Source of the DNA: Armatimonadota bacterium
Lineage (GTDB): Bacteria; Armatimonadota; UBA5829; DSUL01
DNA: 64,000 nucleotides
Assembly: GCA_025998755.1 (NCBI GenBank)
Contig: AP024674.1
Location: forward strand, 2,000,162 to 2,064,161
Reading direction: 5' to 3'
This document shows positions 1 to 64,000 of the stretch, piece after piece. Position numbers and translations under genes: made by a program. Within the stretch, counting starts at the first letter, position 1. Each line of letters opens with the position of its first letter. The notes under the pieces were generated by a model that saw only the letters and a list, made by a program, of their open reading frames with translations, had not been told where the DNA came from and searched no databases.

Positions 1-1052
1 CGGACGGCTTGAGCTTCGGAGCGCCCACGGCGCGCGAGGTGGAGCTGGCACGGAGGATCACTCGGATGGTGCCCTCCGTGGAGATGGTGCGTCTGGTGAA
101 CTCCGGCACGGAAGCGACCATGAGCGCCATCCGTCTGGCGCGCGGCTTCACGGGACGTGCGAAGGTGGTAAAGTTCGAAGGATGTTACCACGGCCACGTG
201 GACGCGCTTCTGGCCCGGGCCGGGTCAGGCGCGGCGACCTTCGGCACGCCCGACAGCGCGGGCGTGCCGCCCGGCACCGTGGCGGACACAGTGTGCCTAC
301 CCTACAACGACGCAGAAGCCTTTCGGCAGGTGTGCGATTCACTGGGAAAGGATCTGGCGTGTGTCATCGTGGAGCCTGTGGCAGGGAACATGGGTTGCGT
401 TCCGCCGGAACCGGGCTTCCTGGAGACGCTCCGGGAGATGACTGAGAAAGCCGGAGCGCTCCTTATCTTCGACGAGGTGATGACCGGCTTCCGCCTTGCT
501 CCGGGCGGCGCGCAGGAGCTGTTCGGAATCCGTCCGGACCTGACGGCGCTCGGGAAGGTGCTGGGCGGCGGCCTTCCGCTTGCGGCTTACGGCGGACGTG
601 CCGACATTATGCGGCAGGTGGCGCCGGAAGGTCCGGTATACCAGGCCGGAACGCTCAGCGGAAATCCTCTGGCGACAGCGGCGGGACTGGCGCAGCTGGA
701 GCTGTGTAGGCCGGAGGCGTATGAACACCTGGAGGAGATTTCCGCCCGGCTGGCCAGCGGGCTGCAGGAGGCGGCCGACCGTGCAGGTATTTCAGCACGT
801 GTGCAGCGCGTGGGGTCCATGCTGACGCTTTTCTTCACGGACAGGCCGGTGCACAACTTTCAGGACGCGCTCTCATGTGAGCGCAGAGCCTTCGCCCGAT
901 TCCATCGCCTGATGCTGGAGCGAGGCATCTACCTGCCGCCGTCTCAGTTCGAGGCCTGGTTTGTTTCCACCGCGCACGACCGCGCAGTTGTGGATCACAC
1001 AGCCGAGGCCGCAGCCGACAGCCTCGGGGAACTGGCGGCGGGAGGGTGCTGA
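1..1052 (+). CDS. hemL: glutamate-1-semialdehyde 2,1-aminomutase, 5'-truncated by window edge
   Basis: PLP enzyme that converts glutamate-1-semialdehyde to 5-aminolevulinate, the committed precursor of tetrapyrroles, in the cytoplasm. The visible part reads DGLSFGAPTAREVELA at its left end, which in HemL lies well inside the protein, so the true start is upstream of base 1 and roughly the first 80 residues are missing. Class-III aminotransferase landmarks follow: NSGTEATMSAIRLARG, FEGCYHGH, IFDEVMTGFR and the PLP-lysine segment ALGKVLGGGLP. The C-terminus is complete and ends at a TGA. A TTG near base 9 could be mistaken for a start but lies in conserved sequence. It fits with the siroheme decarboxylase fusion at 61.9 kb. 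Confidence 0.95.
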   Translation, partial: DGLSFGAPTAREVELARRITRMVPSVEMVRLVNSGTEATMSAIRLARGFTGRAKVVKFEGCYHGHVDALLARAGSGAATFGTPDSAGVPPGTVADTVCLPYNDAEAFRQVCDSLGKDLACVIVEPVAGNMGCVPPEPGFLETLREMTEKAGALLIFDEVMTGFRLAPGGAQELFGIRPDLTALGKVLGGGLPLAAYGGRADIMRQVAPEGPVYQAGTLSGNPLATAAGLAQLELCRPEAYEHLEEISARLASGLQEAADRAGISARVQRVGSMLTLFFTDRPVHNFQDALSCERRAFARFHRLMLERGIYLPPSQFEAWFVSTAHDRAVVDHTAEAAADSLGELAAGGC

Positions 1053-1084
1053 AAAAAAGTCCGCGAAAAAGTTGCCGTCATCTG

Positions 1085-1113
1085 TTGACATCTCAGCGCG
1101 AGGATGGTAATAT
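1085..1113 (+). promoter_or_regulatory. strong sigma70-type promoter
   Basis: TTGACA at 1085-1090, a 17-base spacer, then TAATAT at 1108-1113, preceded by TGG, which gives an extended -10. This is close to consensus. Transcription would start near 1120 and run into the terminator at 1182-1219. No protein gene on this strand lies between the promoter and that terminator. Confidence 0.7.
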
Positions 1114-1133
1114 TGCATTGCGTTTGCAATATT
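1109..1133. promoter_or_regulatory. perfect 9-bp dyad over the -10/start site (operator candidate)
   Basis: AATATTGCA at 1109-1117 and TGCAATATT at 1125-1133 are exact inverted repeats separated by 7 bases. The dyad covers the -10 box and the predicted start point of the promoter at 1085-1113, the usual place for a repressor site. I do not recognise the regulator. Confidence 0.5.
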
Positions 1134-1219
1134 GAGGTCCAAGTTGGCATAAGGTTTATCACCCGCGCAAAGCACGACCGGAAGGCCTGGAGGCGCCCCC
1201 GCTTCCAGGCCTTTTTTTT
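1120..1219 (+). ncRNA. candidate small RNA of about 100 nt
   Basis: A near-consensus promoter (1085-1113) is followed after about 70 bases by a strong intrinsic terminator (1182-1219) with no plausible reading frame between them. The only ATG frame begins inside the -10 box. The next gene downstream lies on the other strand. The unit therefore looks like an independent short transcript. It does not show the landmarks of SRP RNA, 6S RNA or tmRNA. It could instead be a decoy or attenuated remnant. Confidence 0.45.
1182..1219 (+). terminator. intrinsic terminator
   Basis: Perfect 10-bp stem AAGGCCTGGA (1182-1191) with TCCAGGCCTT (1204-1213), followed directly by a run of eight T (1212-1219). 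It ends the small transcript from 1120 and any read-through from hemL. Confidence 0.85.
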
Positions 1220-1317
1220 GCCTCCGTCAGCGTTGAGCGCATGGGTCTGGCTGCTTGCCCGTTCTACTGGTCCGGCCGGCCGGACCGCTCAGCCAACGTA
1301 GCACCAGGCCGCGGAGC

Positions 1318-1349
1318 AAAAAACCCTCTCCCTGGAACGGAAGAGGGTT
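1318..1349 (-). terminator. intrinsic terminator of the PEP-CTERM gene at 1404-2177
   Basis: Read on the minus strand, AACCCTCT...AGAGGGTT forms a stem followed by six T (bases 1318-1323 are A on the plus strand). It lies about 55 bases after the stop codon of the minus-strand gene. Confidence 0.8.
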
Positions 1350-1403
1350 AGCAGAAACAGCTACACCCAGAGGTGCGCCCTGTGAACGATTCCGGCGGCC
1401 GGT

Positions 1404-2177
1404 TTAGCGGTTGCGCATCTGTCTTCTGCGCAGCACATTCATCAGCCCGGCGCCCAGTCCCAGCACACTGAGACTGGCCGGTTCGGGCACCACGGTGAAC
1501 TGGATGCGATTGGCTATGTTGAAGCTCCCCGGCCCGAAATTGCCGGACGTGGCATTGACATCCAGCGTGTTCACCACCGTCCCGTTCGTCCAGGCATAAC
1601 CGTCGAAATTCCAGCGGGTCTCCACACCGTTCACATCGCCATGCCCGCTGTGCCGGACCAGCATCACCAGATCCTGCCCCGGAGTGAACACATAGGGCGT
1701 ATCAAAAACGATCTGGAAGCTGAATTCCGCATCCACGCCGGAGGCGTTGCTGATAAAGCTATCCCTGGGAATGGTCAGCGGGCCGCTTCGCACCAGCACG
1801 GCATCCTGCATATTGTCCGCGAAGACCGCCGAGGTCAGCCCGTTCGCTGCTGCCGAGGCCGGCGATGGCTTCGCCAGCGTGATCTCGTATCGGGCGAAGT
1901 TCAGGTCGCCCAGTGCGGGATAGTTAACACCCGCCACCGCCGGCAGGCGGAAAGACATGGCCGTCAGTTCCACAGGCTGCGTGATGCTGGTGAAGAACGA
2001 ATCGTCGTAGAACTGCTGCAGGACGCGCGGAGCCTCGCGGCTGAGGGAAGAGAATCCCGCATAAGGGAGGCCCGCTCCGGTCACGACATAGTCCACGGCT
2101 CCAGCCGGAGCCGCAATCTGCGCCGCGAGTGCAAGAGCCACCGCACCCGCCATGAGGAACCTTCTAAGGTTCATCAT
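1404..2177 (-). CDS. PEP-CTERM exported protein, function unknown
   Basis: A 257-residue exported protein. The N-terminus has a signal peptide (MMNLRRFLMAGAVALALAAQ, cleavage likely after APAGA). The C-terminus carries a PEP-CTERM sorting signal: VVPEPASLSVLGLGAG, then a hydrophobic stretch and the basic tail RRRQMRNR. In other bacteria this signal is processed by an exosortase and the protein goes to the surface or extracellular matrix. The body looks beta-rich and I do not recognise its domain. The start is either of two adjacent ATGs; the second (2174) is better spaced from the GGAG. A promoter (2248-2277) and a terminator (1318-1349) suggest it is transcribed alone. No exosortase lies in this window. 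Confidence 0.85.
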   Translation of the reverse strand: MMNLRRFLMAGAVALALAAQIAAPAGAVDYVVTGAGLPYAGFSSLSREAPRVLQQFYDDSFFTSITQPVELTAMSFRLPAVAGVNYPALGDLNFARYEITLAKPSPASAAANGLTSAVFADNMQDAVLVRSGPLTIPRDSFISNASGVDAEFSFQIVFDTPYVFTPGQDLVMLVRHSGHGDVNGVETRWNFDGYAWTNGTVVNTLDVNATSGNFGPGSFNIANRIQFTVVPEPASLSVLGLGAGLMNVLRRRQMRNR

Positions 2178-2247
2178 CTCTCCTTTCCTTCCTCTCCGTC
2201 ACTGGTGAACCGGAGGTCCGGCCCGGCTCACGCTCATCGACAGGTCT

Positions 2248-2277
2248 ATTCTAAGGGCAAGTGCAGAGGCAGGTCAA
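2248..2277 (-). promoter_or_regulatory. promoter of the PEP-CTERM gene
   Basis: On the minus strand TTGACC (2277-2272), an 18-base spacer and TAGAAT (2253-2248), about 70 bases upstream of the start codon. Confidence 0.55.
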
Positions 2278-2307
2278 TAGCGATCTTTCTTTCATTGAAC
2301 CCGGTCA

Positions 2308-3291
2308 TCAGGACTTCCCGATGGCCTTCAGGATCATCGCCACGCCGCCCATGATCCCCGCGTCGTCGCCCAGCTCGGCCGGCACCACGCGACAAACCTG
2401 CAGTGACTCGTGGATGGCGTAGGAGCGCACTCCGCGCATCAGCGGCTCCCATAGGATGGGCCCCGCCTGCGATATCCCACCCCCGATGATGACCATCTCC
2501 GGGTTCAGGATGTTGATCATGTTTGCAACGCCGATGCCCACCCAGTGCCCGGTCTCCGCCATGGTCTCCAGGCAGACCTGATCGCCCTTTCCGGCGAACT
2601 CCGCGATGAGCGCCGGAGTGATGCGATCCGCCTGATATTCCACCGCCTCCGCCATCGCGCTCGGTCGGCCGGACTGGAACTTGAGCACCGCGCGCTCGAC
2701 GATGGCGTCCCTCTGGGCCATGGCCTCCAGGCAACCGTGATTTCCGCAACCGCACTGCCGGCCGCCGGGATTCACCACCATATGCCCGATCTCGGCCCCG
2801 CCCGCGTTCGCGCCCGACCAGACCTGGCCGTTCAGGACGATGCCTCCCCCGATGCCGGTCCCCAGCGTCAGCATCACCAGACTCTGGACGTCCCGCCCCG
2901 CCCCGAAGGTGAACTCGCCCAGCGCGGCGATGTTCACATCGTTCTCCATGCGGATCGGCACGCCTGTGCGCTCCTGGATGAGGCTGAGGAGCGGCACTCC
3001 CTCGATGTCCGGGAAGTTCGGCGACCAGAGAACCACCCCTTCCGGTGTGATGCGGCCCGGCATCCCGATTCCCGCGCCTGCCACGTCTCCCGCGCCCACG
3101 CCCGCGTCTGTCAAAGCCGCCTCAATAGCCCGGGACACCTGCTCCACCACCACGGACGGACCCCGCTCGGCGAAGGTTGGCTCGCGTCCCTCTCCCAGCC
3201 TTTTCCCATCCAGAGTGAAGACGGCCGCGCGGCTGTTGGTGCCGCCCACATCCACTCCCACGATATACTGCCCGCTCAAATTCGGCTGCAT
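2308..3291 (-). CDS. ROK-family sugar kinase, probable glucokinase
   Basis: A 327-residue cytoplasmic kinase that phosphorylates a hexose, most likely glucose, with ATP. The N-terminal phosphate-binding loop VGVDVGGTNSRAAVF is at residues 11-25. The ROK signature with zinc-ligand cysteines, CGCGNHGCLEA, lies near residues 180-190, and GTGIGGGIVLNG is typical of the family. The length is normal for glucokinase. GGAG precedes the ATG. It is divergent from the MurQ-like gene at 3464, so an amino-sugar substrate (GlcNAc or an anhydro-sugar) is possible; ROK members differ in specificity and sequence alone does not settle it. Confidence 0.9.
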   Translation of the reverse strand: MQPNLSGQYIVGVDVGGTNSRAAVFTLDGKRLGEGREPTFAERGPSVVVEQVSRAIEAALTDAGVGAGDVAGAGIGMPGRITPEGVVLWSPNFPDIEGVPLLSLIQERTGVPIRMENDVNIAALGEFTFGAGRDVQSLVMLTLGTGIGGGIVLNGQVWSGANAGGAEIGHMVVNPGGRQCGCGNHGCLEAMAQRDAIVERAVLKFQSGRPSAMAEAVEYQADRITPALIAEFAGKGDQVCLETMAETGHWVGIGVANMINILNPEMVIIGGGISQAGPILWEPLMRGVRSYAIHESLQVCRVVPAELGDDAGIMGGVAMILKAIGKS

Positions 3292-3463
3292 TTTCCGGAG
3301 CTCCTCACATAACTGTCGGACATTTCATTCCGATGTTCTGCCAGGCATCTTGTTATGCGTGGCGGCTCCGTTTGCCTGCCTTGCAGGGATATCCCGCACG
3401 GGGGCGAACCTTTTCCCCGGAAGCCGCCGCAGCGCGGTTGGCATCTGCCAGAAGGAGACGCAC

Positions 3464-5317
3464 GTGAAAGACCTCTCACCTCGAGAGAAAGCGCAGAAGT
3501 TCCTGACGGAAGCCACCCAGTTCCGGCTCGGCGCATTGCTGACCGAGTCGTTCCACCCCCGGTCCCGCAACCTCAGCGACGTTGCCCTGCGGGACGCCGC
3601 CGAAGGACTGGGCGTCCTGTTCGACGTGGACCGTGATGTGGTGGATCGCTTCCGGCAGTTCGTTGCTGAAGGCCGCGCCGAGAGCATCCGGGACACCCTG
3701 GTCTCACGTCTGTTGAACGGGGGCAGGTTGTTCTTCACCGGCTGCGGCTCGACGGGACGCCTCAGCATCCAGCTGGACTCCATCTGGCGGGATTTCTGGC
3801 AGAGAAGACAGGCCGCCGGCGACGAGCAGGCCGCGCAGTGGGAGGACAGGACGTTCAGCGTGATGGCCGGCGGCGATTTCGCGCTGATCAAGGCGGTGGA
3901 GGGCTTCGAGGATTTCACCCAGTTCGGGCGCAGGCAGATCCGCGACCTGGGCGTATCGCAGCAGGACGTGGTCTTCTCCATTACGGAAGGCGGGGAGACC
4001 TCGTTCGTCATCGGCACGGCGTGGGAGGCGCTGGAGGCGGGCGCGAAGGTCTACTTTGTATACAACAACCCGGACGAAATCCTGCGGGAGCACGTCATCC
4101 GCAGCCGCGAAGTGCTGGACGAGCCGCGCATCGAGAAGATCAACCTCACCACCGGGCCGATGGCGATCAGCGGCTCCACGCGAATGCAGGCCACCACCAT
4201 CCAGCTGGCCGTCCTGCTGACGGTGCTGGAGATGACCATCCGGGAGATTCTGGCGCGCCAGACGGGGCAGACTGCGGGGCCGGAGGACATTCCCGGACTA
4301 GTTCTGAAGGAGCTGGAACAGGTCCACGAGCGCCTAGCCTCGGAGGATCTGTGCCAGGAGCTGGCCCGGCTGGTGGAGACGGAGGAGCGCGTCTACCGCT
4401 CCGGTCGCCGCAACAACTACTACGCGGACAGGCTGGCCATAGACATCCTGACGGACACAACGGAGCGCAGCCCCACCTTCTGCGTGCCCGCCTTCAAGAA
4501 ATTTGACGACCCGGAGGCGGCGGAGAGCTGGTCGTTCCTATTCCTGCCGTATGCCACCACGGAGGAGGCGTGGCAGAGACTTCTGAAGCGCCGCCCCCGG
4601 CCGGTGGAATGGGATCTGGAGACGGTGCGGGAGTTGATCGGCGAGGAGGCGGCCGAGCGCCAGCACCGCATCATCCGGGACATCGGGATGAAGGAGATCC
4701 TGCGGTTCCGCATCGGGCTGGACGGTGTCTCCATCCGGCCGCTCGGGCCGGGGGATTCGGCCACGGCCATTGTCACGGAGGAGGATCTATCCTCCCTGGA
4801 GCGTGAAGACGGTTTCTTCCGCACGCGGCTTGAGGAGGCCAGTCGGGCCGGGGCGGACACCGGGGTGGTGTTCGCAGGTCCGGAGCAACCCTGCCGGCGG
4901 GCCCGGGAGTTCGTGGCAGGCTGGGCACCCGACGCAACGGGGGTCTTCCTCCAGACCACGGACTGCGGATTGCATCTGAAGCCGGGGCTACGGCTGGGCG
5001 TCAAGATGATGCTGAACGCGCTCTCCACCTGCACGATGGTGCGCCTGGGGCGGGTGATGGGCAATGTGATGATCTGGGTGGTTCCGAGCAACCTGAAACT
5101 GATAGACCGTTCCACCCGCTACATCAGCCAGCTTGCCGGCGTCTCCTACGAGGAAGCGTGCTATGCCCTGTTCGAGGCGATCGAGTACGTCAGTCCCCGG
5201 ATGGCGGCCGGGAAGGCGTATCCCGCTCCGGTGGGACTGGCGGTGATGCGGCTGAGGCACGGGCTTCCATTCGAGCAGGCTGAGCAGCGTCTGTATGAGG
5301 AGGTTGCAGGGACGTGA
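3464..5317 (+). CDS. enlarged MurQ-like SIS-domain protein (N-acetylmuramate-6-P etherase family)
   Basis: A 617-residue protein, about twice the length of MurQ (about 300). The SIS sugar-phosphate fold is seen in GGRLFFTGCGSTGRLS (around residue 86) and FSITEGGETSFVIG. The MurQ-like segment TGPMAISGSTRMQATTIQLA occurs around residue 230. Near the C-terminus a second MurQ-like stretch appears, MLNALSTCTMVRLGRVMGN. By family it would cleave the lactyl ether of MurNAc-6-P or act on a related phosphosugar in wall recycling. The start is GTG at 3464 after AAGGAGA. An open frame continues upstream but runs antisense to the divergent kinase, so it is not coding. The divergent ROK kinase fits a sugar-recycling pair. 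Confidence 0.75.
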   Translation: MKDLSPREKAQKFLTEATQFRLGALLTESFHPRSRNLSDVALRDAAEGLGVLFDVDRDVVDRFRQFVAEGRAESIRDTLVSRLLNGGRLFFTGCGSTGRLSIQLDSIWRDFWQRRQAAGDEQAAQWEDRTFSVMAGGDFALIKAVEGFEDFTQFGRRQIRDLGVSQQDVVFSITEGGETSFVIGTAWEALEAGAKVYFVYNNPDEILREHVIRSREVLDEPRIEKINLTTGPMAISGSTRMQATTIQLAVLLTVLEMTIREILARQTGQTAGPEDIPGLVLKELEQVHERLASEDLCQELARLVETEERVYRSGRRNNYYADRLAIDILTDTTERSPTFCVPAFKKFDDPEAAESWSFLFLPYATTEEAWQRLLKRRPRPVEWDLETVRELIGEEAAERQHRIIRDIGMKEILRFRIGLDGVSIRPLGPGDSATAIVTEEDLSSLEREDGFFRTRLEEASRAGADTGVVFAGPEQPCRRAREFVAGWAPDATGVFLQTTDCGLHLKPGLRLGVKMMLNALSTCTMVRLGRVMGNVMIWVVPSNLKLIDRSTRYISQLAGVSYEEACYALFEAIEYVSPRMAAGKAYPAPVGLAVMRLRHGLPFEQAEQRLYEEVAGT

Positions 5318-5362
5318 ATAGCATGCCCGATGAGGCTCGGATGCGACGTTCGGTAAGGCGCA

Positions 5363-6142
5363 ATGTCTGAAGCGTTCGAGAGATTCCTGCGCACTGTGGA
5401 TGCCCTGCGGGATCCCGGAGGATGTCCTTGGGACCGGGAGCAGACCCACCAATCCCTCCGGCCGTTCCTGGTGGAGGAGACCTATGAAGTCCTGCAGGCC
5501 ATTGACGAGGGTGATGACGAGCAGCTCAAGTCGGAGCTGGGAGACGTCCTCCTGCAGGTGGCGCTCCACGCACGCATCGCATCGGAAGAGGGGCGGTTTG
5601 ATATTCACGATGTGTGTTGCGCGATCACGGAGAAGCTGATCCGCCGTCATCCCCACGTCTTTGGGAATGTTGAGGTCAACGGGGTGGACGAGGTGCTCAG
5701 CAACTGGGAGGCCATCAAGGCGGCGGAGAAAAAGGACTCACCGCCGCAGTCCGCTCTGGACGGCGTGCCCCGTTCCCTGCCAGCACTGCTTCTGGCGCTC
5801 GAGGTATCGAAGAAGGCGGCGCGTCAGGGGTTCGAGTGGCCGGACCTGGCTGGCGTGCTGGACAAGATGATGGAGGAGATCGGGGAGCTGCGCCAGGCCA
5901 TCGCGAGCGGGCGGGTGGAGGAGGTGGAAAGCGAGATCGGTGACCTGCTGTTCACCATCGTGAACGTGGCCAGGTGGGTACGCGTGGATCCGGAGCAAAC
6001 GCTCAGGGACATGGTTCGGCGCTTCTCCGCGCGCTTCCGGGCGATGGAGGACCGCGCGCGGGCATCCGGGAAGCCTCTGACGGAGATGTCCGCCGAGGAG
6101 TGGGAGGATCTCTGGCAGTCGGTCAAGCAGGAGCTGCCCTGA
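5363..6142 (+). CDS. mazG: nucleoside triphosphate pyrophosphohydrolase MazG
   Basis: A 259-residue all-alpha NTP pyrophosphatase that hydrolyses (d)NTPs to NMP plus PPi, a house-cleaning and stringency-modulating enzyme. The N-terminal half has the classic start LRDPGGCPWDREQTHQSLRP and the metal-binding EETYEVLQAIDEGD / ELGDVLLQVALHA. The C-terminal half repeats the motif (EEIGELRQAI, ESEIGDLLFTIVNVAR). The length is that of full two-domain MazG. It follows the MurQ-like gene by 45 bases and may be co-transcribed. Confidence 0.95.
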   Translation: MSEAFERFLRTVDALRDPGGCPWDREQTHQSLRPFLVEETYEVLQAIDEGDDEQLKSELGDVLLQVALHARIASEEGRFDIHDVCCAITEKLIRRHPHVFGNVEVNGVDEVLSNWEAIKAAEKKDSPPQSALDGVPRSLPALLLALEVSKKAARQGFEWPDLAGVLDKMMEEIGELRQAIASGRVEEVESEIGDLLFTIVNVARWVRVDPEQTLRDMVRRFSARFRAMEDRARASGKPLTEMSAEEWEDLWQSVKQELP

Positions 6143-6225
6143 AGATCGGCCGGGCCAGCAACCCCTGCGCCCCTTCCGTGGGCTGACCCGCTTTGGACTA
6201 GCCTGCCTTTCCCCTCGGAGTCGCG

Positions 6226-6322
6226 CCGGTCGAGTAGCGCGACACAGGCGCGCGTATCGAGACCACGGGTCGTGATGTGTTTTCGACTCGTCCGCCGTAG
6301 ATGGGCGGCTCAACCAGCGTAG
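6226..6322. repeat. two-hairpin dispersed repeat, copy 1
   Basis: First palindrome GGTCGAGTAGCGCG...GCGCGTATCGAGACC at 6228-6264. The second, TTTCGACTCGTCCGCC...GGGCGGCTCAACCA, runs to about 6316. Its outer ends (TGGTCGAG and CTCAACCA) are imperfect inverted repeats of each other. The rest of the intergenic stretch 6143-6489 shows nothing else I can name. Confidence 0.75.
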
Positions 6323-6489
6323 GATGGGTTGTGGCAGCCGGCGGCCGCCTCGGGCTCAAACTTTTCCCTAGAAACCACATTTTCACGTCATCCGGGCCCC
6401 GCTCTGACAGATTCTGACACACCGGTCCGGTATTCTGACTCTGGCGGTCCACAGATCGCATACGGAAATACGAAGGGAGGTTCTGAACA

Positions 6490-6993
6490 ATGCTCATTAC
6501 TCGATCGCTGTGTCTCAGTCTGCTTCTGACGCTCGTCTGCGCTGCGGCCGGGTCCGCCTCGGATATCTGGTCTGGCGGATTCATCGGCTCGTGGCGGAGC
6601 GGGTCCGGCGCGGCATACCTGGGGAAGCTCTCCAGCAACCCTTACGATTCGGAGAGCATCAGCAATCCTTACGGCCGATACGGAAGCCCTTACGGAAACA
6701 CGCTGAGCAATCCGTACAGCTCGTTCGGCAGTCCCTACAGCAGCCGTTCCTGGAGCAATCCCTACGCGACGGACGCGCCGCGAATCTACGCCTCTGACGG
6801 CACGTATCTCGGGAAGCTGTCCTCGAACCGCTACGACCCGGAGAGCATCAGCAACCCTTACGGACGGTACGGGAATCCTTACGGGAACACACTGATGAAC
6901 CCTTACAGCACGTACGGAAGCCCGTATTCTTCCCAGAGCTGGAGGAATCCTTACACCACCTCAGCACCCCGGGTGATCTACTTCTCACGGTAG
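6490..6993 (+). CDS. secreted Asn-Pro-Tyr/Gly-Ser repeat protein
   Basis: A 167-residue protein with a signal peptide (cleavage after GSAS, residue 25 or so), then two copies of a roughly 66-residue unit. Each begins YLGKLSSN.YD.ESISNPYG and continues RYG.PYGNTL.NPYS and SWSNPYAT. The units are rich in Asn, Pro, Tyr, Gly and Ser and have no catalytic look. Short YLGKLSSNPYD-type repeats occur in small exported proteins of various bacteria, function unknown to my knowledge. GGGAGG precedes the ATG. It sits between copies of the dispersed repeat, as if in an accessory patch. A surface or matrix role is only a guess. Confidence 0.75.
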   Translation: MLITRSLCLSLLLTLVCAAAGSASDIWSGGFIGSWRSGSGAAYLGKLSSNPYDSESISNPYGRYGSPYGNTLSNPYSSFGSPYSSRSWSNPYATDAPRIYASDGTYLGKLSSNRYDPESISNPYGRYGNPYGNTLMNPYSTYGSPYSSQSWRNPYTTSAPRVIYFSR

Positions 6994-7155
6994 AAAAGAG
7001 GCAGGGGCGGCGGAAACACTCAAGACCTGCAGAATCTGGCGGATGCCTCCAGACACGGCAGCCGCCTTATGGCCGGGCCATCGCGAAAGAGGCGGCCCGG
7101 CCGTGTTCTTGTCTGTTTCGACAGCGATCCCGCGCCAGCAGCCTCTGCCCGCACC

Positions 7156-7256
7156 TACGTTGGTCCAATAGCGCGCCGCAGGCGCGCGTATCGAGACCAC
7201 AGATCGTGATGTCGTTTCGACTCGCCCGCCGGAGGCGGGCGGCTCAACCACCGTAG
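7156..7256. repeat. two-hairpin dispersed repeat, copy 2
   Basis: A complete copy: palindrome 1 (GGTCCAATAGCGCGCC / GGCGCGCGTATCGAGACC), a 15-base linker, then palindrome 2 (TTTCGACTCGCCCGCC / GGCGGGCGGCTCAACCACC). It differs from copy 1 mainly in the loops. It lies in the 553-base gap 6994-7546, which also holds copy 3 and GC-rich hairpins but no gene. Confidence 0.8.
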
Positions 7257-7401
7257 AAGGGTGTTCCGGGCACAACTTTCCGGGAGACCAGGGTTCCCAG
7301 CCCCTCATCCAAACCTTTCTCCCGCCAGGGGAGAAGGCTTCTTGCCCTCACCCTGTTGCCCACCCTCGTTTCCGGCTGCAATCCTCTCAGGCTGCGGCAT
7401 G

Positions 7402-7432
7402 AAAAAGCCCTCTCCCTGAGAACGGGAGAGGG
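7402..7432 (-). terminator. probable terminator for the minus-strand PEP-CTERM gene at 7547
   Basis: Minus-strand stem CCCTCTCCC...GGGAGAGGG followed by CTTTTTC. It lies about 115 bases after the stop codon. The same CCCTCTCCC-type stem occurs at 1324-1349 beside the other PEP-CTERM gene. Confidence 0.6.
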
Positions 7433-7503
7433 TTCGGGTGAGGGCGACTTCTCATCACCGACTCTTGACACTCGACGCTAGATTCTAGACTAGACTCCGC
7501 CCC

Positions 7504-7546
7504 TACGCTGGTCGAGTAGCGCGCCGCAGGCGCGCGTATCGAGACC
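7504..7546. repeat. dispersed repeat, copy 3 (first hairpin only)
   Basis: TACGCTGGTCGAGTAGCGCG...GCGCGTATCGAGACC, with only the first palindrome present. It ends at the base next to the stop codon of the minus-strand gene 7547-8206. Confidence 0.75.
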
Positions 7547-8206
7547 TCACCGCCGCCTGCGCGTCACGGCCCCCATCCCGGCCAGCCCCGCCGCAAGGGC
7601 GAGAAGAGAGGCAGGTTCGGGAATCACCGTGGCCGTCAGCGCGAAAAGATAACCTTCCCTGCCGTCCGATGTCTTGAACGGAGGAAGCTGCACGCCACCA
7701 TAAGGCTTAGCGGAAAGGTTCCACGCTGTTCCCACCGCAGGTCCCTCCGTGATGCCTTCAGGCTTCGCCAGAAGGGTGATGGTGACCAGAAGATCCGGCG
7801 GAGGCGGCAACGCATGCCAACCCAGTGCGAACCACGAAACAGGCTCCGGATGTGCAGTGTCTATCCACGTATACAGGAGCCAGGTCTTCGACGCCCCTGG
7901 GACAGGAGGCAAAGGCGCGCGTACATCCTGGAAGTAGAAACCCGTAGCCCCCAGCCATTCTCTTCCATCATTCTCGTGATAGGTCCCGACCAAAGCACCT
8001 GGCAGACGGGGGAGAAGCAGATCCTCCGTGCCAAAACCGTCCAAAGCGGCCGGGGACACCCCAAACCGGCCGCCATTAGCTGAGGATTGCGTGGACGCTC
8101 CGAAGTTGAAAGCCCAATCATCCCAGGATTGACCCTGGGCGGCAGGAGCCGTTAGCAGCAGACACAACACCAAGAGTAAGAATCTCAATTCTGGTCTTCT
8201 CTTCAT
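7547..8206 (-). CDS. second PEP-CTERM exported protein, function unknown
   Basis: A 219-residue protein with an N-terminal signal peptide (LRFLLLVLCLLLTAPAAQGQ) and a C-terminal PEP-CTERM signal, VIPEPASLLALAAGLAGMG followed by VTRRRR. The body between is rich in Trp, Gly and Pro and does not match a family I know. It shares no clear body similarity with the PEP-CTERM protein at 1404, so only the sorting signal is common. It is surrounded by dispersed repeats on both sides, and its stop codon abuts copy 3. An exosortase elsewhere in the genome would be required for processing. Confidence 0.8.
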   Translation of the reverse strand: MKRRPELRFLLLVLCLLLTAPAAQGQSWDDWAFNFGASTQSSANGGRFGVSPAALDGFGTEDLLLPRLPGALVGTYHENDGREWLGATGFYFQDVRAPLPPVPGASKTWLLYTWIDTAHPEPVSWFALGWHALPPPPDLLVTITLLAKPEGITEGPAVGTAWNLSAKPYGGVQLPPFKTSDGREGYLFALTATVIPEPASLLALAAGLAGMGAVTRRRR

Positions 8207-8341
8207 GAGCCCCTAGCCTGACGTAGCCACGCTCGTCTCCAACAGGCGCGTACAGTAAGATGACCGACGCAACGGCCCTTTCCCCTTAGCGAGTCAAGGA
8301 TTATCCGAGAGACGAACTGGAGGGTGGAAATGTTCCAGCCT

Positions 8342-8386
8342 GTGGTTTCGACTCGTCCGCCCGCGGCGGACGGCTCAACCACCGTA
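8342..8386. repeat. dispersed repeat, copy 4 (second hairpin only)
   Basis: GTGGTTTCGACTCGTCCGCC...GGCGGACGGCTCAACCACC, that is, only the second palindrome. With copy 3 on the far side of the gene, the pair looks like one element split around the 7547-8206 gene. The gap 8207-8671 otherwise holds copy 5 and the short leader of valS. Confidence 0.75.
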
Positions 8387-8430
8387 TGGTGAGTACCGGG
8401 AATAAGGTCCCGGACCTCCCGGACTTGTAT

Positions 8431-8536
8431 TACGCTGGTCGAGTAGCGCGCCGAAAGGCGCGCGTATCGAGACCTCGTCGGCGGCTGACTGCGGTTTCGA
8501 AGCGCCCGCCGGAGGCGGACGGCTCAACCACCGTAG
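8431..8536. repeat. two-hairpin dispersed repeat, copy 5
   Basis: A complete copy: TACGCTGGTCGAGTAGCGCGCC / GGCGCGCGTATCGAGACC, then GGTTTCGAAGCGCCCGCC / GGCGGACGGCTCAACCACCGTAG. It ends about 135 bases before the valS start. Confidence 0.8.
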
Positions 8537-8671
8537 GGGCCCTGCTAGACGACCCAGGGAGCCGCGCCCACCCTTCCCTTGCGTCGAGAGTCCCTGCGGG
8601 GTAAGATTCCTTTCTGGCTGACTGCGGACGCAGTGTCTGTCTGCAAAGCCCCCCGAAGGACGATTCAGACC

Positions 8672-11503
8672 ATGCCAGAACTCCCGAAAGCATACGATCC
8701 AAAAGGCGTCGAAAAGAAATGGTATGACCGCTGGATGCAGGAAGGTTACTTCCACGCGGTCGTGGATCCGGAGAGGCCCCGGTTCTCCATCACCATCCCT
8801 CCTCCTAATGTGACCGGTTCTCTGCATATCGGGCACGCGCTCTGTTACACCCTGCAAGATGTGCTGACGCGCTGGAAGCGCATGCAGGGCTACGAGACGC
8901 TATGCCTGCCAGGGATGGATCACGCGGGGATCGCCACCCAGAACGCCGTGGAGCGTATGCTGGCCGGAGAGGGCACCAATCGCCACGAGCTGGGCCGAGA
9001 AAAGTTTCTGGAGCGCGTCTGGGAGTGGAAGGAGCGCTACGGCGGCACCATCCTGGAGCAGTTCAAAACGATGGGTTACAGCTTCGACTGGGAGCGGACC
9101 CGGTTTACTCTGGACGAAGGTTACTATCGGGCCGTCATCGAGCACTTCGTCCGGCTCTACGAGGATGGCCACATCTACCGGGGAGAGCGGGTCATCAACT
9201 GGTGCCCGCGCTGCTCCACCGCCATCAGCGACATCGAGATCGAATACGAGGAGCGCGACGCGGAGCTGTATCACATAGACTATCCGTTCCCGGATGGCGG
9301 GGGGCACGTCACGGTGGCGACGACACGACCCGAGACGATGCTGGGCGATACTGCCGTCGCCGTGAACCCCAGAGACGAGCGCTATACTCAGGTCATTGGG
9401 AAGCACGTCATCCTGCCGGTAATGGGCCGCGAACTGCCCATCGTGGCCGACGACTATGCCGACCCGGAGTTCGGGACGGGCGCCGTGAAAGTCACGCCGG
9501 CTCACGACCCCAACGACTTCGAGATCGGTCAGCGACACGGCTTGCCCTCAGTCACCGTCATCGGCCCGGACGCCGTGATGACCGCCGAAGCCGGAAAGTA
9601 TGCCGGGAAGGAGCGCTATCAGGCGCGCCGGGAGCTGGTGGAGGAACTGCGCGAACTGGGGGTGCTGCGCAAGGTGGAGCCCTACCGGCTCTCCGTGAAC
9701 ACCTGCGCGCGCTGCCACACGGTGGTGGAGCCGCTCCTCATGGAGCAATGGTTCGTCCGGATGGCGGAGATCGCACGTCCGGCCGCCGATGTGGTGCGGG
9801 ATGGCAAGATCCGTTTCGTGCCGGAGCGTTTCGCCCGCACCTACCTGAACTGGATGGACAACATCCGGGACTGGTGCATCAGCCGGCAGCTCTGGTGGGG
9901 GCACCGCATCCCGGTCTACTACTGCCTGGACTGCAACTCCGGGCGCATCCATCTGTTGGATGGCGCTGGTGACGACCCGGATTCCGCGGTGGACTGGAGC
10001 CGCACGAAGATATCCGAATTGGACGCTATCGCGGCGCGCCAGCGTCCGGAATGCTGTTCGAAGTGCGGCGGAAAACGGCTGGCGCAGGATCCGGACGTGC
10101 TGGACACCTGGTTCTCCAGCGCCCTGTGGACCTTCGCAACGCTGGGCTGGCCAGACGAGACGCCGGACCTGAAATACTTCCATCCCACCTCCGTGCTGAC
10201 CACGGCCCGGGACATCATCTACCTCTGGGTGGCCCGGATGATCATGGCCAGCCTGTACTTCCTGAAAGAGATCCCCTTCGAGGATGTCTACATCTACGCC
10301 ACCGTCCAGAATCAGGACGGTCAGCGGATGTCCAAGTCGCTCGGCACGGGTGTGGATCCGCTGGACCTGGTGGAACTCTACGGGGCGGATGCGTTGCGGT
10401 TCGCTCTGCTGGAGCAGACGGGCCGCAATCAGGATCTGCGGTTTCCCGTCACCTTCCGTTGCCGCTCCTGCGGAACCATCAACAACACCCTGAAACCCTA
10501 CACTGGCGAGTGCCGCCAGTGCGGCTCCACGGACGTGGAGGCGCAGTCCAGCCGGGTAGAGCAGGCCCGCAACTTTGCGAACAAGATCTGGAACGCCAGC
10601 CGCTTTGTGCTGATGAACATAGACCCGGAGGACGTCTTCGGGGGAGTGCCGGACAAAGCTCATTTGCGGCTGGAGGATCGCTGGATCCTGTCGCGCCTGG
10701 GCAAGACCATCCGGGAGGTGAACGAGGGGCTTGGCCAGTACGACATGGAGCGGGCGGCGCGGGCGCTCTACGACTTCATCTGGAGCGAATACTGCGACTG
10801 GTACCTGGAGATGGCTAAACCGCGCCTGAAGACGGAGGAGGCTCCGTCGGTGCGAAGCATCCTCGCTGGCGTGCTGGAGGCCACCCTGCGTCTACTGCAC
10901 CCGATGATGCCGTTCATTACGGAGGAGATCTGGCAGGCGCTGCCGGAGGCCGCGCGTCCGGCGAAGGCTCCGTCCATTATGGTGGCGCCCTATGCTGTGC
11001 CGGACGAGCGGCTGGAGGACGCGCAGGCGGAGCGGGAGATGTCCATCCTGCAGGAGCTGGTAACCCGGGCCCGCAATCTGCGGGCGGAGGCGGGCATCGC
11101 CCCCGGCAAACGGATCGAACTGACCTTTGTGGCCGCATCTGATGACATGGCCGCGCTGGCCGAACGCAACCGCGACGCGCTCGGGACACTGATCCGTCTG
11201 GAGAGCCTGAACGTTACGCTGGAGGAACCGCCCACGGGCGTGAAGGCGCTGACCGCTCCAGTGGAGGCCGGAACGCTGGTGCTTCCTCTCGGGGATGCCG
11301 CGGATATCCAGCGCGAGATCGAACGCCTGAGCGCCGAACGTGAGGCCATCCGCAAGGACGTGGAGAAGGCGCAGGCCAAACTCTCCAACCCGGGATTCAC
11401 GTCGAAAGCCCCGCCCGATGTAGTGGAAAAGCAGCGGCGCATCGTGGAGGAGCTAACGGCCCGGATGGAGGCGATTGAGGAGCGCCTGCGCATCCTGACC
11501 TAG
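8672..11503 (+). CDS. valS: valyl-tRNA synthetase with an extra zinc ribbon
   Basis: A class-I aminoacyl-tRNA synthetase of 943 residues that charges tRNA-Val and edits threonine. PPPNVTGSLHIGHAL holds the HIGH motif near residue 50, the editing domain has TTRPETMLGD, and QRMSKSLG is the KMSKS loop near residue 550. The usual internal zinc knuckle (CCSKCGG...QDPDVLDTWFSSAL) is present. A second motif, CRSCG...GECRQC (C-X2-C-X13-C-X2-C, from residue 597), is inserted just before ARNFANKIWNASRF, where most ValRS proteins have no such knuckle. The C-terminal coiled coil is intact. The start is ATG 8672; the open frame extends upstream into the repeat-bearing spacer but without similarity to ValRS. 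Confidence 0.95.
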   Translation: MPELPKAYDPKGVEKKWYDRWMQEGYFHAVVDPERPRFSITIPPPNVTGSLHIGHALCYTLQDVLTRWKRMQGYETLCLPGMDHAGIATQNAVERMLAGEGTNRHELGREKFLERVWEWKERYGGTILEQFKTMGYSFDWERTRFTLDEGYYRAVIEHFVRLYEDGHIYRGERVINWCPRCSTAISDIEIEYEERDAELYHIDYPFPDGGGHVTVATTRPETMLGDTAVAVNPRDERYTQVIGKHVILPVMGRELPIVADDYADPEFGTGAVKVTPAHDPNDFEIGQRHGLPSVTVIGPDAVMTAEAGKYAGKERYQARRELVEELRELGVLRKVEPYRLSVNTCARCHTVVEPLLMEQWFVRMAEIARPAADVVRDGKIRFVPERFARTYLNWMDNIRDWCISRQLWWGHRIPVYYCLDCNSGRIHLLDGAGDDPDSAVDWSRTKISELDAIAARQRPECCSKCGGKRLAQDPDVLDTWFSSALWTFATLGWPDETPDLKYFHPTSVLTTARDIIYLWVARMIMASLYFLKEIPFEDVYIYATVQNQDGQRMSKSLGTGVDPLDLVELYGADALRFALLEQTGRNQDLRFPVTFRCRSCGTINNTLKPYTGECRQCGSTDVEAQSSRVEQARNFANKIWNASRFVLMNIDPEDVFGGVPDKAHLRLEDRWILSRLGKTIREVNEGLGQYDMERAARALYDFIWSEYCDWYLEMAKPRLKTEEAPSVRSILAGVLEATLRLLHPMMPFITEEIWQALPEAARPAKAPSIMVAPYAVPDERLEDAQAEREMSILQELVTRARNLRAEAGIAPGKRIELTFVAASDDMAALAERNRDALGTLIRLESLNVTLEEPPTGVKALTAPVEAGTLVLPLGDAADIQREIERLSAEREAIRKDVEKAQAKLSNPGFTSKAPPDVVEKQRRIVEELTARMEAIEERLRILT

Positions 11504-11536
11504 TCTGTTCGACGCTTCGAAGACTGCCGGCGAGAA

Positions 11537-11561
11537 GGGGAGCGCCTGACAGGCGCTCCCC
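11537..11561. terminator. perfect 12-bp hairpin between convergent valS and cysK
   Basis: GGGGAGCGCCTG (11537-11548), a single A, then CAGGCGCTCCCC (11550-11561). It is symmetric and sits between the stop codons of two convergent genes, so it may end transcription from both sides. There is no T-run on either strand, so intrinsic termination is not certain. Confidence 0.5.
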
Positions 11562-11594
11562 TCTCCCGTAATCCGGCTTGAAAAGATGGCCGCC

Positions 11595-12578
11595 TCAGGG
11601 AACCGCCACCATCTGCTCCACCTCGTTGAAGATACCCTCGAAGAGGACGCTGGAGAGGTAGCGCTCGGCCAGGTCGGGCAGAACGACCACAATGGTCTTG
11701 CCCGCCATCTCCGGTTCTTTCGCGAGCTTCACGGCCACGGCTGCAGCAGCGCCGCAGGAGATGCCGGAGAGGATGCCCTCCTCCCGCGCGAGGCGGCGCG
11801 CCATCTCGATGGCTTCCTCATTGGTTACCGTCTCCACCCGGTCCACCAGAGAGAGGTCCAGCGTGTCCGGGATGAACCCGGCTCCGATTCCCTGGATCTT
11901 ATGGGGTCCGGGCTGCACGGGCTGGCCGCTGAGCGTCTGGGTGATGACGGGACTTGCCGCCGGCTCCACGGCGACGGAGAGAATGGGTTTGCCCATCTGC
12001 TTCTTTATATAGCGCGAGACCCCGGTGATGGTGCCGCCCGTGCCCACTCCCGCCACCAGCACATCTATTTGCCCATCCGTGTCGTTCCAGATCTCAGGCC
12101 CCGTGGTCTTCTCGTGAATGGCGGGGTTGGCGGGGTTCTTGAACTGCTGGAGGAGCACGTAACGGTCCGGGTCGGACGCGCGGATCTCATCGGCCTTCGC
12201 GATGGCTGCCTTCATCCCTCCGGCTCCCGGCGTGAGAACCAGCTTTGCGCCCAGGGCCGCCAGCACCTTGCGCCGCTCCATGCTCATGGTCTCCGGCATG
12301 GTGAGGGTGATGGGATATCCGCGGGCGGCCGCCACAAATGCCAGCGCGATGCCCGTATTACCGCTTGTGGGCTCGATGATCTCCTTGCCCGGCCCCAGGA
12401 TGCCCTTCTCCTCGGCGTCCCACACCATGGCCGCGCCGATCCGGCATTTGACGGAATAAGCCGGGTTGCGTCCTTCGATCTTGGCGAGCACCGTCGCCGG
12501 CGCGCCTTCGGTAATCCGGTTGAGCTTCACCAGGGGGGTGCGTCCAATGCTGAGCGAGTTGTCTGCGAAATAGCTCAT
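11595..12578 (-). CDS. cysK: cysteine synthase A (O-acetylserine sulfhydrylase)
   Basis: A 327-residue PLP enzyme that makes L-cysteine from O-acetylserine and sulfide. The PLP lysine is K44 in [11 protein letters not shown]. The substrate-binding [19 protein letters not shown] follows, and [12 protein letters not shown] binds the PLP phosphate. The end of the family fold ([18 protein letters not shown]) is complete. Length and motifs are those of CysK rather than cystathionine beta-synthase. It has its own promoter (12644-12673) overlapped by a dyad, and converges with valS. Confidence 0.95.
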
Positions 12579-12626
12579 GGAAGGTGGTCTCCCTTTCGTG
12601 GCCCGGCAGGGCCGCCGATAAACTTG

Positions 12627-12673
12627 ACTATATCAGTAGACATAGTATACTTCCCGCCTGTCGAAAACGTCAA
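12627..12673 (-). promoter_or_regulatory. cysK promoter with overlapping dyad operator
   Basis: Minus strand: TTGACG (12673-12668), an 18-base spacer and TATACT (12649-12644). A dyad ACTATATC-AGTA-GACATAGT at 12627-12646 (half-sites agree at 7 of 8 positions) runs from the -10 box across the start point. AT-rich dyads of this size in front of cys genes are often bound by Rrf2-family regulators such as CymR. That assignment is inference. A plus-strand TTGACT-16-TATACT (12624-12651) also overlaps. Confidence 0.55.
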
Positions 12674-12760
12674 GCAGGCACGGCCGGTTCCCGGCGGTCA
12701 GAAAAAAGAGGGCCGGACGCCAGGCGTCCCGGCCCACGGTTCCTTCCGGCGCTCAATCCG

Positions 12761-13495
12761 TCACTGCTTCGGCGCTTCCTCTACCAGCCGCACCGTCTTC
12801 ATCCGGTCGCCCCGCTGAAGCTTGCGGACCACATCCATGCCTTCCACCACCTCGCCGAACAGGGCATACCCCGCACCCGTCTGGGGGCTGGGATTCAGCC
12901 ACTCGGCCGGCTTGGTGGTGATGAACCACTGGCAGGAAGCGCTGTCCGGGTTCTGCGCCCGCGCCATTCCCACCTGGCCGGGCTTGCCCCAGCGCGTCTT
13001 GCGATTGATCTCCAGCTTGATGTTCCGGCCCGAGCCTCCGGTGCCGTCCCCTCTAGGGTCGCCACCCTGGACCACCCAGTCCTCCACGCGATGGAACGTC
13101 AGGTTGTCATAGAACTTCTTCTGGACCAGGTCCACGAAGTTCGCCGTGGTGACCGGCATATCCGCCTCGAAAAGCCGGATCCGGAATGTCCCTTTGTCCG
13201 TGACGACCTCTACCATTCTGTCTTTCGTGACCTTTCCTTGCTTGCCACCCTTTTCACCCCCGGTAGCCGGAGGCGCGGGGGGTGGAGGCGGTGGTGTGGC
13301 AGCCTTCGCATCCCCGTGATCGTGATTGCAGCTCTCGTCGTGCACGTGGCCGTTCGCGGCTGTCTGATCCGCGGCGTGCTCGTGCTCCAGATACTCGGCT
13401 GAAGGCGGATTCATGAGTCGGTTCAGACCCGCCAGCAGCATCACGGCGATGATGACTCCTATGATCAAGACGTAGCTGGATGGACGTTTGCTCAC
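12761..13495 (-). CDS. membrane-anchored cyclophilin-type peptidyl-prolyl isomerase
   Basis: About 244 residues. An N-terminal membrane anchor (YVLIIGVIIAVMLLAGL) is followed by a His-rich linker (GHVHDESCNHDHGD), a proline run (PPPPPPAPP), then a cyclophilin domain from about residue 90. Catalytic landmarks include FHRVEDWVVQGGDPRGDGTG, VGMARAQNPDSASCQWFIT and GYALFGEVVEGMDVV. It should isomerise X-Pro bonds in extracytoplasmic proteins. I choose the GTG at 13495 because AGGAGG lies 9-12 bases ahead of it; an earlier GTG lies inside the ribosome site. The linker could bind a metal such as zinc or nickel, which is inference. Confidence 0.9.
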   Translation of the reverse strand: MSKRPSSYVLIIGVIIAVMLLAGLNRLMNPPSAEYLEHEHAADQTAANGHVHDESCNHDHGDAKAATPPPPPPAPPATGGEKGGKQGKVTKDRMVEVVTDKGTFRIRLFEADMPVTTANFVDLVQKKFYDNLTFHRVEDWVVQGGDPRGDGTGGSGRNIKLEINRKTRWGKPGQVGMARAQNPDSASCQWFITTKPAEWLNPSPQTGAGYALFGEVVEGMDVVRKLQRGDRMKTVRLVEEAPKQ

Positions 13496-13598
13496 GCTGC
13501 TGTGCACCTCCTGTCTTGACGACGGCCGGTGACTGCCCGGCCTGAGGACGCTCTGTCTGTCATTTTACTTCAAAGCGTCTCAGTCTGCTCCGCCAGGC

Positions 13599-13626
13599 TA
13601 AAGTCCGGCTGCGGCGGGTCCGTTTA
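13599..13626 (+). promoter_or_regulatory. possible sigma28-like flagellar promoter
   Basis: TAAAGTCC at 13599-13606, 12 bases, then TCCGTTTA at 13619-13626. This resembles the flagellar sigma28 consensus (TAAAGTTT, about 11 bases, GCCGATAA) with several mismatches. Its place 20 bases upstream of a flagellar gene is the main reason to list it. Confidence 0.3.
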
Positions 13627-13646
13627 TCCTCTGTGGAGAAACGGCC

Positions 13647-14429
13647 ATGCTGACGGGAATCTACAGGGCCACAATGGGCATGCGTGCCGGGCTGGCGGTG
13701 CAGGATGTCATCGCGCACAACCTGGCGAACGTCTCAACGGCAGGCTACAAGCGCCGGATCCCGGTCTACGAGGACATCGCGGCGGCCGCTTTGCAGTCAG
13801 AGGCTCCTCCCCGGACACCGCCCGCTCCGGTCCGCCCGGCGGAGTTGATCATCCGGGACGGGGTGGCTGAAGTCACTCTATCCGCCACCGGCGTGGCGGC
13901 CCCCACCGACCGCTCCCAGGGAGAGGCCCGCTATACAGGCCAGAAGATGGATCTGTGTATCCAGGGGCCGGGGTTCTTCGTGCTGGAGGGGCCGGGCGGA
14001 CAGCGCATCTACACGCGCTCCGGGCATTTCTACCGCGGACCGGACGGCGACCTCACCTCCCTCCAGGGATTTCGCGTGCTGGACGACCGTGAACGCCCCA
14101 TCAACGTGGACGGTGGCGAGATCACGGTGACCGAGGAGGGAGATGTGGCCGTGGACGGCCAGATTCGCGGAAGGCTTCTAATCGCCGACCTGGCCTCGGG
14201 AGAAGGCATGCAGCCGGTGGAGGGCGGGTTCATCAGCCAGGGTCCCCCTGTTCCGGCCAGCGGATATGTGGTCCGGCAGGGATATCTGGAGACGTCCAAT
14301 GTCAACCCTGTACAGGAGATGGTGGCGATGATCAGCTGCATGCGCGCCTACGAAGCCGCCCAGCGGGCCATCTCCGCCGCCGATGCGGCTCTCGGCAAGG
14401 CTGTGAACGAGGTGGGGCGTCTCTCCTGA
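13647..14429 (+). CDS. flagellar basal-body rod/hook protein, FlgF/FlgG family
   Basis: A 260-residue axial protein, the usual length of FlgG. The N-terminal rod signature is MLTGIYRATMGMRAGLAVQD followed by VIAHNLANVSTAGYKRR. The C-terminal axial helix is QGYLETSNVNPVQEMVAMI and RAYEAAQRAISAADAALG. Such proteins self-assemble into the distal rod outside the cell after export by the flagellar type III system. FlgF and FlgG cannot be told apart safely here. No other flagellar gene is nearby, which is odd because flgF and flgG are usually adjacent. The ATG has GGAG at about the right distance. Confidence 0.85.
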   Translation: MLTGIYRATMGMRAGLAVQDVIAHNLANVSTAGYKRRIPVYEDIAAAALQSEAPPRTPPAPVRPAELIIRDGVAEVTLSATGVAAPTDRSQGEARYTGQKMDLCIQGPGFFVLEGPGGQRIYTRSGHFYRGPDGDLTSLQGFRVLDDRERPINVDGGEITVTEEGDVAVDGQIRGRLLIADLASGEGMQPVEGGFISQGPPVPASGYVVRQGYLETSNVNPVQEMVAMISCMRAYEAAQRAISAADAALGKAVNEVGRLS

Positions 14430-14444
14430 CCTAAAAGAGGAGCG

Positions 14445-14472
14445 CGGGAACCTCCGGCATGAGAGGTTCCCG
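14445..14472. terminator. 10-bp hairpin between convergent genes
   Basis: CGGGAACCTC (14445-14454) pairs with GAGGTTCCCG (14463-14472) over an 8-base loop. It sits between the flagellar gene and the fasciclin gene, which converge. There is no T-run. Confidence 0.45.
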
Positions 14473-14509
14473 GCAGAATGAACGGGAAAGTTGTATTCGG
14501 CCCGAAGCT

Positions 14510-15049
14510 TTACTCCGGTGGAGTCAGGACAGCGTCTATGGCGTGAATTACGCCGTTTTCGGCCAAAAGATCGGCCTCCACGACGTTCGCGCCGTTCACC
14601 GTCACCTTCCCGCCTTCCTTCTTCACGTTCAGGAACTCGGCGGAGTAGGACTGGATGGGCGTCTCCGGCTCCAGCTGATCAATCTCCTGACCGGTCAAAT
14701 TCTGAGCTACCACGTGCAACCCCACCAGATCTTTCAACTTCTCCTGATTCTCCGGCTTGAGAAGCTCGTCCAGCTTGCCGGCGGGCAGCTTCTGGAAGGC
14801 ACCGTTCGTGGGGGCGAACACCGTGAACGGGCCGGCTCCTTTCAGCACCTCCACCATCCCGGCGGCTTCCACCGCCTTCAGCAGAGTGGAGAACCGCTCA
14901 TCACCCGCCAGGGTCTCAACGATATCCTTCGTGGCCTGCGCGGTCTCCCCGTCCGAACCAGCCTGGCCCTGGCCTGAAGGCTGCTTGGCACATCCAGCCG
15001 TCAAAAAGATCATCAGCGCAACACAACAGGACGCGTAAAGCAATCTCAC
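14510..15049 (-). CDS. fasciclin-domain lipoprotein
   Basis: A 179-residue exported lipoprotein. The signal peptide ends in the lipobox LTAGC (lipidated Cys at about residue 20). A single FAS1 domain follows, with the H1 motif FTVFAPTNGAFQKLP and the C-terminal block NGVIHAIDAVLTPPE. FAS1 domains mediate adhesion or bind small ligands at the cell surface. The start is GTG 15049, preceded by GAGGAG. It follows the nitrilase-family gene by 49 bases on the same strand and may share its transcript, although no functional link is obvious. Confidence 0.9.
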   Translation of the reverse strand: MRLLYASCCVALMIFLTAGCAKQPSGQGQAGSDGETAQATKDIVETLAGDERFSTLLKAVEAAGMVEVLKGAGPFTVFAPTNGAFQKLPAGKLDELLKPENQEKLKDLVGLHVVAQNLTGQEIDQLEPETPIQSYSAEFLNVKKEGGKVTVNGANVVEADLLAENGVIHAIDAVLTPPE

Positions 15050-15098
15050 CGTATCTGCTCCTCTTCCGGGACTTGGTGGGGGACCTCCGCATTCTTGC

Positions 15099-15977
15099 CT
15101 ATTTCCGCTCCAGTGTCACTTCGCGCCGAGTGGACTCGACGATGCTGGAATACATCTCCGGGCGCAGGCAGCGAGGCATAAAGTAGATGTCCCGCCGCCT
15201 TTCGAACAGCCGCTGCGGGTCAAGATCCGCCACCGCCATCGCCTCGCCGTTGCCCGGGTCACGGGTCCAGTCCAGCACTTCGCCGAACGGATCGAATATC
15301 CCCGCCCAACCCGGGAAAACCATCTGACTTTCCTCGATGTCCGTCTTCTCGCGCTCACCGGCGTTGTTGGCCAGAATACCGAAACAACCGTTGGCATAGC
15401 ACTGCACGCGGTAGAGCATTACACCCACATTGGAGGAAGGCAGATCCGCGCGCTCGCCAGGCGTGTTGTAGGCGAACGGCATAACCAGGATCTCCGCCCC
15501 CTTGAAGAACAGCGTGCGCGCCATCTCGAAGAAGCTGGCGTCGTAGCAGATGGCGATGCCCACCCGCGCCTTTCCGATGTCTATGACGTTGATCTCGAAC
15601 CCGCCGCGCCAGAAGAAGTATTCGTTGCCCGGCATATGGATCTTGCGCTGCAGACCCAGGATGCCGCTGCCGTCCACGATCACCTGCGTGTTGTAGACAA
15701 CGTCGGAGATGTTCTCCAGCATCCCGAAGCACAGCGTCACATTGTGCTGGCCAGCCAGTTCTGAAAGCCGGGACGTGGAAGGACCGGGAATGCTCTCCGC
15801 ATACTTCAGGGTGTGCGTGGAGTGCAGATACCCGTTGACACACAGCTCCGGGAAGACAATGAACTCCGCACCCTGTTCCGCCGCCTTTTGCGTCCAGTCC
15901 GCCATCCTGGCTATGGCCCGGTCTTGCTGCCCGATCCAGTTCTCCATCGAGACGGCGGCCGCGCGGATCTTCTGCAT
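15099..15977 (-). CDS. nitrilase-superfamily carbon-nitrogen hydrolase
   Basis: A 292-residue cytoplasmic amidase-type enzyme. The Glu-Lys-Cys triad is visible: E44 in FIVFPELCVNGY, Lys in LQRKIHMPGNEYF (about residue 112), and Cys in VGIAICYDASFFE (about residue 146). It should hydrolyse a C-N bond; the substrate is unknown, and carbamoyl-putrescine or N-carbamyl amino acid hydrolases are the nearest types by motif. The start is ATG 15977 after AAGGAG. A longer open frame continues upstream but is antisense to leuC and shows no homology. It is divergent from leuC. Confidence 0.88.
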   Translation of the reverse strand: MQKIRAAAVSMENWIGQQDRAIARMADWTQKAAEQGAEFIVFPELCVNGYLHSTHTLKYAESIPGPSTSRLSELAGQHNVTLCFGMLENISDVVYNTQVIVDGSGILGLQRKIHMPGNEYFFWRGGFEINVIDIGKARVGIAICYDASFFEMARTLFFKGAEILVMPFAYNTPGERADLPSSNVGVMLYRVQCYANGCFGILANNAGEREKTDIEESQMVFPGWAGIFDPFGEVLDWTRDPGNGEAMAVADLDPQRLFERRRDIYFMPRCLRPEMYSSIVESTRREVTLERK

Positions 15978-16124
15978 GGTGCTCTCCTTGCCGCCGGAGG
16001 GCGGTTCCTTTCGGGAAGGGATTTGCCCATCCGGCCCTGTCTGCTCTATATAGTCTCCATGATATCCCGCACACGCGCCATCCCGGCGCATACCGGTGCG
16101 GACAGCGACAGGTGAGGACTGCAC

Positions 16125-17528
16125 ATGCCCAGAACGATGTTCGAAAAGGTGTGGGAAGATCATGTGGTGCACGAGGAGCCCGGGCGGCCGGCGCTGCTCT
16201 ACATAGACCTGCACCTGGTCCACGAGGTCACATCGCCCCAGGCGTTCGAGGGATTGCGCCTGAGCGGGCGTAAGGTGCGCCGCCCCGATCTGACGGTGGC
16301 CACGATGGACCACAACGTTCCGACCACGGACCGCTCCCTCCCCGTCCAAGATCCCATCTCGAAGCAGCAGATGGAAACCCTTGAGCGCAACTGCCGGGAG
16401 TTCGGGATCGAGCTTTATGATATCTTCAGCCCGCGCCAGGGCATTGTGCATGTCATCGGGCCGGAGCTGGGGCTCACGCAGCCGGGTTTGACCATCGTCT
16501 GTGGCGACAGTCACACCAGCACGCACGGTGCGTTCGGCGCGTTGGCTTTTGGAATTGGCACCAGCGAGGTGGAGCACGTGCTGGCCACTCAGACGCTGCC
16601 GCAGTCCCGGCCGAAGACCATGGAGATCCGGGTGGACGGGACGCTGCCCCGCGGGGTGACGGCCAAGGATGTCATTCTGGCCATCATAGGCAAGATCGGC
16701 ACGGACGGGGCCACCGGTTACGTGGTGGAATACACCGGCAGCGTGGTGCGCTCTCTCAGTATGGAAGAGCGCATGACCATCTGCAACATGAGCATCGAGG
16801 CAGGGGCGCGCGCCGGAATGATCGCCCCGGATGAGAAAACCTTCGCCTATATGGAAGGCCGTCCTTACGCTCCGAAAGGCCGTGACTGGGAGGAAGCGCT
16901 GGAATACTGGAAGTCTCTTCCGAGCGATCCGGATGCGGTCTATGACCGCGTGGAGACGCTGGATGCCTCCACACTTGAGCCCTATGTCACTTGGGGGACC
17001 TCGCCGGAGCAGGTGGCGCCGATCACGGGCTGCGTGCCGGATCCTTCCAGTTTTGAGGACGAGACCGACCGCCGCGCCGCGGAGCAGGCGCTGAAGTATA
17101 TGGGTCTTGAGCCGGGCACTCCGATGCAGGAGATCAAGCTGGACACGGTTTTCATCGGGAGCTGCACCAACGGGCGCCTGCAGGATCTGCGGGCGGCGGC
17201 GGCCATTGTCAAGGGCAAAAAGGTGGCCCCCGGGCTGCGGGCGCTGGTGGTGCCCGGTTCCGCGACGGTGAAACGCCAGGCGGAGGAAGAGGGATTGGAC
17301 CGCATCTTCCGTGAGGCAGGGTTCGAATGGCGCGAGGCGGGCTGCAGCATGTGCCTGGGGATGAACCCTGATATCCTGCAGCCGGGAGAGCGGTGCGCAT
17401 CCACGTCCAACCGCAACTTCGAGGGGCGGCAGGGCAAGGGCGGCCGGACGCATCTGGTGAGCCCGGAGATGGCTGCGGCTGCCGCAATCGCCGGACATCT
17501 GGTGGACGTCCGGGACTGGGATATCTGA
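16125..17528 (+). CDS. leuC: 3-isopropylmalate dehydratase large subunit
   Basis: A 467-residue aconitase-fold subunit that isomerises 2- to 3-isopropylmalate in leucine synthesis, as a heterodimer with LeuD. The start [20 protein letters not shown] and [20 protein letters not shown] are typical. The 4Fe-4S ligands are in [10 protein letters not shown] and in [11 protein letters not shown]. The length is that of the proteobacterial-type LeuC rather than the shorter archaeal type. leuD follows after 17 bases. A weak TTGCCC-18-TATATA promoter-like pair is seen at 16023-16052. Confidence 0.96.
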
Positions 17529-17545
17529 GGAGGCGAGAAGAAGAG

Positions 17546-18166
17546 ATGGAACCCTTCACCAAACTGACCGGCATCGTCGCTCCGCTGGACCGCGTGAACG
17601 TGGACACGGACCAGATCATCCCGAAGCAGTTCCTGAAGCGCATCGAGCGCACAGGGTTCGGGCAGTTCCTTTTCTTCGACTGGAGGTATCTCGAGGATGG
17701 CAAGACGCCGGACCCGGCGTTCGAGCTGAATCGACCGGAGTATCAGGGAGCCACCATTCTGGTGACCGGGCGCAACTTCGGTTGTGGCTCCTCGCGGGAG
17801 CATGCGCCTTGGGCGCTGAAGGACTACGGGTTCAGGGCGCTGATCGCCTCGCAGTTCGCGGATATCTTCTACAACAACTGCTTCAAGAACGGTATCCTCC
17901 CTGTAAAGCTGGAAGAGGACATGGTCCGTCGCATTATGGACGCAGCCAAGAGCCAGCCCGGCTACCAGCTCACCGTTGACCTGGAGTCGCAGACCATATC
18001 GGACGGCTCCGGCTGGAGCGTGAGCTTCGACGTGGATCCGTTCCGGCGCCACTGCCTGTTGAACGGGCTGGATGACATCGGGCTGACGCTGCAGCACGAG
18101 GACAAGATCGCCGCCTATGAAGCCCGCCGCCCGGCCTGGAAGAAAGGGACGAAGGCCGCCGCCTGA
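17546..18166 (+). CDS. leuD: 3-isopropylmalate dehydratase small subunit
   Basis: A 206-residue swivel-domain partner of Leu[18 protein letters not shown] and [17 protein letters not shown] are the family landmarks; the latter binds the substrate carboxylate. The N-terminus [19 protein letters not shown] supports the ATG at 17546, preceded by a GAGGAGG at 17527-17533. The open frame upstream overlaps leuC and is not coding. Other leucine genes (leuA, leuB) are not in the window. Confidence 0.96.
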
Positions 18167-18196
18167 AGGCTCTTTCCAAGCGGACGCAGTCTCAGT

Positions 18197-18228
18197 AGCC
18201 CCGCGCTGGCGTTGCCAAGCGCGGGGCT
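18197..18228 (+). terminator. terminator after leuCD
   Basis: AGCCCCGCGC (18197-18206) pairs with GCGCGGGGCT (18219-18228), with further pairing in the loop, followed by the weak T-rich GTTTGTC. It lies 30 bases after the leuD stop and just before the end of the convergent fucosidase gene. Confidence 0.65.
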
Positions 18229-18233
18229 GTTTG

Positions 18234-19568
18234 TCAGCGAACTGCGGAGCCGATGTCCAGCCGTACCACGGTAACGGCTGGATCCGTCCGAGAGGGCCGC
18301 GCGATGCGGATTCCCGTGCGCCCCGCGCGCGCTACGGGGATCTCCTCTCCCGTGGCCAATACGCGCGCACGCACCGGCAGCACGGAAACGCCCCCAATGA
18401 ACAGCCCCTCCTCGGGCCACTCGAACACGTGCAGATAAAGCGTGCTGGTGCGCCGTGTGCAACGGACTCCTTCCGGAAGACCTTTCAGCAAGCCGGCGGA
18501 CGTTCCGTAGATGGCCTCACCGTTTGCCTGCAGCCACCGACCCATCTCCAGCAGGCGCTCAGTGATGGCCTCCGGAAACGTGCCGTCCGCCTTTGGCCCC
18601 ACGTTCAGCAGAAGATTTCCGCCCTTGCTCACCACATCGCAGAGCAGCCGGATGAGTTGGCTGGAGGACTTCCAGTCCGTGTCATTCTCCGCGTATCCCC
18701 ACGTATGATTGATGGTGATACAGCTTTCCCACAGACGTCCGTTGGGGAAGCCTTCCGGTGGAACCTCCTGTTCCGGCGTGCCGAAGTCGCCGCGGAAGTC
18801 TCCCTCGCGCGTCATGCCCTGCATCCCTTTGCGGCCCTTGTCCACCCGGTTGTTGATCAGGATGTCCGGGGCCAGGGCGCGGACGTAGTCGTACAGGTCC
18901 ACCCCGCGTTCGTGTGTCCAGGTGTCCTCCCACTCGCCATCAAACCACAACACCCGGACCGGTCCGTACCCTTCGATCAGCTCCCGGAGCTGGCCTTTCA
19001 TATAGCTGACATAGCGTTCGAAATCGGCTCCTTCTGCTGGCCGGGTATCCCAGGGGCGCCGGGGCAGATAGTCGGGATGGCTCCAGTCCATGATGGAGTA
19101 GTAATATCCCAGAGGCATCCCCTGACGCTTGCACTCCCGTGAAAGCTCTCGCAGTGCGTCGCGCTGGAATGGAGTCGCCTTCGCAATGTTCCAGTCCGTC
19201 AGTGCGCTGTTCCACAAGCAGAAGCCGTCGTGGTGTTTGGATGTGATGATGATGTAGCGCATCCCCGCCTGCCGGGCGATTTTCACCCACTGCGCGGCAT
19301 CGTATCGCACGGGGTTGAACCGGGATGCAAACTGGCGATACTGGTCAAGGGGCATCCGCTTGTTGGTGAGATACCATTCCGCCACCCCCCGGCTGCCGTT
19401 GAGCAGGGTGGAATCGGCCGGAACGGCGTAGACCCCCCAGTGGATGAACATGCCGAAGCGCGCCTCCGTCCACCAGGCCGCGCGCCGGGCCAGATCCGCA
19501 TCAACAGCGGCGGACACCGGGCAGGAAAGAACCGCCATTGACCCAAGCACGATCAAAAATCGTCTCAC
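18234..19568 (-). CDS. secreted alpha-L-fucosidase, glycoside hydrolase family 29
   Basis: A 444-residue exported retaining glycosidase that removes terminal L-fucose. After the signal peptide (RRFLIVLGSMAVLSCPVSA), the GH29 hallmarks are WWTEARFGMFIHWGVYAVP, YIIITSKHHDGFCLW and VRVLWFDGEWED, where the Asp of WFDGEW is the nucleophile. The C-terminal beta domain is short. The start is GTG 19568, with GGGAGG seven bases ahead; the frame is open further upstream but without a ribosome site. It fits with the other glycan-degrading genes of the window (GH172, clan-A glycosidase, galK). Confidence 0.93.
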   Translation of the reverse strand: MRRFLIVLGSMAVLSCPVSAAVDADLARRAAWWTEARFGMFIHWGVYAVPADSTLLNGSRGVAEWYLTNKRMPLDQYRQFASRFNPVRYDAAQWVKIARQAGMRYIIITSKHHDGFCLWNSALTDWNIAKATPFQRDALRELSRECKRQGMPLGYYYSIMDWSHPDYLPRRPWDTRPAEGADFERYVSYMKGQLRELIEGYGPVRVLWFDGEWEDTWTHERGVDLYDYVRALAPDILINNRVDKGRKGMQGMTREGDFRGDFGTPEQEVPPEGFPNGRLWESCITINHTWGYAENDTDWKSSSQLIRLLCDVVSKGGNLLLNVGPKADGTFPEAITERLLEMGRWLQANGEAIYGTSAGLLKGLPEGVRCTRRTSTLYLHVFEWPEEGLFIGGVSVLPVRARVLATGEEIPVARAGRTGIRIARPSRTDPAVTVVRLDIGSAVR

Positions 19569-19660
19569 ATTAGCCTCCCGCAAGGACAGTCGCGGACTCA
19601 ACCTTCATTCACCCTGCAACGTCCTTCTCCCTCCGGCCGCCAGTTCTTGCCCATTTTCCG

Positions 19661-19689
19661 TTGACAGACGCAACAGGATATTGTAGTAT
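19661..19689 (+). promoter_or_regulatory. promoter of the H-X9-DG protein gene
   Basis: TTGACA at 19661-19666, a 17-base spacer and TAGTAT at 19684-19689, about 100 bases before the likely start codon. Confidence 0.6.
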
Positions 19690-19787
19690 TGCCTCGCCCG
19701 GGCGCGGGATCACGGCAGCCGGGCACAAATCGCACAGACAGGCAGCCGCCTCGTTGTGCCTCCAGGGCAGGGCGGCGAGGAGGGGGT

Positions 19788-20642
19788 TTGAGGCCGGACC
19801 CGTCACGAGATGAAGCAGGCGCCCGCGGCCGGAGCCGCGCGTTCACGCTGATCGAGCTTCTGGTGGTCATCGCGGTGATCGCCATTCTGGCCGGGATGCT
19901 GTTCCCGGTATTTACCAGGGCGCGGCAGACATCACAGAGGGCGCGCTGCCTTTGCAATCTCAGACAGCTGGGATGGGCGGCCGCGATGTATGTGGATGAC
20001 TGGGCCGGCATCCTGCCGTATCCGGGCGGGGAAGACCTGGCGCTCAGGGCGGCAAAGGGTTTTCCCCTTCCGGCATGGGACGAGTTCGTGAACGGAGGTC
20101 TGGACGTCTACCTCAGAAGCAAGTCCGCCGGGGACACAGTCTGGCGCTGTCCGCTGGGTAAGAAGCCTCTAGCCACAGAACCGGTGGGCGGACGCTCCAA
20201 CAGTCTGGGCCGCAGCTATGCCTTCAACGACTTTCTGCGGCCCTTCAACAGGGGACGCAACTTCTGGGAATACCGGGGGCTGCGCGCGTCCGCCGTGGAG
20301 ATCCCGTCAAGAACCATTCTGATATTCGAGGGATACCAGGACTACACCAACGAGGTATATTGCTACCGCAACGGATCGCCGGTCATCGAGGGACCGGAAG
20401 GGCTGCCGGTCTGTATGCACAACGGGAAGATGAACGCTGTCTTCTGTGACGGGCACGTGGAAACCGTCTTTCCGCCCGACACCTGGGCCGCGGGGCGCTG
20501 GGGACGATACGTCGCGAAGCCGAACAGCTTCGTGTTCTATCGTGTCCGGGGTGGCTGGACCGGGCCGATGCCCGACCGCTGGGCCCCGTTCTGGCCGTAC
20601 GACAAGTATCTGGTGGATCCCGATCCGATTCCGCCTCCCTGA
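19788..20642 (+). CDS. prepilin-type N-terminal H-X9-DG domain protein (pseudopilin-like)
   Basis: About 284 residues. The type IV pilin-like methylation helix FTLIELLVVIAVIAILAGML begins near residue 19, followed by FPVFTRARQTSQRARCLCNL and RQLGWAAAMYVDDW. The C-terminal H-X9-DG element is seen as HNGKMNAVFCDGHVE. This architecture is abundant in Planctomycetes, Lentisphaerae and Armatimonadota, where many paralogues occur with unknown roles in secretion or the surface. The start is not certain: I prefer TTG 19788, with AGGAGG just ahead; a longer start near 19689 falls on the -10 box. It is the best taxonomic hint in the window. Confidence 0.85.
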   Translation: MRPDPSRDEAGARGRSRAFTLIELLVVIAVIAILAGMLFPVFTRARQTSQRARCLCNLRQLGWAAAMYVDDWAGILPYPGGEDLALRAAKGFPLPAWDEFVNGGLDVYLRSKSAGDTVWRCPLGKKPLATEPVGGRSNSLGRSYAFNDFLRPFNRGRNFWEYRGLRASAVEIPSRTILIFEGYQDYTNEVYCYRNGSPVIEGPEGLPVCMHNGKMNAVFCDGHVETVFPPDTWAAGRWGRYVAKPNSFVFYRVRGGWTGPMPDRWAPFWPYDKYLVDPDPIPPP

Positions 20643-20694
20643 GGCGGCAAGCGGGCGGGGCGATATGGAAGAATGAAAATGTTGCAGGACAATC

Positions 20695-20723
20695 TGGACT
20701 TGCAGACGTGCGCCTGCTACAAT
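20695..20723 (+). promoter_or_regulatory. promoter of the 20.7-kb structured RNA
   Basis: TGGACT at 20695-20700 (4 of 6 to consensus), a 17-base spacer and TACAAT at 20718-20723, preceded by TGC, which gives an extended -10. Confidence 0.5.
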
Positions 20724-20726
20724 AGA

Positions 20727-20860
20727 GGCGGTGGGCCGCTGAACCTGCGGTTTAGAACACAGTCTGGACTTTACGCTGAGAAGACAGTAAGACACCACAG
20801 AGCCGGCGGAGAGTCTCTGTTTCTAACCGAGGAAGCTTTCCGGCCTACCGCCTTCTTTTT
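20727..20860 (+). ncRNA. candidate structured RNA, about 134 nt
   Basis: Both ends pair in an 11-bp closing stem: GGCGGTGGGCC (20727-20737) with GGCCTACCGCC (20842-20852), directly followed by TTCTTTTT. Inside is a bubble of 10 and 12 bases, then a second long stem between CGGTTTAGAACACAG (20748-20762) and CTGTTTCTAACCG (20817-20829), 13 pairs with two bulged bases. The apical part can fold further. A promoter lies just ahead and no reading frame of note is inside. The closing stem, bubble and long apical stem recall 6S RNA, but it is shorter than usual and I cannot confirm this. The gap 20643-20910 holds only this unit and a hairpin, GGGGGCGC / GCGCCCCC, at about 20873-20900. Confidence 0.5.
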
Positions 20861-20910
20861 GACGGCGATAGGCGGGGGCGCTTCTCGGTGACGCGCCCCC
20901 GGCTGTCCTG

Positions 20911-21405
20911 CTAGGATTGCTCCTTCTCTTCTTTCTCCCTCTCCAGATAACGCAGGAACTGGGTGGGCTTCACCACCAGGGCCCTTCCCGCGCCGCGCAC
21001 GTCCAGCAGGTGGTTGTCGCTTGAGATGAGGTAGTCCGCGCCGGCGGCAGCGCACTCCAGGTACTTCTGATCCTCCGGATCCGCCGCTCGCTCCGGCACC
21101 GCAGCCGGCTCCACCCTCTCCGCCGTGGCCAGATATTGCTCCACCAGCCGGATGAAATCCTGCGGGACCCCGACTTGAGCCACCAAACGGCGCAACTCAC
21201 GCGCGACGGCGGGACTGCACATATGCCGCAGCTCGCCCTGCAGGCACATCCTGATGATGCGCGCGGACGCGCTGGCAGCGTTCCAGCGCGCGGCGAGAAA
21301 GCAGTTTGTGTCCAGCACCACGCGGATGCGAGCGTCCTGCCTCAACCTTTTCGTTCCCGGGGCCAATAACTTTCCGTGAAAAGGGCCTGCCGTCCAGCCC
21401 GACAT
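20911..21405 (-). CDS. PIN-domain protein, putative ribonuclease (toxin-like)
   Basis: Up to 164 residues; the PIN domain starts at IRVVLDTNCFLAARW. The acidic metal-binding residues are the Asp of VLDTN, Glu of SPAVARELRRL, and Asp of GADYLISSDNHLLD. PIN domains cleave RNA with Mg2+; this type resembles stand-alone VapC-like or COG1569 proteins. No antitoxin-sized gene lies next to it on the same strand, so a toxin-antitoxin role is not shown. The start is uncertain: the ATG at 21405 adds about 25 residues before the domain, and GTG or TTG codons closer to it are possible. Confidence 0.75.
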   Translation of the reverse strand: MSGWTAGPFHGKLLAPGTKRLRQDARIRVVLDTNCFLAARWNAASASARIIRMCLQGELRHMCSPAVARELRRLVAQVGVPQDFIRLVEQYLATAERVEPAAVPERAADPEDQKYLECAAAGADYLISSDNHLLDVRGAGRALVVKPTQFLRYLEREKEEKEQS

Positions 21406-21612
21406 CCAGCCCGCACAGTCACTGCCACCGGCGCCATCCTGCTTATTGAGTGAACCTCATCACGCCCGAGCAGTCAACGGTTCCCCGGCTTTTCAGAGTC
21501 ACTGCGTGCAGTATTGCTGTCTCTGACCCGCAGACAGGCACGGACCCGGGCTGGTGCCAGCCGACCGCCTGCCGCGGACGAGCCGAAACCAGGGGCGAAT
21601 GTATCAAGGCAA

Positions 21613-21648
21613 CCAAAAGGGGCCCGGGCGGCATTCGCCCGAGCCCCT
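21613..21648 (-). terminator. terminator of the phosphodiester glycosidase gene
   Basis: Minus strand: AGGGGCTCGGGCG pairs with CGCCCGGGCCCCT (one mismatch) over a 5-base loop, followed by TTTTGG. It lies about 45 bases after the stop codon. The remaining gap to the PIN gene (21406-21612) shows nothing I can name. Confidence 0.7.
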
Positions 21649-21694
21649 CACCACCGGTCCTCTGCTTTTCTCCTTGTGCTGTCCTCAAATCGCC

Positions 21695-22474
21695 TTACAT
21701 CTTGTCTCCGCTGGTGGCGCTGGCCACGTAGGGCTCCGGACGACGGTAATGCACGGCCAGAACGTTGGTCAGACTGCGGGATGGGGTCGTGATGATCCGG
21801 CCGTTGAACCACAGACCAGCGGAGGAGCCCCCATCCAGTGTGATGGCATCCGTCGCGCCCAGCGCCTGCATGATCAGCGCCAACCTCTTGAGCGTGACGG
21901 GTCTGTTGATGGAAACCAGAAGAAGCTTGTTCGATGCCGTCAGCCCCGCAGCGGTCCGCCGCTTCGCGCCGCGCAGACCCGGATCTGAGAACCCCTCCCT
22001 GGCTGGATCCAGAACCAGCTGCCCCTTTTCCACCAGGGTAGGGCCTCCGCACAGCACCGTCACGTAACCCCTCCAGCCTGTCGCTACGCCCTCCGAGCGC
22101 CTGACGAACTCGATGCGTCCCTCCGGAGTCACACAGATGCCGTTGCCGACGATCCCGCGATGCACCACCTGCCCCTTCACCGCGATATCGCCCACAGGGT
22201 ACTTGGAGCGCGTGTCGAAGAACGCTCCCGTGATGGCCGCCGCGGGCCGGGTGCGGCGCAACATGGAGCGGAAAGTCTCCGTGCTGCCAGGACCGCCGGC
22301 CGCCAGCTGCGCTTCGACGGTGACGTGAGGGCTGTTCAGGTTCACCGTCACAACGTGCACCGGGATTCCGGGGAAGTTGCGGAGTGTATACGATATCGCC
22401 TGTGCGTGCGTCCCGTGGGGCAGAACCAGCAGCAGGGCCGGAAGGATTGTGAAGAGCGCCGAGGTTCGGAACAT
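21695..22474 (-). CDS. exported phosphodiester glycosidase family protein (NAGPA domain)
   Basis: A 259-residue protein with a signal peptide (TILPALLLVLPHGTHA). The domain is that of N-acetylglucosamine-1-phosphodiester alpha-N-acetylglucosaminidase: ITGAFFDTRSKYPVGDI, LVSINRPVTLKRLALIM and ATDAITLDGGSSAGLWFNG, with the Asp-Gly-Gly-Ser core. Bacterial members act on exopolysaccharide or wall phosphodiesters. The start is ATG 22474, after GAGGAGGG. An open frame continues more than 800 bases upstream but lacks similarity and crosses the divergent gene. Its leader contains four consecutive hairpins (22523-22595). Confidence 0.85.
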   Translation of the reverse strand: MFRTSALFTILPALLLVLPHGTHAQAISYTLRNFPGIPVHVVTVNLNSPHVTVEAQLAAGGPGSTETFRSMLRRTRPAAAITGAFFDTRSKYPVGDIAVKGQVVHRGIVGNGICVTPEGRIEFVRRSEGVATGWRGYVTVLCGGPTLVEKGQLVLDPAREGFSDPGLRGAKRRTAAGLTASNKLLLVSINRPVTLKRLALIMQALGATDAITLDGGSSAGLWFNGRIITTPSRSLTNVLAVHYRRPEPYVASATSGDKM

Positions 22475-22506
22475 GGCAGAGATCCCTCCTCGCCTTCGCG
22501 AACCTC

Positions 22507-22595
22507 CTCCAACCATGGGAGCGGCATAAACGATGCCAGACCGGCGCATCCGGTCCCCGCACAGTTGCGGGTTTTTCGTCCCGCAGGACGGGACG
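22507..22595. other. tandem array of four perfect hairpins in the leader
   Basis: Four almost abutting perfect stem-loops: GGCAT/ATGCC (22523-22537), GACCGG/CCGGTC (22539-22555), CCCGCA/TGCGGG (22556-22571) and CGTCCCG/CGGGACG (22577-22595), with loops of 5, 5, 4 and 5 bases. A weaker CTCC/GGAG lies at 22507-22521. On the minus strand they fall 49-121 bases ahead of the glycosidase start codon. On the plus strand the third is followed by TTTTT and could terminate. I do not recognise a riboswitch class. The rest of the gap 22475-22772 carries only the promoter candidate at 22688. Confidence 0.6.
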
Positions 22596-22687
22596 TTTCT
22601 CAAGCTGAGGGCGAAGGTCTGCATTGCCATATCTCCTGCAAACGCTTCGCACGCTCTCCTGCTCTCATTTGTCAGACAGTTTCTCTC

Positions 22688-22716
22688 TTGAGGCGGTTCG
22701 CATCCGGCCATAATAA
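22688..22716 (+). promoter_or_regulatory. possible promoter of the TPR/glycosyltransferase gene
   Basis: TTGAGG at 22688-22693, a 17-base spacer and TAATAA at 22711-22716, about 57 bases ahead of the ATG at 22773. Confidence 0.35.
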
Positions 22717-22772
22717 CGGGCAGCCGGACTGAACGGACTGCTCCGGCCGGGTGCGGGAGGGCAAGGAATACG

Positions 22773-24530
22773 ATGGCTTCCAGGCAGAGGGTGAGCCGGG
22801 AATGCACGGCCCGGGATGGCGAAAACAGAATGCTGAGCGTCTGCATCCTTTCGCAGGGTGACGCGGACGCGCTGAGGCAGTGTCTGAAAGCGGTTGACGC
22901 TGTCTCAGATGAGACTCTGGTGGCATTTGTGCGGTCCACCAGAGAGGCGCGGCGTCTTGTACGGCAGTCCGGCGCGGCTGCCATTGACGCTGCGGGGCTC
23001 ACCCCGGCCGAGGCCCGCAACAGAGCCGCCGCCAGTGCAACCGGTGCGTGGATTCTGTCGCTGGATGAAGACGAGGCGCCGGAGGGCATCTCGCGCGCTA
23101 CCCTCGGCAAAACCCTCGCGGTGGAGGGTGCGGATGCGTTTCTGGTGACGCTGGAGATCATTGCTTCGTGCGGAGAGGTGACGGATGTCTTCCAGCAGCG
23201 CCAGGCGCGCCTGTTCCGTAACCTCGCATCGCTCCGTTTCGAGCGCTCATCCCTTCCCTGCGTTGCCGGCACGGCGGAACGCCACGGACATAACGTTCGT
23301 GTCGCTGATCTGACCCTGCGGCGAGAAAGGGCCCGGCCGTGCTGCGGTTCCTTTGGCACCGACATTGAACTGCTGCGTCAGGAAGCCGCCGGGCATCCCG
23401 GCGATGCCGCTTGCCTTGCGCTGCTGGGCAGGGAGCTGTATGCCGCTGGAGAGTATCAGGAGGCGGCGGACGTTCTGCGCGCGGCGGCTGAGGCTGCGGG
23501 ACCGGCACACGCGCTGTCCCCCTATCTGGCAGGGCTCCGGGCAATGGCTCTGCGGGAAGCGGGCCTTGCCGCATCCGCCATCGAAGAGTGCGACCGGGCG
23601 CTGGAGTCCGGCCTCTCCTCCCCGGAGATCCATTTCGCCCGAGGCTGGGCGCTGATGGCTCTCCGGCGTCCGGCCGAGGCGGCGGAAAGTTTCTGCGCTG
23701 CGGCCCACGCAAGGACCCGGCCCGTCCCCTGGCTGATGCGGGAGCCCACCATCCGGGATTACAGGGCTATGATGGGCGCCGCGCTGGCCCTGCTGGAATG
23801 CGGACGCACGTCTGCGGCGTTGGAGTGGGCCGGTCAGGCGGCCTCGCGGCGGCCGGATCTGCCGGAGACCCTGGTGCTGCTGGCCATTGTGCGGGACGCA
23901 GCAGGAGACCGGCGAGGGGCGGTCGCCGCTATGGAGATGGCCCTGCTGGTGGACCCATCCAACCTGGATGCCCTGTCGCTGGCCGCTCCGTGGTTCGCGG
24001 CTGAAGGGAGGTCCCGGGAGGCGGTAGCCGCCGCGCAGCGCCTGTGTGCAGCTCTACCGGATGATCCCGCCCCGCACATCCAACTCGCTGGCGCGCTGGT
24101 TGCTCTGGGTGAATCGGACAGGGCCTACTGCGCGGCTGCGAAGGCGCTTTCGCTCTCCCGGGGAGACTGCGGGGTGTTGATGGACGCGGGCCGGATCTTT
24201 GCAGCCTGTGGAGATCCCGCGGCGGCGCTCCGGTGCTTCCAGGAGGTCATCACGCGGGAGCCTTCACACGCCGAGGCCTACTTCGCTGCCGGTGAGGTCA
24301 CGCTGCAGGCCGGAGCGTTCGCCGAAGCCGCGGGGATCTTCCAACTGGGAATCCGGCTGGACGGATCGAACGCTGCTGCGCACTTCGGGCTGGGGAACGC
24401 CCTGGCGCGCAGCGGCCGGCTGCAGAGCGCTGTCCGGGCCTGGGAGCGGGCTCTGGAGCTGGACCCGGCCTTTCAGGAGGCCGGCCACAATCTGCGTGTA
24501 GCGCGGCGTGCGCTTGCCCGCGCCGCCTAG
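22773..24530 (+). CDS. degenerate family-2 glycosyltransferase fused to TPR repeats
   Basis: 585 residues. Residues about 20-190 resemble the start of a GT2 fold of the SunS/tetratricopeptide type: [40 protein letters not shown] and then DEDE in place of the DxD. The rest (from about residue 205) is at least nine TPR-like helix pairs, for example [20 protein letters not shown] and [20 protein letters not shown]. No membrane segment is seen. It could transfer a sugar to a peptide or be a scaffold; the glycosyltransferase part is too weak to name a substrate. Start ATG 22773 (AAGGAA ahead); ATG 22830 is an alternative. It converges with acr3, overlapping it by four bases at the stops. Confidence 0.7.
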
Positions 24531-25627
24531 ACCGTCGCAGCCTCCCTCGCGAACATCCGCCGCTGCAGCCAGAATGCCACGTTCACCAGACCGATCATCA
24601 CCGGCACCTCCACAAGCGGTCCGATGACCGCAGTGAACGCCGCCATCGAGTGGATGCCGAACACGGCGATGGCGACGGCGATGGCCAGCTCAAAGTTGTT
24701 GCTGGCGGCCGTGAAGGCGAGCGTGGCCGTCTTGGAGTAATCGGCGCCCAGATAGCGGCCCATCGCAAACGATACAAGGAACATCCCCACGAAATAGATC
24801 AAGAGCGGCACGGCCACCCGGATGACGGACGTCAGGTTATTGATGATGTAGTCGCCCTTCAGCGAGAACATCACCACGATGGTGAAGAGCAGGGCGATGA
24901 GCGTCAGGGGGCTGATGCGCGGCACGAAATGGTTGTCATACCAGTCCGCTCCTTTGCGCGGCCGCAGCACGGCCCTCGTCAAAAAGCCCGCGATAAACGG
25001 GATCCCCAGATAGATGAACACACTCTCCGCGATCTTGCCGATGGTGATGCGCGAGAGGTCCACTTCTCCGAAGTCCACACCGAACAGCGGCGGCAGCACC
25101 TTGATGAAGACGTAGGCGTAGATGGAATAGAAGAAGACCTGGAACAGCGAGTTGAACGCCACCAGCCCCGCCGCATACTCCGTGTCGCCGCGCGCGAGCT
25201 CGTTCCACACGATGACCATTGCGATGCATCGCGCCAGGCCGATCATGATCAGTCCGATGGCATACTCGGGATAGTCCCGCAGAAAGATGAGCGCCAGCGC
25301 GAACATCAGAAGTGGCCCCACCACCCAGTTCTGCAGGAGGGAGAGCCCCAGGACCCTCGTGTTGCGGAATACCCGCGGCAGATCCTCGTAATGCACCTTG
25401 GCCAGCGGGGGATACATCATCACGATGAGCCCGATGGCGATGGGGATGGAAGTGGTGTCCACGCTCATCCGGGTGATGGTTTTCGCCAGCCCCGGGACGA
25501 AGTAGCCCAGCGCCACTCCGGCGGCCATCGCCAGGAAGATCCAGAGGGTCAGGTAGCGGTCAAGGAATGAGAGCCCTCGACCGGAGGGACAGAGCCGGGC
25601 ATCAGCAAGCTCGACGGTGGCGCTCAT
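24527..25627 (-). CDS. acr3: arsenite efflux permease, ACR3 family
   Basis: A 366-residue inner-membrane transporter with about ten hydrophobic segments that exports arsenite. Family landmarks are [38 protein letters not shown], and [19 protein letters not shown], where the Cys of RCIAMV is the conserved ACR3 cysteine. [20 protein letters not shown] is also typical. It is last in arsR-arsM-arsC-acr3; its start overlaps the arsC stop by four bases (25624-25627), which implies translational coupling. Confidence 0.95.
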
Positions 25628-26031
25628 CCGTCTTTCAGCTCCTCGATCAATCGTCTGATGCGCTCTTCAATCTGGTCCCGGATTCCCCGGACCGTCTCCA
25701 AGGGCTTGTCCTTGGGATCCTCCAGGCCCCAGTCTTCTGTCACGTAATAGTTCGCCGGGCAGGCGGATGCGTCCACATCGCAGCCCATCGTGATGATGCG
25801 CACGCTTGACTCCACCATCTCCGGGGTCATCACTTTGGGATGATGGCCGTCCGCCTCCAGGTCTATGCCGATCTCCTTCATCGCCTCCACAGCGGCCGGG
25901 TTGAGGGCGCCTCCGGGGCAGGTACCGGCGGAGACAGCCCGCATCCCCTCCGGAGCAAGGCGATTAAAAAGGGCCTCGGCCATCTGGCTGCGGCCCGAGT
26001 TGTGAACACACACGAACAGGACCTGTTTCAT
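25624..26031 (-). CDS. arsC: arsenate reductase, low-molecular-weight phosphatase type
   Basis: A 135-residue cytoplasmic enzyme that reduces arsenate to arsenite. The P-loop CX5R is C8-VHNSG-R14, and the relay cysteines are C84 and C91 in [12 protein letters not shown], with the seven-residue spacing of thioredoxin-linked ArsC (pI258 type). This separates it from the glutaredoxin-linked ArsC of E. coli. It supplies arsenite to Acr3 and ArsM. It overlaps both neighbours by four bases. Confidence 0.95.
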
Positions 26032-26837
26032 AGGGCAGGTTTCTCCGCGCGCACGAATGCGCTGTAGATGCTGCTGGCCACGGCCACCGCCACCTCCTCA
26101 TCCGGCACGCAGTCCGGAGCCGCAAGGAAGGCGCGAGCGTCTTCAGGAGTGTATTCCCGTATGCTTTGGAGGGTGACGTTGCGGAAACCGGCATCCTGCA
26201 GCAGGCGGATGTAATCTCGGTCCAGGAGCGCGCCTGCAACACATGCCGTCCAGAGATCCACATTGGCAGTCACGCTTCCGGGAAGTTCGCAGCGGGCCAC
26301 GATGTCCGCCACCGCCAACCGTCCGCCCGGACGCAACACGCGGAACGCCTCCGCGAAGACTCGCTCTTTGTCCGCCGACAGATTGATGACACAGTTGGAG
26401 ATGATGACGTCCACGCTGGAATCTGGAAGAGGGATCGCCTCGATGTGGCCTTTCCGAAACTCCACGTTCTGGACGCCCGCCTTCCGGGCATTCCGCCGGG
26501 CCAGATCCAGCATCTCATCCGTCATGTCCAGGCCGTAAGCTTTGCCCGATGGACCGGCCCGGCGGGCCGAGAGAAGCACGTCCACACCGCCGCCGCTTCC
26601 GAGATCCAGAACTACCTCGCCTTCCGATATCTCTGCCAGCGCCACAGGGTTGCCGCATCCCAGCGATGCCAGCAGGGCTTCCGCCGGCACTTCTGCAATC
26701 TCCTCCAGCGAGTACAGATCCACGGAGATGGGCTCCTTCTTGCCGCTCCCGCAGCAGGAAGCCTCTCCGCAGCACGAAGCCGTCCGGGCGGCCGCGGCGT
26801 AGCGCTGCCGCACCGCATCCCGCATATCGTCAGTCAT
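26028..26837 (-). CDS. arsM: arsenite S-adenosylmethionine methyltransferase
   Basis: A 269-residue SAM-dependent methyltransferase that turns arsenite into methylated, volatile or less toxic species. Motif I is VVLDLGSGGGVDVLLSARR, followed by GKAYGLDMTDEMLDLARRN. The ArsM block DVIISNCVINLSADKERVF carries a conserved arsenic-binding Cys, and DLWTACVAGALL another. The N-terminus has an extra pair of cysteine doublets (ASCCGEASCCGSG). It lies between arsR and arsC with four-base overlaps on both sides. Confidence 0.94.
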   Translation of the reverse strand: MTDDMRDAVRQRYAAAARTASCCGEASCCGSGKKEPISVDLYSLEEIAEVPAEALLASLGCGNPVALAEISEGEVVLDLGSGGGVDVLLSARRAGPSGKAYGLDMTDEMLDLARRNARKAGVQNVEFRKGHIEAIPLPDSSVDVIISNCVINLSADKERVFAEAFRVLRPGGRLAVADIVARCELPGSVTANVDLWTACVAGALLDRDYIRLLQDAGFRNVTLQSIREYTPEDARAFLAAPDCVPDEEVAVAVASSIYSAFVRAEKPAL

Positions 26838-27223
26838 TTCTGCGCTCCCTTACAAGATGGCGGACCGGTCTGAACGCTCGCCCCGCATTGCGGAAGCTCG
26901 TCCAGAAACGCACGCAGCTCCGCGAAGGCCTCCTCATTGACCGCCACATACACCCACTTTCCCCGGCGCTCCATCAGGATGAGTCCTGCTTCTCGCAGCT
27001 CGCGAAGATGATGCGAGACGGTGCTGGGTGCGATGTCGAAACGGCAGCAGATATCCCCCACGCAAGTGTCGGAGACGCAGCAGACATCCCCGGAATCCGG
27101 ATTGATCTCTACCTTCGCCCCGCATGCGCGGATGAAGGTGAAGATGGCAAGGCGCGTGGGGTCGGCGAGGGCGCGGAAGATCCCGGCTGCGCGGAGGATG
27201 CCGGTTTTCATTTCGACAATCAT
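26834..27223 (-). CDS. arsR: ArsR-family arsenic-responsive repressor
   Basis: A 129-residue winged-helix repressor. The DNA-recognition helix region is RFDIAPSTVSHHLRELREAG, followed by the wing LILMERRGKWVYVAV. Cysteines DVCCVSDTCVGDICC, just before the recognition helix, are a likely arsenite site but differ from the CVCDLC of classical ArsR. I choose ATG 27223: the promoter at 27231-27259 puts the transcript start at that codon, so the mRNA is probably leaderless; ATG 27211 is the alternative. No ribosome site precedes either. It heads the operon and represses it in the absence of arsenite (family knowledge). Confidence 0.93.
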   Translation of the reverse strand: MIVEMKTGILRAAGIFRALADPTRLAIFTFIRACGAKVEINPDSGDVCCVSDTCVGDICCRFDIAPSTVSHHLRELREAGLILMERRGKWVYVAVNEEAFAELRAFLDELPQCGASVQTGPPSCKGAQK

Positions 27224-27259
27224 CGAAATGATGTTACCCTCGCGCCGGCGATGTGTCAA
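27208..27259 (-). promoter_or_regulatory. ars operon promoter and ArsR operator
   Basis: Minus strand: TTGACA (27259-27254), a 17-base spacer and TAACAT (27236-27231). A perfect 9-bp inverted repeat, TCATTTCGA-caatca-TCGAAATGA, lies at 27208-27231 across the start point and first codons. The TCGAAAT half-site resembles known ArsR operators. Confidence 0.75.
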
Positions 27260-27427
27260 CCTCATCGTCAGGCCCAGAGTCCGGCGGGCAGATTGTTGTC
27301 TGTGCGGGCACATTTTTTTCGCACAACCTTTACATATGCGGGCCCGTATGGCATACTGGAGTGGGCGGGATCAGCGGGCTCTGACCCGCATCCCCGCGCC
27401 GCAGGGAAAAGGAGGAGAAACACTGTA

Positions 27428-29299
27428 ATGTCCGGGTTCCTGACAGCCCCGAAGCGCGCCGTCGCCCTGATCGCGGCGCTCGTTCTCCTGGGAGCGGGAA
27501 GCGCCCGAGCGCTGCCCATCTATTTCACCAGTTTTGAAGGCGATGTTCCCTTCGTCGGAGGACCGGAGTGGAGGCTGCCGCCCAGGCATCCCTGGGCTCA
27601 GAACTCCAACGACCCGATGGCCCGGCGGACCATCGGCGACAACGACCCCAACCTGTTCAACCCCGTCCGCACCCGCACCGGCATCCGGAGCGCCTATCAG
27701 CACGAGACGTTCTCGCAGTGGTCGGCCATGCAGGAGTGGGGGATGGACCTGTACGACAACTTCTACGTCCGTGCGTGGGTCTGGTTCGACCGCGAGCGGG
27801 AGCGCCTCACCAACGTGCAGACTCCCTGTTTCGACAACGTGGACCGGTTTATCCAGTCGGGAGTGGTGACGGCCGCGGACGATGGAGGGACACCCATTCC
27901 CGGATGGCCCGCCTGCCGCATATCGAAGCCGGGGATCACAGACTCCAACACCTACTTCCATATGTCCACCGAGCCCATCGCTTATATCCGCATCACCAGC
28001 GGGGACGCGGCCGGCAAGGAGTGGTTCATCCGGCGGCCCACTTTCTACACCTGCGGAGGGCCGCCTTACGGATACAACCCGTTCTGGAACATCAACCAGA
28101 CTCTGGAAGTGGAACCAAAAGCCCCCAATACCCAGAACCCGGTCGCGGCCGGGGTGAAACCGGGGGATACATATGAGATCTACGGGGCCATCGCCCCGCT
28201 TTACCGCGCCGTGCAGATGTGGGTGGAGAACCGCCAGCTGCGGGACTTCGCCAAGTTCGGCATCTGGCACCGGTTCGGAGGGGAGGCCACGGCCGCCACC
28301 GGTCCCCAGTGCTCCGACACGAACAACTGGAAGTACTTCACCCGGCAGGGAGACAACGGAGTCAACGGCTACTATGACACTCCCTGGGTGGACACGGGCA
28401 TTCACCGGGGCTACGACTTCACCGGGTGGCACAGTCTGGAGATCCGCGTCTACGGAGACAATCCGAATCCGTTCAAGCATCAGCAGTTCCATTTTCTGGT
28501 GGACGGACAGATCGTGGGGACCGCTCCGCGCTACACGGCTGAAGGACGCATTCCGTTCAACCGCCTGCAGATAGGTGGCCTGGCGGTCAGCCAGGAGTGG
28601 GCGTTCTGGGATGACATCGAAGTGGGGCTGCTACCCGAGGCCGGGACTCAGGTGGTCACGGTGAACAGCATCGGCGATGCGCGCAGCCTGCCGAAAGGCA
28701 CCTGGGTGCAGCTGCCGCAGTCGGTGGTGAACCGGGTGGGACCGGGATGGTTCCAGATCCAGGCCCCGGACCGCTCCGCCGGCATCCGCTGTCTGCACAA
28801 CGTCCCGGATGCGGGTCCGGGAACGCGCATCGCGAAAGGCGATGTCATCATCCCGGTGGGACGCATTGATGTGGTGAACGGGTGCGAGAAGGTGCTGAGC
28901 GTGCTCGCGCCGCAGCTTGTGGCGCGCGGCGCTGCTGTGCCGGAGGGTCAGGAGCTGTTTGCGAACGCCCGGGATCTGCGCGCGGACTCCCCCTCCCTGA
29001 AGGGGCTGTTCGTAGCGACCGCGGGCTGGATCGTGAACACTGGCGACAACTCCACGTATCTATACATCAGCGACGGGTCCAGCCACGAGAACGAGCCCGG
29101 CGGCCAGGATCCGTGGTGCTACACCCGCGTGAAGGTCAGGGCGGAAGGCCTGGCTTTCACAGGCTTCGAGTATCTCAAAGTCCGCGGCGTGCTGGGGTGC
29201 GAGGACGGCGACCCGGTGATCTACGTTTCGAACCCTGACCAGGACGTGGAGGTCCTGAGCGACTTTGAACTCTGGCCCTGGTGGAGGGACTGCCAGTAG
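27428..29299 (+). CDS. large secreted protein, concanavalin-like plus OB-like domains, unknown
   Basis: 623 residues. A signal peptide (RAVALIAALVLLGAGSARA) precedes LPIYFTSFEGDVPF. The first 400 residues look like a beta-sandwich that ends in YDFTGWHSLEIRVYGD, FHFLVDGQIVG and WAFWDDIEVGL, as in concanavalin-like or laminin-G folds. The last 200 residues hold two OB-like segments (GPGWFQIQAPDRSAGIRCL and YLYISDGSSHE). The domain order and several motifs recur in the protein at 29496, so the two are paralogues. GGAGGAG precedes the ATG at 27428. No PEP-CTERM or membrane anchor is seen. Function unknown; polysaccharide binding is a guess. Confidence 0.75.
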   Translation: MSGFLTAPKRAVALIAALVLLGAGSARALPIYFTSFEGDVPFVGGPEWRLPPRHPWAQNSNDPMARRTIGDNDPNLFNPVRTRTGIRSAYQHETFSQWSAMQEWGMDLYDNFYVRAWVWFDRERERLTNVQTPCFDNVDRFIQSGVVTAADDGGTPIPGWPACRISKPGITDSNTYFHMSTEPIAYIRITSGDAAGKEWFIRRPTFYTCGGPPYGYNPFWNINQTLEVEPKAPNTQNPVAAGVKPGDTYEIYGAIAPLYRAVQMWVENRQLRDFAKFGIWHRFGGEATAATGPQCSDTNNWKYFTRQGDNGVNGYYDTPWVDTGIHRGYDFTGWHSLEIRVYGDNPNPFKHQQFHFLVDGQIVGTAPRYTAEGRIPFNRLQIGGLAVSQEWAFWDDIEVGLLPEAGTQVVTVNSIGDARSLPKGTWVQLPQSVVNRVGPGWFQIQAPDRSAGIRCLHNVPDAGPGTRIAKGDVIIPVGRIDVVNGCEKVLSVLAPQLVARGAAVPEGQELFANARDLRADSPSLKGLFVATAGWIVNTGDNSTYLYISDGSSHENEPGGQDPWCYTRVKVRAEGLAFTGFEYLKVRGVLGCEDGDPVIYVSNPDQDVEVLSDFELWPWWRDCQ

Positions 29300-29335
29300 C
29301 GCCAAGCGCTTTCTGGTCCGAAAAGAACAGACCGA

Positions 29336-29362
29336 CCCCGCCCGGCTCCGGGCGGGGTTTTT
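29336..29362 (+). terminator. intrinsic terminator
   Basis: CCCCGCCCGG (29336-29345), CT, CCGGGCGGGG (29348-29357) and TTTTT (29358-29362): a perfect 10-bp stem 37 bases after the stop codon of the 27428 gene. Confidence 0.9.
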
Positions 29363-29495
29363 CCGCGATCTTTCCGAAAACAGGGTTGACGGCAAGGGCC
29401 AGCGAGCCTTATTCTGGAAGGGGTGGCGCAGTAGCTCCTGGCTATCCTTGTTCTTCAGGAACATCATCACTTTGAGAGAAAGGAGGACCTCTCTT

Positions 29496-31052
29496 ATGCA
29501 AAGAGCGGTCGTGTTTCTGGCGCTGCTGGCGCTGGTATCAGCTCCGGCTGCGCAAGGGGCAAACTGGTACTGGGTTTACGACGGAACTTCCGACATCCGC
29601 TGCGCCCCCTTCCCCGGTAGCAACGCCTGCGTTTTCCAGTACAACAACCCGAGCCCCGGCAACTTCTGGGAGATCGTGAGCAACGGTACGGGCGGCAAGG
29701 CGCTGAAGGCCGTCAAGATACCGGGAGCAGGCACGTCCTTCCGGTGGACCACCTATGCAATCGGCGAGGAGGCCGTTATGAAGCCGCCTGCGGACTGCGC
29801 GGCCCCGGCGATGCTGGACAAGTCGCCGGAGATGACCGGCTGGACCGTGGTCTTCCGGATCAAGGTGGAGGAATTCACGGATCCTTCTCCGGGTTCACTC
29901 CGGAGGTTCTTCACAGGAGGTTTCAACACCGACATCCCGAACGGTTCCGGCGGGTTTTACCGAATACGTCCGGAGCTTTCGCTTCGGCAGGATGCGGAAG
30001 GTAACGTCTGGCTGGCGCATTATCGCCAGAACGTCAACATCTGCAAGCTCAAGGAAGCCGGGCAGCCCGGCGAGTGGCACACCATCTGGATGAAGATCAC
30101 GCCGAACATCGGCAGTGACATCAACTGCACATACCGCATCTGGATGGACGGCGTGGAGCAGGATCCGATGGTGCAGGACCGCGGCGTCGCGGGAGCTCAC
30201 TTCCACCTGCGTCTCTTGCAAGATCTGGGGACCAGTGCATCCTTCACCATCCTGCTCGACCACTTCCTGTTGGCCTACGGTGGCTACGATCCGGGGAGCA
30301 TCCCGATCCCCGCGGACAAGGTGCCGAACACCAACAACATCGGAACGCTCAAAAGAAACGGGCCGGAAGGCACACCCTGCCAGCTGAACAACAAATATGT
30401 CACCGGGGCGTTCGCTGATCCGGAAGGCAACAAGTTCTTCTACATCGAACAGGATCGCCAGCAGTCGGGCATCAGGGTGCAGCTTGCCAACTACAAGAGC
30501 GCGGTTGATTGGAGCGGAAACCCGGTGGAGGTGAAGGCAGGTGACCGGGTCAACGTCTCCGGCGGTCTGTTCACGCCAACGTGCGAGCAGCAGGTCGCGG
30601 CGCACGCAGTGACCGTTCTGAACCCCGCCACCTACCCGTCGACCAGGGCGAACGAGCCTCTGGGATTGAACCAGAAGAACCTGACCAAGCCGCTGGTGCT
30701 GCCCTCGAACACTGCACCGGCAGGGCTAAGCGCCCAGGGGCTGCTGGTCCGCGCCTGGGGGAAGATGCAGACGGACCTGGCACCTGGCTACTTCTACATT
30801 GACGACGGAAGCGGCTACTTGGATGGCCTGAATCTGCAGGACTTCCTGGGAGCCAGCATGAAGGGCATCCGCGCCATGCTGACCACGGGTATCGATCCGC
30901 CGCAGGCGTTCGTGGACGACTATGTGTCGGTGGTCGGCGTGCTGGGCAACTACCGGCTGGTGAATACTCAGCTTGGCATAGACAAGACCATTCCCGTCAT
31001 CTGGACCAATTCCTGGGAGTCCGAGTCGGGAGGGCCAATGACCGTCCAGTGA
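29496..31052 (+). CDS. secreted paralogue of the preceding protein, unknown
   Basis: 518 residues with a signal peptide (RAVVFLALLALVSAPAAQGA). The N-terminal part has a jelly-roll look: WTVVFRIKVEEF, GEWHTIWMKITPN and FTILLDHFLLAYGGYDPG. The C-terminal 200 residues have two OB-like segments, KFFYIEQDRQQSGIRVQL and GYFYIDDGSGYLDGLN, each with a following V.V.G strand. This mirrors the 27428 protein. AGGAGG at 29481-29486 supports ATG 29496. It has its own terminators on both sides. No catalytic motif seen. Confidence 0.75.
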   Translation: MQRAVVFLALLALVSAPAAQGANWYWVYDGTSDIRCAPFPGSNACVFQYNNPSPGNFWEIVSNGTGGKALKAVKIPGAGTSFRWTTYAIGEEAVMKPPADCAAPAMLDKSPEMTGWTVVFRIKVEEFTDPSPGSLRRFFTGGFNTDIPNGSGGFYRIRPELSLRQDAEGNVWLAHYRQNVNICKLKEAGQPGEWHTIWMKITPNIGSDINCTYRIWMDGVEQDPMVQDRGVAGAHFHLRLLQDLGTSASFTILLDHFLLAYGGYDPGSIPIPADKVPNTNNIGTLKRNGPEGTPCQLNNKYVTGAFADPEGNKFFYIEQDRQQSGIRVQLANYKSAVDWSGNPVEVKAGDRVNVSGGLFTPTCEQQVAAHAVTVLNPATYPSTRANEPLGLNQKNLTKPLVLPSNTAPAGLSAQGLLVRAWGKMQTDLAPGYFYIDDGSGYLDGLNLQDFLGASMKGIRAMLTTGIDPPQAFVDDYVSVVGVLGNYRLVNTQLGIDKTIPVIWTNSWESESGGPMTVQ

Positions 31053-31081
31053 GACCCACACATCGGGATCTCTGAGAAAAA

Positions 31082-31110
31082 CCCGGCGGCCGAAGGGCCG
31101 CCGGGTTTTT
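31082..31110 (+). terminator. intrinsic terminator
   Basis: CCCGGCGGCC (31082-31091), GAAG loop, GGCCGCCGGG (31096-31105) and TTTTT: a textbook terminator 30 bases after the stop codon of the 29496 gene. Confidence 0.92.
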
Positions 31111-31169
31111 CCGCCTCTTTCGACGGCCGTAGACGCTCGGATCTGTAAAGCGCTATCCTGATCGATGCC

Positions 31170-31793
31170 ATGCAGCGGAGAGAAATTTGGATTGCAATCG
31201 TATGGGCGTTGGCCCTTGCGGGATGCGCAGCGGCCAGTTTCTTTCTGCTGGACCGTCAGACCCTGGAGCCGGTCTACTGGCTCTCCCAGATGCCGCCGGT
31301 CTATACGGCCGTGGAGTATCTTACCACGTTCGGGAAGGCCGGCTTCCCGATCCTGGCCTTCTCAGCACTCTGGCTCTGGGGCTTTCTCCGGCGGTCCGGT
31401 GGCCTAAAGCAATCCGCAATGCTTGGCATCGCGGCGCAGGTAGCGACGGGAGCCATTGTCTGGGCGCTGAAGCTGTCCATCACCCGCGAGCGCCCTTACG
31501 TCCCCTACCATCTGAAAGGTGAAATAGCGACCGGCTACTACCAGTCGTTCCCCAGCGGGGATGCCGGTGCGATCTTCGCCCTCGCCTTTGCGGCATCCCA
31601 TGCCTTTCCGCGGGCGCGACCCGCTCTCATGGCGTTCGCTGCAGCGGTGGCTGCCATGCGGGTCTTCCGCCTGGCGCACTATCCCTCAGACGTGTTCGCA
31701 GGAGCGGCCGCGGCAGCGGCAGGCTGGGCAGTGACGCTCGCCACTTTCAACTGGCTGGATGAGCGAAAGCGGGAGCCGTCTTCAGACCGCTGA
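31170..31793 (+). CDS. PAP2-family membrane phosphatase with SGD in place of SGH
   Basis: A 207-residue inner-membrane protein with about five hydrophobic segments. The three acid-phosphatase motifs are KLSITRERPYVP (C1), SFPSGDAGAIFA (C2) and RVFRLAHYPSDVFAG (C3). In most PAP2 enzymes C2 reads PSGH, whose His is the general acid; here it is Asp. Arg, Lys and the nucleophile His of C3 are kept. Substrates in the family are lipid phosphates such as undecaprenyl diphosphate or phosphatidic acid. It is followed by the ABC exporter genes after 75 bases, perhaps unrelated. Confidence 0.88.
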   Translation: MQRREIWIAIVWALALAGCAAASFFLLDRQTLEPVYWLSQMPPVYTAVEYLTTFGKAGFPILAFSALWLWGFLRRSGGLKQSAMLGIAAQVATGAIVWALKLSITRERPYVPYHLKGEIATGYYQSFPSGDAGAIFALAFAASHAFPRARPALMAFAAAVAAMRVFRLAHYPSDVFAGAAAAAAGWAVTLATFNWLDERKREPSSDR

Positions 31794-31868
31794 CGGAGCG
31801 TGTATACTGGCCTGTGAAGGGTCGGTTGGACCTTAAGGTCATAGACCGGGCGTCTGCCTGTTAGCGGG

Positions 31869-32666
31869 ATGAAAGCTCTTCGACGATACTTGAGACTGTG
31901 GGCGGTGTTCTTCCGGAACTGCCTTGTCCGGGAGATGGAGTTCCGCGGCAACTTCATGGCCAATTGCGCCACCACCGTGGCCTGGCTCATCTACTATCTG
32001 TTCTTCATTGAGATCGTCTATGCGCTGACCGACCAGGTTGCGGGCTGGACCAAGGGAGAGTCCCTGGTGCTGGCCGGGAGCTTCTCGCTGAGCTGGGGGC
32101 TGATGAACGCCCTGTTTTCCCCCAATCTCTCCCGCCTGCCGGAGGAGATCCAGAAAGGCACGTTCGACCTGGTGCTCACCAAGCCCGTGGACAGTCAGTT
32201 CCTTGCCACGGCCCGGATGGTGAACCTTGCGGAGTTCGCGCGGACCCTGATGTCTCTGCTGGTGGTGGCCTACGGGGTCCGGGAGGCGGGCATCCAGGTG
32301 AACGTTGTCAATGCCCTGGCATATCTGGTGCTGATGGCGTGCAGCATCATGATTCTGTTTGGTATAGACAGCCTGATCATGACGCTTTCTTTCTGGCTGG
32401 TGCGGATCCGCAACCTGGATGCGGCCTTCTGGAGTATCAGCGTGATGGCTCGCTACCCAGTGGACATCTTCGAGCGGACTCTGCGCAACGTCCTGACCTT
32501 CTTCCTGCCGCTCGCCTTCGTGGCCACCGTCCCGGCCCGCGGGCTTGCCCGGACGCTGGATCTGTGGATGCTGCCCGCCGCGGTTGCGATCGCAGGGTCC
32601 CTGATGGTGGCCAGCCGCCTGTTCTGGCTGAAGGCCACCCGCAGCTATTCCAGCGCGGGAGGCTGA
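31869..32666 (+). CDS. ABC-2 type exporter permease (DUF990-like), first subunit
   Basis: A 265-residue integral membrane protein with six predicted segments. The conserved ABC-2_6 features FMANCATTVAWLIYYLFF, GTFDLVLTKPVDSQFLATAR and ARYPVDIFERTLRNVLTFFL are present; the last is the typical cytoplasmic-to-membrane turn of DUF990 proteins. It forms a heterodimer with the permease at 33690 and is driven by the ATPase at 32680. The substrate is unknown; related systems export toxic or hydrophobic compounds. Confidence 0.88.
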   Translation: MKALRRYLRLWAVFFRNCLVREMEFRGNFMANCATTVAWLIYYLFFIEIVYALTDQVAGWTKGESLVLAGSFSLSWGLMNALFSPNLSRLPEEIQKGTFDLVLTKPVDSQFLATARMVNLAEFARTLMSLLVVAYGVREAGIQVNVVNALAYLVLMACSIMILFGIDSLIMTLSFWLVRIRNLDAAFWSISVMARYPVDIFERTLRNVLTFFLPLAFVATVPARGLARTLDLWMLPAAVAIAGSLMVASRLFWLKATRSYSSAGG

Positions 32667-32679
32667 AGGAGGATTCATC

Positions 32680-33690
32680 TTGCCCGCCATTCTGGCAGAA
32701 GATCTTACCAAGATCTATGTCTCTCACCAGCGGGATCCGGGGTTGGCCGGAGCCGTGCGCAGCCTGTTCACGCGCAAACGCCAGGAGGTGCTGGCTGCAG
32801 ACCGCATTAACGTCCGCATCGAGGAAGGCGAGCTGGTGGGTTTTCTGGGGCCGAACGGCGCGGGCAAGACCACCACGCTCAAGATGCTCTCCGGCATTCT
32901 ATATCCCACTTCGGGGCGGGCGGAGGTGCTGGGTTTCGTGCCCTGGGAGCGCCGACCGGAGTTTCAGAAGCAGTTTTCGCTTGTGATGGGTCAGAAGAAT
33001 CAACTCTGGTGGGACCTGCCTCCTGAGGAGAGTTTCCAGCTTTTCCGCGAGCTGTACGAGATTCCGCCCGCCGAGTATCGCAAGCGCGTGAAGATGCTGA
33101 CCGAGATGCTGGAGATCGCGCATCTGATGAACGTTCAGGTGCGCAAGCTCTCGCTGGGCGAGCGGATGAAGTGCGAGCTGGCGGCCGCGCTTCTGCACCG
33201 GCCCAGGGTGGTGTTTCTGGATGAGCCCACCATAGGGCTGGACGTGGTCTCTCAGAAGCGCATCCGCGAGTTCATCCGGCAGACCAACCGCGAGGACGGA
33301 TCCACCATCGTACTTACCAGCCACTACATGGACGACGTGCGGGCGCTGTGCGAACGGGTCGTCATTGTGGATCACGGCCGCGTGATATACGACGATTCCC
33401 TAACGCGCCTGGTCAGCCATTACACGGACAGCAAGCACCTGACGCTCACCTTCAGCAAACCCGTGGAGCCAGGTGATCTGGAGGGGCTGGGACGCATTTC
33501 CTCGTTCGATGGCATGAGCGCCGCGCTGGAAGCGCCCCGCGACAGGGCGGCGCAGGTGGCGGCTGCGGCCCTCAGCCGTCTGCCGGTGGTGGACATCGAG
33601 ATACGCGACCCGGACGTGGAGGACGTCATCCGGGACATCTTCCAGCATCGGCCTCCGGCCGCCGCAGCGGACCCGGTGGTGACAGCGTGA
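32680..33690 (+). CDS. ABC exporter ATP-binding protein
   Basis: A 336-residue cytoplasmic ATPase. Walker A is GFLGPNGAGKTTTLKM, the signature is VRKLSLGERMKCELAAAL, Walker B is RVVFLDEPTIGLD, and the switch His is in TIVLTSHYMDDV. The phrase SLVMGQKNQLWWDLPPEESF is typical of the ATPases paired with DUF990 permeases. The last 80 residues form a C-terminal domain. TTG 32680 is taken as start because AGGAGG lies just ahead; it falls 13 bases after the first permease. Confidence 0.93.
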   Translation: MPAILAEDLTKIYVSHQRDPGLAGAVRSLFTRKRQEVLAADRINVRIEEGELVGFLGPNGAGKTTTLKMLSGILYPTSGRAEVLGFVPWERRPEFQKQFSLVMGQKNQLWWDLPPEESFQLFRELYEIPPAEYRKRVKMLTEMLEIAHLMNVQVRKLSLGERMKCELAAALLHRPRVVFLDEPTIGLDVVSQKRIREFIRQTNREDGSTIVLTSHYMDDVRALCERVVIVDHGRVIYDDSLTRLVSHYTDSKHLTLTFSKPVEPGDLEGLGRISSFDGMSAALEAPRDRAAQVAAAALSRLPVVDIEIRDPDVEDVIRDIFQHRPPAAAADPVVTA

Positions 33691-34505
33691 TGCAAGCGGC
33701 GTCCCTGACACCTGCGCTGCGCAAATGGCGGGCGGTCCTGGGGCTGCACTTTCAGGACTCGCTGGCCTACCGGGCACAGGGAGTGGTCTGGATCCTGACG
33801 GATATCATCCCCACGGTTACCCTTCCCCTGATGTGGCTGGCGGCTTACGGAGACCGGACCCACCTGCGTGGGTTTTCGAAGGAAGGACTGGTGGCCTATT
33901 ATCTGGCCGTCAGTGTGGTGTCGAACCTGGTCTTTGCACATCCGTGGGAAATTGCGAGGGATATCAAGGACGGGCGGCTGTCCATTTATCTGACACGGCC
34001 GTTCACCTACTACGGGTTCATCTTCGCCAGCAACCTCACCTGGCGGCTGGTGCGCACGATGCTGTACATCCCTTTCTTTCTGGTGATCCTGGCCATCTTC
34101 CGGCATTACCTGAGCTGGGGCGGCTTCCAGGCGGGATGGGAATTCTGGGCGGCGCTGATCCTTGCGCACCTTTTGAGCTTCCAGATCGCCTGGCTGCTGG
34201 GGATGGCCGCGTTCTACCTGGTGGAGGTGGGAGGCATCTACGAGTTCTGGTATATGATCGGCGGTTTTCTGGCGGGTCAGATGGCTCCGCTGGAGCTGTT
34301 GCCGGAGGCGGTTCGAGCGGCCGCACAGGTGATGCCGTTCTCCTATGTGCTCTGGTTCCCGGTGCAGGTCTTCCTGGGCAACCTGCCGCAGGAAGCGGTC
34401 ACGCGGGGTCTTCTGGTTCAGGCAGCCTGGACAGTGGTCATCTGGCTGGCGGGACAGGCGCTCTGGCGCGCCGGTCTGCGCAAGTTTACCGCCGTCGGAA
34501 TCTGA
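33690..34505 (+). CDS. ABC-2 type exporter permease, second subunit
   Basis: A 271-residue membrane protein paired with the permease at 31869. Features include ALRKWRAVLGLHFQDSLAYR at the N-terminus, ARDIKDGRLSIYLTRPFTYY (the cognate of the KPVD segment) and VMPFSYVLWFPVQVFLGNL. The ATG at 33690 shares its A with the TGA of the ATPase gene, so translation is probably coupled. A GTG at 33687 is a less likely start. Confidence 0.88.
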   Translation: MQAASLTPALRKWRAVLGLHFQDSLAYRAQGVVWILTDIIPTVTLPLMWLAAYGDRTHLRGFSKEGLVAYYLAVSVVSNLVFAHPWEIARDIKDGRLSIYLTRPFTYYGFIFASNLTWRLVRTMLYIPFFLVILAIFRHYLSWGGFQAGWEFWAALILAHLLSFQIAWLLGMAAFYLVEVGGIYEFWYMIGGFLAGQMAPLELLPEAVRAAAQVMPFSYVLWFPVQVFLGNLPQEAVTRGLLVQAAWTVVIWLAGQALWRAGLRKFTAVGI

Positions 34506-34616
34506 CCAGTGCGGCACACTTTTTGTCTGTTTTTCATTACATCCTGTCAAGAGTTCCGCCATCCCCTCTGGTGAAGAAGCCCAGGTTTCCCGATACTGGA
34601 GGCTGGGAGACACGAA

Positions 34617-35789
34617 TTGACCACGTCACCCGGAAGGGAACCTAAGGAAAGGTTGTCTGAGCAACTGCACTGGAACCCGTTTTGCGTCCGGCCGTTCGAT
34701 GCGTCAGGCCCGCAACTGCCTGTGCGCTGCCCCACTCTTCGCGCTATCCTGGACGCTGTTGACGACGGGATGCTTGCCGCGGATGTGGACGGGCGGATCG
34801 CCTTCCTGGACCGGCGCGCCTGCGAGATGGCCGGTCTGGATCTGGAATCTCGCACAGTGAGACACCTCTCGGACTTCGGCCTGCCCGCGCTCGAGCAGCT
34901 CCACCGTCAGGCTCTGGGCAGCCCGGACCGTCTGCTGGTCTCGGACCTGGCCTTCCCAAGCACCGGGATCTTTTGCGAGGCGCGCATCCGGGCCATCTTG
35001 GACGATAATGGGAATGTGCTTGGCGCTGTGACCGTTCTGAAGGATGCCCGCAGCAAGCGGATGTACGACCGTCTCAAGGCAGATCTGCTGGCCACCGTCT
35101 CACACGAGCTGCGAACACCTCTCACCAGCATCCTGGGCTATGCAAGCCTCCTTCTGGACGCCGGCGACGCAATGGAAGAGATGGACCGCGCGGCCTGTCT
35201 GGAGACCATCGAGGAACAGGGCAGGCGTCTGCTGGAGCTCATCAACGATGTCATCGAGATGGGCAAGCTGGATTCGGAGAACCTCACCCTCAAAATGGAG
35301 ACCTGCTGCGCGGGCGCCATTCTGGAGGAGGTTGCATCGGATTCCCGGGAAACATACGGCGCGCGGCGTCCCGACGTCAATGTGATCGTGGATCAGACGG
35401 AACCGACACCGACGGTGTGCGATTCCACGCGAATCCGTCAGGCCGTCACGTGCCTGCTGGACAACGCGCTCCGGTACAGTCCTCCTGGGGGGAAGGTGGT
35501 GCTGGCTGCCCGGCGTGAGGATTCCCGCGTGGTCATAGAGGTGCGGGATCAGGGCCCAGGCATCCCTCCGGAGAAGCAAGGGAATCTCTTCGAAAAATTC
35601 TACAAAGTGGAGTCTCTTGGCGAAGGCCGTTCCGGCGGGACGGGACTCGGGCTGGCCATTGTGAAGCGGATTGTGGATCTGCACGGCGGACAGGTATTTG
35701 TGGAGAGCGCCGTGGGGAAAGGATCGATCTTCGGCTTCACTCTGCCCGCCGCGGAGGCCCGGGAAGAATCCCGCGACCTGGCTGCCTGA
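34617..35789 (+). CDS. PAS-domain sensor histidine kinase
   Basis: 390 residues without membrane segments, so probably a soluble sensor. A PAS domain lies at about residues 40-150 (LRAILDAVDDGMLAADVDGR). The H-box is TVSHELRTPLTSILGYASLL, the N-box AVTCLLDNALRYSPPGGKV, then VRDQGPGIPPEKQGNLFEKF and the G2 box GGTGLGLAIVKRI. It should autophosphorylate on the H-box His and hand the phosphate to a response regulator; none is adjacent. The start is TTG 34617; the first 35 residues are poorly conserved and the start is not firm. It is 111 bases after the exporter genes. Confidence 0.9.
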   Translation: MTTSPGREPKERLSEQLHWNPFCVRPFDASGPQLPVRCPTLRAILDAVDDGMLAADVDGRIAFLDRRACEMAGLDLESRTVRHLSDFGLPALEQLHRQALGSPDRLLVSDLAFPSTGIFCEARIRAILDDNGNVLGAVTVLKDARSKRMYDRLKADLLATVSHELRTPLTSILGYASLLLDAGDAMEEMDRAACLETIEEQGRRLLELINDVIEMGKLDSENLTLKMETCCAGAILEEVASDSRETYGARRPDVNVIVDQTEPTPTVCDSTRIRQAVTCLLDNALRYSPPGGKVVLAARREDSRVVIEVRDQGPGIPPEKQGNLFEKFYKVESLGEGRSGGTGLGLAIVKRIVDLHGGQVFVESAVGKGSIFGFTLPAAEAREESRDLAA

Positions 35790-35807
35790 GAGGATGACGC
35801 TTCGGCG

Positions 35808-35837
35808 TTGACGCCGCGCCAGTCCGGCGCGTATAGT
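35808..35837 (+). promoter_or_regulatory. murJ promoter placing the transcript start at the ATG
   Basis: TTGACG at 35808-35813, an 18-base spacer and TATAGT at 35832-35837. The ATG of murJ is only 7 bases after the -10, so the transcript would begin at or next to the start codon. Confidence 0.6.
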
Positions 35838-35844
35838 CCCCTAT

Positions 35845-37437
35845 ATGAGCAGGGGTTCCTACGCCAGAGCGGCCGGCGTGATGGTGGTCGCGATCTTCCT
35901 CAGCCGTGTTCTTGGACTGGTGAGGGAATCGGCCATCGCCGCCCGCTTCGGGCAGGGAGCCCTCACCGACGCCTACAACGCCGCATTTCTGCTGCCCGAC
36001 CTCCTGTATTTCATGGTTGCGGGAGGCGCGCTCTCCAGCGCGTTCATCCCGGTCTTCACAGAATACCTGGCCACCAACCGCGAGGACGACGCGTGGGACG
36101 TCTACAGCTCTGTGCTGAATCTAATGGCGCTGGTGGTTGGCGCGCTGGTGGTGGTGGCATTCCTTCTGGCGCCTGGGATTGTGCCCTTCTTCGCCCCGCG
36201 GGACTTCACCGCCGGTCAGCTCGATACAACGGCGCAGCTGACGCGGATTCTGCTTCCTGCCCAGTTTTTCTTCTTTATGGGCGGGCTTACCATGGGCACC
36301 CTGTATGCCCGGAACCGCTTCCTGGTCCCCGCGCTCGGGCCGATCATCTACAATCTGGGGATCATTACCGGAGCGGTCTGGCTGGCGGGGTCTATGGGCA
36401 TCTTCGGGCTGGCCTGGGGGGCTCTGGCGGGAGCGTTTTTCGGCAACTTCGCATTGCAGCTCTGGTATAGCGCCCGGTTGGGCATTGGATACCGCCTGAA
36501 GGTGGACCTGCGCCATCCCGGCGTCCGGAGGGTGTTCCTGCTGATGCTTCCGGTGCTTCTGGGATTGTCTCTGCCGCAAATAGATGTGATGGTGAACAAA
36601 TGGTTCGCGCGTTTCCTGGCGGAGGGCTCCATGAGCGCGCTGAACTATGCGAACCGGCTGATGCAGGTCCCGCTGGGGGTATTCGGACAGGCGGCGGGCA
36701 TTGCGGCGCTTCCGACGCTTTCAGCGCTTGCAGCGCGGAAAGACTGGAAAGAATACCGCGAGACGCTCAGTTTCGGGCTGCGAAGCGTGTTCTTCGCCAC
36801 AATCCCTTCGTCGGTGTTGATGATGGTGCTGGCGGTCCCGATGGTAAAGCTGTTCTTGCAGGCGGGAGCCTTCACTGAACGCGACACGGGCTATGCGGCC
36901 GTCGCACTGGTGTATTATTCCATTGGAGTGTTTGCCTGGGCTGGCCAGGCCATTGTGGCGCGGGGGTTCTACGCTTTACAGGATACAGTGACGCCGGTTG
37001 TGATCGGCACGGCGATGACCTTCCTGTTCGTCCCGCTGAACTATCTCCTGATGCGTCCGCTGGGACACGGAGGGCTTGCGCTCGCCACTTCGATCATGGC
37101 CACTGTGCATCTTTCGGTGATGTCTGCGGTCCTTTCGAAGCGGGTGAACGGCATCGGAGTCCGGCGGATCATCGTCTCGACGCTTCGCATTCTGGGGGCG
37201 ACCGGCGGCGCAGCCGCCGCGGCGGCGGCCGTCTCGGCGTGGGCGCGGCACATCGAGACAGGCAGCGGGACACTGGGAGTGAAGGCGGAGGCCGCGGCGG
37301 AGCTTCTTCCTGCGCTTGTTGCGGGGATGGTGGTCTATCTGCTGTTCTGCAGACTGCTGCGGGTGGAGGAGGCGGCCGTCTTCGCTCAGATTCTGGCGCG
37401 CCGCCTCCGCCGCGCCGCGGCCGACGAACCCCGCTGA
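35845..37437 (+). CDS. murJ: lipid II flippase MurJ
   Basis: A 530-residue inner-membrane protein of the MVF family with about 14 hydrophobic segments that flips lipid II for peptidoglycan synthesis. The N-terminus VMVVAIFLSRVLGLVRESAI then AARFGQG is the family signature, with DAYNAAFLLPDLLYFMVAGG, LYARNRFLVPALGPIIYNLG and the catalytic-cavity arginines. The length matches MurJ. No ribosome site precedes the ATG; together with the promoter 7 bases upstream this suggests a leaderless mRNA. Confidence 0.95.
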   Translation: MSRGSYARAAGVMVVAIFLSRVLGLVRESAIAARFGQGALTDAYNAAFLLPDLLYFMVAGGALSSAFIPVFTEYLATNREDDAWDVYSSVLNLMALVVGALVVVAFLLAPGIVPFFAPRDFTAGQLDTTAQLTRILLPAQFFFFMGGLTMGTLYARNRFLVPALGPIIYNLGIITGAVWLAGSMGIFGLAWGALAGAFFGNFALQLWYSARLGIGYRLKVDLRHPGVRRVFLLMLPVLLGLSLPQIDVMVNKWFARFLAEGSMSALNYANRLMQVPLGVFGQAAGIAALPTLSALAARKDWKEYRETLSFGLRSVFFATIPSSVLMMVLAVPMVKLFLQAGAFTERDTGYAAVALVYYSIGVFAWAGQAIVARGFYALQDTVTPVVIGTAMTFLFVPLNYLLMRPLGHGGLALATSIMATVHLSVMSAVLSKRVNGIGVRRIIVSTLRILGATGGAAAAAAAVSAWARHIETGSGTLGVKAEAAAELLPALVAGMVVYLLFCRLLRVEEAAVFAQILARRLRRAAADEPR

Positions 37438-37451
37438 CCCCAGGCTGTTGC

Positions 37452-37552
37452 GCCGGTCGGGTAGCGGCCCGCGACGCGGAAGTATCGGGACCACACGCAG
37501 CAGATAGCGGCTGCCACTCCTCCGGCTGAGCCGGACGGCTGAACCACGGGAG
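37452..37552. repeat. dispersed repeat, degenerate copy 6
   Basis: GGTCGGGTAGCGGCC...GAAGTATCGGGACCAC, then CTCCGGCTGAGCCGGACGG and CTGAACCACGGGAG. Both hairpins are recognisable but have many changes. It lies between the murJ stop and the end of the convergent glycosidase gene. The remaining spacer 37553-37631 shows nothing else. Confidence 0.5.
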
Positions 37553-37631
37553 ACGGAGGTCGTGCGGAAAGCAAACCCGCTCGCCCGGGATTTTGTGGCC
37601 GCCCGACCCGGCGGTCGCCTCGACGAGCGGC

Positions 37632-39692
37632 TCAATCCACCACAGAAAGAAAAGCGTCGTCGAAGAACGCCGCGCCGGCGATTCCCGAGGCGCGCAGGTT
37701 CAGCGACACGCGCTGCGCCCCCTCAGGAGCCACTCCTTCCACCTGGAAGAACTGCCAGTTGCTGTCACCCCTTACCCGCGCGGTCATGGGGAACTCCTCC
37801 AGGAAAGCCCCTGCGTTGTCGGTGAACGCCAGGCTCATCCAGGCACCCTCATCCTGCCCGGCCTGAAGTCCCTTCGTGCGGAGCCATACTCCCGCCCGGT
37901 AGCGCTTGCCCGGCTGCGCGGTGGAATAGTGCGTGATCTGCCGGTACCCTGACGTCCCCCCGGCCGGCGAGATCATCAGGCTTCTGAGCCCGCTGCGCGA
38001 TTCGGCGGCGGTTACCTCCACTGCTCCGCCTTCCAGAGGCTCCCATCTCAGCGGAAGCCAAGGACGTCGGTTTTCGTCAGCCACCCGTTCGAACCCCGCG
38101 TTGCCGGTCAGATTGTCCGCTGCGGGTGAACGGTCCGGCGAGATTTTCATCTCAACCGTCGCCTCGCCGCCCGGAGGCACCCGCAGCCCCTCCAGTTCGT
38201 GCGAGATGAACCCCTCCCTGCTCGCGGCCGCCGTGTAGGTGATGGGCGGCAGGTTCTGGAGCCGGAACGCGCCGCGGGAGTCCGTCTGCGCCCGGGCTCC
38301 GCCCGGAGACAGCGTCACAGTGACGCCCGCGAGCGGCTGGCCGGTCATCCCATCGACCACGGATCCCTTGACGGAACCTGTCTGAAGCGGCTCCAGCGAA
38401 GCGTCCGCGACAGTGTTCTGCCCCATCCGTACGTCGTAGCCCGCAGTAACCGGAGCAAAGCCCTCCGTTTCCACGCGAACGGTGTAGCGGCCGGGTTTCA
38501 GCGCAGCGAAAAAGAAGTTCCCCATCGGATCCGTGTGAGTGACCGCTCCCGTTTCTACGCACGTCACCCTGACACCCGCAAGGCGGGTCTGATAACGGGA
38601 ATCCCGGACAGTGCCGGATATGGCCCCCGTGGTGTCCGTCGGCTTCGCTAGAGCGCGCACGGCCTCATACATCGGGGTGGGACGGGTGGGAAGCCCCTTC
38701 TCGTCTGTGGCGCTGTCCACCGGCACCCAGTTGAACGCCGTCCAGCCGGGGTCGCTGAACAGGAACGGGAACACCGCGATCAACTGCGGGAAGCGCGGAT
38801 ACAGGTCACGGAAGGCGCGCATCATATAGTCCGCGCGGTTGTATTCGTCAATCGGCGGGAAGCCTTCCGCCTCGTATACTCCGTTCCCGAGCGGGTATCC
38901 CGTCTCCAGGATCATCACCTTGACGTCTTTGCGGCCATACTTTTCGAGCACCCGCGTCTCCAGCAGGAAACCATCCAGCGTGGCCTCCGGGTGCCTGGCC
39001 GTGCCGTCGATGTTGTTATACTCCGGCGGGTGGTTCTGGGGATACGGGTGCGAGCCCCAAACGTCGAAAGCGTCAATGAACCGGGGGTGCGCCTTGATGC
39101 ACGCTTCGGTGGCCTCCGGCGAGAGTGCGAACGCGCCGTTCAGGATCTTGATGCGCCGGTCTCCCAGCGACCGGATGGCATCAGAGACCTCCACGAAAAA
39201 CTGCGCATACTCCGCCAGATTCGCTTTGCCGCTCCATTCGAGGTCCAGGTTCGGCTCATTCCAGATCTCCACATAGAGAGGATAGACATCGGAGCGCGGC
39301 AGATCCGCCACCACTTTCTTGAACACTTCGGCCATCGTGCGGTAGCTGCCATCCGGATCCCGGTAGGGTTTCTGCCAGACGCCGTCCTTCATGACCCCGC
39401 CCAGACGCACCACCGGGATCAACTCAAGACGGTAGCACTCGCGCACGAAGTCCCGCCACCCCTGCGGAGCCCCCTTCGTGTTCCGGTCGATGTTGAAGAA
39501 GAAGGTCTTGATGTAGCCGTGCCGGCCCACCAGGTGCCGCGCCCAGCTGAGCTGGTTGCGCCCGCGTTCGTCCAGGTTATCTATGATGAGATGCGCGCCG
39601 AAGGGATTGTTGGGCATGCCCGGCGGCTGCGCCGCGCAAGTCGCGGCAGAAAGGGCCGCCAGGACAGCCGCCAGAGCCAGACGGTTGATCAT
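37632..39692 (-). CDS. secreted modular clan-A glycoside hydrolase with two carboxypeptidase-regulatory-like domains and a C-terminal carbohydrate-binding-like domain
   Basis: 686 residues. Signal peptide (MINRLALAAVLAALSAATCA), then a TIM-barrel domain to about residue 350. The acid/base is the Glu of YVEIWNEPNLD and the nucleophile the Glu of VMILETGYPLG, as in clan GH-A (GH39- or GH5-like). Two beta-sandwich domains follow: TGAISGTVRDSRYQTRLAGV and TGSVKGSVVDGMTGQPLAGV, each with the D(P)MGNFFF / DSRGAFRL turn. The last 150 residues resemble CBM4/9 (NLTGNAGFERVADENRRPWL). GGGAGGA precedes the ATG at 39692. The substrate is unknown, likely a plant or microbial polysaccharide. Confidence 0.85.
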   Translation of the reverse strand: MINRLALAAVLAALSAATCAAQPPGMPNNPFGAHLIIDNLDERGRNQLSWARHLVGRHGYIKTFFFNIDRNTKGAPQGWRDFVRECYRLELIPVVRLGGVMKDGVWQKPYRDPDGSYRTMAEVFKKVVADLPRSDVYPLYVEIWNEPNLDLEWSGKANLAEYAQFFVEVSDAIRSLGDRRIKILNGAFALSPEATEACIKAHPRFIDAFDVWGSHPYPQNHPPEYNNIDGTARHPEATLDGFLLETRVLEKYGRKDVKVMILETGYPLGNGVYEAEGFPPIDEYNRADYMMRAFRDLYPRFPQLIAVFPFLFSDPGWTAFNWVPVDSATDEKGLPTRPTPMYEAVRALAKPTDTTGAISGTVRDSRYQTRLAGVRVTCVETGAVTHTDPMGNFFFAALKPGRYTVRVETEGFAPVTAGYDVRMGQNTVADASLEPLQTGSVKGSVVDGMTGQPLAGVTVTLSPGGARAQTDSRGAFRLQNLPPITYTAAASREGFISHELEGLRVPPGGEATVEMKISPDRSPAADNLTGNAGFERVADENRRPWLPLRWEPLEGGAVEVTAAESRSGLRSLMISPAGGTSGYRQITHYSTAQPGKRYRAGVWLRTKGLQAGQDEGAWMSLAFTDNAGAFLEEFPMTARVRGDSNWQFFQVEGVAPEGAQRVSLNLRASGIAGAAFFDDAFLSVVD

Positions 39693-39841
39693 CTCAAACG
39701 TCCTCCCGAGCCCGGTTTTGATGCACATTGTACTTTCGATGCGCAAAGGGACCGCGGGGTTGCCCGGCCTCCTGCCGTGTGATAAAAGATGTTAGCTTTC
39801 GCGACTAAACTGGATACACACAAGAGGCAGGAGATCTAAGC

Positions 39842-41014
39842 TTGGGATCATCGGTGGAGGAGCGGGCGCAGGCGCTTGCGGGGGAGTTCCAGGAGCGTTT
39901 TGGAAGAGACCCGGAAATGGTCGTGCGCGCGCCCGGCCGCGTTGAGCTGATCGGCGGGCATACCGACTACAACGAAGGCTTTGTGATGCCCGCCGCGATT
40001 GACCGGGACGTCCTGATAGCGGGAGCTGTCGCAAAGGGTGAAACCGTCCGGGTGTGGAGCGTGAACTTCGGCGAGATGTCGGAGATCCTGCTCACCGACA
40101 TCCGCAGGGTGGAAGAGGCTTCCTGGTCCAACTACATCCGCGGCGTGCTAGATCAGTTCCATCGGGCCGGCCGGGTGGCTCCTGCGATGGAGATGGTGGT
40201 GGAGGGGAACATCCCTCTGGGAAGTGGGCTCAGCTCTTCGGCGGCGCTGGAAGTGGCAACGGCGTGCTTGATTCTCAAGCTGACCGATGGGGACATGGAC
40301 GGCCGGGAGATGGCCCTCCTGTGCCAGCGGGCGGAGAACGAGTTTGTCGGCGTCAACTGCGGCATTATGGACCAGTTCATCTCCGTGCTGGGACAGGCCG
40401 GAAAGACCATGTTCCTGGACTGCCGCACGCTGGACCATCAGTTTGCCAACCTGCCCCGCGGGACGCGAATTGTCGTGGCCGACAGTAAGAAACCCCGCAC
40501 GCTTGCCGGATCCGAATACAACGTGCGCCGCGCGCAGTGCGAAGAGGCGGTCAGCATCCTCCGCAAGCACATCAACGGCATCCGGGCGCTCAGGGATGTA
40601 TCGGTGGAGGATCTGGAGCGCCACGGCGGCAAGCTGCCGGATGTTGTCCGCAAACGCGCCCGGCACGTGGTCCACGAGAATGAACGTGTGCTGCAGGCGC
40701 TCCGGGCCCTGAACACCGGGGACGAGGCGGAGTTCGGCAATCTCCTCAACCAGTCCCACGCATCGGCGCGCGATCTCTACGAGATCTCCTGCGACGAGAT
40801 GAACTGGCTGCAGGAGGCCGCCCTCTCCGTGCCCGGCTGCCTGGGAAGCCGCCTGATGGGCGGAGGGTTTGGCGGATGCACGGTCAGTGTGGTCCGGGAC
40901 GAGGCAGTGGAGGAGTTCCGCGCGGTGGTCTCCGAGCGCTACGCCCGGCAGACAGGCATCGAACCGGAGATCTCCGTGCTGAACGCCTCGGACGGAGCGG
41001 GTCAGATCCTCTGA
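39842..41014 (+). CDS. galK: galactokinase
   Basis: A 390-residue GHMP kinase that phosphorylates galactose at C1 (Leloir pathway). The galactokinase signature GRVELIGGHTDYNEGFVMPA is at about residues 35-54. The ATP loop is PLGSGLSSSAALEVATA, and the third GHMP motif LMGGGFGGCTVSVV is near the end. NCGIMDQFISVLGQAG contains the catalytic-base Asp. The length is typical. TTG 39842 with AGGAG ahead is taken as start. galT and galE are not in the window. Confidence 0.95.
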   Translation: MGSSVEERAQALAGEFQERFGRDPEMVVRAPGRVELIGGHTDYNEGFVMPAAIDRDVLIAGAVAKGETVRVWSVNFGEMSEILLTDIRRVEEASWSNYIRGVLDQFHRAGRVAPAMEMVVEGNIPLGSGLSSSAALEVATACLILKLTDGDMDGREMALLCQRAENEFVGVNCGIMDQFISVLGQAGKTMFLDCRTLDHQFANLPRGTRIVVADSKKPRTLAGSEYNVRRAQCEEAVSILRKHINGIRALRDVSVEDLERHGGKLPDVVRKRARHVVHENERVLQALRALNTGDEAEFGNLLNQSHASARDLYEISCDEMNWLQEAALSVPGCLGSRLMGGGFGGCTVSVVRDEAVEEFRAVVSERYARQTGIEPEISVLNASDGAGQIL

Positions 41015-41022
41015 AGACCGGT

Positions 41023-42150
41023 TTGCCAGGACGTTTGCTGCCCCGACTCTTAACCGCGGCCCTTGCGGCACTGTGGCTGACTGCGACTGCCACGGCGGGG
41101 GCTGAAAAGGGATTTGCCCTGGCGCTCGAGCCTCGGCCGTTCGTGTTTCCCCGCGACCACGGGGCACACCCGGAGTTTCGCACCGAGTGGTGGTACTACA
41201 CCGGGGTTCTGAGGGAAACGTCGGGGAGGCTATACGGCTATCAGCTCACGTTCTTCCGCGTGGGGCTGGTACCGGAGCTCAAGGGACGCAGCTCGCGCTG
41301 GGCGACCCGGGATGTTCTCTTCGCTCACTTTGCGTTGACCGATGTCCGTGCGGGGCGCTTCCGCTACGCGGAGCGGACCGGACGGCCTGTGCTGGGGCTG
41401 GCCGGCTTTTCCACGTCCAGTCTGGATGTGTTCATCCGGGACTGGTCGGCCAGAATGGACGGACGGCGGATGAGGCTGAAGGCCTCTTTCGACGATGCCA
41501 CCCTGGATGTGACGCTCACGCCGGAGCGCCCGCCTGTCCTGAACGGCGAACGTGGCCTGAGCAGGAAAGGGCCGGGCAAGGGCAACGCCAACTACTACTA
41601 CTCCATTCCCCGTCTGAAGACCGTGGGCACACTTCGTCAGGGTGGCCGCGCCATCCGCCTGGCCGGAATGACCTGGATGGATCACGAATGGGGAACCAGC
41701 GAACTGGCCCCCAATCAGAAGGGCTGGGACTGGTTCTCGCTGCGCCTCTCAGACGGACGCGACCTGATGCTATACGTGCTGCGCGATGAGAAGGGCCGGC
41801 CCACATCGTACTCCAGCGGAATGCTGGTGGAGCCATCCGGCCAGACACGGCGCCTCGCGCCACGGGACTTCCGCATCCGCGCGCTCTCGTGGTGGACCAG
41901 CCCCCGCTCGAAGGGACGTTACCCGTCGGGCTGGGAGATTTCCATCCCGAAGGCAGATCTGAGTCTGCGCGTGGAGCCCCTGGTGAAGGATCAGGAGCTG
42001 ATCACCACCGGCACCACCGGTGTGACGTACTGGGAAGGCATTGTGCGGGCCGGCGGTACCTCCCGCGGCCGTAGCGTCTCCGGGGAAGGGTATGTGGAGC
42101 TGACCGGCTACGCCCCCGGATCCCGCATAAGCCCCGGCTCCGGTCGGTGA
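41023..42150 (+). CDS. secreted CrtC/AttH lipocalin-like protein (COG5621 type)
   Basis: About 375 residues with a signal peptide (LLTAALAALWLTATATAGAE). The hallmark is HPEFRTEWWYYTGVL with GYQLTFFRVG, followed by AHFALTDV, NYYYSIPRL and MTWMDHEWGTSEL, as in the double-lipocalin family that includes carotenoid 1,2-hydratase CrtC and AttH. Secreted members are called predicted hydrolases; a hydratase role is possible given the carotenoid operon at 50-57 kb but the export signal argues against it. The start is not firm: TTG 41023 or TTG 41035, just after the galK stop. Confidence 0.75.
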   Translation: MPGRLLPRLLTAALAALWLTATATAGAEKGFALALEPRPFVFPRDHGAHPEFRTEWWYYTGVLRETSGRLYGYQLTFFRVGLVPELKGRSSRWATRDVLFAHFALTDVRAGRFRYAERTGRPVLGLAGFSTSSLDVFIRDWSARMDGRRMRLKASFDDATLDVTLTPERPPVLNGERGLSRKGPGKGNANYYYSIPRLKTVGTLRQGGRAIRLAGMTWMDHEWGTSELAPNQKGWDWFSLRLSDGRDLMLYVLRDEKGRPTSYSSGMLVEPSGQTRRLAPRDFRIRALSWWTSPRSKGRYPSGWEISIPKADLSLRVEPLVKDQELITTGTTGVTYWEGIVRAGGTSRGRSVSGEGYVELTGYAPGSRISPGSGR

Positions 42151-42162
42151 CGGCACCCGGAG

Positions 42163-42192
42163 TTGCGCCGTGCAGCAGCCGGGCGGTATACT
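42163..42192 (+). promoter_or_regulatory. promoter of nfeD-slipin
   Basis: TTGCGC at 42163-42168, an 18-base spacer and TATACT at 42187-42192, 55 bases upstream of the nfeD start. Confidence 0.5.
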
Positions 42193-42247
42193 CGGAGAAG
42201 CCGCATAGTCTGTTCTGTTTCGCACCGGTGGAAGGATCATCGGCCCG

Positions 42248-43531
42248 ATGCGCATCTGGACAAGCGCCGCGCTCCTCATACTCCTTGTCCCATTCGCAGC
42301 CGCCCTTCAGGCGTCTGACAACAGGCCCGCGCCGGTCCGGGCCATCAGGGTGGAAGGGACAATCAACCCGGCGACGGCCGGTTACATCATTCGCGCCATC
42401 AAGGAGGCCAACCGCCTGGAGGAAGCGCTGGTGCTGGTGGAACTGGACACTCCGGGCGGGCTGGTGGACTCCACCAAGGACATCGTCAAGGAGATGCTGG
42501 CCTCGGATGTGCCCATCGCCGTCTATGTGTCTCCCCAGGGAGCGATGGCCAGCTCCGCCGGAACCTTCATCACGGTGGCGGCGCAGGTGGCGGCCATGGC
42601 CCCGACGACTCACATCGGCTCCGCCACACCCATCTCCGGGCAAGGCGGCCAGGACCTGGAGCGGAAGGTCACCTACGCGATGGCCAGCTACATGAAGACC
42701 CTGGCGGAGCGGCGCGGACGAAACGCCCAGTGGGCCGTAAAGGCGGTGGAAAAGGGCATCAGCGCCACAGAGCGGGAAGCGCTCAAACTGAAGGTCATAG
42801 ACCTGATTGCAGCCTCACGGGACGAACTGCTGAGCAAGATAGACGGCAGGAAGGTGAACGTCAACAAAGGGGACGTTGTCATCCGAACGAAGGGCGCGCC
42901 CGTGCGCGACATGCCCATGTCGCGCCAGGAGCAGCTCATGCACTTCCTGGCCAACCCGAACGTGCTCAGCATTCTGATCCTGATCGCCATCTACGGCATC
43001 ATCGGCGAGATCTCCAACCCGGGCAGCATCCTTCCTGGCGTGGCGGGAGGGATTGCTCTCATACTGGTGTTCTTCAGCGCTAATTTGTTGCCGCTCAACA
43101 TCACGGCGCTGTTGCTCATTGCGTTCGCCATCATCCTGTTCATCGTGGATACTCAGGTTGCCAGCCATGGCATCCTGAGCGCGGGAGGGGCGCTCTCGCT
43201 GGGGCTGGGGCTTTTCCTGCTGGTGGACGTGAGCGATCCGCTGTTCCGCACTTCGCTGGCGCTGGTGATCACGGCGGCGCTGGTGACCACGGCGTTCTTC
43301 ACCCTTGCGGTGGGCGCGGGGCTGAAGGCTCAGAAACGGAAAGTAACCACCGGGCGCGAAGGTCTGGTGGGAAAGGTTGTGGAAGCCCGGACGGATATTG
43401 CTCCCGTCGGCCGGGTGTTCGTGGACGGCGCTTGGTGGACGGCGGAGACGTCAGGAGAACCCATCCGGGCCGGGGAGCTTGTTGAAGTGAAGGCTGTGCG
43501 GGGGCTGCGGCTCCTGGTGGAAAAGCGATAG
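42248..43531 (+). CDS. nfeD: NfeD-family membrane-bound serine protease (NfeD1b long form)
   Basis: 427 residues. Signal/anchor segment (SAALLILLVPFAAALQ), then a ClpP-class protease domain: LVLVELDTPGGLVDSTKDIV, with the nucleophile Ser in GAMASSAGTFI and a likely Lys near YMKTLAERRGRNAQWA. Four or five membrane segments follow (residues about 240-350), then the OB-fold NfeD domain (GREGLVGKVVEARTD). In the family it cleaves the C-terminus of its partner stomatin. The partner gene follows after 13 bases, a classic nfeD-slipin operon. Confidence 0.93.
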   Translation: MRIWTSAALLILLVPFAAALQASDNRPAPVRAIRVEGTINPATAGYIIRAIKEANRLEEALVLVELDTPGGLVDSTKDIVKEMLASDVPIAVYVSPQGAMASSAGTFITVAAQVAAMAPTTHIGSATPISGQGGQDLERKVTYAMASYMKTLAERRGRNAQWAVKAVEKGISATEREALKLKVIDLIAASRDELLSKIDGRKVNVNKGDVVIRTKGAPVRDMPMSRQEQLMHFLANPNVLSILILIAIYGIIGEISNPGSILPGVAGGIALILVFFSANLLPLNITALLLIAFAIILFIVDTQVASHGILSAGGALSLGLGLFLLVDVSDPLFRTSLALVITAALVTTAFFTLAVGAGLKAQKRKVTTGREGLVGKVVEARTDIAPVGRVFVDGAWWTAETSGEPIRAGELVEVKAVRGLRLLVEKR

Positions 43532-43544
43532 GAGGTCAGCGAGA

Positions 43545-44327
43545 ATGGTTGAACTGATCCAGATGCTTGGCTGGTTCTGGGTCATCGTGATCCTGTTTGC
43601 AGTCTTTGTGTTGCCGTCCGCCATCAAGGTGGTGCGGGAATATGAACGGGGCGTCATTTTCCGACTGGGACGGCTGGTGGGAGCCAGGGGGCCAGGCCTG
43701 TTTTTCATCATTCCCGTAATTGAGCAGATGATCAAGGTGGACCTGCGCGTGGTCACCATGGACGTGGCCAAGCAGGAGACGATGACGCGGGACAACGTTC
43801 CGGTGAGCGTGGACGCGGTGGTCTACTTCCAGGTGGTGAACCCGGAAATGGCCATCAACAACGTGGAGAACTTCGTCAAGGCGACGTCGCTTATCAGCCA
43901 GACCACACTGCGCAGCATTGTGGGACAGTTCGAGCTGGACTCGCTGCTTTCGGACCGCGACACGGTGAACCAGAGGCTGCAGACCATCATCGACGAACAG
44001 ACCGAACCGTGGGGCGTCAAGGTTATCACGGTGGAGGTGCGCGACGTGGTGCTGCCGGAGTCCATGCGCCGGGCCATGGCTCGGCAGGCGGAGACCGAAC
44101 GCGACCGGCGCGCCAAGATCATCAACGCGGAAGGCGAGTTCCAGGCTGCCGAGAAACTCTCGGAGGCTGCCCGCATCATCAGCCAGTCCCCGCAGGCGCT
44201 GCAGCTGCGGTTCCTGCAGACCCTCTCCGAGGTAGCAGCGGAGAACAATTCCACCATTGTTTTCCCGGTGCCGGTGGATCTCTTCGAGCCGTTCATCAAG
44301 AAGATGTCCGGCCAGGGCCAGAACTGA
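43545..44327 (+). CDS. slipin (stomatin-like SPFH-domain membrane protein)
   Basis: A 260-residue SPFH protein with one N-terminal membrane hairpin (WFWVIVILFAVFVLPSAI). Next come REYERGVIFRLGRLVGARGP, the SPFH core DLRVVTMDVAKQETMTRDNV, and the coiled-coil RAMARQAETERDRRAKI with its Glu-Ala-rich continuation. It should assemble rings in membrane microdomains. It is the partner of the NfeD protease upstream. Confidence 0.94.
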   Translation: MVELIQMLGWFWVIVILFAVFVLPSAIKVVREYERGVIFRLGRLVGARGPGLFFIIPVIEQMIKVDLRVVTMDVAKQETMTRDNVPVSVDAVVYFQVVNPEMAINNVENFVKATSLISQTTLRSIVGQFELDSLLSDRDTVNQRLQTIIDEQTEPWGVKVITVEVRDVVLPESMRRAMARQAETERDRRAKIINAEGEFQAAEKLSEAARIISQSPQALQLRFLQTLSEVAAENNSTIVFPVPVDLFEPFIKKMSGQGQN

Positions 44328-44349
44328 TTCGCGGAGCCCCTGAAGCATT

Positions 44350-44390
44350 ACGGCCGGGAGGCGAAGGTCTCCCGGCCGTTAAGCGTTTTT
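44350..44390 (+). terminator. terminator after nfeD-slipin
   Basis: ACGGCCGGGAG (44350-44360) pairs perfectly with CTCCCGGCCGT (44369-44379) over an 8-base loop, followed after a short TAAGCG by TTTTT (44386-44390). Confidence 0.75.
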
Positions 44391-44409
44391 ACCATCGTCT
44401 AGACAGCGC

Positions 44410-45309
44410 CTAGAGCTTGTCCCGCAGCCAATCGAGCACTGCGGCGCGCATCTCCGGGGTCTCCCGGTGACCCGTGTCGAAGCGGAGCAGCCTCCAGTTC
44501 TCCGGAGCCCCGGCATCCGCGTAGACCTTCTTGATAGCCTCATCCACGCGGTCCAAGCCCTCCACGGGTGTGAGAGGGTCCTTCAGGCCCGCCAGGGACA
44601 GATGCGGGCGGGGAGCGATCAGCGCGTTGATGCCCGCGGTGTCAAAATGCTTCAGGAGCGAGGGCACGTAATAATAGATGCCGTGCCCGTCCAGCCCTCC
44701 GCTCTCGATGAGCGCGTGGAAGTCCGTCAGGCAACAGATGTCCACGCAAACCTTGACCCGCTCATCGAGAGCAGCGTGCCACCACGCCATAGTCGAGCCC
44801 ATACTCATCCCCAGCGACGCGATCCGCGAGGGGTCCACATCCGGCCGCGAGACGGCATAGTCGGTGGCGCGGATGGTGTCGAAGACCATCATCCCCCACA
44901 GCACCCGCCCCTTCCAGAGCATCTCCTTGAAAACCGAGCTCTCCGTCCGTCCCGCGCGCTCACCGAAGACCCAGTGGTCGATGCACAGGGTATGGATCCC
45001 CAGCCGGGCCAGCGCCTCACCGTAGGGCGGCTGCTGAAGGAACTCCCGGGGCCTGATGGCCTCATCCTTGCCAATCCGGTAAGCTCCCCCGTGAGCGTGG
45101 TTGTAGATGACCACAGGCGCCTTCTCTGCCGGAGCACGGCAGAACCAGGCCGGGACAGGCTCGATGCCGTTCAGATCCAGAATGAGCTTTTCGAGGACAA
45201 AGCCGTCCCGGTGCTCCTCCAAGAGCTTTTCTGCCCGGACCGGCCCGTCCCGCCCAGGGAGATCTCCCAGAAGCGACCAGAGCTGTCCGCGCCTTTCAGT
45301 CGGCTCCAC
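44410..45309 (-). CDS. alpha/beta-hydrolase, probable carbohydrate esterase
   Basis: 299 residues without signal peptide. The nucleophile elbow is [16 protein letters not shown], the acid probably the Asp of [13 protein letters not shown], the His in [13 protein letters not shown]. The fold resembles acetyl-xylan esterases and the abhydrolase_7 group. GTG 45309 begins three bases after the stop of the GH172 gene, so the two form an operon; removal of an ester from the glycan treated by GH172 is a reasonable inference. Confidence 0.82.
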
Positions 45310-45312
45310 GCC

Positions 45313-46788
45313 TCACTTGACCTTCCGCAACAGGATGCCGTCCACCCCCAGATAATAGCCTTTGCTTTCGGGATTCTTGCCGGTGTTCCGGAAGGAGATC
45401 TCCACATCGCCTGCAGGAAGCTCGAAGTGTCCCAGATTGAACTCCCTCATCGCGGTTTGACCGATGAAAAAGTCCCTAGGCCCCCCCGCCGGCTTGCCTC
45501 CCACCGAGACCTGATAGATGCCGTAGTCCCAGGAGATGGTGGCGAACAGAACCGCCTCATACGTCCCGGCCTCCGGCACCGGCACTTTCAGGGTGAATGA
45601 GCCGCCGGCCTGCCGGGGGGTGAAGAAGACCTGTCTGCCTCCCCGGCCGTAGCCTTCCTGAATGCCCAGGGCCTCCTTTGGCTCCGCAGTGGCGCCTGGG
45701 AGGAATTCGTCCAGCTCCCGGATGGCGGATTCGTCGTAAGGCAACCGCTCGCGCGCCGGAGGGAGGGGTGGGAATGGCTTGTGGGGCTCCGTCTGATACC
45801 AGTATGCGACCGTGCAGAAGTCGTCGTAGCGCTCGATGAAACCGCTTACATTGTCCCGGGAACCTTTATGTTCTATCTCTACCCGCAGCGACTTACGGAA
45901 CGGTATGGGATCCGGTATGTGCCAGCGGTAGACCGTGCTGCGGTCGCCGGTGTTGTAGCCCTCCCAGATGGGAAGGCCATAGAAAAGCCCGTCAAACTTG
46001 CGGAAGCCCCACGCGTCACAGAAGTAGTCCTCCGTGCCGGTCCCGCGCAGGGACGGCTCCTCCTCCCCGTCTATGAAGAAGAAGTCGTCTCCCTCGCCGT
46101 ACCAGCCCGGCTCGTTCAGACGCACGCTCTGAACCGTGCCAACATAGTGACCGCGTCCTTCGGCTTCCAGGATGACATAATTCTTGCCGTCCGGCTTGCA
46201 GGGGACCTGCTGGCGATACTGAGCATGGAAGTAGGCGGTGTCCTTGGGCAGCGACTTCAGCTTCTGCCAGTCCACATAGTAGTAGAAGGCGTTGACACGA
46301 CCCTTACCCTCATTCGTCACGGTGATACGCGCCGACTTACGGAACGGCATCGGCCAGTAGCAGTTGCGCGCGCGGCCTTCGCTCGTCACCCGCACCGGCA
46401 GGCTATTCACTGGAACGTCCATCCCGTGGCCGGCCGCAAAAAAGTCCCCCAAAGGCACCTCGACACTCGGCTCCTTCTCCCCGTCCCAGTACATCCTCAG
46501 CACCAGCAGGCGGGAGTACCACCGGTCCCGCGCGGAGACGGTGTTCCAGATGTGCACAATCCGCCCGGGACCCTCCAGATCGGCGATCACCAGGGTCTCT
46601 CCGGGCGCGATGGGACGGGCATCCGCGTTGCCGTTGTGCCAGTCAGGATCGGAGCTGGACGAACGCCGGGCTTCATAATCCTTCAGCAGCTCCAAGCCGC
46701 CTATCGGGTTCCCTCCGGCCCAGAGAGGAACCACCAGGCCAGCAGCTGCACAGGCAACCACAAACGCGAGCAGAGATCTTCGGAACAC
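45313..46788 (-). CDS. secreted DUF2961 protein, glycoside hydrolase family 172
   Basis: 491 residues with signal peptide (RRSLLAFVVACAAAGLVVPL). DUF2961 landmarks are GPGRIVHIWNTVSARDRWYS, VPLGDFFAAGHGMDVPVNS, WPMPFRKSARITVTNEGKGR and SLRGTGTEDYFCDAWGF, where Glu of GTGTEDYF is the presumed catalytic residue of the family. Known GH172 enzymes act on difructose dianhydride and D-arabinofuranans. A C-terminal 110-residue domain adds a second beta-sandwich. It is operonic with the esterase at 44410. Confidence 0.88.
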   Translation of the reverse strand: MFRRSLLAFVVACAAAGLVVPLWAGGNPIGGLELLKDYEARRSSSSDPDWHNGNADARPIAPGETLVIADLEGPGRIVHIWNTVSARDRWYSRLLVLRMYWDGEKEPSVEVPLGDFFAAGHGMDVPVNSLPVRVTSEGRARNCYWPMPFRKSARITVTNEGKGRVNAFYYYVDWQKLKSLPKDTAYFHAQYRQQVPCKPDGKNYVILEAEGRGHYVGTVQSVRLNEPGWYGEGDDFFFIDGEEEPSLRGTGTEDYFCDAWGFRKFDGLFYGLPIWEGYNTGDRSTVYRWHIPDPIPFRKSLRVEIEHKGSRDNVSGFIERYDDFCTVAYWYQTEPHKPFPPLPPARERLPYDESAIRELDEFLPGATAEPKEALGIQEGYGRGGRQVFFTPRQAGGSFTLKVPVPEAGTYEAVLFATISWDYGIYQVSVGGKPAGGPRDFFIGQTAMREFNLGHFELPAGDVEISFRNTGKNPESKGYYLGVDGILLRKVK

Positions 46789-46875
46789 AGTCTAGTCCTC
46801 CTTCGCGGTCACATTCTCGACAGGTTAGAAGAGACTTCGCCGTCTTCCGGATGAATCCTGCCCGGGCCCTGCGCT

Positions 46876-48081
46876 TCAGCCGCGCCCGCGCAGACGGTAG
46901 TGATGCAGCCCCTCCACAAACGTCTTCAGGTTCTCCCAGGGTACTCCGGGAGCAATGGAGCTGCTTGCCCCCAGAAACAGACCGGTGCGCGGCCCGTTCT
47001 CCACCAGAAAGCGCATCTCTTCCCGCACATCCGCAGGTGTCCCCATCGGCAGCGTGCGCGTGACGGAGACCCCGGCGAAGATGATCAACTCCCGGCCGTC
47101 TCTGGCTTTCATGCGGCAGATTCGGCGGTAGTCCATGCCGTCCTCATACTGGAACCCCTGGAACCCCGAGATCCCGGCTTCCAGCAACCTGGGGACGAGG
47201 TCCATCAGGTTGCCATCGCAGTGCCAGAGCAGGCGCACATCCGTTTTCATTAGAGGCTCCACGCTGCGCACGAAATGCGGGAGCCAGAGGCGGTCCAGAG
47301 TCTCGATGCGCACCAGCATTCCCCGGGAGTCCGCCATGTCGTGGTCCAGACGGCAGACGGGCGGCAGCTTTCCTTCCGTGAATGCCCTGGCGGCGGCACG
47401 GTTGTTGCGAACCGCCACATCCGCCTGCAACCGGAAGTGCTTCTCCATCACATCGGGGTATAGAGCGTAGGCCGAAAAGTAGTGCTCGTAACCGTAACCG
47501 CCGTAGGCGAGCCCCGGGAACATAACGCAGGTGAAGGGCGCTTTCAGGATCTCCGGGCCGATCCGGTCCTGAAGGCACTGCTCACGGAGAACGATCTCAC
47601 GCGCCCGGGCGTCCTCATCGAACTCCGCAGCCCACCGCATCAGCGCGGGGAACACCACCCGCTCCAGATGCTCCACCACGGCCTCCGGAGAGTCTATCAA
47701 AATGCCGTCGCGCTCCACCTTACGTGCGCCGGTGGTCGCGCCGCGCTTGGCACCCTCGTAGCCGTGGTCGGTCATCGTGAGAGGATTGTCCCACAGATAC
47801 TGGTCCAGCAGGCAGACCCCGCAATTCTCCTCCATCTACAGATAGACACGCTCCGGATCCTTCAGATAGTCGCCCGGTCCCACTCCGGCCAGGCGCTCGA
47901 TCATGGCGTGCTCCATCACGTGGACGATCCAGGTGGGAATGCCGATGGTCTCCCTCTGGAGCAAAGTATCCATGGCGAGCTGCGCACGCGGGGTCTCGGG
48001 AGCGTGAAAGACCGGAAAGCTCGCAGCGTCGCCGGCTGATCCGTCCTGTTCGGGCTGGCTCGAATGGATATGCGCTTTCAA
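46876..48081 (-). pseudogene. uroporphyrinogen-decarboxylase-like protein, interrupted by an in-frame TAG
   Basis: Two consecutive open segments in the same frame. The first ends DYLKDPERVYL then TAG (47838-47836), and the second starts with the next codon, ATG, as MEENCGVCLLDQYLWDNP. Together they make a typical URO-D superfamily protein of 360-400 residues (IPTWIVHVMEHAMIERLAG at the start; HCDGNLMDLVPRLLEAGISG near the end), related to MtaA/CmuA-like methyltransferases rather than HemE. One base change (for example GAG or CAG to TAG) explains the break. Re-initiation at the abutting ATG could still give the 319-residue C-terminal part. The 5' start is not firm (ATG 47973 possible). Confidence 0.75.
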
Positions 48082-48128
48082 GGTTCTTGTGGTCTTGTTG
48101 GCGCGCGTCCGGCTTGGTTGGCCACCCC

Positions 48129-49058
48129 TCAGTGCATCTCCACCTCGCAGACGCCGATGCCGCCGCGGTAGAAGTTGAACTGCACGTTGGGGTGCAGCGA
48201 GAGCAGGGACATCGGCACCGCGCTGTCGGCGATCCTCTTACTGATCATCAGAGTGGTCAGCCGCTGCCCGAAGGGATTGTCGTGCATCCCGGCGTGCCAG
48301 ATGGAGACCCGCTCCGCCTTCCAGGTCTGGACCGGCCCCACCGTCACCGCCTGAGTGGGCACCAGAGAGACGTTTCCGCCGCCGGAGGTCCGGGCATTCT
48401 GCATGATGGTGACGGGATGCAGGTCCACCACCCGCGTTCCAAGCTTCAGGTACTCCTCGGGCGAGGGCGGCTCGTCCCTGTAGGCGCCCTCCCGGCGCAC
48501 CGGATCGTTGAAAGCCCAGTGCTTGATGTCTCCCTGTCCCCCCTGCATGACCACGCAGCGGACGCCTTCCCAGCTCCGCTCATATTCGGTGACGTCGGCG
48601 CGAGGGAAATGCAGATTCTCTTCCGGCATGGCGAGTTCCGGCCGGATGCGGTCGAAACACAGTTCCCGGTCTGTCCGTGCGAACGACAGCGGATGCTGGG
48701 GAGGCACCTCCCGTCCATCCAGCACCCACTCGTCCATTCCCCAGAAGTGGGCGTGACGCAGGTTCAGGTCCAGCGCGTTCACCAGCCGCGCCACCAGCGG
48801 GAGCTGCTCCGTCGGCCCGATGGGACCGCAGATCCCAGCCGGACTGTCCGGCGTTGCCTGCCGCCACGCCTCGATATATTCCAGCGCCTCCGCCAGGTAG
48901 AACTCCTCCAGCGTGTCATAGATCACCACGCGGAAGCCCTCTCGCGAAAGGCCGGGCAGATCCTCGGCATTCAGGCTGGCCGCATCGTCGAGAAGTTCGT
49001 GATCCAGGGTGGTGTAGTCCCACCAGTCCGGCGCAAGTTTGCTGAGTCTTCTTGCCAT
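48129..49058 (-). CDS. NagB-like glucosamine-6-phosphate isomerase/deaminase family protein
   Basis: 309 residues. Fold landmarks: [40 protein letters not shown] (the sugar-phosphate loop), [20 protein letters not shown] (with the Asp-Glu pair of the active site) and [19 protein letters not shown]. It is more distant from E. coli NagB than ordinary orthologues, so the substrate may be another phosphosugar. The start is ATG 49058 after GGGAGGGA. The broken URO-D-like gene follows by 47 bases on the same strand. Confidence 0.82.
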
Positions 49059-49186
49059 TTTCTTCCCTCCCGGGGCCCCGTCTGCAGTCAGCGGGGCGCG
49101 ATTGCAGGATATCCGTCTGTGCGTCTTCCAAGTAGGGCTTTGCGCTGCTTTCCGGCGAATCCTGCGTTTTTGGCGCAGAATCATTG

Positions 49187-49215
49187 TTGCGACCGGTTCG
49201 CTCCACTGCTACAAT
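49187..49215 (+). promoter_or_regulatory. promoter of the PhyH-like gene
   Basis: TTGCGA at 49187-49192, a 17-base spacer and TACAAT at 49210-49215 with the extended TGC ahead; 68 bases before the GTG at 49283. Confidence 0.55.
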
Positions 49216-49282
49216 GACATCAAAAGACCTGTAAGGCGCTTCCCCGGCCGGGAAGCCCGCAAGGTGAAGGAGCAGCGTTCCC

Positions 49283-50185
49283 GTGGATCTGCAAATCAGA
49301 AGAGATCTGCTGCCGACAGAGGAAGATATCCGCTTCTATCGTGAGAACGGCTACTGGCTGGGGCCGCGCATTCTGGATGACGAGGCGCTGGAGGAGCTTC
49401 GCGAGCGGCATGCGCGGGTGGTTGCCGGAGACTATGCGACGGGCCGCCCTCCCCTTTCCCACACTCCGCCGCCCGGCGAGCCGCTGGACCGAATCGTGAA
49501 GATAGACAACGCCTACTGGGCCGACCCTGTGGTGGCGCGCCTTTCCACCAGCCCGATGCTCGGGGCGATAGCCGCCCGGCTGACGGGCGCTTCCGGCATT
49601 CGCCTCTGGCACGACCAGCTCCTGCTCAAGCCACCTGACACGGGCGCGCAGGGGAACGTGGGATGGCATCAGGACTACGGCTACTGGCAGTGCGCCGAAC
49701 CTGCCGATATGCTAACGGCCTGGGTGGCTCTGGACGACGTCACCCTGGAGAACGGGTGCATGCAGGTGGTGCCCGGCAGTCATAAGTGGGGTCTGGTGCC
49801 GGAGGGCAGCTTTTTCGTCCAGGATCTGGAATCGCTGCAGGCAGAGATGGAGCGGCGGTCGGGGCATCGGTTTGAGCTGGCGCAGTGCATTCTCCCCGCC
49901 GGAGCGGTAAGTTTTCACCATTGTCTGACGATCCACGGCAGCGGTCCGAACGTCAGCGGCAGGCCAAGGAGGTCCATCGTGGTGCATATGATGCCCGACG
50001 GGACCCGCTACAGGGCCGGCACTCCCAATGACGCCCATTCCAGCGTCCGCCTGCTGAGCGGCAGGGACGGAGATCCTTACGCCGGGCCGTTCTTCCCTCT
50101 GATATACCGGGAAGGCTCCGCCGAGACCTGGACCTGCTGGACGGCCGGTGAGAGCGCTCATCCTGCGGTCGCCGCCTCGAGGTGA
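49283..50185 (+). CDS. phytanoyl-CoA dioxygenase family protein
   Basis: A 300-residue Fe(II)/2-oxoglutarate oxygenase. The iron triad is His and Asp of GWHQDYGYW and the distal His of HCLTIHGSGPN; the Arg of SGRPRRSIVVHMM binds 2-oxoglutarate. RFYRENGYWLGPRILDDEAL at the N-terminus is typical. The family hydroxylates many small molecules, and the substrate is unknown. GTG 49283 is preceded by AAGGAG. It is convergent with the carotenoid operon and divergent from the NagB-like gene. Confidence 0.88.
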   Translation: MDLQIRRDLLPTEEDIRFYRENGYWLGPRILDDEALEELRERHARVVAGDYATGRPPLSHTPPPGEPLDRIVKIDNAYWADPVVARLSTSPMLGAIAARLTGASGIRLWHDQLLLKPPDTGAQGNVGWHQDYGYWQCAEPADMLTAWVALDDVTLENGCMQVVPGSHKWGLVPEGSFFVQDLESLQAEMERRSGHRFELAQCILPAGAVSFHHCLTIHGSGPNVSGRPRRSIVVHMMPDGTRYRAGTPNDAHSSVRLLSGRDGDPYAGPFFPLIYREGSAETWTCWTAGESAHPAVAASR

Positions 50186-50205
50186 CATAGAGGGACGAAT
50201 CTTGC

Positions 50206-50940
50206 TCATCGACCACGCCGACCGCGCGCCGCGATCGCATCGGCGGCGGCGTGCAGGCAGGTCAGAAGCAGCCCAACCAGCCCAGCCACGAATAGTCCCC
50301 GCGCGAATGCGATGGCCGTGAAGAAGGCCACCAGGCTGAGTCCCAGCCAGCCGATCCCCCGCGGCGCCTGCCACCGGGAGGGAAACGCGAGGAAGAACGG
50401 CAAGCTCACAAGGAACCATCCCGCGAAGTTCAGAGCCGGGATGCCGTAATACGCCCCCGGATCGCGCCACCGCCAGAAGCCCAGCGGACCGGCCGCCAGG
50501 GGATCTATCAGCAGGTCCAGACCCACCATCCAAGCCGCCGCCACAGGTGCCCATCCCGGCCCGGTCACGCCCAGACGTCCCGCTCGCTCCGAGACGTAAG
50601 CCAGCAGCGTCAGCCAGGCGCACCCGATAGCCCACGGCACGCCCAGCACCGCCGGGCCTAGCGCATCGGTGTAAGAGTAGTGGCCGAACGGCACGCCCAG
50701 CCTCAGCCCAGCCGCCTCCGCCGCCAGACCCCACAGTCCTCCCAACACCAGGGCAGGCCGCGCCCGTGCCGGAGACAGCCGCAATGCAAGCCCCGCCGCC
50801 AGGAAAAGGTACACCGGCGCGGCCCACTCGCTGCCCGCCGGAGGGCCGTCCAGCGCCACGTAGCTGACCAGTCCTCCTGCCCAGAAAAGAGCATAAGCGC
50901 CGGCAAGCCCGGTGGTCAGCAATGGCCCTCTAGCCAGCAA
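50206..50940 (-). CDS. cruF: carotenoid biosynthesis protein, CruF-like hydratase
   Basis: A 244-residue membrane protein with about seven hydrophobic segments, of the DUF422 family, which includes the 1',2'-hydratase CruF of cyanobacteria and Deinococcus. Landmarks: FGHYSYTDALGPAVLGVPWA, AAWMVGLDLLIDPLAAGPLG then FWRWRDPGAYYGIPALNFAG. It should add water to the psi end of an acyclic or monocyclic carotene. Its start overlaps the end of the upstream desaturase by 11 bases, last gene of the operon. Confidence 0.85.
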   Translation of the reverse strand: MLARGPLLTTGLAGAYALFWAGGLVSYVALDGPPAGSEWAAPVYLFLAAGLALRLSPARARPALVLGGLWGLAAEAAGLRLGVPFGHYSYTDALGPAVLGVPWAIGCAWLTLLAYVSERAGRLGVTGPGWAPVAAAWMVGLDLLIDPLAAGPLGFWRWRDPGAYYGIPALNFAGWFLVSLPFFLAFPSRWQAPRGIGWLGLSLVAFFTAIAFARGLFVAGLVGLLLTCLHAAADAIAARGRRGR

Positions 50941-52402
50941 GGCGATCCATCAGCTCTGCAGTGATGCGGGCGGACATGAGCACCGTGGGAGTTCCGCCTC
51001 CCGGATGCGTGCTGCCGCCGACGTAATACATTCCTCGGTACCTGCGGTCCCGGTTGGGAGGCCGCAGAAAGGCGTTCGCCCAGCCGTGTGAATGCTTGCC
51101 GTATATGGCCCCTCCTGGCATCGAGTAAGTCTGCGCAAAGCGCGCCGGGGTCCAGAGGCTTTCCACCACGATGTCCTGCTCGATATCGGGGAAGCCGGAG
51201 CGGCGAAGGCGCTGCAGAACCCGGCTGCGCGCCCGGCGGGTCGTCTCATCGTCCCATTCCGGAGCGCTGGAGGCGGGGGCATTGGCCATGATAAACAGAG
51301 CCTCACCGTCCGACGGAGCAACAGACGGGTCGGTCCGGCCGGGGATACAGACGTAGACGGTGGGGTCATCGGGGAAGCGCATCTCGTCGAATAGCTGGCG
51401 GAACTCGCGCGGATAGTCTTCCGAAAAGTACACTGTATGATGTGCGTGATCCGGCAGCCTGCGCCTGAGCCCCACGAGCATCACAAATCCCGAAAGCGAA
51501 CGCTCCTCCTCCGGCAAAGCGTCACTGCCGGGCTCCCCGAGCAGAGCTCCTGCGGTGGATGCGTCTCCGTTCATCACTGCGGCATCGCAATCCACCGTTT
51601 CGCCATCCTCCAGTTCCACCGCCCGGACCCTGCGGTCTGTGGTCAGGATTCGCACTACCCTCCGGCCGGTCTCCAGAACCGCGCCGTTGCGGCGCGCCAG
51701 CTCCGCCAGGGTCTCGACGATTCTATACAGCCCCCCGCGCACGTGCCACGCCCCGAAAGTGTGCTCGATGTAAGGAATGACGCACAGGGTGGCTGGGCAG
51801 CGGTAGGGCGATGACCCCACATACGTGGGGTAGCGCTCGTAGAGCTGGCGCAGCACGGGAGAGCGGAAATATCGGGCCACCGTCTCACTGTAAAGACCCC
51901 ATGCGTCGCTTAACGGGAAGTGCCTGAGAGCCGCAAGGTCCGGCGGACGGCCAAACTCCCGCGGAGAGGTTCGGAAGAACGTTCCCTGCGAGAGGTCGAA
52001 GATGCGGCCGCCCAGCCGCATAAACTGCAAAAAGGCCGAATCCGCGCGCGGCTCAAGGCTGCGGAGCGTCTCCAGCCATTCGGGCAGCCGGTTGCTGACA
52101 TCGAAGCGCGTGCCATCCGGATAGACATAGCGGGCGTGGGGCTCGACCTGCGCAAGCTCAAGGTGATCCCCCATCCTCTCCCCGGCAGAATGGAACAGTT
52201 CGCGGAAAACGAACGGCATCGTAATAAGGGACGGGCCCGTATCGAACGTGAATCCGTCCTTACTCCAGCGGTTCATCTTGCCGCCCAGGGAGGTCCCTTG
52301 CTCGAACAGGCGGACGCTCCAGCCGCTGACTGACAGGCGAAGGGCCAGCGCGAGACCTCCCAATCCTCCTCCGATGATGACAGCTCGCCGGCCTGCGCTC
52401 AT
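50930..52402 (-). CDS. phytoene-desaturase-like carotenoid oxidoreductase (CrtD-like)
   Basis: 490 residues. FAD-binding start AVIIGGGLGGLALALRLSVS, then GKMNRWSKDGFTFDTGPSLI. The C-terminal carotenoid desaturase signature is GMYYVGGSTHPGGGTPTVLM. It is a paralogue of crtI at 54277 and, from its place beside a CruF-like and a CruG-like gene, probably the 3',4'-desaturase CrtD; a CrtNb-type oxidase is the alternative. ATG 52402 overlaps the stop of the glycosyltransferase gene (ATGA). Extension upstream runs antisense-free but without homology. Confidence 0.85.
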   Translation of the reverse strand: MSAGRRAVIIGGGLGGLALALRLSVSGWSVRLFEQGTSLGGKMNRWSKDGFTFDTGPSLITMPFVFRELFHSAGERMGDHLELAQVEPHARYVYPDGTRFDVSNRLPEWLETLRSLEPRADSAFLQFMRLGGRIFDLSQGTFFRTSPREFGRPPDLAALRHFPLSDAWGLYSETVARYFRSPVLRQLYERYPTYVGSSPYRCPATLCVIPYIEHTFGAWHVRGGLYRIVETLAELARRNGAVLETGRRVVRILTTDRRVRAVELEDGETVDCDAAVMNGDASTAGALLGEPGSDALPEEERSLSGFVMLVGLRRRLPDHAHHTVYFSEDYPREFRQLFDEMRFPDDPTVYVCIPGRTDPSVAPSDGEALFIMANAPASSAPEWDDETTRRARSRVLQRLRRSGFPDIEQDIVVESLWTPARFAQTYSMPGGAIYGKHSHGWANAFLRPPNRDRRYRGMYYVGGSTHPGGGTPTVLMSARITAELMDRLAG

Positions 52403-53532
52403 TCCGCCAGCCTCCCCCCAGGCAGATACCTGCGCCCTTTCCAAACTACCCCCCGACCGCTGCGGCAGCGCCTCCAGGAGGCGATGCCCAGCGCGATCAG
52501 CATCGCCTCCGCCACCGGGTGCAATAGCGCTGGCCAGACAGGGTAACGGAAGCGCGCGCACTGGATCAGGCGCATGATCAGCACGGACCCAGCTGCCATT
52601 GCCGCCAGCAGGAACGCTTTGCTCCTGAGGAAAGGCAGCAGCAAGAACGGCAGCAAAAAAGCAGAGATGTGTAGCCCCAGAAAGACCCAGAAGGTCCATC
52701 CGTGGCGGAAAGCCGGGTAGAAGTTCTTTAGGAACCCCTCCCAGATGCCCTGCAGGCTATCGTACATCCTGACACGGACGACGTCCTGACCATCCACGCA
52801 GAGGCTGCGGCCTCCCCTTGCACGCCAGGCGCGGGCCAGCCAGGTATCCTCAAACAGCTCCCCGCGGACCAGACCGTGTCCGCCCAGGGCCTCATACTCC
52901 TTCCGTAATGCCAGGATGCAGGCTCCGTGCGCCAGCCCCAGTGAGGCATCCGCAGGACGCATCCGGGCCAGCGGGGCGGGGTACAGCGTGAACACCACGA
53001 AGTTCAGCATTGGCAGCAGCAGCTTCTCCCAGAAGCTCTCCATATTGAGGCCGGGCCAGCAGGAGAGCAAGGTATTGCCGGTGTTCTCGGCCTCGGTGAT
53101 GATCCGCGCGAGCCCCTGCGGCCGCAGACGGGCATCGGCATCCAGAAACAGAAGCCACTCCCCACGCGCGGCAGCGGCCAGCGTGGCGCAGGCATAAGGC
53201 TTGCCGCACCAGCCCTCCGGCAGGACGTCCGTCCGGATCAGGCGGATGCGGGGATCGCGCGATGCGGCATCCTCCACCACGGCAGCCGTCCCGTCGGAAG
53301 AGCGGTCGTCGCAAACGATCACTTCCAGCACGATTTCTCCCTGCTGGAGAACGGACTCCAGACAGCCGGGGAGGTTCGATTCCTCGTTGCGGGCGGGAAT
53401 GAGCACCGAGCAGACATCGCGTGGCACGGTTCCCGCCCGGCGCGGCGACGGCCACGCCACGGCGTTCCAGAGAACCAAAAGAAGCAGGACGCCGTTCACA
53501 GAGCAGATTCCGGCAAGGATGGCGATCAGCAT
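52399..53532 (-). CDS. family-2 glycosyltransferase, CruG-like
   Basis: 377 residues with membrane segments at the N-terminus (LIAILAGICSVNGVLLLLVL) and near residues 285-345. GT2 motifs: VCSVLIPARNEESNLPGCLE, VIVCDDRSSDGT, the DxD in LLFLDADARLRP, and EDTWLARAWRARGG. CruG enzymes add a sugar to the 2'-hydroxyl of carotenoids and often sit beside cruF, as here. It overlaps the hydrolase gene upstream (stop 53526) and the desaturase downstream. Confidence 0.82.
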   Translation of the reverse strand: MLIAILAGICSVNGVLLLLVLWNAVAWPSPRRAGTVPRDVCSVLIPARNEESNLPGCLESVLQQGEIVLEVIVCDDRSSDGTAAVVEDAASRDPRIRLIRTDVLPEGWCGKPYACATLAAAARGEWLLFLDADARLRPQGLARIITEAENTGNTLLSCWPGLNMESFWEKLLLPMLNFVVFTLYPAPLARMRPADASLGLAHGACILALRKEYEALGGHGLVRGELFEDTWLARAWRARGGRSLCVDGQDVVRVRMYDSLQGIWEGFLKNFYPAFRHGWTFWVFLGLHISAFLLPFLLLPFLRSKAFLLAAMAAGSVLIMRLIQCARFRYPVWPALLHPVAEAMLIALGIASWRRCRSGRGVVWKGRRYLPGGRLAE

Positions 53533-54290
53533 CCGCCCGCCTCCCGCTCGCGGGATTCATCGCTCAGGATAGCGGCGATCTCCGCGGCAGCCCGGACCAT
53601 CGGCAAATGCCCCGCTCCCCGCAGCACGTGCACGCGTGCCTGCGGCAGAAGCTGCCGGTAGATCTCCACAGAGCGCCGCACCGCTCCGAATGTCCGGTCT
53701 CCGTGAACAATGTCCACCGGCAGCCCAAACCCTCTGAGCTCCCGCCTGGCATCCAGGGTGTTCAACAACCGCAGATACTGAAGGGTCACCTCGTGATCCA
53801 GCGACTCGAACGCCCGGGTGAAATCCTCTCCGGAGCGTTGCATCCTCTTGAGGATCCGGTCCGTGACGGCGCGCCCGGCCGCCGACTGGAATGTGGTTGA
53901 GTAAGCCCGACGGCCGAAGCTCCCCGCCAGGAAGAGCCGGAAATACCAGGGCACGAAAGCGAAGGGATCGATCATCACCAGCCGGGTCGCCACTCCCTCT
54001 CGGCGCGCGAGCATCGCCGCAAGCGCCGCACCGCTGCAGAAACCGGCCATAACACAGGGAAACGCTCCGAAGGACTTCAGAGCCTTCTCCACCGCATCCA
54101 GTATCGTCCCCACATCCCAGCTATCCGGCCGGAGCGACTCCCCATAGCCCGGCAGATCCGGCGACAGAAGACGGAAGCCCGTGGGCAGTCGGGCGGCCAC
54201 AGCCGCGAACTCCCGGTGATCTCCTCCCCAGCCGTGCAGCCCCACAATGCTACGGCCGCCCTCGCCGCCATACTGCCTAACGAAGATCAC
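53526..54290 (-). CDS. alpha/beta-hydrolase in the carotenoid operon, with Cys at the nucleophile position
   Basis: 254 residues, no signal peptide. Oxyanion loop IVGLHGWGGDHREFAAV; the elbow that normally reads G-X-S-X-G is MAGFCSGAAL, that is Gly-Phe-Cys-Ser-Gly, so a Cys occupies the nucleophile site. The acid is probably the Asp of DIVHGDRTFG, the His in RGAGHLPMVRA. In a pathway that ends with glycosylation, acyl transfer or ester cleavage on the carotenoid sugar is a plausible task; this is inference. Start ATG 54290 overlaps the crtI stop by 14 bases. Confidence 0.75.
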   Translation of the reverse strand: MIFVRQYGGEGGRSIVGLHGWGGDHREFAAVAARLPTGFRLLSPDLPGYGESLRPDSWDVGTILDAVEKALKSFGAFPCVMAGFCSGAALAAMLARREGVATRLVMIDPFAFVPWYFRLFLAGSFGRRAYSTTFQSAAGRAVTDRILKRMQRSGEDFTRAFESLDHEVTLQYLRLLNTLDARRELRGFGLPVDIVHGDRTFGAVRRSVEIYRQLLPQARVHVLRGAGHLPMVRAAAEIAAILSDESREREAGGC

Positions 54291-55752
54291 CGAGCACCCT
54301 TGAGGCTGTCATCCGCCCCCCGATTGTCACCATGGGCAGTCCGGTTCCGGGGACGGTGCTTGCTCCAACGTAGTAAAGTCCCGGGATGGACGGATCCCGG
54401 TTGGACCAGCGCATCGGTCCCATCTGGGTGAGCATATGCGCTGCTCCGAACGCAGACCCCTGGAACAGTCCGAACGTCCGTTCCCAGACCTGGGGGGTCC
54501 AGACGCGCTCCACCGTGGGGCCGTCGATCAGCGCCGCGGCACCGTGACGCTCCAGCCGCTGGCGCACTTTCTGCCGGATTTTCGAAGCCAACTCGTCTTC
54601 GGAAACGCCATTCAGATGAGGCCTGAGCGGCAGCGGCACAAGGATGAAGACTGTGGAACACCCCTCTGGAGCCAGAGTCCGGTCCGTTTCGGAGGCGACG
54701 CTCACGTAGAAGGGCAGGTCCTCCGGCACTCTGCCCCGCTCCATCAGGTCGTCATAGGCCGCGCGCGGGTCATCCGGAAGGTAGATGGTATGGTGACCGC
54801 CCGCGGCCGGCCTTGCGCGCGCCCCGATGTAGAACGTCATCACCGAAGGGGTCATCCTCAAGCGCCGCAGCGGAGTGATCTCCGGTGGGAGTAGATCCTG
54901 CCGGGTGGTGGGAACGTCCACATTGGAGATAACGGCATCCGCTTCCAGAGTCTCTCCCTCCGCAAGCGCCAGTCCCACGGCACGGCCTTCGCGCAGGAGG
55001 ATTCTCTCCACCCGGCATCCGGTGCGGATTTCCACTCCCAGGGATATCGCCAGACGCTCCACGGCCTGGATCAGGGCATACATTCCTCTTCGCGGCAGCC
55101 ACAACCCGTAGGACAGCTCCCCATAGGGCAGGATGGTGAACAGCCCGGGCAGCCGGTGCGGAGCCCCGCCCAGGTACATGGCATAGGACCCCAACGCCTG
55201 GCGGAGACGGGGGTTGCGGAAGAAGCGGGAAAGCTCACGCTCGAAGCTGCGCCATACGCCGGAGCAGGCAAGTTCGCTCAAGCTCACTCCCTGCAGCCAG
55301 TGTCCCAGCGTATCGGCATTCCGCACGGCCAGTTTTTCCATCGCCAGCCGGAACTTGCCTGACGCATCCGCCAGGAAAGCCATCAGCCCGGAGGTCTGGC
55401 CGCCCTCCATACGGGATACCTCTTCCGCCAGACGCGGCAGCGTGGCAGAGAGCTGCAGGGTCTCGCCGTCCGGCCAGACGAACGTGATACTCGGATCCAC
55501 CGGCAGCAGATCCACCTCGTCTCTCAGCTCGCGTCCGGCAGCCCGGAAAAGATCCTCGAACACCCAGGGATAGTTCAGAAGGCTGGGGCCGGTATCGAAG
55601 CGGAAGCCATCAAGCTCGATGAGGCTGGCCCGTCCCCCTGTCCGCGAATTGGCCTCCAGCAGAACCACCTCCAACCCTCCCAACCGGAGGTGGATGGCCG
55701 CGCTGAGACCTCCCAGCCCTCCGCCGATGACTACAGCGCGCTTTGCCGCCAT
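54277..55752 (-). CDS. crtI: phytoene desaturase
   Basis: 491 residues. FAD motif AVVIGGGLGGLSAAIHLRLG, GRASLIELDGFRFDTGPSLL, and the C-terminal signature GLYYVGASTVPGTGLPMVTI. It converts phytoene to neurosporene or lycopene. ATG 55752 lies six bases after the crtB stop; an upstream extension of 22 codons overlaps crtB and is rejected. It is the first desaturase of the operon. Confidence 0.93.
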   Translation of the reverse strand: MAAKRAVVIGGGLGGLSAAIHLRLGGLEVVLLEANSRTGGRASLIELDGFRFDTGPSLLNYPWVFEDLFRAAGRELRDEVDLLPVDPSITFVWPDGETLQLSATLPRLAEEVSRMEGGQTSGLMAFLADASGKFRLAMEKLAVRNADTLGHWLQGVSLSELACSGVWRSFERELSRFFRNPRLRQALGSYAMYLGGAPHRLPGLFTILPYGELSYGLWLPRRGMYALIQAVERLAISLGVEIRTGCRVERILLREGRAVGLALAEGETLEADAVISNVDVPTTRQDLLPPEITPLRRLRMTPSVMTFYIGARARPAAGGHHTIYLPDDPRAAYDDLMERGRVPEDLPFYVSVASETDRTLAPEGCSTVFILVPLPLRPHLNGVSEDELASKIRQKVRQRLERHGAAALIDGPTVERVWTPQVWERTFGLFQGSAFGAAHMLTQMGPMRWSNRDPSIPGLYYVGASTVPGTGLPMVTIGGRMTASRVLGDLR

Positions 55753-55757
55753 CCGCC

Positions 55758-56780
55758 CTACCTTTCCAGAAGCGCCAGCGGAAGGCGCCAGTACTTGCTG
55801 GGCGGCAGCACGCGCCACTTTTCGGCAAACGGCACGGACTGGCGAACTCTCAGGGAGTCGGGACTCTGCATGATGCGCCGGTTCAGGGCGCCGTATACCC
55901 GGATGCAGGCCTCGATGGCGATGCGGCAGTCCGGCGAAAAGGCGTCCAAGCTTTGCTCCGCGCGCTGGTAATACCCGTCCGCCGTCGCGGCCAAGCTCCG
56001 GACCGCGCGCAGAAGAGGTTCCTCCTGCGCCGGATCGTCGAGCCGGGCGACATCCACCCCTTGTTCCCGCAGGATGTCCAGAGGGATGTAGATCCGTCCG
56101 CGGCGCCAGTCTTCCCTCACGTCGCGCAGGAAGTTGGTGAGTTGCAGGGCAATGCCCAGATCGCGGGCGCTCTGAAGGGCATCGTCCATCCGGTCCGGCG
56201 CGGAGGGACCGTAGACGCGGGCCAGGAACAGCCCCACCACCACTGCGCTGCCGTAAACGTAGTGTTCGATCAGATCGTCCAGCGAGTCAAAGGGAGCCGG
56301 GCGGATGTCGCGCTGCATTGCGTCTAAAAAGGCCCGGTATTCCTCCGGCGGGATTCCGGCTTCGCGGGTCAGAATGGTGAAAGCGGCGACGAAGGGCGAC
56401 ATTCCCAAGCGGAGCATCTGTTCCAGGCTGTCCACCGCAAGGGCGCGATCGAAATCGCCACGCCAGCGGTTCAGCAGGGCTTCACGCTCTTCCCGAGGGA
56501 AGGGAAAGGAGTCCACCACCTCGTCGGGATAGCGCACGGCGGCGTAGATGACCTCCACTCGTCTGCGCTTCTGGAGGGGCAGGAAGCGGCTGACCAGGTA
56601 GAAGCTGGTGGTATAGGTGGCCATCACCCGGCGGGCGGCTCTGGCGATGACAAGCCAGGCCGCTTCCTCCGATTGCGCCTTCAGGGCGCTTCGGCGGACC
56701 TCATCCTGAAAGCGGACCCAGCGATCCGGGCTCCACAGCACGGATGCGGGACTGGCGACTGTCTCCCGGGTGCCTTCCAT
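55758..56780 (-). CDS. crtB: phytoene synthase
   Basis: A 340-residue squalene/phytoene synthase that condenses two geranylgeranyl diphosphates. The first Asp-rich motif is VRYPDEVVDSFPF, the second LTNFLRDVREDWRRGRIYIP. TYTTSFYLVSRFLPLQKRRR is the usual N-terminal substrate region. It is first in the operon crtB-crtI-hydrolase-GT-crtD-cruF and divergent from the gene at 56879; about 100 bases separate them, where I see no convincing sigma70 promoter. Confidence 0.95.
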   Translation of the reverse strand: MEGTRETVASPASVLWSPDRWVRFQDEVRRSALKAQSEEAAWLVIARAARRVMATYTTSFYLVSRFLPLQKRRRVEVIYAAVRYPDEVVDSFPFPREEREALLNRWRGDFDRALAVDSLEQMLRLGMSPFVAAFTILTREAGIPPEEYRAFLDAMQRDIRPAPFDSLDDLIEHYVYGSAVVVGLFLARVYGPSAPDRMDDALQSARDLGIALQLTNFLRDVREDWRRGRIYIPLDILREQGVDVARLDDPAQEEPLLRAVRSLAATADGYYQRAEQSLDAFSPDCRIAIEACIRVYGALNRRIMQSPDSLRVRQSVPFAEKWRVLPPSKYWRLPLALLER

Positions 56781-56878
56781 CCCGACTCACAGTCAAGCTT
56801 ATTCGCTTCCGCTCTGCTACCCTGCTCGGAAACAGGCGGCGCGAACGAAGCAAAGCATCGGTCATAATGTGCCCTGCG

Positions 56879-57808
56879 ATGAAGACCGTCGTCAGCGTCA
56901 GCCTGGGCAGTTCCCGCAGGGACTTCTCGTTCGAGGCGTCCTTCCTGGGGGACAAGTTCTGCATCAGCCGGGTGGGCACCGACGGAAGCCTGGAGGCTTT
57001 CGCTGCAAAGTTGAGGGATCTGGACGGCAGGGTGGATGCCATCGGGCTGGGAGGAATTGACCGCTGGCTGGTGGCCGGGGGAAGACGCTACGAGTTCCGA
57101 GACGCCCGCCGCCTGGCCGCCAACGCACGGGTGACCCCTGTTGTGGACGGCAGCGGGCTGAAGAACACCCTGGAGCGGCAGGCGGTGCGCCGTCTGGCGG
57201 AAAACGGCGTTTTGGACTTCGGGAGCGCGAAAACGCTGGTGGTCTGCGCGGTGGACCGGTTTGGCATGGCGGAGGAGGTGGCGGCTCTGGGTGGTCCGGC
57301 CATCTATGGAGACCTGATGTTCAGCCTGGGGCTGCCCTTTCCCGTCCGGAACTTCGCGACGGTGCGGGTTCTGGCCCGCATGCTGCTCCCGGTCATCGTG
57401 CGGCTGCCGTTCAAGTGGCTTTATCCGACAGGCGAGCAACAGGAACGGATGACTCCCCGGTTCGGGTGGGTTTTCCGCTGGGCCGATGTGGTGGCGGGCG
57501 ATTTCCACCTGATCCGCCGTTTTCTGCCGGAAGGAGAAAAGGCGCTTGCGGGAAAGACCATCCTGACAAACACCACCACGCCGGATGACCGGGAGCTTCT
57601 GCGGAGCCGGGGTCTCAAACGGCTGGTTACCACCACCCAGAGCTTCAGCGGCCGGTCCACGGGCACAAACGTCCTGGAAGCCGTGCTGGTGGCGGCCACG
57701 CAAAGGCGGCCGGAAGACCTGACGCCTGAAGACTACGAACGGCTTCTGGAGCAGCTGGGTTGGAGTCCGGAGATCACGGAGTTCGAGACCGATGGAAATG
57801 GAAATTAG
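56879..57808 (+). CDS. protein of the 'quinate 5-dehydrogenase' annotation family, function uncertain
   Basis: 309 residues, cytoplasmic. VVSVSLGSSRRDFSFEASFL, VDAIGLGGIDRWLVAGGRRY, TPVVDGSGLKNTLERQAVRR and FGWVFRWADVVAGDFHLIRR recall a family that databases call quinate 5-dehydrogenase; I know of no biochemical proof for that name. No clear Rossmann GxGxxG is seen at the N-terminus. It is followed by a secreted esterase and by an acyl-ACP-reductase-like gene, an arrangement that may be functional. The start is ATG 56879 or ATG 56867; neither has a strong ribosome site. Confidence 0.7.
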   Translation: MKTVVSVSLGSSRRDFSFEASFLGDKFCISRVGTDGSLEAFAAKLRDLDGRVDAIGLGGIDRWLVAGGRRYEFRDARRLAANARVTPVVDGSGLKNTLERQAVRRLAENGVLDFGSAKTLVVCAVDRFGMAEEVAALGGPAIYGDLMFSLGLPFPVRNFATVRVLARMLLPVIVRLPFKWLYPTGEQQERMTPRFGWVFRWADVVAGDFHLIRRFLPEGEKALAGKTILTNTTTPDDRELLRSRGLKRLVTTTQSFSGRSTGTNVLEAVLVAATQRRPEDLTPEDYERLLEQLGWSPEITEFETDGNGN

Positions 57809-58538
57809 GACAATGGTGACACTCGCAGTCATCCTGGGCGCGCTGGCGCTCAGCTACTCAGATGCCTTCGCGGCAGGGTCGGCCACGCCTCAAAGCTTTC
57901 AGAGAACGCTTACTCTGACCGTCAAGGGTCAGTATCTCCTGTATCTGCCGCCTGGCTACGAGAAGGAGCCGGAGAAGAAGTGGCCCCTTATCCTGTTCCT
58001 GCACGGGGCGGGTGAGCGGGGAGATGACGTCCAGCGCGTCAAAATCCATGGACCCATCAAGGTGGCTGAGACCCTCCCGGAAGGGCTCCCCTTCATCATC
58101 GCCGCCCCGCTGTGTCCGGCGGACCGGTGGTGGGACCGGATGCTGCCCGAGCTCACCGGATTACTGGATGAGGTCACGTCGCGGTGGCGGGTAGATCCGG
58201 AGCGCGTCTATTGCACGGGGCTCAGCATGGGTGGCTTCGGGACGTGGGCGCTGGTGAGCGAGCATCCGGAACGGTTCGCGGCCGCGGCCCCGATCTGTGG
58301 GGGCGGCAATCCCTGGCTGGCCTGTCGGATGAAGGATGTGCCGGTCTGGGCGTTCCACGGGGCGAAGGATGCGGTGGTGCCGCTGGAGCAGACTGAGCGG
58401 ATGGTGGATGCGCTGAGGAAATGCGGCGCTGAGCCGCGGCTCACCATCTATCCGGAGGCTCAGCACGACTCCTGGACCGAGACCTACAACAATCCCGAGC
58501 TTTACGAGTGGTTCCTGCAGCACAGACGCGGGAAGTAA
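57792..58538 (+). CDS. secreted esterase of the PHB-depolymerase/feruloyl-esterase-like alpha/beta-hydrolase group
   Basis: 248 residues with an N-terminal hydrophobic segment (MVTLAVILGALALSYSDAFA). KWPLILFLHGAGERGDD is the oxyanion region; the nucleophile Ser is in YCTGLSMGGFGTWAL, the Asp in FHGAKDAVVP and the His in YPEAQHDSWTETY. This arrangement is typical of predicted peptidase/esterase LpqC-like proteins. It overlaps the preceding gene by 17 bases; ATG 57813 is an alternative start. Confidence 0.85.
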   Translation: MEMEIRTMVTLAVILGALALSYSDAFAAGSATPQSFQRTLTLTVKGQYLLYLPPGYEKEPEKKWPLILFLHGAGERGDDVQRVKIHGPIKVAETLPEGLPFIIAAPLCPADRWWDRMLPELTGLLDEVTSRWRVDPERVYCTGLSMGGFGTWALVSEHPERFAAAAPICGGGNPWLACRMKDVPVWAFHGAKDAVVPLEQTERMVDALRKCGAEPRLTIYPEAQHDSWTETYNNPELYEWFLQHRRGK

Positions 58539-58545
58539 CACCGTT

Positions 58546-59625
58546 TTGAACAGATTCGCATTCATCATCCATCCCCTGGACGTGCGCGATGTTGCGCGCA
58601 AGTATCCTTTCACGCGCTACCTGCCGCCCCGGCTGGTGGAATGGGGCCTTACGTTTAAGAGCCCTCAGACCATAAGCCACATCACCGGGGTCCGTGGGAC
58701 GGATGGCAGCGAGGCGGAAGGCTGGTTCATTGCCTGCCCCCTGACTCCCCGCCAGCTCCTCACCCTCCCGGAAGAGGAGGTCTGGAAGCGGTTGGTGCAG
58801 GCGGCGCACATAGCGGAAGAGCACGGAGCGGGCATCCTGGGGCTCGGAGCGTTCACCTCGGTTGTGGGAGACGGCGGAAAGACGCTGGCGGAGCGGGTGA
58901 AGATCGCCGTTACGACGGGAAACAGTTACACCGTGGCCACCGCCGTGCAGGGGGCCGTGGAGGCGGCCCGCCTGATGGATATAGACCCGGCGACAGCGCG
59001 CGCGGCCGTGGTCGGCGCCACGGGGTCCATCGGAAAGACGTGCGCGAAGCTTCTGGCGCGCTCGTTCCCGGAAATGGCCATCATCGGCCGGGACCGCTCC
59101 CGACTGGAAGAGCTGGTCCCGGAGGTTGCCGCAGGCACCGACTGCCGGGTGACCTGCAGCACATCCGTGGCCGACTCACTGCCGCAGGCGGATGTGGTCA
59201 TCACGGTCTCCAGCGCGGTGGATGCCATCATCCTGCCGGAGCATCTCAAAAGCGGCAGCGTGGTCTGCGACGTGGCGCGTCCCCGCGATGTGTCCGTCCG
59301 CGTGGCACGGGAACGCGATGATGTGCTGGTAATCGAAGGGGGCGTGGTGGCCGTTCCGGGGGACGTGGACTTCCATTTCGACTTCGGGTTCCCTCCCCGC
59401 ACCGCCTACGCGTGCATGTCCGAGACCATGGCGCTGGCGCTGGCCGGGCGCTACGAGTCCTTCACGCTGGGCAAGGACGTCTCCGTGGAGCAGGTGGACG
59501 AGATCACTCGGATCGCAGAGGGACAGGGGTTCCGCCTGGCGGGCTTCCGCAGCTTCGAGCGGGCTCTGCAGCCCGATGACATCCAGCGAATCCGCGAGAA
59601 CGCCCGACGCAAACGCGGTTCCTGA
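58546..59625 (+). CDS. acyl-ACP reductase (AAR)-like / shikimate-dehydrogenase-like NAD(P)-dependent oxidoreductase
   Basis: 359 residues. The layout follows cyanobacterial acyl-ACP reductase: IIHPLDVRDVARKYPF at the start, LGLGAFTSVVGDGGKTLAER, VTTGNSYTVATAVQG, the dinucleotide loop AAVVGATGSIGKTCAKLLAR, and near the end AYACMSETMALALAGRYESF, where the Cys aligns with the catalytic Cys of AAR (in FACFAE). Databases also call such proteins shikimate dehydrogenase. If the assignment holds it makes a fatty aldehyde from acyl-ACP or acyl-CoA. No aldehyde-deformylating oxygenase is nearby. TTG 58546 starts seven bases after the esterase stop. Confidence 0.75.
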   Translation: MNRFAFIIHPLDVRDVARKYPFTRYLPPRLVEWGLTFKSPQTISHITGVRGTDGSEAEGWFIACPLTPRQLLTLPEEEVWKRLVQAAHIAEEHGAGILGLGAFTSVVGDGGKTLAERVKIAVTTGNSYTVATAVQGAVEAARLMDIDPATARAAVVGATGSIGKTCAKLLARSFPEMAIIGRDRSRLEELVPEVAAGTDCRVTCSTSVADSLPQADVVITVSSAVDAIILPEHLKSGSVVCDVARPRDVSVRVARERDDVLVIEGGVVAVPGDVDFHFDFGFPPRTAYACMSETMALALAGRYESFTLGKDVSVEQVDEITRIAEGQGFRLAGFRSFERALQPDDIQRIRENARRKRGS

Positions 59626-59642
59626 GCAGACGACCCCGCAGG

Positions 59643-60044
59643 CTACTCCAAGGGTAGCTCGTAGACGGAGGTGGGACGGGACTGGAAGGAGTCGTCGGCC
59701 GGGACCGGATTTCCCTTCTCGTCAAAGCGCACCGGCCGCTCGCAGAAGTCGCAGTCGAACTGCTCTATGCCCGTGAACACCGAGTTCTTGTTGGTGCAGT
59801 AGGGGCAGCGAAGGTCGCGCCGCGGCCTCTTCTGAAGTTGAATCATCCAGACAAAGAGGCCCACCAGAAGCACCCCGGTGACGGTGCAGACAATGGCCCC
59901 GAGAACCGTCAAAAGCGACGTCAGACAGAGCAGAACACCCACCCCGAAGACCACAACAAGCGGCTTCAGGAGACGGTAGCTCTGCTGCTCCAGTTGACGG
60001 ACTGTGGCGTATTCTCCGCGGCACAGCCGGGTAATGGCTCTCAA
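59643..60044 (-). CDS. small membrane protein with zinc ribbon, unknown
   Basis: 133 residues. Two adjoining membrane helices (LLKPLVVVFGVGVLLCLTSL and AIVCTVTGVLLVGLFVWMIQ) are followed by a cytoplasmic zinc ribbon C-X2-C...C-X2-C (LRCPYCTNKNSVF and FDCDFCERPVRF). It resembles no named family I know. TTG 60044 follows AGGGG; the gene converges with the acyl-ACP-reductase-like gene. Confidence 0.7.
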   Translation of the reverse strand: MRAITRLCRGEYATVRQLEQQSYRLLKPLVVVFGVGVLLCLTSLLTVLGAIVCTVTGVLLVGLFVWMIQLQKRPRRDLRCPYCTNKNSVFTGIEQFDCDFCERPVRFDEKGNPVPADDSFQSRPTSVYELPLE

Positions 60045-60279
60045 CGGTAAACCCCTGGCTTTCTCTGAAATGTCCCGGCTCCATATGCTGCAGCGGAACC
60101 GGGGGCAAACGAAGGAGCGCCCGGGCGACTTCCGGGCTTTGCACTCAGGACCAGCGGAATTCTATTCCCGCGCTGTCCGTGCTGTCAAACGGAATCCGGG
60201 GGATAACATATTACGGGGGCTGCGCCTTTGCGGAGCAGGGCAGACGTGGCGGCGCAGGAACCGGCCGGAGAAAAAGACG

Positions 60280-61341
60280 ATGGCTCAGACGCATACACTG
60301 ACTCTGGAAGCCTTCCTCAGACAGCATGTCCGAGAAGGCGAACTTTACGAGCGGCTGGAAGGCGAGAAGGTGGTCTGCTACGCCTGCGGCCACCGGTGCC
60401 GTATTCTTCCCGGGCATCGCGGGGTCTGCCGGGTGCGTTTCAATGAGGGAGGAAAGCTGTTCGTTCCCTACGGCTATGTTTCCGGCCTGCAGGTGGACCC
60501 CATCGAAAAGAAGCCGTTCTTCCACGCGCTTCCCGGAGCAAGGGCGCTGAGCTTCGGGATGCTGGGGTGCGATCTGCACTGTCCCTACTGCCAGAACTGG
60601 CTCTCCAGTCAGGCGTTGCGGGACGAGCGGGCCGTGGCCGACGCCTCACCCGTCACACCGGAGCGCCTGGTGCAGCTTGCGCTGGACCACGGAGCCAGGG
60701 TGGTGACCAGCACCTACAACGAGCCGCTGATTACTGCGGAGTGGGCTGCCGCCGTAATGCGGCTGGCAAAGCAGCACGGTCTAAAGGGGTCGTTCGTCTC
60801 CAACGGACACGGGACACGGGAAGCGCTGGAGTATCTGCGTCCCGTGGTAGACCTGTTCAAGGTGGACCTGAAAAGCTTCCGCCAGAGCAGCTACCGGGAG
60901 CTGGGCGGCGTCCTGGACAGGGTGCTGGAGACCATCCGGAACCTGGTGGATCTGGGTTTCTGGGTGGAGGTGGTGACCCTGGTGGTACCCGGATTCAATG
61001 ACAGCGAAGAGGAGCTGCGCGACATCGCCCGGTTCCTGAAAGAAGTGTCGGCGGACATCCCCTGGCACGTCACGGCCTTCCATTCGGACTACCGGATGAT
61101 GGACCGCGGTGGGACGCCGGCGCATACTCTGCTGCGCGCCCGCGAGATCGGGCTGGAGGAGGGCCTTCGCTATGTGTACGCCGGCAATCTGCCCGGCATG
61201 CTAGAGGATGCCGAAAACACCCGGTGCCACGCGTGCAAAGAGCTGCTGGTGGAGCGGTTCGGCTTTCGCGTGCTGAACAACCGGATAACCAACGGCCACT
61301 GCCCCGCCTGCCGGACGCGCATCCCGGGCGTCTGGGAGTAG
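60280..61341 (+). CDS. amrS: AmrS-type radical SAM protein (AmmeMemoRadiSam system)
   Basis: 353 residues. The radical SAM cluster is CX3CX2C in MLGCDLHCPYCQNW (near residue 105). N-terminal cysteines CYACGHRCRI and C-terminal pairs RCHACKELL and GHCPACRTR are typical of the AmrS/PflA-like group. VVTSTYNEPLITAEWAAAVM and FKVDLKSFRQSSYRELGG are also conserved. Usual partners are AMMECR1 and Memo proteins; neither is seen within this window. ATG 60280 has GGAG ahead; the open frame extends upstream without similarity. Confidence 0.9.
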   Translation: MAQTHTLTLEAFLRQHVREGELYERLEGEKVVCYACGHRCRILPGHRGVCRVRFNEGGKLFVPYGYVSGLQVDPIEKKPFFHALPGARALSFGMLGCDLHCPYCQNWLSSQALRDERAVADASPVTPERLVQLALDHGARVVTSTYNEPLITAEWAAAVMRLAKQHGLKGSFVSNGHGTREALEYLRPVVDLFKVDLKSFRQSSYRELGGVLDRVLETIRNLVDLGFWVEVVTLVVPGFNDSEEELRDIARFLKEVSADIPWHVTAFHSDYRMMDRGGTPAHTLLRAREIGLEEGLRYVYAGNLPGMLEDAENTRCHACKELLVERFGFRVLNNRITNGHCPACRTRIPGVWE

Positions 61342-61360
61342 CCGGAGCCCCAAAAGGAAA

Positions 61361-61386
61361 GAGGCTGCGGAACGCTCCGCAGCCTC
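61361..61386 (-). terminator. probable terminator of the IscA-type gene
   Basis: GAGGCTGCGGA (61361-61371) and TCCGCAGCCTC (61376-61386), a perfect 11-bp stem with a 4-base loop. On the minus strand it is followed by TTTCCTTTT. It may also stop the convergent amrS transcript. Confidence 0.65.
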
Positions 61387-61417
61387 AGCCGGGAAAGGAG
61401 AATCAAGTCAGGACATA

Positions 61418-61795
61418 CTAGCCGCAGCAGCCGCCGTGTCCCTGCGACGCGCGGACGGCCCCTTCCTCACCCTTCTTCTTGAAAGAGTTTCCGCAGCCGC
61501 AGGAAGATTCCACATTCGGATTGGTGATGGCGAACCCTGCCCCGTCCAGGCCCTCCTGATAATCAACCTGAGCGCCTTCCAGATAGGGGCTGCTCATCTC
61601 GTCCACCAGCACCTTCAGGCCCGAAAAGTCCAGAACGACGTCCGTCTCTTCCGTGACGTCGTCGAAGGCCATGCCGTATCGAAAACCGGCGCAACCGCCG
61701 CCCTGCACGAAGATACGCAGAGCCGCGCCCTGCCGGTCCTGCTTCTGCATCAGATCCTTGACCTTCTCGACAGCGGCTTCCGTGAGTGTGAGCAT
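61418..61795 (-). CDS. IscA/ErpA-type iron-sulfur cluster assembly protein
   Basis: 125 residues. The three A-type carrier cysteines are in QGGGCAGFRYGMAF and SSCGCGNSF. The core has normal length (about 105), but a 20-residue tail follows with GHGGCCG at the end, adding two cysteines. It carries or delivers Fe-S clusters, for which LeuCD and AmrS are clients in this window. Start ATG 61795. Confidence 0.93.
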   Translation of the reverse strand: MLTLTEAAVEKVKDLMQKQDRQGAALRIFVQGGGCAGFRYGMAFDDVTEETDVVLDFSGLKVLVDEMSSPYLEGAQVDYQEGLDGAGFAITNPNVESSCGCGNSFKKKGEEGAVRASQGHGGCCG

Positions 61796-61926
61796 CTTGA
61801 TCGGTAATCCTCTTCTTCTTCAGAGTATCTCAAATCCTGACGGATGGAACAAGCACTCCCAGTGCAAAAACCCTGCAGGGTCTCGCGAGCAACTAAATTA
61901 TACCTCAACCCGTCCCTTCTCTGCAG

Positions 61927-62919
61927 CTATTGCAAGAGAGAGTCAGGTTCAAAATAGCGCACGCGTCGCTTCTTGAACTCACGCACCGTCTTCAAGAACG
62001 CGACTGGCGGATCTCCCAGCCTGGCGGCAGCCTCCCGCAAAAGCTGTTCACACTGCTCATCAGAGGCAGCGTGGGCCATGGCAAAGAGCCGGTAGGGCCA
62101 GTCGTCGTAGTCCGGACGCTCGTAACAGTGACTGACACACGCAAGAGACGCAAGATGGCGAGCTGCTTCTTCCAGTTCCGCCCCGCGGACACCCCACGCG
62201 CTCATGATGTTCCCGGCAAAGCCGACGCTTCGATGTCGCACGACGGCGGCGAGTCTGCGCAAGGCTCCCCGCCTGTGCAAACGGTCGGCACCTTCCAGAA
62301 GTTCCTCCTCACTCAATCCCAAGACGGCCGCGGTTTCCCCGAACGGGCGAGCCGTGATGGGCAGGTCCATCTGAAGTGCCCGCACGCACAGGATGTCCCG
62401 TTCCGTCAGCGCGAGCGGCTCGGGCGGGTCAAGCGGCGCCGAGCCCTGCCCGGCAGCCGCAGCCCCTTCTTCCAGGTCGAAACGGACTCCCAGTTTGAAG
62501 GTGCGCAGAGCGGGAAACAGCCGCAGCTTCCACCCACCGGCCTGCTGGGCCAGGCGCCGGGATTCTTCCTCTATGGAGACACCGGGGGGAACCGCCAGAG
62601 TGAACCAGAGGCTGTAAGAATGGTTGCGCGCATAGTTGTGGCTGACGCCGGGATGAGCAGAGACAACGGATGCGGCATGCTCCAATGCGTCCGGAGGGAC
62701 GGCCATCGCGGCCAGAGCAGTGCAGTAGCCCAGTGCGCGGCCGTCGAAGATGCCACTGATCTCGCGGACCAGCCCTTCCCGGCGGGCGCGCTCCAGAGTC
62801 GCCAGCACGGCATCCACAGAAACGCCGGCGCGCCGCGCCAGAGCCGCGAATGGCTCCGGGCAGAGCTCCAGCCCCTCCTGGGCGAGCGTCAGGATGCGCG
62901 CCTGATGGGCGGATGTCAC
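61927..62919 (-). CDS. siroheme decarboxylase, AhbA and AhbB halves fused
   Basis: 330 residues made of two Lrp/AsnC-like halves. The first (residues 1-165) has a winged-helix start (ARILTLAQEGLELCPEPFAA) and SHNYARNHSYSLWFTLAVP. The second (about 175-330) repeats it with LTERDILCVRALQMDLPIT and SHCYERPDYDDWPYRLFAMA. In AhbA/AhbB and NirDLGH these regions form the active site that turns siroheme into 12,18-didecarboxysiroheme. Usually two genes; here one. GTG 62919 overlaps the folB stop by four bases (GTGA). A partner AhbC/D is not in the window. Confidence 0.85.
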   Translation of the reverse strand: MTSAHQARILTLAQEGLELCPEPFAALARRAGVSVDAVLATLERARREGLVREISGIFDGRALGYCTALAAMAVPPDALEHAASVVSAHPGVSHNYARNHSYSLWFTLAVPPGVSIEEESRRLAQQAGGWKLRLFPALRTFKLGVRFDLEEGAAAAGQGSAPLDPPEPLALTERDILCVRALQMDLPITARPFGETAAVLGLSEEELLEGADRLHRRGALRRLAAVVRHRSVGFAGNIMSAWGVRGAELEEAARHLASLACVSHCYERPDYDDWPYRLFAMAHAASDEQCEQLLREAAARLGDPPVAFLKTVREFKKRRVRYFEPDSLLQ

Positions 62920-63287
62920 AATCCGAAGTCCGCGCGGGTCCGGCGCATCTCCACCGCCGCGCGCTCGCAGACTCCCCCCACCGGCGGGTTCAACTTGGAG
63001 ACGCGGACGGTGACGGCCTCGCAAGGAAGGCCGCTCAGCGCCTGGCGGGCGATGTCCGCGGCCAGATGCTCCAGAAGATGATGCTTGCCATCCGCTACAG
63101 CGCGGCGCACCATCTGATAAGCCTGCCCGTAGTCTATGGTGTCGCCCAGGCGGTCCGAGGCGCCGGCCGCAGAGAGATCCGCCTCCAGGATAAGGTCCAC
63201 CTCCAGCGCTTGTCCGATCTCGCGCTCCTCCGGCGTGTAACCGTGGTGACCGTAGATCTTCATTCCGGACAGAAAGATCCTGTCCAT
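62916..63287 (-). CDS. folB: dihydroneopterin aldolase
   Basis: 123 residues of folate synthesis. FLSGMKIYGHHGYTPEERE is the family start, the Lys of VRVSKLNPPVGG and Glu of TPEER are catalytic, and LLEHLAADIARQAL is conserved. AAAGGAGG precedes the ATG. It is translationally coupled to the siroheme decarboxylase fusion. Confidence 0.95.
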   Translation of the reverse strand: MDRIFLSGMKIYGHHGYTPEEREIGQALEVDLILEADLSAAGASDRLGDTIDYGQAYQMVRRAVADGKHHLLEHLAADIARQALSGLPCEAVTVRVSKLNPPVGGVCERAAVEMRRTRADFGL

Positions 63288-63372
63288 CGCGATGGCCTCC
63301 TTTCGCTTGCCCGGCCGCCCTGCAGAACGGCGGTTCCGCTGCCGATGGATTCTACAACAGACGGCGCCTTCG

Positions 63373-63401
63373 TTGACGCGGAAGAGGGTATCTGGTATAC
63401 T
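63373..63401 (+). promoter_or_regulatory. strong promoter ahead of the tRNA genes
   Basis: TTGACG at 63373-63378, a 17-base spacer and TATACT at 63396-63401 with TGG ahead (extended -10). The start would be near 63408, about 70 bases before tRNA-Arg. Confidence 0.7.
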
Positions 63402-63480
63402 GACGATGCGGTTGAAGGCGCAGGGCCGCAGGAGGGCCCCCGGCTTCAGAGGGAGCGGGGCAGGACGCTGGAGCCGCTGT

Positions 63481-63554
63481 GCGCTTGTAGCTCAGTGGAT
63501 CAGAGCATCTGACTTCGGATCAGAGGGTCGGGGGTTCGAGTCCCTCCAAGCGCG
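63481..63554 (+). tRNA. tRNA-Arg (TCG)
   Basis: Acceptor GCGCTTG (63481-63487) with CAAGCGC (63547-63553); D arm GCTC...GAGC; anticodon loop CTTCGGA between TCTGA and TCAGA gives TCG, Arg; T loop TTCGAGT. No CCA is encoded. Confidence 0.95.
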
Positions 63555-63692
63555 TCTGGTTTCCAATCTTGCCGGAGGCGCCCCGAGAGCTTCTGGTGCA
63601 TCAGGAAAAGATGCATACGGGACTTTCAGGAGTCTCCGTCTGATAATGCGCCACGCGCATTTAGGCCAAGGGCCGCCTCCGGCGAGCATCCC

Positions 63693-63765
<73 letters not shown>

Positions 63766-63808
63766 TTTTCCGATTTTCCCGGCTGGCGGCCCCGCGGACG
63801 GCTCTTGC

Positions 63809-63889
63809 GGGCGAGTGGTGGAATGGCAGACACGCCAGATTTAGGATCTGGTGCCGCAAGGCGTAGGAGTTCAACTCTCCTCTCGCCCA
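63809..63889 (+). tRNA. tRNA-Leu (TAG)
   Basis: Acceptor GGGCGAG (63809-63815) with CTCGCCC (63882-63888); anticodon loop TTTAGGA between CCAGA and TCTGG gives TAG, Leu; a long variable arm TGCCGCAAGGCG marks a class-II tRNA. No encoded CCA. Confidence 0.95.
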
Positions 63890-64000
63890 TTCCCGATGTC
63901 CGCGCAGATGGAGCCCTGGCGGTTTTGCCCGTACGCGTGTAGACTTATCTGGAAGGAAGCCGGCCGGCGGATGACGAAGAGGCCGGTGCGCGGGGGGAAG

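Follow-up and report, generated by a model that had tools for sequence, protein, structure and literature searches.

The segment of plus strand between a DUF1559-type pilin gene and a PIN-domain gene in an Armatimonadota genome raises the question of whether it encodes an RNA in its own right and, if so, of which class. The segment lies in a 64-kb stretch of DNA, hereafter the window, and the initial annotation read it as a structured RNA that recalls 6S RNA or represents an undescribed class. A real, undescribed and lineage-restricted small RNA gene, ordinary in kind, is well supported here by comparison between genomes. The coordinates of its features are collected in Table 1.

Table 1. Features of the predicted RNA gene in window coordinates. 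G001, congener; G003, Armatimonadetes bacterium WAS_Bin_18, from another genus of the same family; CM, covariance model.
Feature	Position	Strand	Basis or conservation
Sigma-70-type promoter, extended -10 (TGGACT, 17 nt, TGC-TACAAT)	20695..20723	+	Identical in G001; equivalent in G003
Small RNA gene, predicted transcript ~131 nt	20729..20860	+	No substitution versus G001; CM homologue in G003
Closing stem, 5' strand	20726..20738	+	Folding; three pairs changed on both sides, pairing kept in G003
"Bubble", 5' side, contains GAA able to pair with the 3'-side UUC	20739..20747	+	Alternative fold
Inner and upper stems, 5' strand	20748..20778	+	Folding
Apical loop AGAAGACAGUAAGACACCACAGAGC, tandem AAGAC, most conserved element	20779..20803	+	21-nt core versus G003
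Upper and inner stems, 3' strand	20804..20829	+	Folding
"Bubble", 3' side, about GAGGAAGCUUU; GAA.CUUU conserved	20830..20840	+	
Closing stem, 3' strand, doubles as putative terminator stem	20841..20853	+	Folding
TTCTTTTT tail after the closing stem, putative intrinsic terminator	20853..20860	+	T run 2 nt longer in G001

The arrangement at the locus points to a small structured RNA encoded independently, with a predicted promoter and terminator of its own. The extended -10 promoter claimed by the initial annotation is borne out, with one such promoter found against 0.2 expected in shuffled sequences, and the T tail is present as described. Both ends of the RNA (20729 and 20860) are inferred from the promoter and this tail. 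The same placement between the pilin and PIN genes exists in the congener, and the gene downstream of the RNA in the window lies on the opposite strand. Around the -35 element, a direct repeat TTGCAG occurs at 20682 and 20700 (window 20682-20705), 18 bp apart, and is kept in the congener despite a differing spacer; it is possibly an operator. The -35 stretch ACAATCTGGACTT (20689-20701) recurs inside the RNA at 20759-20771 with 12 of 13 positions matching, is not kept in the G003 homologue and is probably a product of chance.

Compared with the congener, the block 20693-20881, comprising the promoter, the RNA and the terminator, contains no substitution in 189 positions, and the longer T run is its sole change. 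The conserved block begins at the promoter and stops about 20 nt beyond the terminator. As yardsticks from the same pair of genomes, the surrounding coding DNA is approximately 80-95% identical, the PIN protein 78%, and the SRP RNA is identical at 97 of 100 positions. The predicted RNA gene is evidently under strong purifying selection, and that it carries no substitution in two species that do differ in their SRP RNA suggests that its function is important.

The window RNA folds into a rod with a minimum free energy of -58.9 kcal/mol (z -4.17), and none of 200 shuffled sequences is equally stable. Fold stability alone is not decisive, because 13 of 1,065 same-length windows of the GC-rich 64-kb stretch reach an equal or lower z; chance is excluded by the conservation, not by the folding energy. 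The closing stem has 12 bp (20727-20738 with 20841-20852), is supplemented by the pair A20726-U20853, and contains the 11-bp stem originally described (20727-20737 with 20842-20852). The inner stem named in the same description is likewise found. The 10/12-base bubble between the two stems is not firmly open: it is unpaired in the minimum-energy fold of the window RNA, but an alternative with GAA paired to UUC is equally stable (-56.6 versus -56.7), and the matching stretch of the G003 homologue is paired (GGAAG with CUUUU).

The window RNA and its identical copy in G001 were combined into a covariance model (R1), which finds one further full-length match, G003:C38:540-667 (34.5 bits, E 1.4e-4 for one genome). 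This diverged copy lies upstream of recF and has its own promoter-like sequence, read by eye as TTGTTC-17-TATGCT with an upstream TG; a T tail directly after the stem is absent from it. With the loop held open, the G003 RNA also adopts the rod of the window RNA, at -43.4 kcal/mol; its unconstrained optimum, in which the inner rod splits into two hairpins, lies 2.7 lower at -46.1. The homologue contains 10 G-U pairs against one A-C mismatch, and the plus strand is supported by this excess of G-U over A-C.

Between the window and G003, all 11 aligned pairs of the closing stem are kept. Pairs 1, 2 and 6 are changed on both sides (A-U to U-A, G-C to U-A and G-C to A-U, respectively), and two further pairs exchange G-C and G-U. 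In slid-strand controls, 33-53% of the positions are paired, with 0-3 double changes. The model-fitted alignment (A5) yields eight pairs changed on both sides versus 0-3 for slid strands, a count to be read with the bias of this alignment towards the model; when the window and G003 RNAs are each folded on their own energies, four double changes remain. The covariation rests on two distinct sequences, and the signal in the inner stem is weak. Compensatory base changes in homologues had been set as a test by the initial annotation, and the three double changes in the closing stem supply them, arguing for selection on the structure across species.

The strongest conservation of the RNA resides in its apical loop, a feature absent from the initial annotation. 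The loop is nearly invariant over 23 nt, reading RAAAGACAGWAAGACWCCACAGA and then, after at most one extra base, GCCGGCGGAG; its 21-nt core, AAGACAGNAAGACNCCACAGA, is identical in G003 except at the two N. In a search of the whole genome on both strands for the loop motif or its complement with up to three mismatches, only the RNA itself matches. A long antisense target is unlikely because the motif is without another genomic match within three mismatches. Near complements of the loop within the window are not clearly above chance. The loop as a mimic of 23S rRNA (AAGACGGAAAGACCCC) was considered and rejected, the match to the genome's own 23S rRNA being no better than that of shuffled sequences.

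A second covariance model (R2), built with the G003 copy included, was run across 291 Armatimonadota genomes and detected no other convincing homologue; 288 other genomes of the phylum show none. The family has a fourth member, G002, in whose 94% complete genome R2 detects no copy. Weak R2 matches in the RNA's own genome and elsewhere were rejected, as they are devoid of the conserved loop. In a collection of 84,980 species, the exact loop motif occurs in seven contigs, and the stems accompany it only in the G001 and G003 copies; the other five are chance matches without stems. With three mismatches allowed in 101 genomes, the inspected matches in G002, G025 and G007 are without a comparable rod, the one in G002 sitting in a protein-coding frame. 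Short blastn matches to the promoter (G005, G010, G012 and G003:C108) have no comparable RNA downstream, and nothing convincing was found in phages, viral contigs or plasmids. The genomic neighbours are not conserved between genera, with the pilin and PIN genes in the window versus recF in G003. By these searches, the RNA is restricted to one family of Armatimonadota.

The likeness to 6S RNA was a principal suggestion of the initial annotation. Similar to 6S (SsrS, RF00013), the RNA is a predicted free-standing gene, its two ends form a closing stem, and an internal loop and an apical stem follow in order. A shortened second 6S of the 6S-2 type, which would mimic an open promoter and trap the RNA polymerase holoenzyme, could be read from this order. 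However, RF00013 has no match in 20600-20900 at E values up to 10, and a canonical 6S, the only RF00013 match in the genome, is situated at C1:1183859-1184055. A phylum-level model (R3) from 12 Armatimonadota 6S RNAs, the genome's own among them, gives this canonical 6S 119.6 bits; at the RNA locus its matches are fragmentary and do not exceed about 3 bits, and the phylum 6S marks UUUUGAGCCGACACUCAAA and CACACGGCAC are absent from the RNA. The predicted length of approximately 131 nt falls outside the range of about 160-200 nt for 6S RNAs (PMC9130861, PMC8876501). Length alone cannot exclude 6S, because B. subtilis 6S-1 remains functional in vitro after truncation to 78-82 nt, which leaves the bubble and a pair of short arms (PMC8876501). 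What excludes the 6S assignment is that no model matches, that 6S has a gene elsewhere in the genome, and that the conserved sequence sits in the apical loop; the bubble is paired in the homologue. A shortened 6S is therefore largely refuted and very improbable, and a 6S-like shape alone misleads in a genome that holds a genuine 6S. Divergent housekeeping RNAs (SRP RNA, RNase P or tmRNA), together with a leader or terminator belonging to an adjacent gene, are slightly less probable again. The conservation does reach housekeeping level, but the SRP RNA (RF00169) is found elsewhere, at C1:2268214-2268312 with 68.8 bits, and RF00169 has no match at the RNA locus. Rfam scans of the window, the RNA region and the G003 locus, the latter two at permissive thresholds, returned chance matches only. 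A leader or terminator role conflicts with the different context in G003 and with the opposite orientation of the downstream gene here. Least probable of all is that the hairpin arose by chance or that the locus encodes a short protein. Comparable z values elsewhere in the window and a 72-aa frame crossing the RNA speak for it, but they are set against the substitution-free block, promoter and terminator included, and against a homologue with compensatory changes yet shifted frames. The 72-aa frame has no Pfam match, and a conserved peptide is disfavoured because of 1-2 nt indels and unrelated overlapping reading frames. An undescribed structured RNA, the other proposal of the initial annotation, agrees with the lack of an Rfam match and the compensatory changes in the homologue. 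In the literature searched, no paper mentioning both "Armatimonadota" and "noncoding RNA" was found.

A free-standing, family-limited and trans-acting structured RNA, whose loop most likely pairs with target mRNAs, is the reading preferred here, tentatively and with slightly less than even confidence. The RNA would be transcribed as a trans-acting molecule of ~131 nt. Its rod would serve both as terminator and as a stable scaffold, and recognition would fall to the exposed loop, which carries the two AAGAC units. The CNCC stretch of the loop could cover a Shine-Dalgarno-like GGNG in target mRNAs, and such pairing would control translation or decay. Two features favour pairing with mRNA, namely the length of the conserved single-stranded stretch and the freedom of the rod stems to vary between genera. 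Trans-acting sRNAs with an exposed seed loop share the sigma-70 promoter, the intrinsic terminator, the conserved single-stranded stretch and the changing context; in contrast to them, this RNA is mostly one rod, the stem that closes the entire molecule doubles as its terminator stem, and no known family is matched. Binding of a protein by the loop or the rod of the same RNA gene, be it a sequestered regulator, a nuclease or the RNA polymerase core as with Ms1, is nearly as likely, since the AAGAC units resemble a repeated site and the identity with the congener extends to both strands of the stems; taken by itself, it is a serious possibility on the doubtful side. RNAs that bind RNA polymerase moreover share the general form of a rod interrupted by an internal loop (PMC9130861). 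However, no known protein-binding motif is recognised, the internal loop is not conserved as open, and Ms1 and 6S are longer (PMC9130861). The Ms1 RNA of Actinobacteria, ~230-300 nt and a binder of the RNA polymerase core, is likewise an independent gene, 6S-shaped yet not 6S, with an internal loop in its rod (PMC9130861); the RNA described here does not fit it in length and has no Rfam match. A new RNA class, in which the rod would offer the tandem-AAGAC loop to a global regulator or RNA polymerase and would be constrained like SRP RNA within one Armatimonadota family, is unlikely. The conserved loop provides a direct handle for target finding.

Meanwhile, several further elements exist near the RNA and elsewhere in the window. 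The PIN-domain protein (20911-21405), convergent to the RNA, belongs to the putative toxin family TIGR00305 (31.2 bits, cut-off 29.15). A link between the RNA and this gene was rejected, as it is not kept in G003. Between the two, at 20867-20907, lies a GC-rich imperfect inverted repeat with 18-nt arms, which is diverged in G001. Other unusually stable folds (z -5 to -7) occur in the window at 8341-8475, 44341-44475 and 44641-44775. Among them is a 13-bp perfect hairpin near 44350-44379; it directly follows a 260-aa frame, just past its stop codon, and is probably a terminator.
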